In this document: positions 1 to 64,000 of the stretch, one piece after another | How positions within the stretch are numbered: position 1 is the stretch's first letter | Layout: each line of letters opens with the position of its first letter | NCBI GenBank assembly: GCA_963924555.1 | Contig: OZ004581.1 | Span: 2,046,001 to 2,110,000, forward strand | Reading direction: 5' to 3' | DNA from: Crambe crambe | Taxonomy: Eukaryota; Porifera; Demospongiae; Poecilosclerida; Crambeidae | DNA: 64,000 nt | Notes under the pieces: model-generated | What the model saw: only the letters and a program-made list of their open reading frames with translations | The model's database searches: none | Told to the model about the DNA's origin: nothing | Translations under genes and position numbers: made by a program

Positions 1-539
1 AACTGGTGCGTACCCAATGATAACTGAATTTTTTTTTTGTTTCCATTACCACATTAAAGGATTTTGATATTCTTACGGCTATTAAAATAACCACATCAAA
101 GACAAATGGGCCCATCGGAGTGGTGTTGCACCTCTCTAACACCCTTTGGGGAGAACCCTGCATGTGACTAATAGAAAAGAGCATTTCCTTGCACATGCAC
201 AGTAGCTATAAATATTACTACTTTATATACAGTGTGAAATAAAAATTGAAGTGTCAACCATGCATGTGACTGTTGATCGATAGTCTGCACCCATAACTTC
301 CAGACCATGGAAAATGTGTACTTAGGACCGTCACATTGGTTTTGTTTCAAAATCACAATTTGCCCCAAACTATACACTTTTGGCTGTCACTCTTGCTTAC
401 ATTTAGTGTCATTTTCTTTTTGACTTGGTTGCTGTGGAGGTCGGTGTTGAGCATGATGATAGCATAACTCAACACATGGACGCTGTCATTATTGGCAAAT
501 ACTTCCCCCAAACCACCAGTCTCCGAATTACTGGCCTGG

Positions 540-569
<30 letters not shown>
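540..569 (+). repeat. Poly-A run (about 30 A)
   Basis: Uninterrupted A tract. It produces lysine- or phenylalanine-rich false reading frames on both strands and is not linked to any gene. Confidence 0.9.
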
Positions 570-572
<3 letters not shown>

Positions 573-818
573 AATTATTATGAAATGAGACTGCTACAAA
601 ATTCTGTGAATTTATGGTATGAGATCCACCATAGTTATGGGGGTATGGTTTATCTGTTTCATACATTTACTACTGCATTTGAAATATTTTTTGGGAAGCA
701 CACTGACAATACCTAAAAAGGTTAATAGTAATCATTATGGATCCAGCTTCCTTATATGCAGGTAAATATAGTAACTCTTTACCTGCCTATAACATTACAC
801 CATTTCAGCAATATGCTT

Positions 819-905
819 CGAAGCTCCATTACTAGCATCATGATTACAATTAACCTTATTCTTATTAAGGTTAATTGTAATCATGATGCTAGTAATGGAG
901 CTTCG
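819..905. repeat. Hairpin with about 41-bp arms plus direct copies
   Basis: The left arm (from CGAAGCTCCATTACTAGC) is repeated as its reverse complement up to 905 with a loop of a few bases. Direct copies of the right arm core ATGATGCTAGTAATGG follow at about 911-930 and 943-960, and again near 1067-1085. This looks like a small fold-back element whose arm was then tandemly copied. Confidence 0.8.
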
Positions 906-1342
906 TAATCATGATGCTAGTAATGGAGCTTCGTAATCGTAATCATGATGCTAGTAATGGCATGTTGCTGAAATGATGTAAAGGTATAGGCAGGCAAATA
1001 GTAACCATGCTGCTGTGATAATTATGATTTAATGGAACAGGTACTAATGATATTGAAGTTACTTAATCATGATGCTAGTAATAGAGCTTCCTAATGATGC
1101 AGGTAAATAGTAACCACACAGCTATGATATGATTTAATGAAGGTACTATGCCATTATGATGTAATGGCAAGTTACTAATTGCTGTATAACTATGTCACTG
1201 TATGATGCTATGGAAGAAGTGTACTAAAATGCCACTGTGACAAAACAGAACTTCTGTACTATATAGTAGTTTTACATATATGTACATCCATCCATCCATG
1301 ATCCATTCAAATCATCTAGCTGTCTGAGTGATCACAGTGCAT

Positions 1343-1480
1343 CGGTCATGCAGGTGCGCAGGTATGCAGGTGTAAAGGTACATGCAGGTATGCAGGTGTG
1401 CAGGTGTAAAGGTACATGCAGGTGTGCAGGTATACAGGTGTGCAGGTATGCAGGTGTAAAGGTGTGCAGGTGCATTTATT
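1343..1480. repeat. CAGGTRTG-type minisatellite
   Basis: Many imperfect copies of CAGGTGTG, CAGGTATG and CAGGTGTAAAGGTACATG follow one another. The Thr/Cys/His-rich reading frame on the minus strand is a by-product of the repeat. Confidence 0.85.
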
Positions 1481-1750
1481 ACAGGTGTAGGATGCACCTG
1501 CAATAAATTATTGCAGGATATTGCATTGAGGATGTGATAATATTGCAGGATTGCATTGACGCCACACATCAAATAATTAAGTATTGTCATGTCTAGAGTA
1601 AAGAAACCTTGCTATACAAATTCTACATACCATAATATAGTCTCCAAGTCATGTATTAATAAAGGTTTTAATATTACTTCATCAAGGCACCTCTACTATC
1701 TGTAAAGTTTGGGGTCTGCATATAATTATACGTATTACTGTATTTCTCAC

Positions 1751-1875
1751 CAGCCAATGCTCAGAAAAGACTTCCAGTATTCTCTCAACGACAGGGGCCT
1801 CCCCTGGAAGGCGGAAAGACTCGAGGAAATCTCTGAGGGCATCCACCATAGGCACTTTATGCAGAGGTTGCTTGC

Positions 1876-1941
<66 letters not shown>

Positions 1942-4900
1942 CTGATAAGAACCAGGTCTACAATTGTACCACAGCATGGCTAAGCATGGGAATCCTTAGT
2001 CTAGAGATTTCTCATTAACATGATGATAATGATAATACCACATACAGAATGGGAATCAGTTATCATACTAGACCAAAAGGGAATCAGTTATCACACTAGA
2101 GATCTCTCATAAATATCATTACTGGATAGGAGGTCTGTAATGGTACCACAGCATGGGAATCCTTCCAGACCAGTTATCATATTAAAGGTCTCTCATAGAC
2201 ACCACCACTGGAGTTAGGCATCAGATAATAATTATGATAAGAGGTAAGCATGATACCTTTGCCCTCTAGCTCTACAGTAGTTTGCAGAACAGTTGTCATG
2301 CATAAGGCAGAGCTAGGCAGCGGCTCTGGAGTAGCTAGTGGCTAAGAACAATAGGGCTATGAAAACATTTTATTGTTCCCCAGCCACAAATACTTCAAGG
2401 CCACCACCTATCCCTGCCTGATGCATGACAACTGTTCTGCAAACTACTGTAGTAAAGATAACAGAATTCCCACGCATAGCCCATGCTGTGGTATAGTTCA
2501 TTTAATAAGATTTTTTTAGCATTCTACTGTATATGTTATCACAGGTTACCACATTTCATTGATGCAGTCAGAGTTTGGTTAACCACTGACTATACCGCTA
2601 GCTCTGGCAATGGTATTCTCTAGTATGATGTCTGGCCTTGTAGGATTCCCATGCTGCCATGGTGCAGTAATAGTATGTACGAGATACCATTATAAAAAGA
2701 CTTCTAATATGATAGGCCTCACCACGAGAGGTACCACAGCATGGCTAATCTTATTATCTTTACTAGAGCTAGAGGAGCATGGCTAAGTGTGGGAGCTAGA
2801 GGACTGCAGAGGGGGTGTCTTTATTCAGTGGAATGGAACAGTGGAATGGAATGGAGGGGAATGTTAAATTGAGCATGAACTAGTACAGCAGAGGTACCTT
2901 GGTACCTCTGCTCTGGTACCTCTACCTGCAGGACTAGCTAAGCGTGGGAATCCTGTTATCTTTACTAGAGCTACAGGACAGATGTACTGTACCACAGCAT
3001 GGCTAAGCATGGAAATCCTGTTATCTTTACTAGAGCTACAGGACAGATGTACTGTACCACAGCATGGCTAAGCTGGGAATTCTGTTATCTTTACTAGTAG
3101 AACTAGAGGACTGCTAAATCCTATTATCTCTCCATATGCATAGCCACCAGGGTCCCCAAGGGATCAAGGTAACATGATAGAGGTACCACAGCTGTATCCA
3201 CAATGTAAAATTTGTCATCCATACATGGAAAGAGTTGACCGAAAAACTAGGGGGAAGATTGTATGTAAAATATCAATTATGCACCTGACAAAGTTCTCTA
3301 ATATTTCACTGTTCTTTCTCTCCCCAATGTAGTCTCCTATCTTTGCCTTGCTGAGTCCCGGGTTCTCCCGCAGGAAATTGGCCACCTCAGAAGGGTCTAG
3401 GGGGGACGAGAGGATCCCCTGCTCCATCAGGAAGATGATGCCTTGTTTCGGCTTCTTATTGAATTGTTCAGTTGCAGATAAAATCATCTAGGAGAGAGAT
3501 GACAGTAAGTGGATCAAATTTTGGGATCAGATTTTCCATAAACTATTTCATGAATGGATACATGATTATAGAAGTGTCCTAATCATAGAGGAGTCGGGAA
3601 TTCTAACTGCTTTCAGATTAAATGAATGTGTCCTGTTACATGGGAATTTTAACTGCATCCAGATAAAAGGCTGTTATGAATTCATAAGTTACATTTTAGG
3701 CTGGGGCAAGGCACGCTACAATCAGGAAAAAATCAGGATCAGTTTCATATAAGGTTTATTGTTTTTGCTAGAAATAATGATAGGGGAAGTACCTCCAGTA
3801 CCCGACCGACCAACCAACCCTCAAGCTGGGGAGAGGATTATAATCAGTGTGCAAAATAAGAGTTTCAGTTTGATATGACCAAATCCAACTTTGATCAGAC
3901 ATCATACACCGGTCAATTTTTGAGTATATCTATGAATGAGATTTCTTGATAGAATGTTCGACTATGTGAGTTGGAATCGTCTGGTCAAAGAGAAAAAAAC
4001 GATCAGAAAATGGGCCAGTGTCCAGCAGTGCAATTACACTTAACCATGCAACCATTATGTGCTCAATTCACGTATGCTGTGACTGAGTTATGCAGATCAT
4101 TCCTAAATATTAATAAACTTAAGAAGCTTACGTGGCTCCGCCCATAAGCCCCGCCCCCTAACGACGTGCGCTTCAAAATGGCGTCGAAAGATTAACTAGT
4201 GTTCCGAGTGCTCGAATAGTGAAGTAGAGCCTTAGTCAAAACTAATAGCAAAAGATCAGCCTCTAGGTGCCGCTCTAACAGATGGCCAAAGCAGAATTTT
4301 GATGACTATAGCCAGTAATAAATGAGGGGAATGTTTTCACTGACCCTCAGGCATGGGAAAAGGATAGTAATAGCTGGCCTCAGGCAGGGAAGAGGGATAG
4401 TAATAGCTGGCCTCAGGCAGGGGAGAGGGATAGTAATAGCTGGCCTCAGGCAGGGGAGAGGGATAGTAATAGCTGGCCTCAGGCAGGGAAGAGGGATAGT
4501 AATAGCTGGCCTCAGGCAGGGGAGAGGGATAGTAATAGCTGGCCTCAGGCAGGGGAGAGGGATAGTAATAGCTGGCCTCAGGCAGGGAAGAGGCTATACA
4601 ACAACCACATGCACTGCAATTAGTATGCAATTATGACTGAGTTGCACTTGTAATTAAGGGAAACACTTCATTGACCAAAAGTACTTAATAGGTCATGTGC
4701 AGTAGCTGAGCTAATCTCATTATTTGCCCACTGAAACATATGCTGAGGTCAAAGGATGAATTGTGGCTTCATAATGGTAAGGGTAAATACCTCTACTTGA
4801 GCAGGCCGGGAGAGAGCATGCATGTTGTGACTGACTCGTGCAGATCATAATTGATCACCCTCAGACAGTCAGGGGGGAAGGATAGTAATTGCTAGTTTAT

Positions 4901-7900
4901 GTGCTCAATTAGTATGTTATGACTGAGATGAACCATCAAGCTGGGGAAAGGTTATACAACAAACACATGTGCTCAATAATTGGTTAGATACATAACCGCC
5001 ATAACCCTCGGGCCTCAGGCAGGGGAAAGGCTATACAACCATATGTGCTCATTGATAATTAGTATGTTATGATTGAGATGAACCCTCAAGCTGGGGAAAG
5101 GCATGTGCTCAATAATTGGTTATGTTACAACTGCAGTTAACCCTCGGCTTCAAGCAGGGGAAAGGCTATACAACCATATGCGCTCTGTTACATAACCCTC
5201 GTAACCCTCGGCCAGGGGAAAGGCTTATGTTATGACTGAGTTAACCCTCATGCAGGGAAAGAAATACAACGACCACATGCACACTCTGTTACCTAACCCT
5301 CGGCCTTGGGCAGGGGGAAGGCTATATAACCATTAATTAGTATGTTACGACTAAGTTAACCCTTAGGCAGGGAAAGAAATACAACAACCACATGTGCTCT
5401 GTTATGCACATAACCCTCGTAACACCCGGCCTCAGGCAGGGGAAAGGCCTATACAACCATATGAGCTCATTGACAATTAGTATGTTACGACTGAGTTAAC
5501 CCTCAGGCAGGGGAAAGACAACGTTGTCACTGTTTGTTTATTTGTGCAGGTCACATTATTATGAAGGGAAACGAGGATCCTATGCTCAATTAGTATGTTG
5601 TGGCTGAGCTAACCCCAACTTATCGGAAACATGCTGAGGTGTTCTCTTCATTTCCATCCATTGCTATGACAACGGGATGTTTTTCCCCCCGGGGAACTGG
5701 GTGGCCAGAGGAGATCGGGTCAGGGGCTGGCTTAGGATTTAATGTCAACATTGGATTTTCTGAAAGCGTAAAGGATATCCTGTATCAGCTAGGCTTGTGC
5801 CTGTGGTTGGAAAAATGATTTGTTTTTTCCCCAGAGATTGATGATACAGAAAAAGCCATTAACAATGTCTTGCCTCACAATAGACTGTCCTATAGACGGT
5901 TCAGGATACATACAATACCCATTAAAGTGTCCTAGCCTATTCAACTAAGTACATACTGATAAAAGGAAAACTAACAGTAGGATAACTACTACATTGCAAC
6001 TTACTTTTTTCTTCTGCCTGACTTTCAGCAGTTCTTTTGAACAAGTGATGCCTCCCTTATCGACCTTCTCCTCCTCCTCCGCCCCCTCATCAGCCACACC
6101 CCCTCCCACAACCCATTTCTTCCCTGCCCCTCCCGCTTCACTGTTCATGGCAATGCCCATCTGGTACCCCGAGGCCGGCTTGATGATGTCATCATTACTA
6201 TTTATAGCAACGGGTCCCATGATATCATGACTACGAGAGAGGGCCTTTGTCTCGGAGAGAGGGAGGGCACTCCTGGAAGGGGTCAGTTCGGTCACCATAT
6301 CTTCATCATTTGTAGTCATTGATGGAACTGTGTCTGTTACGTGACTGGAGAAAATTATACCTGAAAAAATAAAGTTCAGCCATTTGATTAGCATATACTC
6401 TCTCTCTCAATACAACAATTTTGGGTGAACTAATTAGAGACATTGTCATTTCAGGGGTGAATTAAGGTTCATTTTCGTATTGTAATTGCGTGTTCAGGAA
6501 CCACACTTTAGTGGAAAGAGTTGGCAGCAGCTGAAATGATAAGTATTGGATACAACCTGCTATTCACTTAATGCATTATGTGATTACTATAGACCTAGAC
6601 CATGTGGAAGCTAAAATTACAGGTCTATCTTCCATATTAGCAGAAGCATTGAGCATCTCACTAGACACATTGAATTAGATTATCCTACACTCAAATCAAT
6701 CTTCCATATTAGCAGATACACACTCTCACATGAGAAATTATTAGATAAAAATTGTAGTCGCATGATAAAATTACTTCATTAGTATCACTTAAATGAATTT
6801 TCCCTGATTAAAGGTCATATGATCCATATTATCTGCTAGCACTCACATGTGTGCTATATAATCACATTAAATCTCTTATGGACACATGCCAGAAAGAGAT
6901 TTCCATGGTGACAGTCTATTACTGATAAAGAGACGTTTTGACATACCAGAGATATTAAAATCTGATTACATGAAGTGGTTCAAGTCCAATTTATCTTCCA
7001 TATTAGCACACATGAGGAGTTATTAGATAAACTTAGCCGTTGCTCGCACTCATGTGTGCTACAATCATATTAAATCTCTTCCAGTAAGAGATTTCCATGG
7101 TGACAGCCTATCACTGATTTATTAATTGAATAAAGAGACATTATGACATACCACAGCTGGTGTCATGTTCATGTGATGCAGATTTGAGAATCTGATTAGT
7201 TTTAGAAATTGAATAAAAGTCTATATGGAATGCCTAAGTATAGCTTGTATTGTGCATAAGCACATCAATAGAAGCTCTTTAGCGCAAATCTGATTGTGTG
7301 CATGTGGTCTTTATTCCAGTATATCCTTTGAGCAAATTAACCCACATGCCCATAGAAGCTCTCCAGTGCAGTTGGTGTAGAGGTCAAATCTGATTTGTGG
7401 GCATGTGATTTTGAGGTCTTTAACATTCCCCACCCACATGCCCATAGAAGCTCTCTTGGTGTAGAGGTCAAATCTGATTAGTGGGCATGTGATTTTGAGG
7501 TCTTTAATACTTCCCACCCAACAAAATAGATGAGTTCCGATATTCCGTTGTCTTTACTTAGGGTCATTTCTGGACACTAGAAGAACAATCTTTCCTCCGT
7601 GTAAAGTAAGCAAACAGCTATTAAGTGATGCTATGTTCATGTTCACTATAATATAGTATTTCAATTTTTAACCTTTGCATGAAGAAGTCTAACACTATGA
7701 AGTATAAAAGGTTGTCCTTTATTATATAGAGGTCAAATGCCTCTATATTCAGAGTGTCCTATATTTAGAGATTGTCCCTTATCTAGAGGTGATCCTTTTA
7801 TTTAGAGGGTCAGAGGTCAAATGCCTCTATATTCAGAGTGTCCTATATTTAGAGATTGTCCCTTATCTAGAGGTGATCCTTTTATTTAGAAGGGCATCTA

Positions 7901-9812
7901 TCTAGAAATTGTGAGGTACTCTTCATGAAGTGGTCCTTTACTATTATTCAGAATTAGAGGTTCACTGTACATACCTGCTGAAGTCATCCGTGTGTTACTT
8001 GTGGTTTTATTGATGTGCTGAGTGTCCAGGTCGATCGAGGAAGTCACATGACTGTCTGTTTCCAGACTGTTGGTGATGGCCAGTAGAGCATCTAGGGACA
8101 ATATATGGGTGGAGGATATGGCCCCTTGTGTAGGAAACGAGTTCTGTGGAAAAGGAATGCAGTAAGTAGCACTCATCTTTTCTCACATCACAGCTAGTTT
8201 CTACAAGTGTGTCACCAAACTTATGATTGCCAGCTGGGACATTAGGAATTGTGTTTCTTACAAATTAACACAGTAAACGTTGCAGTTTGTTTTGAAATGC
8301 TCTGTCAGCATTGGGAATTGGGGATATGTTAGCTTTCTCTTTTAGTGTGGCAGGAAACAGAGTCTCCAGCACCCACAAAAGATAAACTTGTTGAATTGAT
8401 ACGAGTGGATGATAAGATTGTTGAATTTTGAGTGGGTGGAAAAAATTAGCTGAATCACAAGGGAAATAACCATACCACCAGATATCCCAAATCATGGACT
8501 CAAACAGACTCTACTTTAATTACCTTAGATAAGACTTTGGTGAGACTTTCAAAGACATTTGTGCAGTAGAGTCCACAGTCAAAGTTCACATACAGCTCAG
8601 CGGTAAAGTAGGGGGTGTGGCATAGCTGGAACAGAGTAAGAATATGCATGTATAATTGTAATCCTATAGTTCAGAATAATTTCCATAAGATCCCAAGGTT
8701 TTATGACCTTTGACCTTTAAAGAATACAAAATTATCATGAGTAAAACCCTACATTGATTGGTGCTGACTTTGTAGATCTGGTATTTTTCCTTTAATGGTA
8801 AAACTAAGGTTTGATACTTTCATGGTTTATGCTCATACCACCACCATGTGATTACAGATGATTTACAAACTATTCAAGTGCCCATTGTTAAAAAATGATG
8901 ATAGTCACCCACATCATAGCCAGCACAAGAAGGACACATGACCACAATGTTGAGCATGATTCAGCAAACAGTAGGTGAGTACTGGGTGTGCACAGATATT
9001 ATTATTGTGTTAATTCCTATAGGAATAATGCTATTTAAGGCATGGTTCATGGCTTGATTAATATAAGGCTACTAAAATTTAGCAATTTTACAACTTTGTG
9101 ATTTTAATTTAGCAGCTCTAATTCACTGTTAGACCCCATTCAAGGCACTCCATGAGTATTTCGAGCAGAAACAATATCAGCGTGAACTTTGAACATTAGT
9201 AACCCATACATAACTTTAAAGGTATAAATCTACCACAGTAACTTCACTAATAAGGCATTTATGGTCTATGGTCTGATATAATACCTGCGTAGATCCTCTG
9301 GGAATTGAGAGTAAAAAATAATTTTTTTAAAAAGAATTTAGGACGAGTAGAAATGATGCAAGCTAGGGTGTGTGCATACAATGGGTCTATTGAAATGCTT
9401 AACTCCTCTGGGATTTTGGGATCCCAATTATAGTCAATGTTGATATAACATTAATTTTGCAGTCAGAACTGAAGGGTATTTTAAGATGTAAATGTATAGG
9501 AACAATGGTTATGCATACATACAACTATGGTCTGGTCATTCTATATTCCCAATGGATTTAGAAGCTATTGAGAAGTCTCCAATGTTTACATGGCATCTGG
9601 AGTCTGTAGTATAACCAGAGTTTCATTTAAGAATCACAATCAACATTGTGTTATAAGATGCATCCACTTACCTGGACCATGGTTTCCAGTGCTAGTTCTT
9701 TTTTCTCATACACAACTTTGAAGGAGCCATCAGCTATCAGTTCCAAAAGACGATTCATAAAAACCTATAGACGGAATAATCAATATGAAGGAGTGTGTGG
9801 AAGTGAGTGAGT

Positions 9813-9880
<68 letters not shown>

Positions 9881-12800
9881 GTACCTCTAGTTGAAGTTTG
9901 AGGAAGGGACGACAACTCTGAAACAGAAGACAACAGCAACGTAGAGATCGACTAAACAACACAAATGAGTCGTGTCTCAAAAGCTGTAGAAAATAATGAT
10001 AAAATAATATGTAATAAGATAATGAAGAATAGACTTGTATATTAGGAATGCATTATACATACGTAATAAAGCTGCTGCATGTACTTAAATCTTAGTTATT
10101 TGGGGGGGGGGGGCATGAGGGAGATGGGAAAGAATGAAAAAGGGAGGAGGACAAGGAAGGAGAAAGGACACCCCCTCTTTTCCTCAACCTCTCAAATTTG
10201 ATATATAATTTTTTCGTACCTACTGATATAAAAGATAAACCTGACGTACTGCAGCCCCAATGAACTTGCAGGATGTGATAGTCAATATTTTAAAGACTGT
10301 TTGAGGATCTTGCAAAGTTATATTTAAAGGGAGGAGGACAAGGAAGGAGAAAGGACACTCCCCCTTTTCCTTAACCTCTCAAATTTGATATATAATTTTT
10401 TCGTAAACATTTTGACAGGACAGTTCAACAAGTAGGGTTAATACTACATATTCTCACATACTTTGAATAGATACTTGCAGAGGTTGTCTTGGATGAGTAC
10501 AGCTAGTCCGGGAGAGGAACACAGGTGGGAGGAGCCACACTCCAACACAATAGTCACCAGATTCAATCCTATAGCCACCAGAGGCTCAGAATTGGCTCGT
10601 CTGTAGAGATCATTAAAAAAAAAATTAACTTTTATTTTTTTATGAAAAACATCTGTGCAGCACACCTGCTCACAAACATCCTGGAATACTAATTCAGGAA
10701 ACTTAGTAAAGGAGGGAAGCTCTTTGAATGTGCAAACACATGTAGCTGTCAGCTTGGACTTGTATAAACATCCTTAAGGCATTACAGACTGAAGCTCTAA
10801 ACTAATGAAAACGTATACCAACATCCTCAACATAATGATCAGCTTGGAAACAGACGACTAAAGGAATAAACATCCTTGAGGCATTACAGACTGAAGCTCT
10901 TTGGATGTGCAAAAGGAAAGAAACTAATGAAAATGTACATCTGTCCAACATCCTATAGCTGTCACATTGTACAAACATCCTTAAGGCATCATGGATTGTG
11001 CAGCTGTCAGCCTGACATTGAAGTTTATGTTTCACTAGGATTACATTAAAGCAACTAATGGGATCTATTCCTGATGATAATCGATCACTTCCTCTATACT
11101 CTAATGTGTACAGCTGTCCCACAGTTCTCCCACTTCACATTATCAAATTATCATTAACTTCAAGATCTTCAAGATGCTATTTTAAGATGATCTGTTTCTT
11201 GCAATTATAGTACTACTTTTGGAACAGAAAGAGACAGGGTGAATGGAACCTTACAAGGAAGTGTCTGGCTTTATTCATAGCATTAATAATGAATTATTTT
11301 GGAATTATTTTGGTCACAGATTTCTATGATTAAAAATCTTATTCCCCACAAAATTAAAGGGGGCTTATGATAAAGAGATGGCTGTGTGAAGCATAACATG
11401 AACCCCCTCTCCTTCCCTTTTCCCAATGCAAATTACTTGCTATGCAGCACAAATTCAAACCATGCATCTTTTTCCCTTCCACATAAACTCTCTTGCTTCA
11501 AACATACATGCTCTCTAGTCACCAAATTCTTCCGCATAAACTCTCTTGCTTCAAACATACATGCCCTCTCAGGGGCTCGAGGGGGGTCAAATGCCTAGTG
11601 AAAAAATTCGAGGAGGGACAACTACAAACCAGTATATATATAGAATTTTATGATAATCTCATTATGAAAGCCAGCTAATTCCAAGGGGGGGGCAAGCCAT
11701 CATTCAGAGGGGGCAGAAGCCCCCCCCCCCCCCTTTGAAATAAACCCTGCCTCTCTAGATCAAGAAACTATTTCCATAAATCAAGTCACCAAATCAGCTC
11801 AGGTCACCATCTCTCTATTAGGTCACCAGAGGAGTACGTAGCTACCATTAGGGGAACTAGGGCACTTGCAGTAAAATTTCATGGAAACAATGATGCTTAG
11901 TATGACTGAAAAATGGGTGTGGTCATCAAAAACTGTATGGTAGGTCATTTGCCCCACCGAATCATAGGTCTTCATGTTGATGATTCATGGAGCGTGATTA
12001 TCCAAAACATGTTCTCCACAACACATCATTGGGAAAAAAGATACTGTGGAGATAAATACTTGTGGTAGTCACTATCAGACGATGATATTCATGGCTGCAA
12101 AGACAGCTGGAGGGTACACTCCAAAACAACCAAAAAAAAAAAATCTAACAAGATATATGGGACTGGATTCAGGATAAGATTAGAATCGTTAATCAGACAA
12201 TCCAGTTCAATGAGCAGGTCTACAATCAATAGAGGTGTGCTTAACCAGATCTCTAATGTACTTGTCAATGACAGTCACCATTTCTCTCTAAATTTGGTCA
12301 CCGTTTCTCTAAATCAGGTCACCATTCAGGTCACCATTTCTCTAAATCAGGTCACTAGCCGTTTCTCTGGATCAGGTCGCCATTAAATTTATCTAAATCA
12401 GGTCACAATTTCTCTGAATAAGGTCACGTACCATCTATCTACATACCATTGTTTCTCTGAATCACTTAATGCATTATTTGCCGGATTCCCCCTACCTATC
12501 CAGTTACCCTAATCAGACAATGGTCACACTCTATAGCACCTATCGGATTACTCGATGCTAATCATACCACGTGCCAGGCAGACATAAAGACGCATTTCAA
12601 ACCCCTCGATGGGTTACCTGATACTAATTAGACAAAAGACGAGAAGACTTTCGAAGTTGTTGACATTGGGCATAAACACAGATCTGCTTCCAAATACGGG
12701 CTACTCAAATTTCAAAGCCATCACTGTGGACATGTATATGTGTATGTACAGTGGACTCCCTCTAATCCGGCCACCTTTGGGGCCAGCAGAAGTGTCCCGA

Positions 12801-15800
12801 TTAGAGGGGTGGCCTCATTTCATGCAGATTTTTAAAAAGTGTCCTTGAATACAGGGGTGGCCTCATTTCAGGGGTTCTGATTAGAGGGAGTTCACTATAT
12901 GTATAGCCCAGTCTCCAGGAGGTTGGCTCATAATGCCTTTGCTTAGTGCATAGGTATCTCGGCTTGACCGGGTGTGCGTGACCGTTCAGTGCACCTATAT
13001 ATAAGATTTGAATTTGCATTTGTATGTGGATGTATACACAAAATTCCAATCTATGTTCACTTGGCATTTAGAGATACTTATGTCTCTAGTTTCGATTACA
13101 AATAGTGCCATCAGAATCGATCAGCAATCTGCTGATGAGTTGATAAATCCTCCAAGTGCAAATAGACCATAAACAATGGTGATTGAGGCATCTGCGCTAA
13201 AGGCAATTAACCTTATTTTCGATATTTCAATTAAGGCTGCATAGCATAGACTAGTGTTGTTTTTCTCTCAGAAATGACTTGAGGGGATTTCAAACTAAAA
13301 TGCATCCATGGATGTTGCATGGTGGACAATTATGTAGCATGTATTGTATGTATTCTATTGTTGGCTTATGAGGCTGCATAGTTTAAAGTACTTTTTCTTC
13401 AGAATGAATCAGCCCTCAGTCATACAGGGGATTCGACTAAAAGGTAACCATGGTGCTGCATAATCCAAGGTAGAAGATATGCAGCCATGTTATGTATCAT
13501 GTTACTGTTGACAGTTAATCTCATTTGACCACATGTAGCTGGTACAGGAGTGGGAGAGAGACTGGAAGGAGGAGACGACACTCATAAGCAATGTACTGCC
13601 CTACACTCCAATGATTCTTCCACTAATTGTTTACCCAGTCTTAGCAGCTAAGTAAGAGTGTAAACATCATTATTATGTCACACATTGGTTACATTGGCAT
13701 AGCAACTGAAATGTACAGTGACTCAGCAGGGGTAATTATAACGATCTGATACAGGACAAATATTCCAGTTTATCTGTTGTTTGGACATTATTACAACAGG
13801 CTTGAATCTGTGGAATAAAGGACTAATGTCCAAGCAAAACTGGCCATTTTTCCTGCTGGTCTGACACTATTACTACGAGAAAGTATAGCAGGAAGAGTTT
13901 GAATCAGTATTATGCCATCAAATATCAGACATGAATGTGGCCTCAGGCTGTTTGCCAAATTGAAGAGACGATGTCCCGTTCATCAAATGTATTGTGGACA
14001 CCACCAAGATATATTCCATCAAATGTATTGTGGACACCACCAACCACCCCATTCAAATGTATTGTGGACACCACCAACCACCCCATTCATCAAATGTATT
14101 GTGGACACCACCAAGATATATTCCACCCCTGAGGCACTTTACCAATACTACAGACTTATAAGCAGATACTGCTGTACTTTGAACCCTGTTGTACTTTTGA
14201 ACCTACCTGTCTTCTGTGTTGATAATGGAGACGAGGAATCTTAGCAGCTCTCTGACACAGGGAAGTCCATATGGAGTTAAAGTTTTATCCTTTTCATGGA
14301 CAGATTCTTTTTCATCAGTAAGGACTTCCTTTTCTATGCTCTGATTGGCAGCTTCTGCTGATGAATCAGGTGACTCCACGCTCTGATCTGATTGGCCAGT
14401 TTCCTCAATGGGATCTTCAGTGGAAGGAGGGGACTGGAAATCCACAGGAGGAGGTGTCCCTGGTCCTGGTGTTAGCAGAGTCTACAAGAAAATTGTAAAA
14501 CAGAAGTTAAAAATAATTAAACTAACTAGCTTACTAGATCTGGAGCATTACTTTCAGCATGTGATATAGTCCCCTAGAACTGACAAAATAGGTTGCAGTA
14601 GGTAGTCAATGTGGACATAGGTAATGTCCCTACACTGTAGGATCTATCAGAAATGGAAACTTTAACAAACTGGCTATAACCATGGCAGTGTTCTAGTGTT
14701 CTTTTTACATTTCAGGATCAAATTTATGTTATATGACCTTTGACCTGCCACTTCTACTTATAAAGAGGTATATGATAATAACTATGGAGACAAAGTGTCC
14801 TAAAATGTCAGAATACGTAGTGACCAGTCCTTTTACAATTTTTTTTTTTGAAGTAGAGGAGCATAATACCTGATCTATAGAACTGGCATCATCTGAGTCT
14901 TGAGGGTCCTCTGAGAAAGTGGCCAGTCGTGTGAATAACAGCTGTACCAAATCCACCAATGTACTCTCACCAAAACATCGCAACAGTTCTGGAAGGGAAA
15001 AATGTACATTTGATCACCCTTTACCTACTCAACCACCCTACCCGGTATCCTTTACCTACTTGATCATCCACCCTTTACCTACTTGAATACCTACCCTTTA
15101 CCTACTTGAATACCTTTATCTATCTTAATCAGAACTGGTTTTTGATAACCCTATCGCACTAAAAAGTTTTTCTAACCCTCATCATAGATCATAGTGTGTA
15201 AGTAATAGCACATACCACTTAGCCTCATTTCGAAGCAGATTCTGAAACATGACTGCATGATCTCGCACACACTCTCATTGGTCAGAAGTCTTCCCACTGG
15301 ACTCAACAGCAGTGTCCGTAATACCTGTAGGATCTTCATTAGCACCACCTCATCACTAGCTGGATTTGTACCCACAAATCTGGGGAGGGAGGGAGGGAGA
15401 GGGAGAGAAAGAACCCTTCACTATGTAGAGCATATTGATTTGGTAACCCTTTACCACTATTAATTCTTAACTGACCTTGCATGGGTTACAGCTTCTGATA
15501 GTGTCTCTATAGCACTGGGTGCACTTGAGTGGGTGGGATCTGAACAAGGGAACGCAAAATATGATGCATTTCAGCTATTTCAACCTCCCACTCAGCCATT
15601 TGTCCCAAACAGCACCAATTCCAGCTATTTTAATCTCCCTATAGAAACCACCTGTCTGTCTATATGGCCACACCATCTATTTCAACCTCCCTATCAAGGT
15701 CACAATACCTATTCCAGCTATTTCAAGATTACCTCTCTATGCCACAGCACCTATACCATTTCCTTATCTTAACATCCAATTTATTTCTCTGTCTCCAAAT

Positions 15801-16072
15801 TGTGTACTGGTACATGGTAAGTGTAGAAATACAAGAACAGCTGATTTTACATGATGTAGATGGATATAAATACCTATGAGTCCATAAGCGAGGAATTTCT
15901 CCAGCGAGGCAATGGCCATTCCTGTCACTGGTCCTGTGGTGTCATCTGATTGGACGATCTGACAGAAGGGTTTGATGAAAGAGGTCACATCGATGCTGGA
16001 AAGGTCACGAGTTTTGTTCAACTTGTCTTGCAGTTGGTAGAGACCCAGGATCAGTGGATCCTGATCTTCTTC
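1751..16072 (-). CDS. GBF1: GBF1-type Arf guanine-nucleotide exchange factor, N-terminal two thirds (partial gene, 13 exons found)
   Basis: Large Sec7 protein that loads GTP on Arf1 at the early Golgi to recruit the COPI coat. Exons in transcript order (minus strand): 16072-15874, 15539-15476, 15379-15216, 14988-14870, 14481-14207, 10600-10462, 9983-9885, 9764-9672, 8625-8524, 8143-7975, 6360-6005, 3487-3285, 1874-1751. All junctions are GT-AG and every phase agrees, giving 702 codons. Exons 1-4 carry the DCB region ([57 protein letters not shown]). The HUS region follows ([23 protein letters not shown]). Sec7 begins at [15 protein letters not shown] and reaches [17 protein letters not shown], which contains the catalytic glutamate finger. 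The true first exon (expected N-terminus) was not found, and the rest of Sec7 and the C-terminal HDS domains lie beyond the left edge. Sec7 residues such as [15 protein letters not shown] match GBF1 better than BIG1/2 or cytohesins. Confidence 0.95.
1881..1936. repeat. GBF1: (AG)28 microsatellite abutting a GBF1 splice acceptor
   Basis: On the sense (minus) strand this is an unbroken (CT)n tract that ends six bases before the inferred TAG acceptor of the exon 1874-1751, so it lies where the polypyrimidine tract should be. Confidence 0.85.
2273..2450. mobile_element. TA-flanked MITE (Tc1/mariner- or pogo-like ends)
   Basis: Ends are perfect inverted repeats of about 29 bp (CAGTAGTTTGCAGAACAG...), flanked on each side by TA, about 178 bp in total. 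No coding capacity. It lies in a GBF1 intron. Confidence 0.75.
2925..3130. repeat. Tandem copies of a roughly 63-bp unit
   Basis: The string ACCACAGCATGGCTAAGC...GTTATCTTTACTAGAGCTA... recurs about three times with small changes. Scattered single copies of ACCACAGCATGG also occur at 1970-2760. This lies in a GBF1 intron. Confidence 0.7.
4350..4592. repeat. 33-bp tandem repeat, about 7 copies
   Basis: Unit GGCCTCAGGCAGGGGAGAGG plus GATAGTAATAGCT. The period is a multiple of three, so both strands show long repetitive open frames, which are artefacts. It lies in the GBF1 intron 3488-6004. Confidence 0.9.
4850..5530. repeat. Degenerate satellite with TAACCCTC and CAGGGGAAAGG motifs
   Basis: Irregular copies of a roughly 100-bp unit (CTGAGTTAACCCTCAGGCAGG, then a TATACAACCA block, then ATGTGCTC and TAGTATGTTA). 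It probably derives from the same source as the 33-bp array just upstream. Confidence 0.65.
5632..5767 (+). pseudogene. Histone deacetylase fragment with one frameshift
   Basis: The plus strand encodes [16 protein letters not shown] in one frame and [20 protein letters not shown] in the next. Together they match the HDAC catalytic domain segment that follows the active-site histidines (family pattern S-hydrophobic-HRYD...FFPGTG...GxGxGFNVN). The break is at a run of six C near 5693, where five would keep the frame. The family arginine of HRYD is Cys here. A possible donor (GC/GTAAAG) follows at 5767. No neighbouring HDAC exons were recognised on the plus strand. It sits antisense in a GBF1 intron, so a pseudogene fragment is more likely than an exon, although a homopolymer sequencing error could explain the shift. 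Confidence 0.65.
6361..7974 (-). other. GBF1: GBF1 intron with two local duplications
   Basis: No coding signal. At 7290-7520 a roughly 100-bp unit (AATCTGATT.GTGGGCATGTG, GAGGTCTTTAA, CCCATAGAAGCTCT) occurs about three times. At 7726-7890 a unit with GGTCAAATGCCTCTATATTC occurs twice. ATTAGCAGA/ACACTCACATG motifs near 6650-7080 also recur. Confidence 0.6.
9818..9877. repeat. GBF1: (GA)n microsatellite in a 120-bp GBF1 intron
   Basis: About 30 GA units fill half of the intron 9765-9884. On the sense strand it is (CT)n placed near the donor side, about 50 bases from the acceptor. Confidence 0.85.
10142..10404. repeat. Two direct copies of a roughly 78-bp block
   Basis: Copies at about 10142-10219 and 10327-10404 share GGGAGGAGGACAAGGAAGG and CTCAAATTTGATATATAA. 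They lie in the GBF1 intron between exons 9983-9885 and 10600-10462. Confidence 0.8.
12749..12897. mobile_element. 149-bp pogo/Tigger-like MITE
   Basis: Ends CAGTGGACTCCCTCTAATC and, reversed, TAGTGAACTCCCTCTAATC, with TA on both sides. A related end in reverse orientation lies at about 21168-21240 (CATCTAATCAGGACACTTTTG, GGCCCCAAAG). Confidence 0.75.
13979..14127. repeat. Tandem repeat of CAAATGTATTGTGGACACCACC
   Basis: Four copies separated by variable spacers (AAGATATATTCCAT or AACCACCCCATT). Located just 3' (plus sense) of the GBF1 intron midpoint and 80 bp from an exon end. Confidence 0.8.
15545..15790. repeat. Repeats of CCAGCTATTTCAACCTCCCT
   Basis: Several degenerate copies in the GBF1 intron 15540-15873. 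The same family recurs at 19620-19830, where it is bounded by GTACAGGTTTCACTGTA, so it probably belongs to a dispersed MITE. Confidence 0.6.
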
Positions 16073-16763
16073 CTATAATTATAAGGAGAGGTGGAGGTAG
16101 AGGATGAATTTGAATTATATTAGGAGGAGGGGAGGGAGAGGAGAGGGGGAGAAGAGGGGAGGGGAGGGAGGGGAGGAGGGGAGATGAGGAGAGGGAGAAT
16201 AATATCTCAGCCTCTAGGAGTGAAATCCTTCATTTATTACAATAATGATACTAATCAGCATCAAGTGCAAAGGTCTTGATATTCATAGCATCAAATTAAT
16301 TCATGACCTGAATCAGCATTGCTATACACAAGTCCACCCACTTTGTGGAAGTCACTGTAAGCTATTTGGACAGAAAATAATCTCCAATTGAGACCCCTGA
16401 TAAGACTAAATAACCAGAGACTGAGTTGAGGCTGAAGCTACTATGAGCCAAGCACAAGCAAGGTACATGAACTAAAGGGATAATTGACTCAGCAACACAG
16501 ATTTACTGAATAGAAGCTAAGGGAATGAAGCCTTTTGAGTTCACTTGTCCTAACTTTGAGATACTGTAGATTTCAGGACGGTTGGTTGTCCATAAGCAAT
16601 GAGTACTGGGATAGTGAAACCCTATATCCATGCAGTTGTGTTAAACCATAGAACCCAAACCTTCCTGACAACCAATCTGCAATGGACAGTACGGAAGAGC
16701 AGATACTATAATGCACGGTACTTCTCCATTTACTATAATGTATACAAATACACATATCTACAG
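16073..16763. other. Intergenic or first-intron stretch of GBF1
   Basis: Contains a purine-rich block (16110-16200). I searched for a minus-strand exon encoding the usual GBF1 N-terminus and did not find one, so that exon is either very diverged or farther to the right. Confidence 0.5.
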
Positions 16764-19438
16764 ATCTAATGAACTTCCTGCCATTATTGATGTGAAAAAG
16801 GCACTTGCCTCCTTCATGGATCAGCATGAAGCTCTAGCACTGATAATCAGCAGTGATTTATCAAGAGTCACTGGAGAGCTGTATGCTAAGGGCATCATCT
16901 CTAACGAAACTCGCTCTAAAGCTTCAAATGCCATGCACATTGAAACAGAGAGAACTGAAATATTATTACGTGCGGTGGAGTCAAAAATCAGAGTGGAACC
17001 TTTGGCTTTTAAAGTCTTTATCCAAATCCTGGAGTCTGAGTCTTACACGAAAAATCAAGCTGATGCACTAATCGAGAGTTACAGTGAGTTTAGCAGATAA
17101 TAGAGGGGTTTTTTGCATTTCACATTTAGGGGTTCCACAGTATAACCACGCAACTATTGCATGGTGAAAAACATTGAAAAGGCAACTAAAATCGTTATTA
17201 TCGTTATATTGCTGTTGTTTTTAGATAAATGCAAAACTCCACTTCAAAACACTATCGTCTCTCATACTTCATCCGATATTGGTTGCTATGCTGACTATCT
17301 AAAGGGAGTGTATGAAAATTATTCAGTATGTGATGATCGCAAGTTCCCTCCGACTCCAAGCCAAAAGTACGTTAACCTTGCAGTGGTAAACCACACACCA
17401 CGTGATATAGATGAGGTTATGAAATACACCTTATATGGTAATGTGGAAGAGCTGATTAAGAGCAAAGAAAAGTTAAGCTTTGAAGAAATCTTGAAACCTA
17501 ATGAGAGTCGATTGCGATTTGTACTGGTAGAGGATCCTCCTGGTATGGGCAAGAGCACTTTAGCTTGGGAGCTATGCAGGAGGTGGGATGAGATCCCACA
17601 TATGAGACAGTATAGTTTAGTGGTGCTACTCCGGCTGAGAGAAAAATCAGTGCAGCAGGTCCAAACTGTTGCTGATCTATTTTATCATGTAGATAGTGAT
17701 CTACAACAGTCTGTAGCCAAAGAAGTGATCAGCACTGAAGGTAAGGGAGTTCTGTTCATTCTTGATGGCTTTGATGAGCTCCCTAGTGGTTTGAAGCGTG
17801 ATGGACTCTTGATTGATCTCATCATTGGACGTACTCTGCCAAAGTCCACAGTGATAGTAACTAGCAGACCTTCAGCCACTGCTGAGCTTCTTGGGAAGTG
17901 TCGTTCTCGGGTACAAAAGCGTGTAGAGATCCTAGGCTTCACTCAAGAATGTGTCAAAGAGTATGCCTCTACTGTCTTTTCATCTGAACCAGAAATGCTG
18001 GATGACTTCTTGACTTACATATCTGCCTCTAACAATCCTACTATCAACAGCTTGATGTACATTCCTCTCAATGCAGCTATAGTTGTGGAGGTATACAGAA
18101 ATAGCAAAAGAATTGGTGGCCCTATACCCAAAACATTGACACAATTATACACTCTACTTTGCCTCACACTGATACAAAGATACCTTGACAACGAGCAGTC
18201 TTTAAACAGGTTCACTGATCTTACTGAAAAATATTATCGTCACTTCCTTGATTTATCAGAAGTTGCATTTCATGGGATGAAAGAAAGGAAAGTAGTTTTT
18301 TTCTTCCAATAACCTCTCTAAGGATTTGGTTCACTTTGGTTTCCTTGATATGGTATCATCTCTTTACGGTGGGGGTGGAGTCTCTTACAACTTCCTCCAT
18401 CTCACTGTGCAAGAATTTTTAGCGGCTTACCACATTTCCCAGCTTCCCTATCAAAAGGGACTATAGTTGTTTGAACAGCATGGTAGAGACACACATTGGT
18501 ATATGGTGTGGATATTTGTAGCTGGTTTGACTGGTTTTGAATTGTTCAAAGGCATTTCAATGAAGAGTGGAGCTTTTGTGAGTAAAACAACAAAAGATGA
18601 CAAGCGACAGCTATCAAGGATGCTCGTTCACTGCTTATATGAAGCTCAAATCAACGAATTTGAATACTCGACCATTTTTGAAGGTATAAGTAATGTACAA
18701 ATAGCAATTGAACGGGCACCCTTGGAAAAATATGCATTGGGCTATTGTATTGCTAGGAGTCCCCCTACAATACTCTGGGATGTGGAACTGGATAGTGGAT
18801 CATCAGATAGTCTTATCCCATCTCTGTATAACTTAAGTACACTCGAACTAAGACCATGGCAACCTATTCAAGAAGCTGATGTCATCATGTTATTGGATAA
18901 GCTCTCAACCAGCAAAGTGTCTAATCTGATAATCGGATTGCATCACGACATCTTAGAGAAAGACCAAATCATACTTGCAATGTCTAAGCTCATTAATCCA
19001 TTGTCTGGGACACTTCAAAATCTAACTATCTTTCAGTACTTTCAATTCCAACTTGATATTGATAAACTCATAGCAGTTCGAACATCATTATGTACTTTAT
19101 TATACAATTCTGAGTTGCACATTAGTCTTCTCAACCCAAGTCCTCTTGCTCTACTTGAGACAAATACTTGTCTCACTCACATCACAATCGAATGTTTCTC
19201 TACTAAAGAGTATGCAGAGTCTATAGCATCCATACTGCTAAAGAACACTACCCTTCGTTGTTTGATTTTGAAATGGTTTGATCAAAACGTAGTCGAACCT
19301 CTGAAAATTATAACCCGCAACATTGAAGCAAACACTACCTTGCAGAGATTAGAATTCCACGCTATTAACGTCGAAACCATAATACAGGAACTGTCTCAAT
19401 TAAAGAATGATCCTCGCATTCACTATCATAACTACTAA
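16764..19438 (+). pseudogene. CARD-NACHT-LRR (NLR) pseudogene
   Basis: NLR proteins are cytosolic innate-immune ATPases. Exon 16764-17083 encodes the CARD-like helical domain (LYAKGIISNETRSKA; AVESKIRVEPLAFKVFIQIL). Exon 17225-19438 encodes NACHT and degenerate LRRs. Splice phases equal those of the intact gene at 41830. Three defects are visible: the P-loop reads DPPGMGKST instead of GPPGVGKST (first glycine lost); a frameshift in a T run at about 18294-18302; and a TAG at 18464-18466 where the paralogue has GAG. The frame then stays open to 19438. The LRR part is about 70 residues shorter than in the paralogue. No first exon starting MWKW was found upstream. Walker B (LFILDGFDELP) is kept. 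A translated N-terminal half is still possible. Confidence 0.85.
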
Positions 19439-20103
19439 ACCAGACAGTGTGTTATACTCATTTAACTTAGCTAGCAGTCAACATATTATTCATTTACTTT
19501 AAGGGACAGCAATGCTATTTTTTGTTTGTTTGTTTGTTTGTTTGTTTGTTTGTTAATTTGTATATTTTCAGGTGTTTTTATTATTATTTTTTTTAAACTT
19601 AAATAGCAGTGCTAACTTATTCACCAGCAGTACCTATTTCAATCTCCCTAAGGAGACACCTCTCTATTGGAATGGGAGGTGGTCTCTTTAGAGAGGTTGA
19701 AATAGCTGGAATAGGAAGACTTTAGGGAGCTAGGTGCTGTTGGGAACTTGAAATAGTTACTGAAATAGGTACTATTGGGACATGGTAAAGTGGTCTTAAC
19801 AGAGAGGCAGTTATTGTACAGGTTTCACTGTACATACAATACTGTGTTCTACTTTATGACAGTACGTACACTTCTCCCATGACTGGATGTCCATCGACTC
19901 CCTCTCCTAGTGGCAGTCAGAAGAAGTGTCACTTCCCCCAAAACTATCTCAGCCATGCCCTACACAGTACAACAGGAAGAAGAAAAAAATTAATGTCTAC
20001 CAATAACTTGCCACCACAGAGAAAAAAAAATCAATGGTCTGGATTCAGGTGCCCCATTGTTCTATTATGATTACTGTAGCATCAGCCAGCCATTAATTTC
20101 AAA

Positions 20104-20477
20104 CAGTGGAACCTCTGAATAATGGACACACATATTGGGACCCGGTTATTTGTAGAGAGGCTGTCCTCTTTTGGAGGTTATTGTATACACCGATTTTCAC
20201 TTCACTTTGAACGTGCCCCGGGAAGCGTATGGTTTGTTTTTTCGGGCAGTTTCAATAAACATTAAACGGCGCGTACAAAGCATAACCTTCCAAATAGCTC
20301 ACGGGAAGCTTATGCTTTGTGGGTCCCATTGAAACAGCCTTGAAAAACAAACCATACGCTTCCCGGAGCACGTTCAAAGTGAAGTGAAAATGGGTGTAAG
20401 AGTGTGTATACAAAGGTACTTTAGACTGAGAGGTTTGTCCTCTTCTGTAGTGTCCTTTATCAGGAGGTTCTACTGTA
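20104..20477. mobile_element. 374-bp inverted-repeat MITE
   Basis: Outer ends CAGTGGAACCTCTGAATAA and, reversed, CAGTAGAACCTCCTGATAA. Inner arms of about 70 bp (TTCACTTCACTTTGAACGTG, then GGGAAGCGTATGGTTTG) are repeated in reverse at about 20333-20398. The ends resemble pogo/Tigger termini. The TA flank is clear only on the right. Confidence 0.7.
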
Positions 20478-21048
20478 TCATGAAATGACCAGTGATCAGC
20501 AGTTTCTACCTCTGATAAAAACATTGTTACCAAGCAAGTTACATAACATGATGTTTATAACCTGTGATGACCATTACCTATTAGAATTAGAACTTGGGCA
20601 TGCCTGTCTAGACACTTCTATATCAGCCCTGGAAATTTATTGATGGTGCCTAAGTGTTGAGAAATATTGAAAAAAAAATTTTTTTAAACAAGAGAAACAT
20701 TAAAATTGAAGCTATAGGCCTATCAAGAAACGCAATTTACACAGAAATCTTTCAGTCCAATGCAGAACAGTCTCAGCTACTACTATATTTAATTAATAAA
20801 GAAGGTGATATCACCGGCAGCTTCTCAACATCAATATCGATGATACTGTCCATTTAGCCAGCTAGCTAGTAGTCTGGCGGTGCAGCCCCGAGCATGAATT
20901 ACTAGCTAGCTAGTAACCAAAATCTTTACAGAGGTCATTGAGTTGCCTAGATACAGCTAGTCACATAGCTACCTAGTACTTTCTAGACATGCAGCTGTAG
21001 ACACGTAGCTGTAGCTATGTAAACATTTACCAGACGGCTGTAAAATAG

Positions 21049-21165
21049 TTATAGCAAGCCTTTACCTCGGTCAGTATGTGATTTATCACCTTTGCCCTCT
21101 GGCTCCACCCTCGGGCTCATGTGATAAATCACATACAGCCCTCGAAGGCATGCTATAACTATTAC
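21049..21165. mobile_element. Fold-back element of about 117 bp
   Basis: AATAGTTATAGCAAGCCTT at the left matches the reverse of AAGGCATGCTATAACTATT at the right, and TATGTGATTTATCAC pairs with GTGATAAATCACATA inside. Confidence 0.65.
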
Positions 21166-22607
21166 ACATCCACCCCTGAAATGAGGTCACCCATCTAATC
21201 AGGACACTTTTGCTGGCCCCAAAGTGGAGCACCTGTGCTGACCATTATCTATTAGAAGGGACAGCATAATATTCACATCAATGACCAGAATTAGAATTAG
21301 GGCAAACAAATTGAATAAGCAGGTCTACCACCACTAGTATCCATCCACAAGATGCTTTGAATAGAAAGGGCAAGATATCAATTATCACTTAGGGAAGTTT
21401 ACATTGAATGGTAGTCAGTCTGTAAGGACAGTTTACTTATTGCACAGATCATCCACAATGGTAGTTAACTCTTTGGGCTGAATAGCAGGAAAATAAATGT
21501 TTTGGGAAATCTTTAATAGTTGTTGGTATCATGAGAATACTACATGTCCCACTTCATACTTGAATATTTCATACTGAAAGATACTATTACAAAAGCTATT
21601 GTTGGTGTCATAACACACATTCACTTTCATGGAGAGTGGTAGTGATACTATAAGCACCACGATTATTGTCTATGCTATAACTGTCTAAAGCCCACAAAAG
21701 TTACTTTTTGCTAACTTCTTTTAAACATCTTGCCACCAAAAGCTCTGTGTACTTAGCTAGCTACGGACAAATGACTAATGAGTTAGTTTCTAATTAAAGC
21801 TCACCTAGCTACCTTCTTTTTGGTGATTCTCTTTCCAATGATACTACTACCTATACTTCATACTAGATAAGTATACAGGTTACATATACTTACTCACAGA
21901 GAATCTCCAGTTTACGATCCCCTGCTTAGCTTCAACAGATCTCCCAGAAATTAATGCTAAGAAGAATACGTAACGTCACAATCAAATCACGTGCAGTTAG
22001 CTACGCACATGCGCATTAACTAACTTCAAAGCATGGGAATTGATGTGCACGAAAAAACCCAAATTTCTTTGCATATGTACCTGATATACATTAGTGTTGC
22101 ATTGCCAGACTAGCTAGTGCCTAGGGTTTACACTCTGAGAGACCAATGAGATTAAGAATCACGTGTACGGGGGCAGGGCTATGAGGCCCTTAATCATAAT
22201 AAAAAAGGAGGGCCTGGGGACAAGGCTAGGCCTGCCATGTTGTAGGTTGAAAGCTAGCAAGTTGGAAAATGATGTGCTATTTTTGAACATGTTGAGTTAA
22301 AGGTAAAGGATTTCAGTCAATTTTGAGTAGTGTGGTAAAAATTAGAGGACCATTTCTGATGATGATGATGATGATGATGATGAATGACCAGATGAATAAT
22401 GGCGATTTTAGAATTTATATAATAGAACTATATAGGTTTGAATTTTTAAAACAGTCTTTTGTGTGGTACGTAGCTTAGTGTAGAGTTTTGAGAACCAGTA
22501 TAATACAAGTGTGAAAAACTCTATTGATATGGTTCTCATAATAAATTTCTATTGGGAACTTGCTAATTATTTATCAAAATATACTTTGGGAGTCTAATCA
22601 TGCTACG

Positions 22608-22617
22608 TATATAAAAG
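22608..22617 (+). promoter_or_regulatory. TATA box of the beta-helix membrane protein gene
   Basis: TATATAAAAG lies 41 bp before the ATG at 22658, a spacing that would put the transcription start about 10-15 bp before the start codon. Inferred from the motif and position only. Confidence 0.5.
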
Positions 22618-22657
22618 CACAAGTTTTACCACTTGGAGACACTAGAGAAAATTAAGG

Positions 22658-25600
22658 ATGCAGTCACTATCATTACTGTTGATCTACGTCCACATACTCA
22701 TGCTGGTTACTTCAGCACAAAATATTCAGTACGTGAAACCAAATAATACTCTACCTCTTGACTGCCCAAGTCAACCATGTCTTACTTTGGGTCAGTACGT
22801 GAAGGAGAGTAGCAGATACTTCACATCAGGATCAACTTTCATATTCCTGCCAGGGAATCACAGTCTACAGACCACAGTGCATCTTACTGACATCTCCAAC
22901 ATAACTTTGAGAGGAAAGGAGAATAATTCTGATATTACTATCCTGCACATGAATGAAGTTACCATTCAATGTATAAGTGTAACCAACTTGATCATTAAGC
23001 AATTGACATTCTTTCTGAATCATGGAGGAAATAGAGTATCAGCTTTCTTTTTTTCAAGAAGTGCAAATATTCTAATTTCAGATTCCACTTTTCTGGGAAA
23101 TCACAACACTTCAGGACGAGCAATATATTCTGATAATTCTGTCATTACTACCATAAACTGTCTCTTTGAAGGTAACACAGGGAGCCAAGGTGGAGCTATT
23201 AGTGCTATGAGTGGAACTGTATTGACTCTTATAGGAAATACTTTCACCAGAAACAGAGCCAATGTGTCAGGTGGTGCTATATATGCAGCACGAAGCTCCA
23301 TAGTTATCAGTGGAGCCAGGGTGACTACTTTCTCGCAAAATTCAGCCGAATATTATGAGGGAACTACAGATTGCAGGATCCGAGATTCTTGCAATGGAAG
23401 AAATAGAGGAAGTGGAGGGGCCATAAGAATAAGTGATAGAGGGACACTTGTCATAAAAGCAACAGCACTTTTCTCACAAAACAAAGCTGTTTGTGGTGGT
23501 GCTCTAGACTTAGCTACATATACCACAGTAATAATATATAATACTACCTTCACAGATAATAAAGCTTGCTATGGTGGTGCCTTGAATGTTAATTTAAGAA
23601 AAAGCATACAATTTCAAGGAATAACCACATTTTCCAACAACATAGCAATCATACATGGTGGAGCAATGATGATGATGAATCATTTCTTCATTGCAGTAGT
23701 ATTTAATGGAACTACTACATTTGCCAACAATTCAGCTGATGCTGGTGGTGCCATCAGTGTTGATGAAGTCACAGTGGGAAAATTAATATTTTATGGAAGA
23801 ACCGTATTTTCTAATAACATAGCCAATACCATTGGTGGAGCAATTAACATGTTGCATTTCTTGCAGTCAATAATTTATGGAACTGTGATATTCACTAACA
23901 ATTCAGCAAACACAGGTGGTGCTATAAATATGATTTCTACACGATTATTTATGAACCAAAAAGGAACAGTATTTTTTACCAACAACACAGCTCACTTTGG
24001 CGGTGGCATGTATATCAAGTCTGGGGAATTGTCATTTGATGGAACTACCACATTCACCAACAACACAGCTCTTGATGATGGTGGAGCACTTTATGCATTA
24101 AACACTGCTATAACCATGAAAAACATAACCATATTTTCGTTTAATTCAGCAACCAATGGTGGAGCAATGTACTTTGGAAGTGGCACATCCTTGACATTGG
24201 ATAGAGCAACACTCAACACATCTTACAATAGAGCCTTGAACTATGGAGGTGTGATATATAACAATGATGATACTGTTACATCACTTCAGTGTAAATATGC
24301 TGGTGAAAAAAACCAGTACTCACTACTTCCATATTGTTTTATGATAGAATATAGTATAGGATCTATACATTCATATCATAATACAGCTGGAAAAGATGGC
24401 AGTTTTCTTTATGGAGGATTATTAGACAAATGTAGACGACATTTTTTCTTACCAACTCTCTTCAAGGATGTTATAAAAGGAATATCATCTCCACCATATC
24501 AATTGTGCTTTTGTGATGAAAACAGGAATTATGACTGCAGTGATACAAGAAAAATAAAAATTTACAGAGGTCAAGAGTTCAATTTGTCCATTATAGCAAT
24601 AGGTCAATGGAATTTTACTGTTTCTACACAAGTAACAACTGAAACCAATGGTACTGCACGATTGGAACATGGGCAGAGATCCCAAACTCTTCAAAACAAC
24701 TGTTCAAATCTAGCTTACATTCTCTATTCTTCCCAAGAAAATGAACAACTGATACTATATCCTGATGGTCCTTGTCGAGACACTGGTTCAGCTAGAGTGG
24801 TTGTCAATGTGACACTTTTGCCATGTCCTGATGCATTTGCTTTAAATGGTGATGAATGTGTTTGTGAGGAGCGATTACAAGAATACAATGCTAACTGTTC
24901 AACTAAAGGAGAAGTAATATCCATTGCACAAAGGGCTAACTTCCTACTTTGGATGAATGCTTCCTACACAGGAAATGGCTCCTATGAAGGTCTAATATTA
25001 TGTCAGTCTTGTCCAGTTCAATACTGTAAAACAGAATCCGTTTCTGTCACTTTAGACAACCCAGACATCCAGTGTGATCTCAACCACAGTGGAGTGCTCT
25101 GTGGGGCATGTAAAGTTAACTACAGCCTCATACTTGGCGGTTCACAATGTGCCATCTGTTCCAACAAATATCTATCTCTGCTGCTACCGTTTGCATTAGC
25201 TGGAATAGCTCTGGTTGTCTTTTTATCTGTTCTAAAGCTGACAGTAGCCACTGGAATGATCAACAGTCTCATACTCTATGCTAATTTTATACAGGTCAAT
25301 AGAAGGCTATTCCTTCCCACTGAAAGGATGAACATATTGACTGTATTCATAGCCTGGTTGAACCTTGACCTTGGTTTTGAGACATGTTTCTTCGATGGAA
25401 TGAGTTCCTACATACAAACTTGGCTACAATTCGCTTTTCCTGTGTATGTTTGGATCTTGATTAGCTTCATCATTCTCGGCAGCAGATACTCCATCACTGT
25501 ATCTAAATTGACAGGGACTAACCCTATTGCAGTCCTAGCTACCCTCTTAATTATGTCGTACACAAAAATCCTCAAAATTATCATTGATGTTTTCTCCTGG

Positions 25601-26344
25601 GCAAAATTAGACTATCCCAATGGGAAGCAATCCACGGTGTGGTTGAAAGATGGCAACATACCTTATCTACAGTCAAAGCACCTATTTCTAACAGTGATTA
25701 TATCACTGGTGTTCATTTTCATTTTCCTCCCTTACACTCTCCTTCTCCTGTCAGGCTACAAGCTTTATCGCTACTCGAATACAAAATATTTTCGTTGGGT
25801 TAATAAAGTAAAACCTCTACTTGATTCCTACTATGCTCCATACAAGAAGCAAACTCGATACTGGACTGGCTTCCTCTTACTGGTTCGCTGTATTCTCTAT
25901 ATAGTGTTCTCACTTGAACGGGACACCAGTAAGAGTCTTCTTGCCATCATCACAGTGTTCACTGGAATAGCATCACTGGCTTGGCTCTCTGGCAGAATCT
26001 ATACAAACTTCTATATTGACATCATAGAAGCTTCAATATATCTAAATCTCATCATATTTTCATCACTTGCCCTGGGTAATATTAACAGACCAGCACTGAG
26101 TTATACACTGGTTGGGATGGTGTTTGCAACCATGATAGGCATCATTCTCTGTCAGTTCTACCGTCTCTACATTTCCAAGTCGGCAAGATGGCTGAAGATT
26201 AAATCAAAGATAAAGCGTAATGTGCAGCATCCCAAGACTCTAACAGAAACGGATGCCCCTTCAGCTAATGCTACATCAGAGAATTCCCCAAAAGAAGTTA
26301 CAAAAACTTTCATAGAATTGCGTGAACCTTTACTGGAGAATTGA
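22658..26344 (+). CDS. Beta-helix (Pmp-type repeat) multi-pass membrane protein, 1228 aa, intronless
   Basis: Predicted cell-surface protein. Residues 1-20 are a signal peptide (MQSLSLLLIYVHILMLVTSA). Residues about 100-550 hold many repeats ending in GGAI or GGAL preceded by FxxNxA, as in chlamydial Pmp and other parallel beta-helix proteins, with many N-glycosylation sites. A Cys-rich segment follows, including a GVLCGACKVNYSLILGGSQC motif near 812-834. Residues about 838-1177 contain around eight hydrophobic helices, and the tail is cytosolic (QHPKTLTETD...). Animal proteins of this layout are usually annotated as uncharacterised. A role in adhesion or recognition is a guess from the extracellular repeats. 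A 5'-truncated copy lies at 51912-52658 and a fragment of its 3' end at 26693-26853. A TATA box precedes it. Confidence 0.9.
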   Translation: MQSLSLLLIYVHILMLVTSAQNIQYVKPNNTLPLDCPSQPCLTLGQYVKESSRYFTSGSTFIFLPGNHSLQTTVHLTDISNITLRGKENNSDITILHMNEVTIQCISVTNLIIKQLTFFLNHGGNRVSAFFFSRSANILISDSTFLGNHNTSGRAIYSDNSVITTINCLFEGNTGSQGGAISAMSGTVLTLIGNTFTRNRANVSGGAIYAARSSIVISGARVTTFSQNSAEYYEGTTDCRIRDSCNGRNRGSGGAIRISDRGTLVIKATALFSQNKAVCGGALDLATYTTVIIYNTTFTDNKACYGGALNVNLRKSIQFQGITTFSNNIAIIHGGAMMMMNHFFIAVVFNGTTTFANNSADAGGAISVDEVTVGKLIFYGRTVFSNNIANTIGGAINMLHFLQSIIYGTVIFTNNSANTGGAINMISTRLFMNQKGTVFFTNNTAHFGGGMYIKSGELSFDGTTTFTNNTALDDGGALYALNTAITMKNITIFSFNSATNGGAMYFGSGTSLTLDRATLNTSYNRALNYGGVIYNNDDTVTSLQCKYAGEKNQYSLLPYCFMIEYSIGSIHSYHNTAGKDGSFLYGGLLDKCRRHFFLPTLFKDVIKGISSPPYQLCFCDENRNYDCSDTRKIKIYRGQEFNLSIIAIGQWNFTVSTQVTTETNGTARLEHGQRSQTLQNNCSNLAYILYSSQENEQLILYPDGPCRDTGSARVVVNVTLLPCPDAFALNGDECVCEERLQEYNANCSTKGEVISIAQRANFLLWMNASYTGNGSYEGLILCQSCPVQYCKTESVSVTLDNPDIQCDLNHSGVLCGACKVNYSLILGGSQCAICSNKYLSLLLPFALAGIALVVFLSVLKLTVATGMINSLILYANFIQVNRRLFLPTERMNILTVFIAWLNLDLGFETCFFDGMSSYIQTWLQFAFPVYVWILISFIILGSRYSITVSKLTGTNPIAVLATLLIMSYTKILKIIIDVFSWAKLDYPNGKQSTVWLKDGNIPYLQSKHLFLTVIISLVFIFIFLPYTLLLLSGYKLYRYSNTKYFRWVNKVKPLLDSYYAPYKKQTRYWTGFLLLVRCILYIVFSLERDTSKSLLAIITVFTGIASLAWLSGRIYTNFYIDIIEASIYLNLIIFSSLALGNINRPALSYTLVGMVFATMIGIILCQFYRLYISKSARWLKIKSKIKRNVQHPKTLTETDAPSANATSENSPKEVTKTFIELREPLLEN

Positions 26345-28260
26345 ATGTGTATTTTCACCAGCTATTATGCAGTTACCACATTATAATAACTATCTAATTA
26401 AGCGTAGCTTGCCTGTTGTTATTTGAACATATGAAAAATATTATACTGTATAATTACTCTAAGTGATGGTATCAGAAGGATGGTTGATAATGCTAATTAC
26501 GCCAATGAGAATGCAAATTTGGCATTTGACTTACATGATTGCTATAGAATGGATAGTTTATTGGTGGTTGCAGTATTAGCTAATGAAATACATGCAAGTT
26601 ACGTAGTACCCCATCAAGAATTCTTATACAATGTTTTCCTGCATCATCATCACAGAGAACTAATGGTTGGTTTGATGAGATGATAGTAATTGTTCCAAGT
26701 CGGCAAGATGGCTGAAGATTAAATCAAAGATACAGCAAAATATGCAGCATCCCATGACCCTAACAGAAACAGACACTCCTTCAGCTAATGCTACAAGTTT
26801 CAAAAACTTTTATAGAATTGTGTGAACCTTTACTGGAGAATTGAATGTGCATTTTCACTAGCTAGCTACTTTATGCAGTTACCACATTATATAATAACTA
26901 TCTAATTAAGCATAGCTATTATATATTTTATTGCCTGTTGTTATTTGAACATGTGAAAAATACTATACTGTATAATTACTCTAAGTGATTACTGTTGAGT
27001 ATCAGAAAGATTGCTGATAATGCCGATTACGCCACTGAGAATGCCAATTTGGCATTTGGCTTACATGATTGCTACAGAATGGATATAGCTAGCTAGCTAG
27101 CTAGCTATAGGGTTTTTTAGAATATTGTACATAGCTAGCTAATCAAGTACCCCATCAAGAATTCTTATACAACGTTTTCCTCACAATATAATGGTGGTTT
27201 GATAGTATTAGCTACAACAAGTGAGCATAAAAATTTCTTCTAAATAAAAAGTGAAGTATGTAGCTAGGGATAGCCATAAAATTTAGCTGGTATGGGTATG
27301 GGTAAGGGGTTATTTGACTCACTTGTTGCTGAAAGGGGGAGTGAAGTAGGAATTCAAGTTGGGTAATAGGTGTGGTCATTGAAATTAGGAGGGCTAGCTA
27401 GGAGTAGTAATAATGCAGCTAAATTTTATGGCTATCGCTCCCTACTTTTTATTTAGAAGAAATTTTTAGTGCTCACTCGTTTCCATTCTTTTTCTTTGTA
27501 GCTAATTGTAGCTATAGAAATTCATAGCATAACCTATCTTTTATCTTTTATCTTCTTCTTTTGTAGATATCAAACTTTACAGCGACAGCAATGTAAATAA
27601 CGTGCATGGCAGAGCCAAGTATACCATCATCTGTAGCTATCCTTTTGGAAGTGTGACTTGTGAATGAGATAGCAAAGATGGTTTAGCTAGCTACGATATA
27701 TGGCCATGGTGTCATCCATATCTTTAGAGATATTGCTTGTGACCTTGAGAGAAGGGTGTTCACACATGACAGCCACTTGCCATCATGTTGAATGAGTTTT
27801 TATGTACCTAAGTAGTTAGAACACAATGTCCATTAAAGCTGAATGGGACCTCAAAGCTTAATTCTGAAAGAGACTTAGAAGCTAGCTACATAGCTCATGC
27901 AAAATGAGCTTGGACAAGGAGATCCTCCAATGAACGATAGCATGCCTCTAATCAGAGCCTCAATCCTATTTATAACCACTGTTCACGGCATTTTGATCCC
28001 ATACACTGCATCAGGAACAGTTCATGCACATAGCTATACATACATACATCTTTAGCAGAATTATCACTCTATGATTTTATTGCAATGAAGAGCACTTTCC
28101 ATCATTCCAAAAATATTGGCCATTTAAAAATATTAATTAATGTTGACACCATCTAGCTATAACTATATCTGATATACACAATAACATAATAGTAACCTAC
28201 ACAATATGCACACATAATACACACAAAGTATCTATCTTCTCAGAGTATGCAAGTCTTTAG
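26345..28260. other. Spacer with a duplicated gene 3' end
   Basis: The 3' end of the preceding gene and its untranslated region (26170-26690) are repeated at 26693-27090. Each copy has the block ACGCCAATGAGAATGC (or ACGCCACTGAGAATGC) followed by TTTGGCATTTG. A third version lies at 52790-52900. A (CTAG)n tract is at about 27092-27110. From about 27650 to 28260 the sequence matches 56984-57666 (left flank of duplicon copy C). Confidence 0.75.
26693..26853 (+). pseudogene. Fragment of the C-terminus of the beta-helix membrane protein gene
   Basis: Matches the last ~55 codons of the gene ending at 26344 (SKSARWLKIKSK region to the stop) with internal deletions. It shares substitutions with the copy at 52489-52658 (ATACAGCAAAAT; ACAGACACTCCTTCAGC), so it may have come from that copy. 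Confidence 0.8.
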
Positions 28261-29223
28261 CTAATGATCATCCTGCCCTCTCTCCCGTAGCATTCCTTGA
28301 GAAATCAGAAGCTTTTTCTCCGAATCACTTTTGTGCACTTCAAGAACGTGACCATCTTCAGCCAATGAGATGCTTGAGAATTTTCCTAGGGTGTGTGCCA
28401 ATGCACCTTCGGGACTCCAATCGATTTGGCTGTCTCTAATTTTACCCACCTTGCGAAAAATTCGGTTAGAAAACCAGGTATTCGCTTCATGGGATTCAAC
28501 GATGTATCCTTTGCTGTTGATGCTAACTGAAGGATTTACTCCCCCTTCTTGAAGTGATTCTAACTCCTTCAAATCACTCAATTTATTATCGTTGATACTT
28601 GCTCTCCAGTACTTCAATGTACTACGATATGTGCGAATTGCAATGACGACCATACCTTCACAGAGAGCTATGGTTGGTTCGACTCCATAAATATTATCGT
28701 TAAATGGCAAAAATTCAACTCCCACTGGCCAATCGATGTTTCTATTGTCTATGTTCACATTGCCAATTCGGTACTGTAATCCATATGCAGCTATTTTTTC
28801 TTTCAGGATAATAACTGTACCATCATCCTTGGCACAAACTTTAGGCTTAAACCCATAGCCAAGTGAAATAGATTGACCCCATTCGATTGATCGATCAGCT
28901 TCATTTACTCTGCCTACCCTGAAGAAGCATTTTCGAGGAGGCCCAGATGAACAATGAACTTCAATGACATAGAACTGATCATCCCTTTCAATGATCGCTA
29001 TACTTGGATAATCTCCGCTCATTTGTCCTGGGAAGCCCCAAGTAATGGCTGATCCCTCTTTATCGACATTCCCCACAGCATAAGACAACGTTTCATCGAA
29101 ATAGGCACCTCCACTATAAATTATAACAGCACAATCCTTCTTGGGGTGAATACAAATTGATGAATAGTAACCTTCATGAAATTCCGAAGGACCGGAGAGA
29201 AGAAGTTTAGTGGTAGCTGCCAT
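28261..29223 (-). CDS. Beta-propeller-like repeat protein, 320 aa (duplicon copy A)
   Basis: Single-exon gene. The protein is built from about seven repeats of 45-50 residues with the pattern V-G-x-V...I-x-W-G...G-x-x-P-S-I-A...V-x-E-V-H-x-S (for example ITWGFPGQMSGDYPSIAIIE and FYVIEVHCSSGPP), which suggests a seven-bladed sialidase- or lectin-like propeller. No signal peptide or membrane segment. I do not recognise a named family, and no catalytic residues can be assigned. Nearly identical to the copy at 46980-47942. The start is 90 bp from the end of the inserted transposon (29313), so its upstream region has been replaced. Confidence 0.85.
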   Translation of the reverse strand: MAATTKLLLSGPSEFHEGYYSSICIHPKKDCAVIIYSGGAYFDETLSYAVGNVDKEGSAITWGFPGQMSGDYPSIAIIERDDQFYVIEVHCSSGPPRKCFFRVGRVNEADRSIEWGQSISLGYGFKPKVCAKDDGTVIILKEKIAAYGLQYRIGNVNIDNRNIDWPVGVEFLPFNDNIYGVEPTIALCEGMVVIAIRTYRSTLKYWRASINDNKLSDLKELESLQEGGVNPSVSINSKGYIVESHEANTWFSNRIFRKVGKIRDSQIDWSPEGALAHTLGKFSSISLAEDGHVLEVHKSDSEKKLLISQGMLRERGQDDH

Positions 29224-29383
29224 GATCCATACACGTACACGCCCCCTAATAGTAGTCAGCTTGCCCGCGTGACGTCATTGTATGCTGCGCTGACGCATTC
29301 TAGTTCTGCGCATACTGCAAATTTCACTTCCGTTTGAACATCGAGTTTTGCGTATGACCTTTGACCCTCATTACCACTGTATA

Positions 29384-29430
29384 GGCGCGCGCGCGCGGCG
29401 CGGCCGGCGCGCGCGGCCGGCGCGCACGGG
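29384..29430. repeat. CG-dinucleotide block near the transposon left end
   Basis: Almost pure GC alternation (GGCGCGCGCGCGCGGCGCGG, then CCGGCGCGCGCGGCCGG) inside an otherwise AT-rich element, 70 bp from its terminus. Confidence 0.85.
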
Positions 29431-29977
29431 TGTTTTGATCCCAATATGCGCATGGACAGTAACTTGTAAATGAAATTTTTTCACTATGCCTAGTAATACC
29501 ATAGCAACGGTGTTTCCTGGTTTAGCACTATGCACTTAGTGACCATTTCCGGGGTCATAGTACTTTACCAGCCACGTGGCAATAGAGAAGAAGAGTAGCT
29601 CTACAAACTGGTGAAAAAACGGGGGAAAAAGAACAAGTGTGAGAATATTTACACGCGCTTGAACTTTGAAGGAGTCTAACTCTTGTTTATACCATCCAGA
29701 AAGTTTGTAGACAGGAGAATAGCAGTGAAAAAGAAAATCCCATCATCCTGCTTCTAGGTAATATCAGTATTATTTTACTTATAATTTTTTCCAGAGAGTT
29801 ACAGCCATATGTATATATGCATGTTATTTGGTTCAGTGTTAGACATCCTTTGGTTTGGGTTTAGGCTGAGGTAATTTAAATGTGTTGATAGGACATATCT
29901 GCCTAAAGTGCTCTGTCATTATGCACTCCAGACGTTGCACACTGTTAGGCATATTGATGTAGCTCCTTTTGATGGCA

Positions 29978-32900
29978 TTAAAATGAGCATGAATAGACTG
30001 CTCCCTGTTCCCCAAGAAAACCTAAACCAACTCTCCATTTTTTCAGGAACGGAACCATGTGGTCTTCCAGCATGTGCATTTTTGGCAGAACTGTCGCATT
30101 TGGAAATGAATCCCTGTAGAAATCCATGAAGTCTTTGATTCTAGAGTCTATTGAAATTAAAACAGGTTTGTACAATGTATATTCATGGCATCCTACTTTC
30201 CAAGCTCGTCTATTTCCTTCTCTTCCAGAACCTTACTGCTGTCATATATTGAATGACATCTAGCAAAATAACTGAATGCCTTAGTAAAGGTTTTTTTGAA
30301 TGAATTGTGCCTTTGGTAGAAGTTGTGAGCATCTGTCCTGGGCCAACTCAACAACAGAATTGCAGAGTGTGGAAATATTTACTTCCTGCTGACAAACACA
30401 TCTTTAACACCTGCTTGAAGGTGCATACTTAGTTTACCTTGAGTGTTCTATGCACGTGGTTACCAATAAATGTTCCACCATAATAGGCCTGCCTATGCAC
30501 ATTGAATGAGATCAATGCTGTATCCAGTGCCAAACAAAAAGGGCCATCCTTTCTTGAAAAGCTCTTCTTTTTTGTTAGTGCTGATAATTCTGTTGTCTTT
30601 ATGATCGAGGGAGTATATATTTAATTTTATTAGGTGTATGACTACTTACTATGGCATCCAACATTGCTTTATGCTCTTTGATGGCTTTGGTTACGGATAC
30701 GATTGATGGATCTGATGGACTGCTGGCATTGAGGGCACAAAGCATCAGAGTCTGATCAAGCCACTTCAGATGTTGTTCAAAGCTGTCTTTTATATCCAGC
30801 AACTCCCTTTCCTTCCTTACCAAGTCACAGTACTTGGCATATCCAGGTGAGTCTTCTTCTTTTGAGGAGTGTAGGGCCATTTGTATGTCCAGCTCGTGAC
30901 ATTCATCCTCCAATAGTGTGAAGAGACGAAAGAAGATACCAAGAGTGATGTGTAAGCCAGGAAGACAGACCTAAGTGACAGGTTAGTATATTATTTGTAT
31001 TTTACTCTATGTATTATTTGGTAATGGTACCGATTCGATCTCAATATTAAAGATATGTGATGCCATAGCATTGTTAAATTCTTTGGCCCTCTTGATGTTG
31101 CCACCATCAGCAAGGAAGTTGGAATAGTCCTTCTTGATCCCTTCCAATGTTCGTTTGGTGCTGGTACCACGTTCGGCTATTGGGATTTTTAAATCTTCAC
31201 TTTTAATGAGGCACCAGAGACAATTGTGGCGACCTACCCATTTTTTGATAATTATTTGAAAGGAATAGGACTATATACTTATATCCTTACCACTTGCTCC
31301 TGATAACCCATACAAGTTACAAAGAAACTCGTAGTCCCCTGATAGGAATACACATGTGATTTGGTTTTCACCTGATGAGTTCCTATAATATACTGTAGAC
31401 CTTTTCTTCTGGTACTATTATTATGCATGTACCTCCATACAAGCTTTTTTAAATCATCAACTTGTGACTTGTATGCATCCAAGGAGAGAAGCAGGTTAGT
31501 TTTGCTGTCTGATGCCTCGTAGGCTACAAACACACGTGTTTGTGACTGCATTTGGTTTTGAGCAGTTTCCAATTTGAAAATTCATCTTCAATTTCTGTTG
31601 GTAAACAGAAATTCTTCCAGTACTCATCATCTGGTGACACCAAAGAGCCGATCAACAACGGTAAACTCTGACCGAGGAGCCACATTTGAGAGGCTTCAAA
31701 AAATAATAATTTTTTCAATGTGACAGAATTGAGTCGGGAAGATTTTACCATTTTGTTTGAGTGAGTTGCTATCATTTGTCAGTGTTTCTCTAGTAATTGG
31801 GCTGGGTCTATTTTTGGTGTCCATGTATCCGTAATCAAAATTTTCGAGCCTAAAGTTGAGTTCATCCAGTGTAAAACACTTGTCTTCATACACAAATCTT
31901 TTTAGCATCAACTTGGCCTCGTATTGCAATCCTCCTTCCAACACATCGTGCATTATGTCTGGTATGAGTGCTCCATTACAGGTATGAAAATATTTCAAAC
32001 CATTTAGGATACATGTACTATTAATTCCATATTCTACTGAGAGAGAATTGGTTGTATCCTGTTCAACTTCAGTACACTGTTTATTGTGTTCATCTGGTGT
32101 ACGTAAGTCACACTGGTCTTCATGAGCCTACACATTTGATATTTTAAATAAAGCCCACTATTACATGTAATAAAAGTAGTCACATTGGGAATATGGGTTG
32201 TGTACATAATGTGACCGTTCTATTTAGAACCCACCCACCATCAGCTTATTGATACTTCCAATCAGTTTTATATCCTCATATTTAGTAAGAACCTATAAGC
32301 AATTGATCCTTCCTTGAAACCTCCAACTGCACAACTCCCAAGGTTATCAGCACAAACTGTAACAAGAGTTCCATGTACTATAGTTTTTCGTCCATTGTAT
32401 AAAAGCTGTATTCCATTCTCCTGTTTGTGGGAAAGGGTTAAATATGGCATTTGATTTAGTAGGACTATTAGCTATTGTACCAGTTTCATTATGTCCTCCA
32501 TTATAGGCTTCAGGATTGTATTCATAGAGTACTTGTCAATGAACTTTCGTTTAACTATTGCAAGTAATTTGATGTGGTTGATTTTAGATCTCATTGTAGG
32601 TGGCAGGTTGTTCTAAAATAGTTGTAATTAAGCTAGTGATCTCATCAATTTTTGCTTGGTTACCTAATTTGTGCTTCTTCCGCTTGGAACCTAACGGATT
32701 GCATATCTCTACATCATCAGGTTCAATTGTAGTGCTGAAGAAAAAAAGACTTTGTTTTATAAATTGCCCATCACAGAAGTCAGCTATTACATCAGTACTA
32801 TCGGTACGAGACCTTTGGAGCTATAATAAGAGTATGTTAGTATATATATATAGGTTGAGGGGGCATACATACACACCTGTTTACAAATAGAATCATCTAG

Positions 32901-33622
32901 TAGGAGGGATTGAATCGGTTCTAATAATGGCACATACATCATTACTTCCTTTGTTTGCAAATATTTTCTTTTTCTGCCATGCCCTTTCATTTACTCACAG
33001 TGCCCAGCTCAGGCATTATGACACGTTTTTGGGTATGCATACACTGTGTGTGTAACATACCACAAATCCAAGCTTTTCTTTGCAATGTATGAATTTTCAA
33101 CACTTCTAAATGGCCTACCAAATTTTCCATTTGGATCAAAATTTCTTTCAGCTTTGGAACTTTGCCCATGTCTAGCCTTGCTTCAGTTAAGGCTGACTTA
33201 ACTGCCAAAAATACTTCTGACAAAATGTACCGATTTAAATCAGTAACTCTCTCTATAATTTCTTCAGTATGCTGCTATGGACTCAAACTGAGGGGGTAAG
33301 CCTCTAGAATTAATGCTAGCATTTTCTTGATCTGCTTGGGTTTCTTCCTCCTCACAAACCTGTATTTCACCAGGATCGTAATGAGTGCTAGTAGATTGGT
33401 AGTCTCTAGCAGTTTGGGGAGGCATTCATGATCACTATAAATGTGGTTAGCGTATGTTTTCATATTTGTAAAATGTCGGGTACAATTTTCTATCGAACAT
33501 TGCAGGGAGAAACCAGGCCTTATAGAATGTACCAAGCGTATGTGAGGCAATAGAAATTGAAATTCGGTAGCTTGAAACTCGGCACAGAGTGGGCATTGAA
33601 AAATAGTTCCGGATGTTGACAT
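29978..33622 (-). CDS. C2H2-finger/transposase-like protein of the transposon (multi-exon, exon borders approximate)
   Basis: Starts at the ATG at 33622. The first exon has two C2H2 fingers (CPLCAEF...HIRLVH and CSIENCTRHF...HIYSDH). Further pieces downstream on the minus strand: LKIHTLQRKAW (33100), MMYVPLLEPIQSLLLDD (32900), NPLGSKRKKHKLG (32690), NLPPTMRSKINHIKLLAIVK (32560), CADNLGSCAVGGFKEG (32320), PDIMHDVLEGG (31940), ASQMWLLGQSLPLLIG (31660), a coiled-coil-like stretch (30599-30913) and LPKMHMLEDHMVPFLKKW with GFLGEQGA (30080). Together they follow the order of a widespread, mostly unnamed animal transposon protein. The D-x-M-H motif could supply a catalytic Asp of an RNase H-fold transposase, which is inference. 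The final piece runs into a stop soon after GEQGA, so the C-terminus is probably decayed. Confidence 0.65.
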
Positions 33623-33713
33623 TGCTATAGTGATACAAGTTAATTTTTACACCAATGTTTTGATTAACTCTTACATAATAGTCTGTTAATTCTACTTAGA
33701 TCCAGCCTTCACT

Positions 33714-34456
33714 AGACACAGGCGGATTCTGCCAATTCCCCCCCCCCCCCCCCCCCCCCCCCCCCATTATGCTTTTTAGCACTGCCACTATATTTTTGCC
33801 ATATTATGCCAAATATTATGCCCAAATATGCCAACACAAAGCATTATATTGCATATTGTCTCTTTCCAAAAGTTTCACTAAGCAGTGAAAAAACTCTTTC
33901 TGATGCAGCCAAATTGTTGCACTGCTAGTGGTGATGCTGAATTACGATGCAACACCTACATCACATTCACATGCATCACTGTAAAAATAAATGTGTAAAA
34001 ACAACCCATTTTTAGGTTATCTGAGTTGCTCAGATAACCTAAAAATGGGTTGTTTTTACACATGAGTTGCAAATTGCAACTCAGACAACCCATTTTTAGG
34101 TTATCTGAGTTGCTTAGATAACCTAAAAATGGGTTGTTTTTACACATGAGTTGCAAATTGCAACTCAGACAACCCATTTTTAGGTTATCTGAGTTGCTTA
34201 GATAACCTAAAAATGGGTTGTTTTTACACATGAGTTGCAAATTGCAACTCAGACAACCCATTTTTAGGTTGTTTTTACACATTTGTTTTTACAGTGATGT
34301 TGATTCTGTGAATCATTCACTGCTGAATAGAAAGAATAGACCATGCAGTAGTGGGTTGTAATGCCAGAAAAATTGCCATTTTTATGCCAAATTATGCCCT
34401 TTGCCATGATGTACCTATTATGCCAAAATTTATGCTGGCATAATCCGCCTGTGCCT
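33714..34456. mobile_element. Nested Mutator-like MITE, 743 bp, 10-bp target duplication
   Basis: Ends AGACACAGGCGGATTCTGCC and reversed AGGCACAGGCGGATTATGCC are flanked by AGCCTTCACT on both sides (33704-33713 and 34457-34466). Contents: a 28-C run (33738-33765) and a palindromic repeat array. It lies between the divergent transposase-like and SAMD3-like genes of the larger element. Confidence 0.85.
33976..34298. repeat. Palindromic satellite, about 84-bp period, bounded by an inverted repeat
   Basis: Three full units starting at 34001, 34084 and 34169 plus a partial one at 34253. Each contains TTTTTAGGTTATCTGAGTTG with its near-perfect mirror, so each unit folds on itself. The array is enclosed by ATCACTGTAAAAA and its reverse TTTTTACAGTGAT, suggesting a third level of insertion inside the 743-bp element. 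Confidence 0.8.
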
Positions 34457-34556
34457 AGCCTTCACTTACTTTATCATGTTGATCTCACGTGTGGCATAAT
34501 GCACATGATCATGCATGCACAAAGCAGCTGCTCGATATTTCAGTTTTTTCTTCAAA

Positions 34557-37272
34557 ATGGAGGAAAAGTTAATCCCTTCCTATTCTTTCAGAGAGTTTTC
34601 TGAATATCTTGCTAACTATTTTGATCAAGAAGTAGCTAATGCTTTTGAAAAGAATAAAATATCAGGATCCTCTTTTCTGAAATTATCAGAGAGTCAGCTT
34701 GGAAGAATGGTGGAAGCTATAGGTGATATAGTGGAGCTTCAGTCACTCCAATCTAGAGTTCATGAAGCTGGAGCTAAGGTGCTTGTTTGATCATGTCCAA
34801 AGTCAGGCTATCATTCTGTGATTGCTTGTTTTAATGCTAAAATATTATTTACCAAGTAATTAATACAAGTTGTTTGTGTTGTTTATTATGCAGGTTGCTG
34901 GTAATTCTGATAGTTGTATTAATAGTGCTCCATTTCAAACTGTAAGCAATATCAAGATCGGTTCTACTTTATTAATGTAGGAATATATTTATGTTCACAT
35001 GTAGCTTTCACCCAGTTCCGGTCTTAATGTGGCATTGGCTGAAAAATCTGACTGTTCCGCTCCTAGTGCAAGTTATGAACAACCCAGTGAATAATTCCTG
35101 ATTTGGGGGCCAAGGCCCTGCATTGCATTTGTCTAATTAGGGGTATCTTGTGTACTTGGGTATGCACTGTTATTTCATATGCTGGGTACACTGTGGTTAT
35201 TCCATGCACCATGGACTTCCTGGTATACTAGGGATGTCTATGGTTATACCATGGACTTAGAAGGTGTCATAAGTGTTCCTTGTGTACAGGTTTCTTCGGC
35301 CAGCATTTTCGATTGGTTAAGTTCTTTCAAGATCCCTACACAATTTTCACTTAAAACCATGAGTGCTCTGAAAGGAGAAAACAAGATGGATATTACTAAA
35401 GCTGTGAGATGTGAAATCGTTTCGAGTATTGCTACCCTTGTTATGGTGATACTATCGAACCTACACCCGAACAGTTGACAAGTTTAGCACAACGTTTGAT
35501 CAGCCAGTACCCAATTCTCAAGGATAATTATGGATGTGGATATGTAAGTAATTATCTCAGTAAATTTCTCTTGAAACCATAAATTTGAAGTGTAGATTCT
35601 CACAAAATTAGTAAGCCACTTAATTTTCAAATAATGCACACTAAAATATCGGATTGGTTAGGATTCTGGTTTGGGTCCATTATGGGTACATGCAGTTCAT
35701 TGAGCTATGCTCTTGATTTATTTTTTTACTACTTTAGTATTGATGCCTCATAATAATATGATATTGATTTTTAGACAACTTGGCGAAACAGGTTGAGAGA
35801 AAAATTTAAAAATCTAAGGAAAAGAAAGAAAAAACAGGGACATAACTCGGGTGGTAACGAGGATGATGAACAGTTGTGTAGAAAGAAGCCATGTCTGGAC
35901 ACGGATGAGTATAAATCCAATGTGAAATTATTGAAGGAGGAGCTAAAAAAGAAAAAAACTGAAGTCTAAAACGATTAAGAATATCGTGGATGACACAGAA
36001 CAAACTAGAAGAACGTGGATAACAACTGATGGACCAAGTGTACAGGAAGTACTAACTGAATATCCAAGCCTGCGTTTTCAAAGATGGGTATGTAACGTCA
36101 TACAATATTGAAATGTTCAATTATACCTGAACTTGCAATTATGCCACGCCAGAAAAAGGGGTTCTTAGGTCATCTTTTATGTGGTGTAGAAAGTGTGTGT
36201 TTTTTGTTTTTGTTTTTTTTTTTCCTGGTTAGGGGTTGTCATCTATATTAGGTTCAAATCATCAAAGTAATCCTAATTGCTGATTTTGACTTGGGCATCC
36301 ATCCAAGCTGTTTGGATCGTAACTGGGATCCCTGATAAGGATTTATAAATTGCATCATTCCTTAGCTAACCCCCATAACTAATAATCCTTCTAAGAAAAC
36401 AATAAGTAAAAGGTGGGTATTAATTAGAAACATTTTCTAGGTAAGGAGAGAATTTCAACAGATTATTACTGTCAGCGATGTTCCCACTCTTGTAAATGAT
36501 TGGAATACTGTATGGGTGCCGAAAATTTTGTTATATGGTGATAAAGAATCCAAAGCGAGTAATAGTTTGACCAAAAAGCTAACTGGTAAGTGATACATAG
36601 TTCATGGCAATTAACATGGCTACATAAGAAATTTGAACCGAGCAAGCCCTGTTTTTACACAATATCTGCATACCACTTGTGCAGTGGGTCTCAATGGACT
36701 CCCAACACCTCCATAACTAGGGATGTATCATTATGATGCTAAGGTACTGACTCATTCCTTGAGACCCTTCCTGCATAAGGGGATCTATCGTACAGATACA
36801 CTATTTATTTACACAATCATCTATATTCTTGTTTCAGAGTCATCTCATTATTGTGAGGTTGGTAGGGCTCTTGTCATCTTGGAACATTTCTTATATCCGA
36901 GGTCTTCTAAAAATAAGAAAAGCATTCTTTACTATTATGAACATGTACGTATTATGAATTATGCATACAACGTCAAGTCAGTATACTATTATTGTTATTA
37001 TTGTTGTTGTAGACATGCTGTAACATCGAAGAAGTTTCCCTTGCTTATGGTCAGAGTGAACCATATATATTAGCTGCAGAAGATTCGTGGAAGGTGTTTT
37101 CATGTATTCCTGTGAGAACCTTTTGGATGCTGTTATAGATTATGTGTTGAATATGGAATACCCTAAGAGCATGTATGCTCTGTACATATTTCTTCAACAT
37201 TTTGTAATAGGATTGAAAGACAATAGTAAAATTCCTACATCAGTATTGACTCTGTGTTCTAATTTGCAGTAG
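34557..37272 (+). pseudogene. SAMD3-like protein gene of the transposon (SAM domain; frameshifted)
   Basis: Exons seen: 34557-34778 (SAM-like fold, from MEEKLIPSYSFREF to LGRMVEAIGDIVELQSL), 34894-34941, a likely one near 35004-35090 that ends in a stop, 35290-35543, 35775-36087, 36441-36585, 36838-36944, 37013-37272. Conserved blocks are PTPEQLTSLAQRLISQYPIL, then TWRNRLREKFKNLRKRKKK, then PSVQEVLTEYPSLRFQRW. This layout occurs in proteins annotated SAMD3-like in fishes and cnidarians. Frameshifts occur near 35440, in the A run near 35960 and near 37110, so the copy is probably dead. Its function is unknown. Encoded divergently from the transposase-like gene and convergent with the RAG1-N-like gene. 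Confidence 0.7.
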
Positions 37273-37689
37273 CTGTATTCATGGTTAACTTTATCTAATT
37301 ATTGTTTATTTGCTCTGGATTTTGAAAATTAATTTTGTTGAAAGAGTTTTTGTTACTTTGAAAGAGTTGACATGACTCCACAGTGGTGTACTTACATTAC
37401 ACCTCAGAGGGGTAACAGTTACCCAATGATAAGGGTTTAATTTGCCCAGTCGTGGGAACTCCAATTTTGGGGTTATCATAACCCTGAATTTTTAACAGTG
37501 TGGAGGCTTCACTTGAATCTATTCGGGGTGTGGTCACACGTACTACTGATATCGGCTAGTAAATTGTAATTTTGAAGATAGAATTGGTTAACGAATTAAT
37601 TTTAGTGCCTTACCTTTCCACCTACAACTAATGAATCCATTGGTGGGCATCAATTTGTCAACTAGTAAGCCTATTGCTTGTTTTTCCAT

Positions 37690-38505
37690 TCAAGATTGAG
37701 TAGGGATGTCTGAGGTGTGCAAGAGATGGTTGACAGTGATCTTTGAGGGAGATGGAATTTCAACGTGGGTGCAGTTTGATGTAATATGCAGCTTCAGATC
37801 CTTAAGTTGCATCACTTCTCCACAGTCATTCTTACACCTCACCAAAAGGCTACTGAATACTTTCATCACAACTGGAGATGGAATGCACAGGTGATGAGGC
37901 AGTATAGACCTTCCATTGCAGTTACAGAGAAGAGAGCTACCACTTTCACAACTGCTGACAATACAAGGTACACATATATAGTGCCGGCAAGTTGCTATTT
38001 CCAGTGGTTGATTCGGAATGCAGGAACAGCTCAAACAGAGCAAATCATTCAGCATGGAATTGGGAAGGAAATAGGAGGGTTGTAGTTGGAAATTCACAAA
38101 TTGGGGTGGATCGATTTCAGCTACTCTGGTCATTATCGATCTATTCATGTTATCTTGGTCGCCCTTTCACTTCTAATGCTACTTTCCTTCTTTTAGGCTT
38201 CCCACCACCTGACACAGTCAAACAAACTTCACAATCTTCAGAATGTGGAAGCCATGATTTTGATTTTAAATTGGTGGATCGTACTTCACCCCTTTCCTTT
38301 TGGATCTCTTTCAATGTCAAGTAGCAGCTGTTGCACACCACTGGAGGGTAGATATTGTCAGATTCAGAAGAGACCTCCAGGCTGAGCTCTGATAAGAGGA
38401 TACCCTTACATGCAGCACTATATTTATTATGTTCATATCCTTTAGGCTTCTTTCCACACACCCTACATCTATTTTTAATGCACTTTTTATGATGCTCCAT
38501 AGACA
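37690..38505 (-). pseudogene. RAG1 N-terminal-region-like protein (zinc-binding plus RING), one frameshift
   Basis: The first part (38505-38153) has CRVCGKKPKGYEHNKYSAAC, IYPPVVCNSCYLTLKEIQ, LPHSEDCEVC and a basic KPKRRK stretch, in the order found in the RAG1 region before the RING (RAG1_imp_bd). The second part (38148-37690) has a C3HC4 RING (CLSC, then CRHYICVPC, then CNC), followed by VRCKNDCGEVMQLKDLKLHI, as in the RAG1 zinc dimerisation domain. It stops soon after, at 37690, so the recombinase core is absent. The two parts are offset by one base near 38155-38165 (GGG where GG keeps the frame). An acceptor TTTTTTTTCAG precedes 38505; the first exon is not resolved. In jawed-vertebrate RAG1 this region is a ubiquitin ligase and regulator. 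Confidence 0.8.
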
Positions 38506-39512
38506 CTGAAAAAAAAATTATAAGTTAAATATTTTATTTATAGTATTATAATTTAGACCTTCTTCATTTGTTTTATCAGTGCAATACCTGAATTATTATT
38601 GTTAGGTCCAGACCACAAGGAATTTCAAGACGGTGCCTTCTCCAATGAATACCGATGTTTCATAGATAGTTGCTATGGTATCGATGCGCAGTTGTGTTTA
38701 GCGTAAAAACCACTTATGCGCGTGGTTTAGACCGGGTTTTCCCTTTGTTGTTTGACCTTTTGGGGCTATCTCTAGGGCTTCACAGCAACCGAAAAGGTCA
38801 CAAAGCCCCTAGCAACTACTGCCCATCGTTGTCGTGCATAATGTAATTTAATTTTGTTAGACCGGAAATGTTGAACATGGAATTTAATTAAGCGAATTGC
38901 CCAGGCAAAACACCCGTAGGCCGTGGTATAAAATTGCAATACAAAACATGCGCAGTAGCCCACGCAATGTTCAAACGCAAGTGAAATCTGCAGTACGCAT
39001 AGAGAGTAATTAAATTTATGGGAGTTGTTCTTTCCAATTCAGTGATATCTACAGCGATGCACCAACAATCCCTGTAACTAGACAGTCACATTTCCTGTGA
39101 TATGAAGGAAGTTAACGTGGGATGCCTGCTCGATCAATTTAATAACTAAATTGCTCCAGGAAATGCAAAATAGCTATAATTATATTAAACTAGCTAGAGA
39201 TTTACACTGTAATAGAAGCTGGAATGGAGAAGCAGCTAATGTGGAGCACCAACTTAAATAATAAGCAATTCTCCCGTTCAAGGAGTAGCTAGCTGGTTAT
39301 TTGTTTTTCATTTGTTTGTTTGTTTATTTGTTATCACTTTTACCTTTTATATGCTTAGCACTGTTTTATGCTCTTAAGTTAAAACTTGACAAGGAATGCA
39401 TGAATTAGCATTCAAATACTAGGGCATGACTAGCACTCAAACACATACATGTACAAGACAAAGTAATGCCCTTGACAAGCAAGCACTGAAATAAATAAAA
39501 CACAGGATCTGT

Positions 39513-41260
39513 TTATTTATTAAGAAAGTTCTTGATAAAGGTGAAAATAGGAAATGTGGCAATTCCATTGATAAAACCTCTTACAAGTGTGGGGTTAAGT
39601 CCATTCACAAATACTTTCATCCCTTCTGATCTGACGCTTTTCCTGATGCAGTCCAGAATACCACTGTTTTTCCTTTCTATATCATTCTGGAAGCGTGACT
39701 TGATCACATCTACAGGATACCAAATCCAGGTTGCAATCCCAGTCAAACCTCCTGCGAGAGATAGATAGATGACCCCAAGTTCATTAGGATGCTTTCCAGT
39801 GAGCTCAGCAAACTTCAGCCGAGTATAAGCATAGGTGCCAAAGTAGATCCCAAACTGTGGTACCTCTCGAAATATCGTTAACCACCATCCTTTATACATT
39901 CCCCTTAGTCCTTCCTTATGAATAATCTCTCGTGTTGTCATTAGAGGTCCTTTGTAATCTCTGAATGCCTTGTCTTCAGCAACAGATAGATTAGCACTCA
40001 TTTTTCTCATAGTCCATGAAACATGCTGCTTCCCAATACTCTGATTTTGCAATCTGATCTTAACTAACTCCATAGGAGTGGTGATTATACACTGCACAGC
40101 ACCGGCACAGCACCCAGCTATGACACTGTTCTTAACACTCAAATTCGTGCTGTCATCATTTCTCAATCTTCTGTACACCATTGACTGAACTCCAAATACA
40201 GTTGCATTGATTGCAGCTTGTCCCAGTAGAGGGTAAGTAATTCCCTTGAAGAGACCTTTCATCTGTATATATTACAGTTTGGAAGCTATATCAGAGGCAG
40301 AAATACGTACATGGGAGAGTTGACGGCATGCATGCATGTTAGCTACCATGTACATGTGTTAACAAGATACGTATCAATGTTCATGCATGTTCTATAGCTG
40401 TTGTTTTGGCTTGAAAAACAACAACAATGTAACAAAAACAAAGGAATTTACTTGTCAAAGGTGCTATAGTGTTGTTCATAAAAGAAAATTGATGTGACCC
40501 AAATGTGGGCCCCACCCCTCACCCTCTCCCAGGATTTCTGTCACTGTTTTAAGCTTACTTTTTCATTTTTGATAATATCTTTGAAGCATTGTACTGCACT
40601 GGAGTACCTATCACCATGTGTCTGCATTCGAATCTGCCATCATGGCATGCATGCACAATAAAAATTGCATTTATTATACATGTAAATCAATATTGTGTGA
40701 AATTGAGTAGCTATATTGATAAAAACCCTCAAGTGCTTCAACTGTGCTTAGAAGTTCATAGCTGAGTGTGGAGGAAGTTGTGTGTCACTAGTATACACTC
40801 AGTATCAAATTTCCTACAAGCTATGGATAATATTATTTTTACTCCCTCTCTATCATCTTATACGCTTGCCAAGATTTTGGTAAGTTGACTGATCAGGTAG
40901 AAATAGATGGCTCCTCCATGCCATACCTTGGGATATACATGGGTCTAAGTAGCCCATGGCCACTAGCTTGACCTGCAGGAGCGACATGCATAGGTCCAGC
41001 TAATAACCAAAGCCAGTTAGCTAGCAATCAATCTTGTATGACATTAGGTCACTAACCTATATAGCCAGGCAAGAAAGTGCCCATGGATAACTACTATAGT
41101 ACTCACCCTTATAGTGTCCCATGGATGGCTTACTATTAGACCAGCACAACCTACAGTATATTGAGTAGAATAAGTTACATAGCTAAGTATGGTCATATAG
41201 TTAGCTAATGACAATACCTGCAAACCAGCCTGCCACGAAACCATTTATATCTTCACCCAT
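39513..41260 (-). CDS. Mitochondrial carrier, SLC25A29/45/48-like (duplicon copy A)
   Basis: Inner-membrane solute exchanger. Exons 41260-41218, 41150-41107, 40633-40559 and 40262-39513 are all GT-AG with consistent phases and give 303 aa starting MGEDINGFVAGWF. All three carrier signatures are present: HPWDTIR, PMELVKIRLQ and YPVDVIKSRF, with the G-x-Y/F-x-G-x-x aromatic motifs (GMYKGWW). PMELVK plus YPVDV resembles the basic amino acid/carnitine-type subfamily, but substrate cannot be fixed by eye. The ATG at 40262 is only the first codon of exon 4. An AATAAA overlaps the last codons before the stop (39516-39521). Separated from the copy A propeller gene by the transposon. Confidence 0.92.
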
Positions 41261-41477
41261 CAGCTATTAGCTACACAAAGATGCTTGTCTTAATTGCTAT
41301 ATAGCTATATAGACTGAACTCAGAAGAACTTTGTATTATGGCTCTACATTGAGCAGCTGATGCTGACTTCTTCAGTCTTGTCTCTCTACCAACTTTTCCT
41401 GTAGGAAGTTATTGGAGGACTGTTTACTGATGTGCATGCATGGCTTCATTAGCTCATTGATTTATACAGCTAATGTA

Positions 41478-41600
41478 ATGTGGAAGTGGTTGACTATGGC
41501 TGGAGGAACTCACCTGACCCTAACAAGAGTGAGGGCCTTACTGAGTGTAGAGGATCAAGTCACTCTAGAGAGTGGGAGAAGCATACACTACCAAAATAGG
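41478..41600 (+). pseudogene. NLR first-exon remnant (copy A)
   Basis: ATGTGGAAGTGGTTGACT and CTGACCCTAACAAGAGTGAG match the first exon of the intact NLR at 41830, but small indels put the rest out of frame. It stands 218 bp from the carrier start codon, head to head. Confidence 0.75.
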
Positions 41601-41829
41601 AGCATGCCTTACAGACCACATAATGTGTTCATGTGGTCAACATGTGATCAAGTAATTATGTAATCAAGACAAAACCACAACTCATTATTATTGTAGCCAG
41701 TCTGTCTAGCTTCAGAGAGTATCAATTTTCAGACAGTGCAGGAAGCAGTTTATCAATTGCAGCAAGCAGCATACTTTAAGTCTTATGATAATCATCCTAT
41801 TATAGCTACGTAGCTATAGCTCTGTAACA

Positions 41830-44800
41830 ATGTGGAAGTGGTTGACTGGAAGAAAAACTAGCTCTGACCCTAACAAGAGTGAGGACTCTAGTAGAGATAA
41901 GAGCCTTAACAGTCAGTCTGAAGGGAGTGGGAGAATCAGACCAGGAAGCATTGAATCTGAAAGGTACATACGTAGCTACAGCTAGTATAACACTATGTAT
42001 GTAGCTATGCTAGAACACAGTTATGTATGTTGAAATAGCACAATCTAATCAGAAATGAATCTGACAGTTTACTATGCTTAGTAGCCATTAAATATATCCT
42101 GGAAATGGCATGTTGCTATGGGTGTGTTTTGAAGCTATAAAAGCTACCAACGAATCCTTTGTGGCTCTTAACACCTTCACTGTGCTCGGCTGCAGTCCAG
42201 GCCATCACAAATACCTCCGTGGGAGGGGGGAAAATAGGGCTTAGTATACACTATTTGCGCATGCGCTAGATTTTACCAGAATTCTGGTAATTCCTGGGCT
42301 AGTACATGATAGAATGGGTGTGGTTTATCAATATCTACATATGACTCGCAAGCCAGCCCACTTATTTTTCCGCCCTGCGAAAAAAAAAAAGTGGACTGGC
42401 TTGCGAGACTATGGCTAGAGGCTCCAGAGGCTACCCATATACTCTCTGCTGCTAGAGATGGCTATTGTTTTGCTGCTGCTGTTTTGCCTTGGAGATATCG
42501 AGCAGCATACCAAGAGACCATCTAGCTATGACGGGCACAAAGGCCATTTAATAATATAATCATAGTGGCTGAGCCTACCTTTCTGAAAAAAAAAGGAAAA
42601 AAAAAGACAGGGGATCTAGAGAATCAAGAGTAGAAAGTATCAGCTAGTCGATCGATTGCTAACTCGTATTGTCATTAATTTTTTGTCATCGCTCTGCACG
42701 TCGTCTAGGGTTTTGTGGTTAAATAATTTCACGCATGCGCAAGCAGTGTATACAAGGTTAATTGGGCCTGGGTACGAGGCTAACATAATATTATGCCCTC
42801 ACTCTTAGTGTCTAAAATTAGTGTGGATACTTTTAAACTAATAACTTTCACTGCATAAAATATTGTATAATTCAGATCCGTTCAATTGCCTGCTGCTGTT
42901 GACCGTAACAAAGCAGTCACCTCCTTTATGAAGCAACGTGAGACTCTCAAACTAATCATTCGCAATGATTTGTCAAACATCACTCATAAGCTGTATGCCA
43001 AGGACATCATTTCAGAAGAAACATACTATAGAGCCTTGAATGAGCTGTGTACAACGAACATTAGAACTATGGAAGTATTAAATGCTCTAGAGTCAAAGAT
43101 GAGAGTGGAGTCGTCGATCTTTACAGAGTTTGTCAACATCCTGGAGTCGGACCCTTACACAAGCTCACTAGCTGATGAACTTATCCAGAGTTACAGTGAG
43201 TTCCTAAGAATAAGTTAACTATGGCTTAGAGGGAAATACACTAGTCACCATGATAAGGCAGACTACTCCAGCTGGCTGAACTGTGGTTTATGGAAGTTGT
43301 ATAAAATAGGCGGTGCCTTTGATGTATATGGCTTCTATAAGTGAAATAGCTAAACTGTAGCTGATTGGAATTAATTTTATCCTACAGATACATGTACCTC
43401 ACTACTTGAAGCCACTTCAGCTTCCATTGCCATCAGTCGTTATGCTGATTACCTAAGGGAAGTGTATGAAAATACCTTGGTGTGCGATGATCGCAAGTTC
43501 CCTCCAACTCCAAGTAAAAAGTATGTCAATCTCACAACGGTATATTACCATCATAATATAGAGAAGGTAATGGAATACACATTACATGGTAATGTTGAAC
43601 AGCTTCTTGAAGGAAGAAAGAAGATAGACATTAAAGATATCTTGACACCAATCTGGAATACATCTGAACGGTTGAGGCTTGTAATAATAGAGGGTCCTCC
43701 TGGAGTGGGCAAGAGTACTTTATCTTGGGAGCTGTGCAGGAAGTGGGATGAGATCCCACATATGAGTCAGTACAGTTTGGTGGTGCTTCTCAGATTGAGA
43801 GAAAATTCTGTGCAGCCGGTCAAAACCGTTGCTGATCTATTTTATCATGTAGATAGTGATCTACAACAGTCTGTGGCCAAAGAAGTGGTCACCACTGAAG
43901 GTAAGGGAGTTTTGTTCATTCTTGATGGCTTCGATGAGCTCCCTAGTGATTTGAGGCATGATGGACTTTTGATTGATCTCATCACAGGACGTGCTCTACC
44001 AAAGTCCACAGTGATAGTAGCTACCAGACCTTCAGCCACTGCTAGCCTCCTTAGAAGCTGCCGTCCTCAGGTACAAAAGTGTGTAGAGATCCTAGGCTTC
44101 ACTCAAGGTTATGTCAAAGAGTATGCCTCCAGCGTCTTTTCATCTGAGCGTAAATTGCTGGATGACTTCTTGACTTACATATCAGCCTCTAAGAATCCTG
44201 CTATCAACAGCTTGATGTACATTCCCCTTAATGCAGCTATAGTTGTAGAGGTATACAGAAATAGCAGGAGAACTGGTGGCCCTATACCAAAAACATTGAC
44301 ACAATTATACACTCAACTCTGTCTTACACTGATACAGAGACATCTCAATAATGAGAAACCTGACATCATCTTAAACAGGTTTACTGATCTTACTGAAAAT
44401 GATTCTCATCACTTCCTGAAATTATCCGAGATCGCATTTCAAGGGTTTAAAAAAGCTGAAGCTGTGTTTAGCCTGCCTAGGAAATTGGTTCATTTTGGTT
44501 TCCTTGATGTAGTACCATCACTTCTTGGTGGGGGTGGAGACTCCCACAACTTTCTCCATTTCACTGTACAGGAATTCTTAGCAGCATATTACATTTTCCA
44601 GCTTTCCAATCATGAAGGCCTAGAGGTGTTCAAACAGTATGGTAGTGACGAGCGTTGGAATATGGTGTGGAGGTTTGTAGCTGGTTTAACTGGTTTTGAA
44701 TTTTTCAAAAGCAGTGTCATAAATAGTGAAGCCTTTGTAACCACAAAAACAGAGGGGCCACAGTTATCCTGCTTGCTGATTCAATGTTTATATGAAGCTC

Positions 44801-45819
44801 AAATTAGTGAATTCGATTATGCAACCACCTTTGGAAGCACTAAAATATTGACAGGAGGCATGAAAACTCCATTAGAAAAATATGCATTAGGCTGTTGTAT
44901 TGCTAGCAGTGTCCCTACAGCATCTTGGCATGTGAAGTTATGTTGGGGTTCAACTAGTAGTCTTATTTGGGGCCTCAGGTCAAAAGAACAGTGTAGAGGA
45001 ATTATATCTACCATGCACCTGTCAAATTGCTTGATAACGGCTGATTTCGAGGAGTGTCCAAATATCCTACACTCTCTTGACTCTCTTGTTATAAATGCAA
45101 GAATGCTATCGAAAGATACTTTGAGTTATTTAGCTAAATCGATTCCGTCCTTGCATAAATTAAATACACTTGAAATTATATTAGCACCACCTAAACTATA
45201 TTTTTCATATCCTGAGCTCTTTACAGTATTACATCAGCTTTCTGATAGCAAGGTGTCTAATCTCTCCATTAGAGGTCTGAAGTTCTATCGTTTGGATATA
45301 GACCATTTTTCTAGTGCATTGTCTAAACTCATTCATCCATCATCAGGGAAACTTGCAGCATTAACCATTGGTCAGAGTGTTTTTGAATCCAGGCACACTT
45401 ATGGGGTGGAAGGCACTCCTAAAACTGTATGCACTTTATTGTTTGGTTCTTCTTCACTTCAAAAACTGCATATTACTTATCTTGTAAATCCCACTCATCT
45501 TACTTTACTTGCGGCCAACAAGTGTATCACTCATTTAACTTTGAAATGTCGGTGGACTGAAGAACTTGCTAGGTCCATAGCACATGTACTGCAAAAGAAT
45601 ACTACTCTTCAACATCTAAGATTGGGAGACTTTCACGAAAAGGCGACTAATCTCCTAGTAATCATAACATGTGAAATGAAAATGAATACAGTTTTGAAAA
45701 AAATGGAACTCCTTATTACTGAAGATATGAAACCAGAAGAATATCTTGAATTCAATTCTGATTCTCGCACATATATTGAGTTGATAACTAAGAGATCCAT
45801 ACCTGAATCTCATTTTTAA
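41830..45819 (+). CDS. CARD-NACHT-LRR (NLR) receptor, 961 aa, intact
   Basis: Putative cytosolic innate-immune sensor. Exons 41830-41963 (MWKWLTGRKTSSDPNKS; Ser-rich leader), 42876-43195 (CARD-like, residues about 48-150) and 43388-45819 (NACHT and LRR); phases fit and the frame is open throughout. Walker A GPPGVGKST lies near residue 254 and Walker B LFILDGFDELP near 327. RPSATASLL and TLTQLYTQLCLTL are typical of the NACHT and helical domains. The end carries degenerate LRRs of the NLRC type (ITHLTLKCRWTEELARSIAH, NTTLQHLRL). CARD assignment is by six-helix pattern and length and needs a profile search; a DEATH fold is the alternative. Close paralogues are at 16764 (dead) and 63538 (partial). 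Confidence 0.92.
42346..42413. mobile_element. Hairpin MITE in NLR intron 1
   Basis: ACTCGCAAGCCAGCCCACTT at the left pairs with AAGTGGACTGGCTTGCGAG at the right, with a CCGCCCTGCG loop region. It belongs to the same TAGTCTCGC-ended family as 53166-53226. No clear target duplication found here. Confidence 0.7.
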
Positions 45820-46979
45820 AATTTTGCTCTTGGTACTCATGTGACATCTTTCCTTCTTAGTACTGGTAGTTATTTATAATTTGCCATCACTAATGTATGT
45901 CACTTGACTTTCAGTCATAAAGACTCAAACAATTTTTTTGAACAGATAGTTTGGGTCAGAAGCAGTGAAGTTAATGTTTTAAGTATCACAGGTTATGGCA
46001 TGTGCACTAAAGGTCTGCTAAGCTGGTTCCAGTCTCAATTATGCAGCTGCTCACATGTATACCATTTCCAGATTGTAGCGGTTTATCCTGATTGTTTTAA
46101 GTCACAATTTGGTTTATAACTTACACTCAGACTGGTGTACAGACCATCATGTGGCTTTATTGGCCATTTCCATGAAATAAAAGACCACCAAGTAGCAGTT
46201 ATATTTCTAGTACTGTCAATGATACGTGGAAATCGGCTTCAGATTGACAGGTCTTAGCCATTAACCTTCTGGGAGGTAGATTGAGTTTTTGGGAGGTAAT
46301 GCTCATGTCACTATACCTACAGTTAATTTAATTAGCAGAGCTGAGAAATCAATTACATTATCAGACGGTCACTAAGCTGTAAATCTAGGGGGCTCAGGAA
46401 TGGAACGGAACGATTTCGGGACCTTTATGGGAATGAAATTTTCACTGCACATGAGTTCAACAGTCTAGGATGGTCTCTGAGATAAACAAGTGGGATTATG
46501 CTCCTATTTTTGCTGAAGATTCTATTCTCAGATTCTCTTGTTGAATACATATTCCCCAATTTCCCACAATGTATAATAATAAAGGGAAAAATAATTATTC
46601 TAAATAAAAAAGGAAAGTAGGGATGGCTGTGTGCGGGTTACTTGAGTAATTCCTTAAAGCCACACCAGGTAAGAGAACTATGGTAAAATTCACACCTTTT
46701 AGCTGTGCTTCTCAGGTAGCTAAGTAATCATTTTTGTGCCGAGTTGAAGTCAAAATTAGCTAGCTACATTAAACATGAAATTGATGTCAGCTCCAACCTG
46801 AGAAGCACAGCTAAAAGGTGTGAATTTTACTATACCATTTAAAAATATTAATTAATGTTGACACCATCTAGCTATAACTATATTTGATATACACAATAAC
46901 ATAATGATAGTAACCTACACAATATGCACACATAATACACACAAAGTATCTATCTTCATCAGAGTATGCAAGTCTTTAG
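45820..46979. other. Spacer between the NLR and duplicon copy B
   Basis: Downstream region of the NLR (AATAAA near 46176). An inverted-repeat element with about 36-bp arms (AAAATTCACACCTTTTAGCTG and reverse) spans about 46676-46842. Homology with copy A starts right at its end (CCATTTAAAAATATTAATTA at 46836; same string at 28111). Confidence 0.65.
46676..46842. mobile_element. Inverted-repeat element at the left edge of duplicon B
   Basis: Arms ATGGTAAAATTCACACC...TGTGCTTCTCAGG and the reverse at 46790-46838, separated by about 80 bp. No target duplication could be defined because the right flank is the duplication junction. Confidence 0.65.
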
Positions 46980-47942
46980 CTAATGATCATCCTGCCCTCT
47001 CTCCCGTAGCATTCCTTGAGAAATCAGAAGCTTTTTCTCCGAATCACTTTTGTGCACTTCAAGAACGTGACCATCTTCGGCCAATGAGATGCTTGAGAAT
47101 TTTCCTAGGGTGTGTGCCAATGCACTTTCGGGACTCCAATCGATTTGGCTGTCTCTAATTTTTCCCACCTTGCGGAAAATTCGGTTAGAAAACCAGGTAT
47201 TCGCTTCATGGGATTCAACGATGTATCCTTTGCTGTTGATGCTAACTGAAGGATTTACTCCCCCTTCTTGAAGTGATTCTAACTCCTTCAAATCACTCAA
47301 TTTGTTATCGTTGATACTTGCTCTCCAGTACTTCAATGTACTACGATATGTGCGAATTGCAATGACGACCATACCTTCACAGAGAGCTATGGTTGGTTCG
47401 ACTCCATAAATATTATCGTTAAATGGCAAAAATTCAACTCCCACTGGCCAATCGATGTTTCTATTGTCTATGTTCACATTGCCAATTCGATACAATAATC
47501 CATATGCAGCTATTTTTTCTTTCAGGATAATAACTGTACCATCATCCTTGGCACAAACTTTAGGCTTAAACCCATAGCCAAGTGAAATTGCTTGACCCCA
47601 TTCGATTGATCGATCAGCTTCATTTACTCTGCCTACTCTGAAGAAACATTTTCGAGGAGGCCCAGATGAACAATGAACTTCAATGACATAGAACTGATCA
47701 TCCCTTTCAATGATCGCTATACTTGGATAATCTCCGCTCATTTGTCCTGGGAAGCCCCAAGTAATGGCTGATCCCTTTTTATCGACATTCCCCACAGCAT
47801 AAGATAACGTTTGATTGAAATAGGCACCTCCACTATAAATTATAACAGCACAATCCTTCTTGGGGTGAATATAAATTGATGCACAGTAACCTTCATGAAA
47901 TTCCGACGGACCAGAGAGAAGAAGTTTAGTGGCAACTGCCAT
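46980..47942 (-). CDS. Beta-propeller-like repeat protein, 320 aa (duplicon copy B)
   Basis: Paralogue of the gene at 28261-29223 with about a dozen substitutions (for example FNQTLSYAVG for FDETLSYAVG, and AISLGYGF for SISLGYGF). Frame open, no introns, same start context (CCATGATCCATACACGTACACG on the plus strand). The carrier copy B lies 690 bp upstream in the same orientation, as in copy C. Function unassigned; seven WG/PSIA repeats suggest a propeller. Confidence 0.87.
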   Translation of the reverse strand: MAVATKLLLSGPSEFHEGYCASIYIHPKKDCAVIIYSGGAYFNQTLSYAVGNVDKKGSAITWGFPGQMSGDYPSIAIIERDDQFYVIEVHCSSGPPRKCFFRVGRVNEADRSIEWGQAISLGYGFKPKVCAKDDGTVIILKEKIAAYGLLYRIGNVNIDNRNIDWPVGVEFLPFNDNIYGVEPTIALCEGMVVIAIRTYRSTLKYWRASINDNKLSDLKELESLQEGGVNPSVSINSKGYIVESHEANTWFSNRIFRKVGKIRDSQIDWSPESALAHTLGKFSSISLAEDGHVLEVHKSDSEKKLLISQGMLRERGQDDH

Positions 47943-48409
47943 GATCCATACACGTACACGCCCCCTAATAATAGTAGTCAGATTGCCCGCGTGACGTCAT
48001 TGTATCCTGACGCCTTCTGCGCATGCGCATAGAGAGGGTAAAGGATAAAGATAATTTATGGGAGTTGTTCTTTCAGTGATGCAGCAATTCAGTGATATCT
48101 ACAGCGATGCAGCAATAACCACCAACACAATCCCTATAACTAGGTATTTCCTGTGATATGAAGGAGGTTAACGTGGGATGCCTGTTGTAAATTGCTCCAG
48201 GAAATCCAAAATAGCTAAAAACTAGCTAACTAGAGCTAATAGTTAAATTTACATAGTAATAGAAGCTAAATTGGAGAAGCAGTTAATGTGGAGTACCAAC
48301 TTAAAGAATAAGCAATTCTCCCATTCAAGGAGTAGATAGCTGGTTGTTAGTTTTTCATTGTTTGTGTTTTCACTCCTACCTTTTGTATGCTTAGTAGCTA
48401 ACTGCACTG

Positions 48410-48483
48410 CTTTGTTGTTGTTTTTTGTTGTTATTTTTTTTGTTTTTTTTTGTTTTTTTTTTGTTGTTTTTTTGTTGTTTTTT
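48410..48483. repeat. T/G-rich simple repeat
   Basis: (TTG)n and T-run mixtures in the spacer between propeller and carrier genes of copy B. The same site in copy C (59069-59095) has a much shorter tract, so it expanded after duplication. Confidence 0.8.
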
Positions 48484-48628
48484 TGCTCTTAAGTTAAAAC
48501 TTGACAAGGAATGTTTGAATTTGCTAGGGTATGACTAGCACTCAAAACATATAATACAAGTACAAGAAAAAGTAGCTAGTGCCCTCGATAAGCAAGCATT
48601 GAAATAAATAAAACACAGGATCTGTTTA

Positions 48629-50311
48629 TTATTTATTAAGAAAGTTCTTGATAAAGGTGAAAATAGGAAATGTGGCAATTCCATTGATAAAACCTCTTAC
48701 AAGTGTGGGGTTAAGTCCATTCACAAATACTTTCATCCCTTCTGATCTGACGCTTTTCCTGATGCAGTCCAGAATACCACTGTTTTTCCTTTCTATATCA
48801 TTCTGGAAGCGTGACTTGATCACATCTACAGGATACCAAATCCAGGTTGCAATCCCAGTCAAACCTCCTGCGAGAGATAGATAGATGACTCCAAGTTCAT
48901 CAGGATGCTTTCCAGTGAGCTCAGCAAACTTCAGCCGAGTATAAGCATAGGTGCCAAAGTAGATCCCAAACTGTGGTACCTCTCGAAATATCGTTAACCA
49001 CCATCCTTTATACATTCCCCTTAGTCCTTCCTTATGAATAATCTCTCGTGTTGTCATTAGAGGTCCTTTGTAATCTCTGAATGCCTTGTCTTCAGCAACA
49101 GATAGATTAGCACTCATTTTTCTCATAGTCCATGAAACATACTGCTTCCCAATACTCTGATTTTGCAATCTGATCTTAACTAACTCCATAGGAGTGGTGA
49201 TTATACACTGCACAGCACCGGCACAGCACCCAGCTATGACACTGTTCTTAACACTCAAATTCGTGCTGTCATCATTTCTCAGTCTTCTGTACACCATTGA
49301 CTGAACTCCAAATACAGTTGCATTGATTGCAGCTTGTCCCAGTAGAGGGTAAGTAATACCCTTGAAGAGACCTTTCATCTGTATATATTACAGTTTTGGA
49401 AGCTATATCAGAGGCAGAAATACGTACATGGGGGAGTTGACGGCATGCATGCATGTTAGCTACCATGTACATGTGTTAACAAGATACGTATCAATGTTCA
49501 TGCATGTTCTATAGCTGTTGTTTTGGCTTGAAAAACAACAATAATGTAACAAAAACAAAGGAATTTACTTGTCAAAGGTGCTATAGTGTTGTTGTTCATA
49601 AAAGAAAATTGATGTGACCCAAATATGGGCCCCACCCCTCACCCCCTCCCAGGATCTCTGCCACTGTTTTAAGCTTACTTTTTCATTTTTGATAATATCT
49701 TTGAAGCATTGTACTGCACTGGAATACCTATCACCATGTGTTTGCATTCGAATCTGCCATGCACAATAAAAAAAATATTATGTTAGCTACAATTAAATAC
49801 ATGTATCAGTGTTGCGTGAAATTGAGTATATTTGTAAATCCTTCGAGTGCTTCAACTGTGCTTAGAAGTTCATAGCTGAGTGTGGAGGAAGTTGTGTGTT
49901 ACTAGTATACACTCAGTATCAAATTTCCTACAAGCTATGGATAATATATATATTTTTACTCCCTCTCTTATCATCTTATACACTCCTCCATGCCATACCT
50001 TGACTTGCAGGCTGGATATACATGGGTCTAAGTAGCCCATGGCCACTAGCTTGACCTGCAGGACATGCATCTATATAGCTAATAACCAAAGCCAGTTATC
50101 TAGCAATCAATCTTGTACGTATGACAATGGATAGCTACTATAGTACTTACCCTTACAGTGTCCCATGGATGGCTTACTATTAGACCAGCACAACCTACAG
50201 TATATTGAGTAGAATAAGTTAGCTACATAGCTAAATATATCATATAGCTAGCTAATGACAATATGTACCTGCAAACCAGCCTGCCACAAAACCATTTATA
50301 TCTTCATCCAT
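48629..50311 (-). CDS. Mitochondrial carrier, SLC25A29/45/48-like (duplicon copy B)
   Basis: Exons 50311-50269, 50194-50151, 49753-49679 and 49378-48629; 303 aa beginning MDEDINGFVAGWF. The three signatures (HPWDTVR, PMELVKIRLQ, YPVDVIKSRF) are intact. Differs from copy A at only a few residues (KQYVSW for KQHVSW, HPDELG for HPNELG, TVR for TIR). Exon 4 is almost unchanged at the DNA level, whereas the introns carry more indels. Confidence 0.92.
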
Positions 50312-50541
50312 CAGCTATTACACAAAGATGCTTCTCTTAGATATAGACTGAAGAACTTTATATTATGGCTCTATACATCGAGCAGCTGATGCTGACTTCA
50401 GTCTTGTCTTTCTACTAACTTTTCCTGTAGGAAGTTATTGGAGGACTGTTTACTATCCATACAGGATGTGCATGCATGACTTCATTAGCTATGTAATAAT
50501 AATACAGGATATAATAACATTCATTTGTGGTCTATACTGTA

Positions 50542-50655
50542 ATGTGGAAGTGATTGACTAGTTGGTTAACTGGTCAAACTCTACTAGCCCTGACCCTAAA
50601 CAAGAGTGAGGGCCTTAGAGGAGTCACTCTGAAGAGAGTGGGAGAAGCATACACT
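50542..50655 (+). pseudogene. NLR first-exon remnant (copy B)
   Basis: Starts ATGTGGAAGTGA (the fourth codon is a stop) and keeps CTGACCCTAAACAAGAGTGA and CACTCTGAAGAGAGTGGGAG. Located 231 bp from the carrier B start, head to head, as in copies A and C. Confidence 0.75.
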
Positions 50656-50659
50656 ACCA

Positions 50660-51911
50660 AAACAAGAGCGTGCCTTTATACTACCACGACTTTACTTCTT
50701 TGTCACGGTCAACTGGCTCTTATTGGTTTTGGAGGGGCAAATGAACACAATGAATCTGTGGAAGTTGTATCTGCCCTCATATGAGGCGGGAGATCAGGAT
50801 CAGTTCATAGTGATGAGCTGTATTTTATACCACACGAATGCTCCATATAACAGTTAAAGGCATACCTTACTGTTTTAAGAGTGCATTCCATAGACATGCG
50901 TAATTGCCAATATATTTTTAATTTACCCTGTTAATTATAAGCAAAAAAATGTGTCCTAAGTGATCTTTGTCCTACCAAAAATTGGTGTGCTCACTCTATG
51001 CATTGCCAGTAATACTTTGGCTTTGCAAATTAAATCCCATGGCACCACAGGAACCACTTGCAGCACCAGTTATATAACCCACCTTCATAGGGAGATAAGG
51101 AGGCTATATACATTAGGTAAAGTTGTGCCCATACAGCAGTGTCTGCCTTTGTGCAGATATTGCTGTTGTGGCGGTGGTGATTGCATAGGCTCCAAGGTGT
51201 CAGGCCAGCCGATACTCTAGCCAGGTCGCGGGCCGACCCTTTACCAACCCAAGGCCAAGGGAAGGGAAAGAGTCTGGTCAAACTCGCATGAGCGTTTCGT
51301 TCTACTGGTCCAGGAATTTCTTGGACCGATAATTAATTCAGTGTAAAATAACCTCAAAGCTATGAATAATGTTAAGAATAAATTAGCGTGTAAGTTTAGT
51401 CACTCGGACATCGATCGAGCTGCCGGAGAGAGCAGCTGCTGGCTCTAGCTACTAAGCCATAAGAAGTTGCATGGAGCTAGCTAGTTGTGCCGCTGAAGGG
51501 TCGGCTGTGAGACTACGCCTTGGAAAGCCCAGCAGAGATCGTGCTTGTGCTCGAGCTGTGAGTGCTAGCTGAAATCCATGGCATCAGGGCCTGATCAAGC
51601 TCAGAAAGTGGAAGAGAAGCTCTTTAACCTGCATACAGCATTATATTGTACCACTATTCCATGCGCGCAATAATGTGACACAGTGTTAGGCTTAGGTAGA
51701 TTATGCCAGCATAATTTTGGGAATAATTGGGACTTCCTGGAATCAAGCATAATGCCAGAGTAATGGGGCATATTTTGAGCATAATGAGAATAATTGGAGC
51801 TTCTGCAAGCCTGAAAGCAAAGACTTCTGTCACTCTCTACTGCCTGAGGTGGTTTCTTGCTACACTGTGACAGTGTCTAGCTATATCAATATCTAAGACC
51901 TGAATCATATT
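50660..51911. other. Spacer between duplicons B and C
   Basis: No gene seen. 50650-50820 matches 61250-61410 (end of the duplicon). 51225-51270 (GGGCCGACCCTTTACCAACC) is related to the terminal repeats of the element at 61552-62732. 51700-51800 has ATAATGCCAG/ATAATTGG motifs. Confidence 0.55.
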
Positions 51912-52658
51912 ATGACTAAATTAGACTATCCCAATGAGAAGCAATCCATGGTGTTGCTGAAAGATGGCAACATACCTTATCTACAGTCAAAGCACCTATT
52001 TCTAACAGTGATCATATCACTGGTGTTCATTTTCATTTTTCTCCCTTACACTCTCCTTCTCCTGTCAGGCTACAAGCTTTATCGCTACTCGAATACGAAA
52101 TATTTTCGTTGGGTTAATAAAGTCAAACCTCTACTTGATTCCTACTATGCTCCATACAAGAAGCAAACTCGATACTGGACTGGCTTCCTCTTACTGGTTC
52201 GCTGTGTTCTCTATATAGTGTTCTCACTTGAATGGGACACCAGTAAGAGTCTTCTTGCCATCATCACAGTGTTCACTGGAATAGCATCACTGGCTTGGCT
52301 CTCTGGCAGAATCTATACAAACTTCTATATTGACATCATAGAAGCTTCAATACATCTAAATCTCATCATACTTTCATCACTTACCCTGGGTAATATTAAC
52401 AGACAAGCACTGAGTTATACACTGGTTGGGATAGTGTTTGCAACCATGATAGGCATCATTCTCTGTCAGTTCTATCATCTCTACATTTCCAAGTCGGCAA
52501 GATGGCTGAAGATTAAATCAAAGATACAGCAAAATGTGCAGCATCCCAAGACCCTAACAGAAACAGACACTCCTTCAGCTAATGCTACATCAGAGAATCC
52601 CCCAAAAGAAGTTTCAAAAACTTTCATAGAATTGCGTGAACTTTTACTAGAAAACTGA
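51912..52658 (+). pseudogene. 5'-truncated copy of the beta-helix membrane protein (last ~248 residues)
   Basis: From TTAGACTATCCCAATG on, it is about 97% identical by eye to 25604-26344 and open to the same stop, covering the last five or so membrane helices and the tail. The signal peptide, beta-helix and first helices are missing, and nothing upstream resembles them. The ATG at 51912 is outside the homologous segment. It marks the left part of duplicon copy C. Confidence 0.85.
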
Positions 52659-53696
52659 ATGTGCATTTTTGCTAGATTATGTAGTTAGCTACCACATTAT
52701 AATAACATCTTATTAAGCAGATGTAGCTATTATGTGTTGCCTGTTGTTATTTGCTACTATTGAAAAATACTATACTGTAGCTATAATTACTCTTAAGCGA
52801 TTACTGTTGAGTATCAGAAAGATGGTCCAATTAGCTACGCCACTGAGAATGCCAATTTGGCATTTGGCTTACATGATTTGCTACAGAAATGGATATAGCT
52901 ACATAGCTAGCTATAGCTAAGTGGTTTTTTTTCCCAATTTTTTTTTTCGTTTTTAGAATAATTTATTGTATTAGTGTACATATATAGCTACATGCAAGTA
53001 CCCCATCAAGAATTGTTTTCCTCACAGATAACTACGTAATGGTTTGATAGTATTAGCCTATAATTGTTATACAACAAGTGAGCATGCACAAAAATTTCTT
53101 CTAAATAAAAAGTGAATAGCTCGGGATAGCCATAAAATTTAGCTGGTACGGGTAAGGGGTTACTTTAGTCTCGCGGGCCAGACCTTTCTGCGGACGGAAG
53201 GCAGAAAGGTCTGGCCCGCGAGACTAGGGTTACTTGACTCACTTGTTGCTGAAGGGGGAGTGAAGTAGGGATTAAAGTTGGGTAATACGTAGGTGTGGTT
53301 ATTGAAATCAGGAGGGCTAGCTAGGAGTAGTAATAATGCAGCTAAATTTACTTTACTTTTCATTTAGAAGAAATTTTTTGCACTCACTTGTTTCCTTTAT
53401 AGCGAATTAGCTATAGAAATTCATTACAGTGCTTCCATACATAGAATAACATACCAGGGTCAGAGGGGTCACCTGTACTGTGACTATTCATACAGGCTCA
53501 TGCTGTAGCAGATCCTTCCTATGATAAGACTATATACATGCAAGAAGACCACCTATAAAGATGTTGCATAATTATTATGAAGTTCATATTATACAATGTA
53601 ATTTTGGCTAAAGATTCACAAAAAATATATAATTATATAGAGCTACCACACACACTGTGGCTACAGCTAGCTAGCTAGCTAGCTATATTTTAAAAC
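52659..53696. other. Spacer homologous to 26345-27500
   Basis: Carries the same downstream repeat (ACGCCACTGAGAATGC), CTAG tracts (52900-52915, 53660-53684) and AAATTTCTTCTAAATAAAAAG block as copy A. Homology is lost from about 53440, where the segment with the proline-rich membrane gene begins, and resumes at about 56984. Confidence 0.7.
53166..53226. mobile_element. 61-bp hairpin MITE with 9-bp target duplication
   Basis: Two perfect 26-bp arms (TAGTCTCGCGGGCCAGACC...) around a 9-base loop, flanked by GGGTTACTT at 53157-53165 and 53227-53235. The homologous site in copy A (27299-27320) reads GGTAAGGGGTTATTTGACTC without it. A 9-bp duplication fits Mutator-like elements. Confidence 0.88.
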
Positions 53697-56529
53697 TCAG
53701 CAACAACAGAAAACTCGACCAGTTCTCTTCCGAAACCAACAGTAAGTTAACATATTGCCACACACAAAGAGTCCCAAGAAAATCCACATAACATAAACAA
53801 TAGGCAATGAAACTAGATCATTACCACTGTAGACATTGACAATATTACCAGTAGCCACAGATACAAAAAAAATAGTTATCATCCAACAACAGCAACTCAA
53901 TAAGGTGTAATTACGATCAAAATCAAGATCAATTCTGCTCCTAGGATCAGACCATCCACCAGTACCAATTGTGAACACTATTAATGTTACACACCAGAAT
54001 ACAGATTGCAGTATGAATGCTAGTCCAGCAAGTACAGAGAGTATAACTCCACTAAAAGGGTATGGGGAGCCTGGTTCAGGGTCTGTGAAATACAATGATA
54101 CATGATATCGGTTCATTCAGTATTGTTATAATCATGTAGTGATTTACATGTAATGGATGGGATGATGGCAGCAATCAATATACCTCCTACAAGAATAATG
54201 AAATACCAGCAGCAACAGAGGCAAACTGTAAAAATGGTACATCATTGATAATAATTTTTTCTTATCATCAGGCCCTCATGCGAACACCTAGGCAACAAAG
54301 GTGGTAAAGATTTGCTCTTTGCTCTTTTTCAAGGACAACGAATTATAAACCCCTTGCAGAAGAAGAATAACCAACAACTTGAGAAGTAGAAGTTTCACCA
54401 TAATTATGAGTTTAACAATTTCAGTCAGGAGTGAAGTTTGAAACTCTACAAGCACCAACTAGCTCAGTATAGACAGTTTTATAGTGAGCGAGCTGACTCT
54501 CAGGTCACGCACGACTCATAGAATTATTATTTATAATTGGGTATGTGACAATCTCAGGTACCCATTCTTAATTGAATGGATAATTTCTCAAACCTGCTTT
54601 GATGAAATTGTCCCAAACTTCAATATGTGTTCTATAATGATTGAATTATCTCTATAGCAAATTAAAGACCTAGGCCACTAGTAGTCATGAGTTATGGACA
54701 GCTAAAGGATGGAAACGTGACCAAGAATCAATGCATCTTAATATTTGAGACTGTCACATAGCTAATAATAATTATATATAATTGTTTGCTACTTGGTATT
54801 ATATGTAATTTTAGTTATGTATGTATGTATAAGACTTAGTTAAAGCTTACAGCATGTCTTTGATATCCCTATTCCAGAACACAACTGGATATATGCTATC
54901 ATATTAAACTTAGTAGGTCTGCTGCCAGGATCTGCAGCATCACCTCCAGTAGGTCTAGCAGGTGGATCAGATGGATCATTATATACACTGGTTCTCCAAC
55001 CAGGATTAGTCACAGCTCTAGCAGGTGGATCAGGTGGATCACTGGCTCTACCACCAGGATTATCCATAGCCGTTCCAGCAGAAATAAACTTAGTGATGTC
55101 AATTGGTGTGTTGCCAAGAATATCTCTGTTGGGTGAATGATTATTGGCTCCAGCACTACCATAATATGCTAAAACTGTGGCCCTAACACGAACTTGTGAA
55201 TGAAGCAATGGTGCATTTGGTGTGGCTGCATAAATAGATGATAAAAAAAGTTGAGGTCCTCCCTCGGGGTACTGCTGGTCATCATATTAAAGTATGCATT
55301 GCAGAGATAGCAGTGCAGGGGCGGATCTAGAAATTGGAAAAGGGGGTTGTTATCATTATGCGCGCGTAAGCGCGCGAAAAATTTGAAGGACCACGCCCAC
55401 TTTTTATAACCACGCCCATTTTGGCAAAGCTGATGTGTAGTTAAAAAGCTCAATCATAGATGATCATAGATGAAATGAATGGTAGGTAAAAATGACATGA
55501 GAACAAATGATTCAATGGTATGATTTTACAGTTACGCTAGCACAAGATGTAATCATCTCAGTGGAGAGTGATGGGTCAGGGCTAGATGTAGTAGCCTCAG
55601 CAGCATCACAATCAGACTTCCTACGCTTGCTACAAGTACAAAGTATAATTTCAGCTAAATAGCAGCTCAGCTGCTGCCTAGACTACGGTACTAGGTTCAT
55701 AGCTAGGTTAGTAGCTAGGTTAGCTGCTGCCTAGACTAGGTTGGTTAGAATAGACCTACTAGACTAGCTAGCTACACTAGGTAATCCTCCACACTAGGAT
55801 CATGGTCGGTATTTACCAAGGCTGAACAAAAAAGGAGTCGAGTTTCCTCTGACGAGACATAGTAAGCAAAAAAAATATCGACCATCAATCAGTACACGTG
55901 CGTGAATGTGCGTTAATTAGATAGCGCTAATGAATAATTAATAAATTCGCTGCGCGATGGCTGCGCTGCTGAGCACTCGATGACTTGACAAGGGCGTAAC
56001 TAGGATTTGAATACTGAGGAGGCAAAGATAGAAAAATATCCGCGCGCTTGCGCGCGGGAAAAAAATTTTGCCCGACCACGCCCACTTTAATCATAAATAA
56101 TGCATTTTCGTCGACACTAACAGCTAGCCAGCAACTAGAAATAACCTGTTACAGGCTTGGAAGCCTTGACATGTTCGTTTTTAGAACTAGAATTTAATAA
56201 GTGTTATAATTTAGTGCTAGCAAGCGAGGAGGCAGCAGCCTCCTCTGCCTCAATGGTAGTTACGCCCCTGCAAGTTGAGCACTTGAAGTCTTCTGAAAAA
56301 GGGGGATTCGAACGAATATAGTCGAACATTCTCTAAATCCGCCCCTGCAGTGATAAGAATTTGCGCTATAATCAGACAACTTACATCTAGAACTAGGAGA
56401 GTAGGAGGGAGGATCGCGATCAGAGCCATAAGGGAAGGAAGGAGGCTCCGGCGGAGGATCGTCACCATGAGTAGGATCATCATCCAGGTAGCCTATTGCT
56501 AAGGAAGGAGGAAGATCGCGATTGGCCAT
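53697..56529 (-). CDS. Proline-rich, Cys-rich four-helix membrane protein, 315 aa
   Basis: Exons 56529-56385, 55225-54851, 54225-54184 and 54082-53697, GT-AG with matching phases. Residues 1-48 are acidic and proline-rich (MANRDLPPSLAIGYLDDD; DPPPEPPSFPYG), a low-complexity part follows with repeated DPPDPPAR/DPSDPPAR, then a Cys-rich hydrophobic segment (TCFCLCCCWYFIILVG) and three longer helices (from SGVILSVLAGLAFIL, YTLLSCCCWMITIFF and LPIVYVMWIFLGLF). The tail ends FRKRTGRVFCCC, a likely palmitoylation site. I do not recognise the family. No counterpart was found in duplicon copies A or B. Intron 1 is swollen by a hAT-like element. Confidence 0.8.
55316..56347. mobile_element. hAT-like non-autonomous element in intron 1 of the proline-rich gene
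   Basis: Ends CAGGGGCGGATCTAGA and reversed CAGGGGCGGATTTAGA, flanked by CAGTG on both sides (a full 8-bp hAT duplication is not visible). Contains GCGCGCGTAAGCGCGCG and CCACGCCCACTTT blocks and a nested element at about 55989-56270. Confidence 0.6.
55989..56270. mobile_element. Nested MITE with AGGGGCGTAACTA ends
   Basis: Left AAGGGCGTAACTAGG and reversed right CAGGGGCGTAACTACC, with GAGGAGGC repeated inside each end. No clean target duplication. Confidence 0.6.
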
Positions 56530-57666
56530 TTTTCTTCAACTCGAATTTGGCCTAGTCGGGCGCAGCCAGCCCCAGGCACTTCCGTAACTCCAGCGTAAGG
56601 GTCTGGTAACTGACAATACTTCGACTTGTTCACGGCTGTAATTTAGTGTCGTAAAATGACGTTGTCTTGTGTCATAGCAACACATCTCGCGCGAAGAAAA
56701 TGCATGGCCCGATCCCGTAATGCATCATCAGTTATTAACTAACGATATTCATCAATATGAATCAAAGCGCTTATCGATCTTTCTATTGTTCACTGAGATT
56801 TCTATTTACTGATAGTGCCAACATGCCGACAATGAATATTCATCAGCAGGATATTTCCCGTTTTTCTCCCGGATAACTGGATGTGCAAAAATACCACGGA
56901 GCCCCGCCCATTCACTCGAGACCCCCCCATCAGGCCTGAGGGATCTGAACTGTATAAGGGAAAATGATGTTTTTTATATGGAAGTGTGACTTGGGAATGA
57001 GATATAGCAAAGATGGTTTAGCTAGCTACGATAAATGGCCATGGTGTCATCCATATCTTTATAGAAATATTGCTTGTGACCTTGAGAGAAGGGTGTTCTC
57101 ACATAACAGCCACTTGCTATCATGTTGAATGAGTAAGTATGTAACTAGAACACAATGCTGAATGGGACCTCAAAGCTTAATTCTGAAAGAGACTTCAATG
57201 AACAATAACATATGTCTCTAATCAGAGCCTCGATCCTATTCATAACCACTGCCATGTCATTGCATCAGAAACAGTCCACACATATATGTATATACATACA
57301 TTATCACTCTATGATTTTATTGCAATGAAGAGCATTTTCCATCATTCCATGAATATAGCTAGCTATGTTCAATTTGTTATAGTGACTCAGTATACACATT
57401 ATTTATAGAGTGCAGCTGTATTTACGTATTAGACCGAATAATTGTATTCATGGTCGATTCACTGTAGTGTATTGCTTTACCTTTTCTTTATCTAGCTATA
57501 GTTAGCTTGCCAGTGCAGCTTATCTAACTATAGCTTTACATAGCTAGCTGCAGGGCCATTTAAAATGTTGACACCATCTAGCTAATGATAGTAACCTACA
57601 CAATATGCACACATAATACACACAAAGTATAACTAGCTATCTTTATCAGAGTATGCAAGTCTTTAG
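56530..57666. other. Spacer left of duplicon copy C genes
   Basis: From about 56984 (GTGACTTGGGAATGAGATA) it matches 27651-28260 of copy A. 56530-56980 would hold the promoter of the proline-rich gene and contains no reading frame of note. Confidence 0.6.
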
Positions 57667-58623
57667 CTAATGATCATCCTGCCCTCTCTCCCGTAGCATT
57701 CCTTGAGAAATCAGAAGCTTTTTCTCTGAATCACTTTTGTGCACTTCAAGAACGTGACCATCTTCGGCCAACGAGATGCTTGAGAATTTTCCTAGGGTGT
57801 GTGCCAATGCACTTTCAGGACTCCAATCGATTTGGCTGTCTCTAATTTTACCCACCTTGCGGACGATTCGGTTAGAAAACCAGGTATTCGCTTCATGGGA
57901 TTCAATGATGTATCCTTTGCTGTTGATGCTAACCGAAGGATTTACTCCCCCTTCTTGAAGCGATTCTAACTCCTTCAAATCACTCAATTTGTTATCATTG
58001 ATACTTGCTCTCCAGTACTTCAATGTACTACGATATGTGCATGACAACCATACCTTCACAGAGAGCTATGGTTGGTTCCACTCCATAGATATTATCGTTA
58101 AAGGGCAAAAATTCAACTCCCACTGGCCAATCGATGTTTCTATTGTCTATGTTCACATTGCCAATTCGATACAGTAATCCATATGCAGCTATTTTTTCTT
58201 TCAGGATAATAACTGTACCATCATCCTTGGCACAAACTTTAGGCTTAAACCCATAGCCAAGTGGAATTGATTGACCCCATTCGATTGATTGATCAGCTTC
58301 ATAAATTTTACTCTGCCTACTCTGAAGAAGCATTTTCGAGGAGGCCCAGATGAACAATGAACTTCAATGACATAGAACTGATCATCCCTTTCAATGATCG
58401 CTATACTTGGATAATCTCCGCTCATTTGTCCTGGGAAGCCCCAAGTAATGGCTGATCCCTCTTTATCGACATTCCCCACAGCATAAGACAACGTTTCATC
58501 GAAATAGGCACCTCCACTATAAATTATAACAGCACAATCCTTCTTGGGGTGAATACAAATTGATGCACAGTAACCACCATGAAATTCCGACGGACCAGAG
58601 AGAAGTTTAGTGACAACTGCCAT
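57667..58623 (-). pseudogene. Beta-propeller-like repeat gene, broken (duplicon copy C)
   Basis: Third copy of the 320-residue gene. It has one codon fewer near the start (KLLSG for KLLLSG), a 5-base insertion at about 58303-58310 and an 8-base deletion at about 58038-58045. The two indels sum to -3, so the original frame returns, but the roughly 260 bases between them are read out of frame and contain stops. The last 120 or so codons are intact. Still closely similar to copies A and B, so inactivation appears recent. Confidence 0.88.
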
Positions 58624-59236
58624 GATCCATACACGTACACGTCCCCTATAGGCCTAATAACAGATTGCCCGCGTTACGTCATTGTATGCTGACGCCTTCT
58701 GCGCATGCGCATAGAGAGGGTAAAGGATGAGAGTTGTTCTTTCAGTGATGCAGCAATTCAGTGATATCTGCAGCGATGCAGCAACACAATCCCTATAACT
58801 AGGTATTTCTTGTGATATGAAGGAGGTTAACGTGGGATGCCTGTTGTAAATTGCTCCAGGAAATCCAAAATAGCTAAAAACTAGCTAACTAGAGCTAATA
58901 GTTAAATTTACATAGTAATAGAAGCTAAATTGGAGAAGCAGTTAATGTGGAGTACCAACTTAAAGAATAAGCAATTCTCCCATTCAAGGAGTAGATAGCT
59001 GGTTGTTAGTTTTTCATTTGTTTGTGTTTTCACTCCTACCTTTTGTATGCTTAGTAGCTAACTGCACTGTTGTTTTTTTGTTGTTGTTTTTTGCTCTTAA
59101 GTTAAAACTTGACAAGGAATGTTTGAATTTGCTAGGGTATGACTAGCACTCAAAACATATAATACAAGTACAAGAAAAAGTAGCTAGTGCCCTCGACAAG
59201 CAAGCACTGAAATAAATAAAACACAGGATCTGTTTA

Positions 59237-60923
59237 TTATTTATTAAGAAAGTTCTTGATAAAGGTGAAAATAGGAAATGTGGCAATTCCATTGATAAAA
59301 CCTCTTACAAGTGTGGGGTTAAGTCCATTCACAAATACTTTCATCCCTTCTGATCTGACGCTTTTCCTGATGCAGTCCAGAATACCACTGTTTTTCCTTT
59401 CTATATCATTCTGGAAGCGTGACTTGATCACATCTACAGGATACCAAATCCAGGTTGCAATCCCAGTCAAACCTCCTGCGAGAGATAGATAGATGACCCC
59501 AAGTTCATTAGGATGCTTTCCAGTGAGCTCAGCAAACTTCAGCCGAGTATAAGCATAGGTGCCAAAGTAGATCCCAAACTGTGGTACCTCTCGAAATATC
59601 GTTAACCACCATCCTTTATACATTCCCCTTAGTCCTTCCTTATGAATAATCTCTCGTGTTGTCATTAGAGGTCCTTTGTAATCTCTGAATGCCTTGTCTT
59701 CAGCAACAGATAGATTAGCACTCATTTTTCTCATAGTCCATGAAACATACTGCTTCCCAATACTCTGATTTTGCAATCTGATCTTAACTAACTCCATAGG
59801 AGTGGTGATTATACACTGCACAGCACCGGCACAGCACCCAGCTATGACACTGTTCTTAACATTCAAACTCTTGCTGTCATCATTTCTCAGTCTTCTGTAC
59901 ACCATTGACTGAACTCCAAACACAGTTGCATTGATTGCAGCTTGTCCCAGTAGAGGGTAAGTAATTCCCTTGAAGAGACCTTTCATCTGTATATATTACA
60001 GTTTTGGAAGCTACGTTATACGTATCAGAGGCAGAAATACATACATGGGGGAGTTGATGGCATGCATGCATGTTACCATGTTTCACTGTCCATGTATAGC
60101 TGTTGTTGTAAACAAAAACAAACAACTTGTCAAAGGTGCTATAGTGTTGTTCATAAAAGAAAATTGATGTGACCCAAATGTGGGCCCCACCCTTCACCCC
60201 CTCCCAGGATCTCTGCCACTATTTTAAGCTTACTTTTTCATTTTTGATAATATCTTTGAAGCATTGTACTGCACTGGAGTACCTATCACCATGTGTCTGT
60301 ATTCGAATCTGCCATGCACAATAATATTAAATGCATGTATCATGCATGTAATTAAATACATTGTATTGCAGAGTTAAAAAGTCAATGTTGTGTGAAATTG
60401 AGTATATTGGTAAAAACCCTCAAGTGCTTCAACTGTGCTTAGAAGTTCATAGCTGAGTGTGGAGGAAGCTGTGTTAGCAGTATAGCTACACTCAGTATCA
60501 AATTTCCTACAAGCTATGGATAATATATTTTTACTCCCTCTCTATCATCTTACGTATATGCTCCTCCATGCATGCCATACCTTGACCGGCAGGCTGGATA
60601 TAATACGTGGGTCTAAGTAGCCCATGGCCACTAGCTTGACCTGCAGGACATGCATAGGTCTAGCTAATAACCAAAGCCAGTTAGCTAGCAATCAATCTTG
60701 TATGACATTAACCTATATAGCCAGGCAAGAAAGTGTCCATGGATAGCTAATAATTATAGTACTCACCCTTACAGTGTCCCATGGATGACTTACTATTAGA
60801 CCAGCACAACCTACAGTATATTGAGTAGAATAAGTTATATAGCTATCTATCTAAGTATGATCATAAATGACAATATGTACCTGCAAACCAGCCTGCCACG
60901 AAACCATTTATATCTTCATCCAT
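59237..60923 (-). CDS. Mitochondrial carrier, SLC25A29/45/48-like (duplicon copy C)
   Basis: Exons 60923-60881, 60810-60767, 60308-60234 and 59986-59237, 303 aa, MDEDINGFVAGWF start, all three carrier signatures intact. Differs from A and B mainly at SKSLNVKN for STNLSVKN, and IRIQTHGD for IRMQTHGD. Intact although the neighbouring propeller gene is dead, which suggests selection to keep the carrier copies or gene conversion among them. Confidence 0.92.
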
Positions 60924-61141
60924 CACAAAAGATGCTTCTCCTAAATTGCTATGTAGCTATAGCTATGTATAGACTGAAGAACTTTGTATTATGGCTCTGC
61001 TGATGCTGACTCTTCAGTCTTGTCTCTTTACTAACTTTTCCTGTAGGAAGTTATTGGAGGACTGTTTGCTATCCGTACAGGATGTGCATGCATGGCTTCA
61101 TTAGCTCATATTAACCACTGCATGTTTATACAGCTAATGTA

Positions 61142-61260
61142 ATGTGGAAGTGGTTGACTATAGTTGGTTAATAGGACTGGAGGAACTCACCTGACCCTAA
61201 CAAGAATGAGGGCCTTACTGAGTGTAGAGGATCGAGTCACTCTGAAGAGAGCTATATATA
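61142..61260 (+). pseudogene. NLR first-exon remnant (copy C)
   Basis: ATGTGGAAGTGGTTGACT followed by a TAA in frame at codon 10, with CTGACCCTAACAAGAATGAG and ATCGAGTCACTCTGAAGAG as in the intact exon. Lies 218 bp from the carrier C start, head to head. Confidence 0.75.
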
Positions 61261-61551
61261 CTACCACGACTTTACTTCTTTGTCACAATCAACTGGCTCT
61301 TGGCACTGGACCGGCAATCTGTGGAAGACATATCTGCCCTCACATGATGGTGGAAGATCGGGTCGATTGATGATCAGCTCATAGCGATGAGCTCTATTAT
61401 AATATACCACAGGAATGCTCCCTATAGCTAACAGTTTACAAGAGTAGAGACATAGGCGTAGGAAGATGATTTAGAGCATGGGGGCACCAATCACATGTAA
61501 TAAGAGGAGGAATTTCACCTTGGGGGGAAGCTCGCCGATCATGTGGCCATA

Positions 61552-62732
61552 TAGTCTGGCGTAGCGGCGACCCTTACCAACCCAAGGGAAGGAAAAGGGT
61601 CTAGGGACATTAGCATCAACGACTTGTCACTTTGGAATTCCAGGAACGTTAATTTACAACAAGACCAATCAATCAATCAATCAATCAAGATTATCACGTG
61701 CGCGGTAGCTATAATCGTAATTTTGCGCGCATCAAGAGCCTTGCTCAAATTCTGGTGGATGACCTGTAGTGAAGTTGATAAATATAACTAGATAGCTATA
61801 TTAAAACTTTGACTAGATACCTCTAGTTCTTTCTTAACTTTGACATAGCTATTAAAGCATTTTCTACATAAATCTATCATCTTTTTGGCCCTTGTCTCTT
61901 CCAAATTTTCTTCAATGCTTCCTCCCACAAAGAAAGAATGCCTGTGGAGTCAGATATGATTCTTCTAGATCCCTTCTGCGTGAGCTCACCGCAGCCTATA
62001 CAATCCTGAGCATTGAAAAGCTTAAAGGCTGCGCGTTCATTATTATACGTCACAAAAATGCAATAGGGTAGGTGTGGGTATTATGAGTCAGTCCCTATTA
62101 TGGGTTCACCACTTGATAAGAATCTACAAGAGTTGATACTTTAGATATGAAAACTTAATCATTTTTTTGGTCTTTTGATCAAATAAAATCATCCAGAAAA
62201 TATCTCATTCATGCATAAACATAATCTTAAATGAGAAGTTTAAAAATGGGTACAATTGTAACCAATCTGAATAAAAAAAGCGCAGGGAAGCAATGATGCC
62301 ACAAGATGGAGTAAAAAATGAATTTTAAAGTAATCTAAGGTTATTATTTTTATTTTGTAGAAATCTTAGCTACATTATCGATTTTTAGAGACAAAAATCA
62401 AGCCAGCGACTCATAATTCATACCTATGACTCATAATACCTTCCTGAGTATGTTATGTAAGATCATAACTCCTATCTACAAGATGCAATATTTTTATTAC
62501 TTTCTCCACACATTAGTTCTACATAACCTATTTTATATCTGGAGCAATTTTCAGGATTCTAAGATAGTCCATTTCCAAGAAAAGAGCAACAATACTTAGC
62601 TGACTCATAATACCCACACCTACCCTAATTATCCATCAAGCGATCTGATTGGTCACGTCAAAATCTTGACGTGAGACACAAGTCGTTAATGCTAATGTCC
62701 TCTTTCCCTTGGGTTGGTAAGGGTCGCCGCTA
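61552..62732. mobile_element. Mutator-like non-autonomous element, 1181 bp
   Basis: Flanked by GTGGCCATA at 61543-61551 and 62733-62741 (9 bp). TIRs of about 60 bp share TAGCGGCGACCCTTACCAAC, then CCAAGGGAA, GGACATTAGCAT and AACGACTTGT; the left end has ten extra bases (TAGTCTGGCG). Interior AT-rich with no open frame of note. Confidence 0.82.
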
Positions 62733-62741
62733 GTGGCCATA

Positions 62742-63537
62742 GGCCAACAGCGAGCCGGGGGAGGGTGCGGTAGGGAGATGTGCCCCTCCCGTAAATCCAA
62801 AAAATGCTTACTACTCTAAAGTACGTATCCCCCTTTGTAACAACCTGTGGTCACCAAGGGAGTAGCCTATAAAAAATATCTAACCTCCAGTCAGAATCAG
62901 TATAGTTGGTAGCTCAGAGGGCATGGGGGCCTGCTTCCTACGCCTATGAGAGACGAGTGCATTCTTTAGATAGATAGGTAGTATAGCTAGCTACACTTTA
63001 TTTTTTAGAGTGTATGAAATTGTGAGTCTGAAAAGTACATTTAACAGTAATAGCTAAGTTAAGCCTGATAATATACAAAAAGGATCCCCAGCATTCACAA
63101 AATAGCTAGTTCCTCTTTGCACTGCAGAGAGTGAGGGAGAAACTGAGGGAGAAACTGAGGGAGGCATAAAAAATATATAGAGAAGCAAGGTATAATTTAT
63201 GCCACCACCACAACAGCAAATATAACAATGAAAACATTCCGACATGCACTGCTGCATGGGACACCTACGTATACCAGATAGCTACATGTCATAACCCATG
63301 ATACTTAGCTAAAACATTGAACTTTGGTTGGCCATTTCCATGAAATAGCTAGTTGGATCAGCACTATACACTATACAGCTATAGCTACAAATTAGCTATA
63401 CATGAAAATTGGATTTAAAATCCCGACGGGCCATGGATGAGGAATGCTTGTGTGGCGTGGGCAAGGTAGATCATGTGATGAATAATCATTCACATCAGCG
63501 CACACGAGACTAATCTGTACGGTGACTTTGAATAACA
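62742..63537. other. Spacer upstream of the third NLR
   Basis: No gene seen. GAGGGAGAAACTGAGGGAG repeats at 63129-63163 give a false Ser/Pro-rich frame. Confidence 0.5.
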
Positions 63538-64000
63538 ATGTGGAAGTGGTTTACTAGTTGGTGGAGAAGAACAAGTCAAACTGCTAGCCCCAAGAATGAG
63601 GGGTCTTCTATCTCTGGAGATGATCAGAGTCTCAGCTCTCACTCTGAAGGATCGAGTGAGAGAGGAAACAGTGATTCAGAAGCTGATGCTGGACAAGCAA
63701 GGTAGCTAGCTAACTACATTAAAATAAACAGCTACTCATTCTCATTCCAGTTCTGCTTCCAGTTCTGCTCAATTGCCTGCCATTATTGACCCAAATAAAG
63801 CAATCACCTCCTTTCTGCACAACCGTGAAGATCTCAGACGGATCCTCTGTGCTGAATTGCTACGTGTTACTGGAGAGCTGTATGCTAAGGGTATCATCAG
63901 CACTGAGACTCACACTAAAGCCTCACATCTTATGTACACGCCAGATGAGAGAAGTATGATTTTACTCAATGCTGTAGAGTCGAAAATGAGAGTGGAATCG
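63538..64000 (+). CDS. NLR (CARD part) 5' end, cut by window edge
   Basis: Exon 63538-63701 encodes a leader MWKWFTSWWRRTSQ followed by a Ser-rich stretch. Exon 2 begins at 63751 (or at 63763, an in-frame alternative acceptor 12 bases on) with SSAQLPAIIDPNKAITSF and continues into the CARD-like domain (LYAKGIISTETHTKA; AVESKMRVES) to the last base. Frame intact as far as visible. NACHT and LRR exons would lie beyond the window. Confidence 0.88.

Follow-up and report, generated by a model that had tools for sequence, protein, structure and literature searches.

The locus analysed here raises the question of whether a homologue of the RAG1 N-terminus resides in a sponge genome as one gene among several of a single large transposon, or whether it belongs to a different element altogether. 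The window, meaning the whole stretch of 64,000 nucleotides of Crambe crambe DNA (contig OZ004581.1), shows TACTGCA inverted ends at 29313 and 38996, and the original prediction was of one 9.7-kb element between them that carries transposase-like, SAMD3-like and RAG1-N-like genes. We consider it very likely that the window instead holds a nested and chimaeric transposon, in which a CACTA-like element lies within a Chapaev element and the Chapaev element lies within a MITE. The features are as follows.

29313..29383, plus strand: MITE left arm, TA followed by CTGCAAATTTCAC..., including the duplicated target bases gtata (matches of the arm alone; copies unbroken at the split)
29384..29424, no strand: GC-rich filler of 41 bp that separates the MITE target site from the Chapaev end, missing beside the left end of L029-L034
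29425..31590, minus strand: Chapaev left part, which bears the terminus CACGGGTGTTTTG and the 3′ portion of the transposase core (from residue ~497 onwards, with a frameshift in the window copy), from copy comparison
31591..31601, no strand: filler at the chimaeric junction, identical in three of three composite loci
31602..37500, no strand: second transposon, CACTA/EnSpm-like, with the left end lost and the right end CACTGTTAAAAATTCAGGGTTA complete, from free copies and ends
31602..33646, minus strand: transposase-like ORFs with a C2H2-like N-terminus and a DIMHDVLEG motif; more exons past the truncation are seen in L042
34557..37272, plus strand: SAM-like accessory gene of several exons, apparently broken, limits approximate, from ORFs and a weak Pfam match
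37501..38925, minus strand: Chapaev right part, with the terminus ...CAAAACACCCGTA at ~38919 and then GGCCGTG before the MITE arm, from copy comparison
37502..37555, minus strand: first codons of putative Chapaev exon 2 (residues 303-320), beyond which the second transposon interrupts it, from alignment to the transposase
37591..38500, minus strand: putative Chapaev exon 1, with the RAG1 N-terminal zinc region, a RING-like finger and the next zinc finger, and a frameshift near 38160, from ORFs, Pfam and the family profile
38926..38996, plus strand: MITE right arm, ...GTGAAATCTGCAG followed by TA, which begins with the second gtata copy, from copy comparison

Three nested elements and their ends

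Rather than bounding a 9.7-kb element, the TACTGCA ends form the arms of a 132-bp MITE. The left arm was matched alone in 30 of the 50 matches listed (query 1-71, once 1-76), and all 16 MITE copies that were fetched, a choice based on listed matches of the two arms near each other, run without a break through the point at which the window copy is interrupted. The ends parse as TA, CTGCAAATT...CTGCAG, TA in 12 of these 16 copies, and the ends of the other four were not parsed by the motif search. In the window, four bases (cgca) also match outside the TA. Because the 12 parsed copies read with TA and only one of them (L051) likewise extends to four bases, TA is the likelier MITE duplication; the match in the window may be due to chance, and the 4-bp (possibly 5-bp) target duplication proposed for the TACTGCA element is probably wrong. 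Within the window MITE, gtata stands on either side of the insert, a duplication of 4 or 5 bp for which the uninterrupted MITE copies represent the empty site.

The insert in this MITE is a Chapaev transposon with CACGGGTGTTTTG ends, and shorter copies of ~4.2 kb occur elsewhere in the genome. Five shorter RAG1-N relatives (L029-L033) lack 31602-37500 and have other sequence there instead, which in four of the five is ~625 bp long and coding. All five share the left part up to 31590; L029, L030, L031 and L033 resume at 37501, and the truncated L032 does not. The left terminus is CACGGGTGTTTTG in all five short copies and the right terminus is CAAAACACCCGTG in L029, L030 and L033, giving CAC...GTG termini with inverted repeats. 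Two of the three copies retaining both ends have 4-bp target duplications (GGGT in L029 and CCTC in L030), and the third, L033, has none. The window copy has no duplication directly at its CACGGG end; its left side is set off by 41 bp of GC-rich DNA and its right side by 7 bp. According to the cited passages of PMC4079192, the hallmarks of Chapaev are CAC/GTG ends, 3-4 bp duplications and the C(2)C, LH and H(4)H motifs.

The second transposon, which is CACTA/EnSpm-like, also exists on its own. Independent copies of 31602-37500 with other flanks end at 37500 or 37501 (L042, L043 and L044), and the match in L045 stops at 37493. The CACTGTTAAAAATTC end, a CAC terminus, is found in the window, L042 and L044; in L043 the corresponding letters are CATTG, with CACTG at the opposite end, and the flanks of this copy, cta and ata, are not an exact match as a 3-bp target duplication. 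Animal CACTA/EnSpm elements have a C2H2-like transposase start and a SAM-like accessory gene, as the second transposon does, and the CAC...GTG ends are also shared; however, the transposase-like ORFs, including five exons of L042, had no Pfam match over the cut-off, and the duplication of L043 is not clear. The SAM match of the plus-strand gene is weak (E 0.013, under the cut-off, and 0.076 with the exons joined).

At first sight, a single 9.7-kb transposon with TACTGCA ends is an attractive reading, in that all three gene blocks lie between the two ends, the blocks are found together in three loci, and cgca is repeated outside both ends. Nevertheless, every one of the 16 fetched copies shows the outer arms by themselves, as a MITE whose site is empty. 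Neither of the two further composite loci has any flank, or the MITE arms, in common with the window; free copies of the SAM block exist that have an end of their own, and this block is absent from five RAG1-N copies. The MITE, the free element and the short Chapaev copies thus rule out a single three-gene element, to which we assign almost no probability. The RAG1-N coding stretch, the minus-strand transposase-like ORFs and the plus-strand SAM-like gene of the original prediction all exist, but they do not form one architecture, and the SAM assignment falls under the cut-off. Other copies lacking the SAM gene and ending at different points, which the prediction had named as grounds for abandoning it, were found; its match to the RAG1 profile held.

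The Chapaev transposase and the RAG1 N-terminus

The window coding stretch matches Pfam RAG1_imp_bd at 38150-38524 (E 2.4e-10; 40.9 bits, cut-off 23.3), and the proposal that a DNA transposon here carries a RAG1-N homologue is therefore upheld. In L029, the homologous region is part of a single ten-exon gene with an open frame of 971 aa; its nine introns, all GT-AG, were picked by eye with homology as a guide. Among the four short copies checked, L029 is the only one with this frame, which is not kept in L030, L031 and L033. The 971-aa protein matches both RAG1_imp_bd (E 8.9e-9) and, in its core, DUF1280 (PF06918, E 2e-14), the Chapaev transposase. Its transposase motifs are GGDKGG (488), SGDYEF (563), CLWC (584), LPGLH (650), HMLEDH (893) and GEQGAES (914). 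In the alignment of family cores, the rows of which were trimmed by hand, the zinc motifs, the LH and the final E are invariant in five of five families, and two Asp are invariant in the rows having letters there (4/4 and 3/3). One protein combines a Chapa (RAG1-N) region with a DDE core of DUF1280 type that carries C(2)C, LH and H(4)H, and this protein may be an active enzyme.

A profile of the N-terminal third built from four families matches RAG1 in the PDB (6oem, chain residues 102-384) with an E of 7.1e-26, and other RING proteins rank behind RAG1 (LNX at 4.6e-10, the rest weaker) and match the RING part only. The strong match depends on the family profile, and L029 alone finds RAG1 with an E of just 0.00098. 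PF12560 is matched by all four family N-termini, and a Pfam RING model by only one of the four (E 0.0065); in Chapaev, RING is a trait of some subgroups. Across the genome, 24 DUF1280 matches were listed, 23 of them above the cut-off; 13 of the 24 have RAG1_imp_bd upstream within 4 kb on the same strand, and 11 have no adjoining RAG1_imp_bd row, at least one of these being a truncated copy (L032). The RAG1-N homologue is the front of the Chapaev transposase, encoded by its predicted first exon, and not a separate gene. The tempting reading of an accessory gene of a three-gene element is corrected accordingly.

Origin and spread of the chimaera

The second transposon has replaced ~175 Chapaev codons, including that of the first predicted catalytic Asp. 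The composite junctions are letter-identical at all three composite loci, which are 97-99.9 percent identical, and a comparison of their flanks, of ~0.9-1.4 kb, gave no match at E 1e-3, MITE arms included. Because the junctions are identical at three loci whose flanks share nothing, we infer that the chimaera arose once. Each of the other two composite copies (C20 and C6) has lost one clean end and with it any readable 4-bp duplication, so that the window copy is the main evidence for the chimaera having transposed as a unit. The high identity and the missing ends would also fit segmental duplication of one locus, with C20 and C6 not being transpositions. We consider this unlikely because the flanks share no match and because, for the MITE that holds the window copy, both the empty site and a duplication of 4-5 bp are seen.

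It could also be argued that the long composite is ancestral and that the short copies arose by internal deletion, as the ends are common to both forms. However, the short copies hold ~625 bp missing from the long form, and this sequence codes for transposase residues ~321-495 that align in other families; such conserved coding sequence rules deletion out, and we regard this order of events as extremely improbable. We therefore return to a chimaera built from the short form. An intact Chapaev cut-and-paste transposon encodes one 971-aa transposase, whose N-terminal third and the N-terminus of RAG1 are homologous (zinc-binding Chapa region, RING and next zinc finger) and whose core is a predicted DUF1280-type DDE nuclease. 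One such copy would have acquired a CACTA-like transposon, which brought a transposase and a SAM-like gene of its own, by insertion or by capture during repair, an event that would have deleted ~175 codons and cost the CACTA-like element its left end; a repair-type origin seems plausible. With its Chapaev ends still usable, the chimaera was probably mobilised in trans by the transposase of intact shorter copies, and one copy would have landed in the MITE at the window locus.

Relation to known elements and significance

That a single Chapaev transposase can unite a RAG1-N-like Chapa region, a RING and a DDE core has already been published (Kapitonov & Koonin, 2015; PMC4411706), with lancelet and sea anemone named in the sections cited and further species in the tree. 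The present case differs in its host and families and in one locus that is chimaeric with another transposon. N-RAG-TP of Aplysia is likewise a transposon with a RAG1 N-terminal homologue, but as described in PMC8355894 (see also PMC2996935) it consists entirely of the RAG1-N-like part. We suggest that N-RAG-TP be re-read as Chapaev, since it may be a relative whose core went unrecognised. Judged by the titles and opening lines of abstracts in a mostly open-access literature, no paper among those listed deals with a sponge Chapaev with RAG1-N.

As far as the cited sections go, TransibSU shares the RAG1-N-like part (PMC4411706), and TransibSU, ProtoRAG and Transib share a DDE core with C(2)C and H(3-4)H (PMC12730594). 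In contrast with Transib and ProtoRAG, the sponge core matches DUF1280 and not PF12940, and the duplications of L029 and L030 are of 4 bp and not 5 bp; no RAG2-like gene was noticed in passing. PF12940 had no match to the L029 protein at E 10 and none in the genome itself, in a search run without a positive control, and among the PDB chains the core profile hit neither RAG1 nor Transib; as far as sequence goes, a core of the Transib or RAG1 type is rejected on these grounds. The best PDB match of the core profile (4yxz, dTor_9x31L, E 6.3e-5) consists of five weak repeats, none significant alone, and was treated as chance; three further matches have E values of 0.73 to 1.7. Two short peptide patterns each, which distant relatives could escape, found no relatives of the core in viral contigs or in bacterial and archaeal genomes. 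The predicted separation from the Transib/ProtoRAG core agrees with these results, and what PMC4411706 reports for Chapaev, in the part cited, fits the wider idea that the RAG1 N-terminus is linked to a lineage of transposons alongside Transib.

What is new here is therefore not the RAG1-N/RING/DDE architecture, but further Chapaev families in this host and the chimaeric locus. To the published case of a RAG1 N-terminus and RING already joined to a related transposase core, one genome adds many loci (24 DUF1280 matches listed, 13 with RAG1-N).

The front end of Chapaev transposases is shared with the recombinase that acts on vertebrate antibody genes. Although we advance the following only tentatively, a Chapaev transposase that carries the RAG1 N-terminal third in full (Chapa, RING and next zinc finger, collinear with RAG1 102-384) in a sponge host would date the fusion before the split of the deepest animal lineages. 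This genome may also illustrate how multi-gene elements can start, with a chimaera that joins Chapaev ends to a set of CACTA-like genes and that spread after a single founding event.

The outer TACTGCA ends

According to the original prediction, window positions 29313-38995 form one 9.7-kb transposon bounded by TACTGCA repeats. On both strands of 29000-39400 we read the TACTGCA ends, minus-strand ORFs, one of which matches RAG1_imp_bd, and one plus-strand gene. The left 2 kb and right 4.5 kb of the element region were used as queries against the 143-Mb genome that the window comes from (G000), and separate window parts were found elsewhere in differing company. The window was mapped onto 19 stretches fetched around these matches; genome-wide profile-search counts are lower bounds. 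The nested parts are as follows.

29313-29383 and 38926-38996: two arms of a MITE, with TACTGCA ends
29425-31590 and from 37501 onward: parts of a Chapaev element
31602-37500: second transposon, CACTA/EnSpm-like

The left MITE arm stands alone in 30 of 50 genome rows, and the partner arm is also present at many left-arm places, in both cases among the matches listed. Sixteen places were fetched, chosen for having both arms listed close together, and some of them share flanks (L050/L060/L061; L052/L064). In all 16 the sequence is unbroken through CACTGTATAAAATTGC, the point that in the window holds the whole insert, flanked on both sides by GTATA (or TATA); the TACTGCA ends therefore do not delimit one large element. 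The MITE ends parse as TA/CTGCA...CTGCAG/TA with 132 bp between in 12 of the 16, the other four not being parsed by the motif search. The letters of the predicted 4-bp duplication (cgca) are really there in the window, but they are probably a chance repeat; TA is the likelier target duplication, because L051 is the only fetched copy that repeats four bases outside it. Beside the nested elements lies a mitochondrial carrier gene (39513-40271; Pfam Mito_carr, E 4.8e-44), and a 337-aa ORF at 28261-29274 had no Pfam match at E 0.1.

A Chapaev transposase with a RAG1-like N-terminus

The left part of the Chapaev element, to 31590, is present in five short copies, L029-L033, which lack the second transposon; they start at 29425 (in L032 at 29478, as judged by BLAST). 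Four of them pick up again at 37501 and L032 is truncated, with these right limits in window coordinates:

L029: 38920
L030: 38917
L031: 38877
L033: 38917, in three pieces

The left terminus CACGGGTGTTTTG occurs in all five copies and the right terminus CAAAACACCCGTG in three, two of which show 4-bp duplications (GGGT and CCTC) and one, L033, none. Window 29384-29424, which separates the MITE target site from the Chapaev terminus, consists almost wholly of G and C over its 41 bp (GGCGCGCG...). Among the left ends seen, only that of the window copy has this filler; GGCCGTG stands at the other side of the element.

Ten exons of L029 join into one open frame of 971 aa, the nine introns (all GT-AG) having been picked by eye with homology as a guide; mapped onto L030, L031 and L033, the frame is broken in all three. 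The protein matches RAG1_imp_bd at 34-114 (E 8.9e-9) and DUF1280 at 448-545 (E 2e-14), and the predicted RAG1 homology is thus upheld by profile search in both the window ORF and L029. Against PDB, the L029 protein alone reached a RAG1 chain at just E 0.00098 (RING2, 0.043). An N-terminal profile of four families of this genome aligned with residues 102-384 of RAG1 chains (E 7.1e-26) and with RAG1 1rmd (E 7.7e-14); other RING proteins, matched in the RING part, rank after RAG1 among the best 60 of 79 (LNX 4.6e-10, TRIM31 6.1e-7 and more). All four N-termini match RAG1_imp_bd and one matches the Pfam C3HC4 RING model.

PMC3985635 equates DUF1280 with the Chapaev transposase and places it in a single clade with RAG1. 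The element shows the Chapaev hallmarks outlined in PMC4079192, namely duplications of generally 3-4 bp, CAC/GTG ends, and C(2)C, LH and H(4)H motifs; PMC12730594 describes the wider group that includes Chapaev. Kapitonov and Koonin (PMC4411706) report a Chapa domain, named after Chapaev, that RAG1 shares and that precedes RING in two Chapaev subgroups; the RAG1-N/RING/transposase architecture is therefore already known. Our core profile found no RAG1 or Transib chain in PDB, and how the Chapaev core relates to that of RAG1 is taken from the cited papers.

The exon order is the same at four further loci (L040, L054, L055, L056; core identity 43 to 59 percent), L054 as fetched starting within the RING-like part, with its Chapa region outside the fetched stretch. 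Genome-wide, DUF1280 has at least 24 matches, 23 of which exceed the cut-off; 13 of the 24 have a RAG1_imp_bd row within 4 kb upstream on the same strand. Among the matches listed, contig C3 (9.68 Mb of the 143.1 Mb) accounts for 13 of 24 DUF1280 matches and 13 of 29 RAG1_imp_bd rows, but for a single place with MITE arms; C3 may be a chromosome of an unusual kind or a refuge for transposons.

The second transposon and the chimaera

Relatives of window 31602-37500 in L042, L043 and L044 stop at 37500 or 37501 with differing flanks, and that in L045 stops at 37493. Left of 31602, L042 and L043 continue with common sequence that is missing from the window, and both ends are present in L043 (1782-8250). 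Pfam gave no match over cut-offs for the transposase-like exons or the SAM-like gene (L042 and window exons). We call it CACTA/EnSpm-like on its CAC ends and on a presumed resemblance to animal CACTA/EnSpm elements. Within it, an insert-like stretch at 33716-34457, bounded by CACAGGCGGATT and AATCCGCCTGTG, contains a run of 28 C, ATTATGCC-rich sequence and an array of 84-bp units (x3.2; 33974-34300), itself bounded by CACTGTAAAAATAAATG and CATTTGTTTTTACAGTG and regarded as a further MITE-like insert.

The left (31583-31614) and right (37487-37515) junctions of Chapaev with the second transposon are letter-identical in the window and on contigs C20 and C6, and were absent, with two edits allowed, from every other locus searched, L029 onwards. 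All five short copies run uninterrupted through the left junction, L033 differing at two letters, and four do so through the right one; L032 is truncated before that point. In their Chapaev parts, the composites are 98.8-99.9 percent identical to the window and the short copies 93.9-98.7 percent. Flanks of about 0.9-1.4 kb around the three composites had nothing in common between loci, the sole match being that of the window's own two MITE arms with each other.

Since codons ~321-495, including GGDKGG at 488, are missing, the composite cannot make a full transposase. The C20 composite is without its right end and the C6 composite without its left end, so the window copy best shows transposition of the chimaera as a unit. 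The right-end piece on C6 lies about 17 kb past the other edge of that composite, an arrangement suggestive of an inversion that broke within the element:

G000 C6:714876-726298 and C6:743478-744083: pieces of the composite, in opposite orientation

Judged from these sequences, the chimaera most likely arose a single time and would then have been moved by transposase from intact Chapaev copies.
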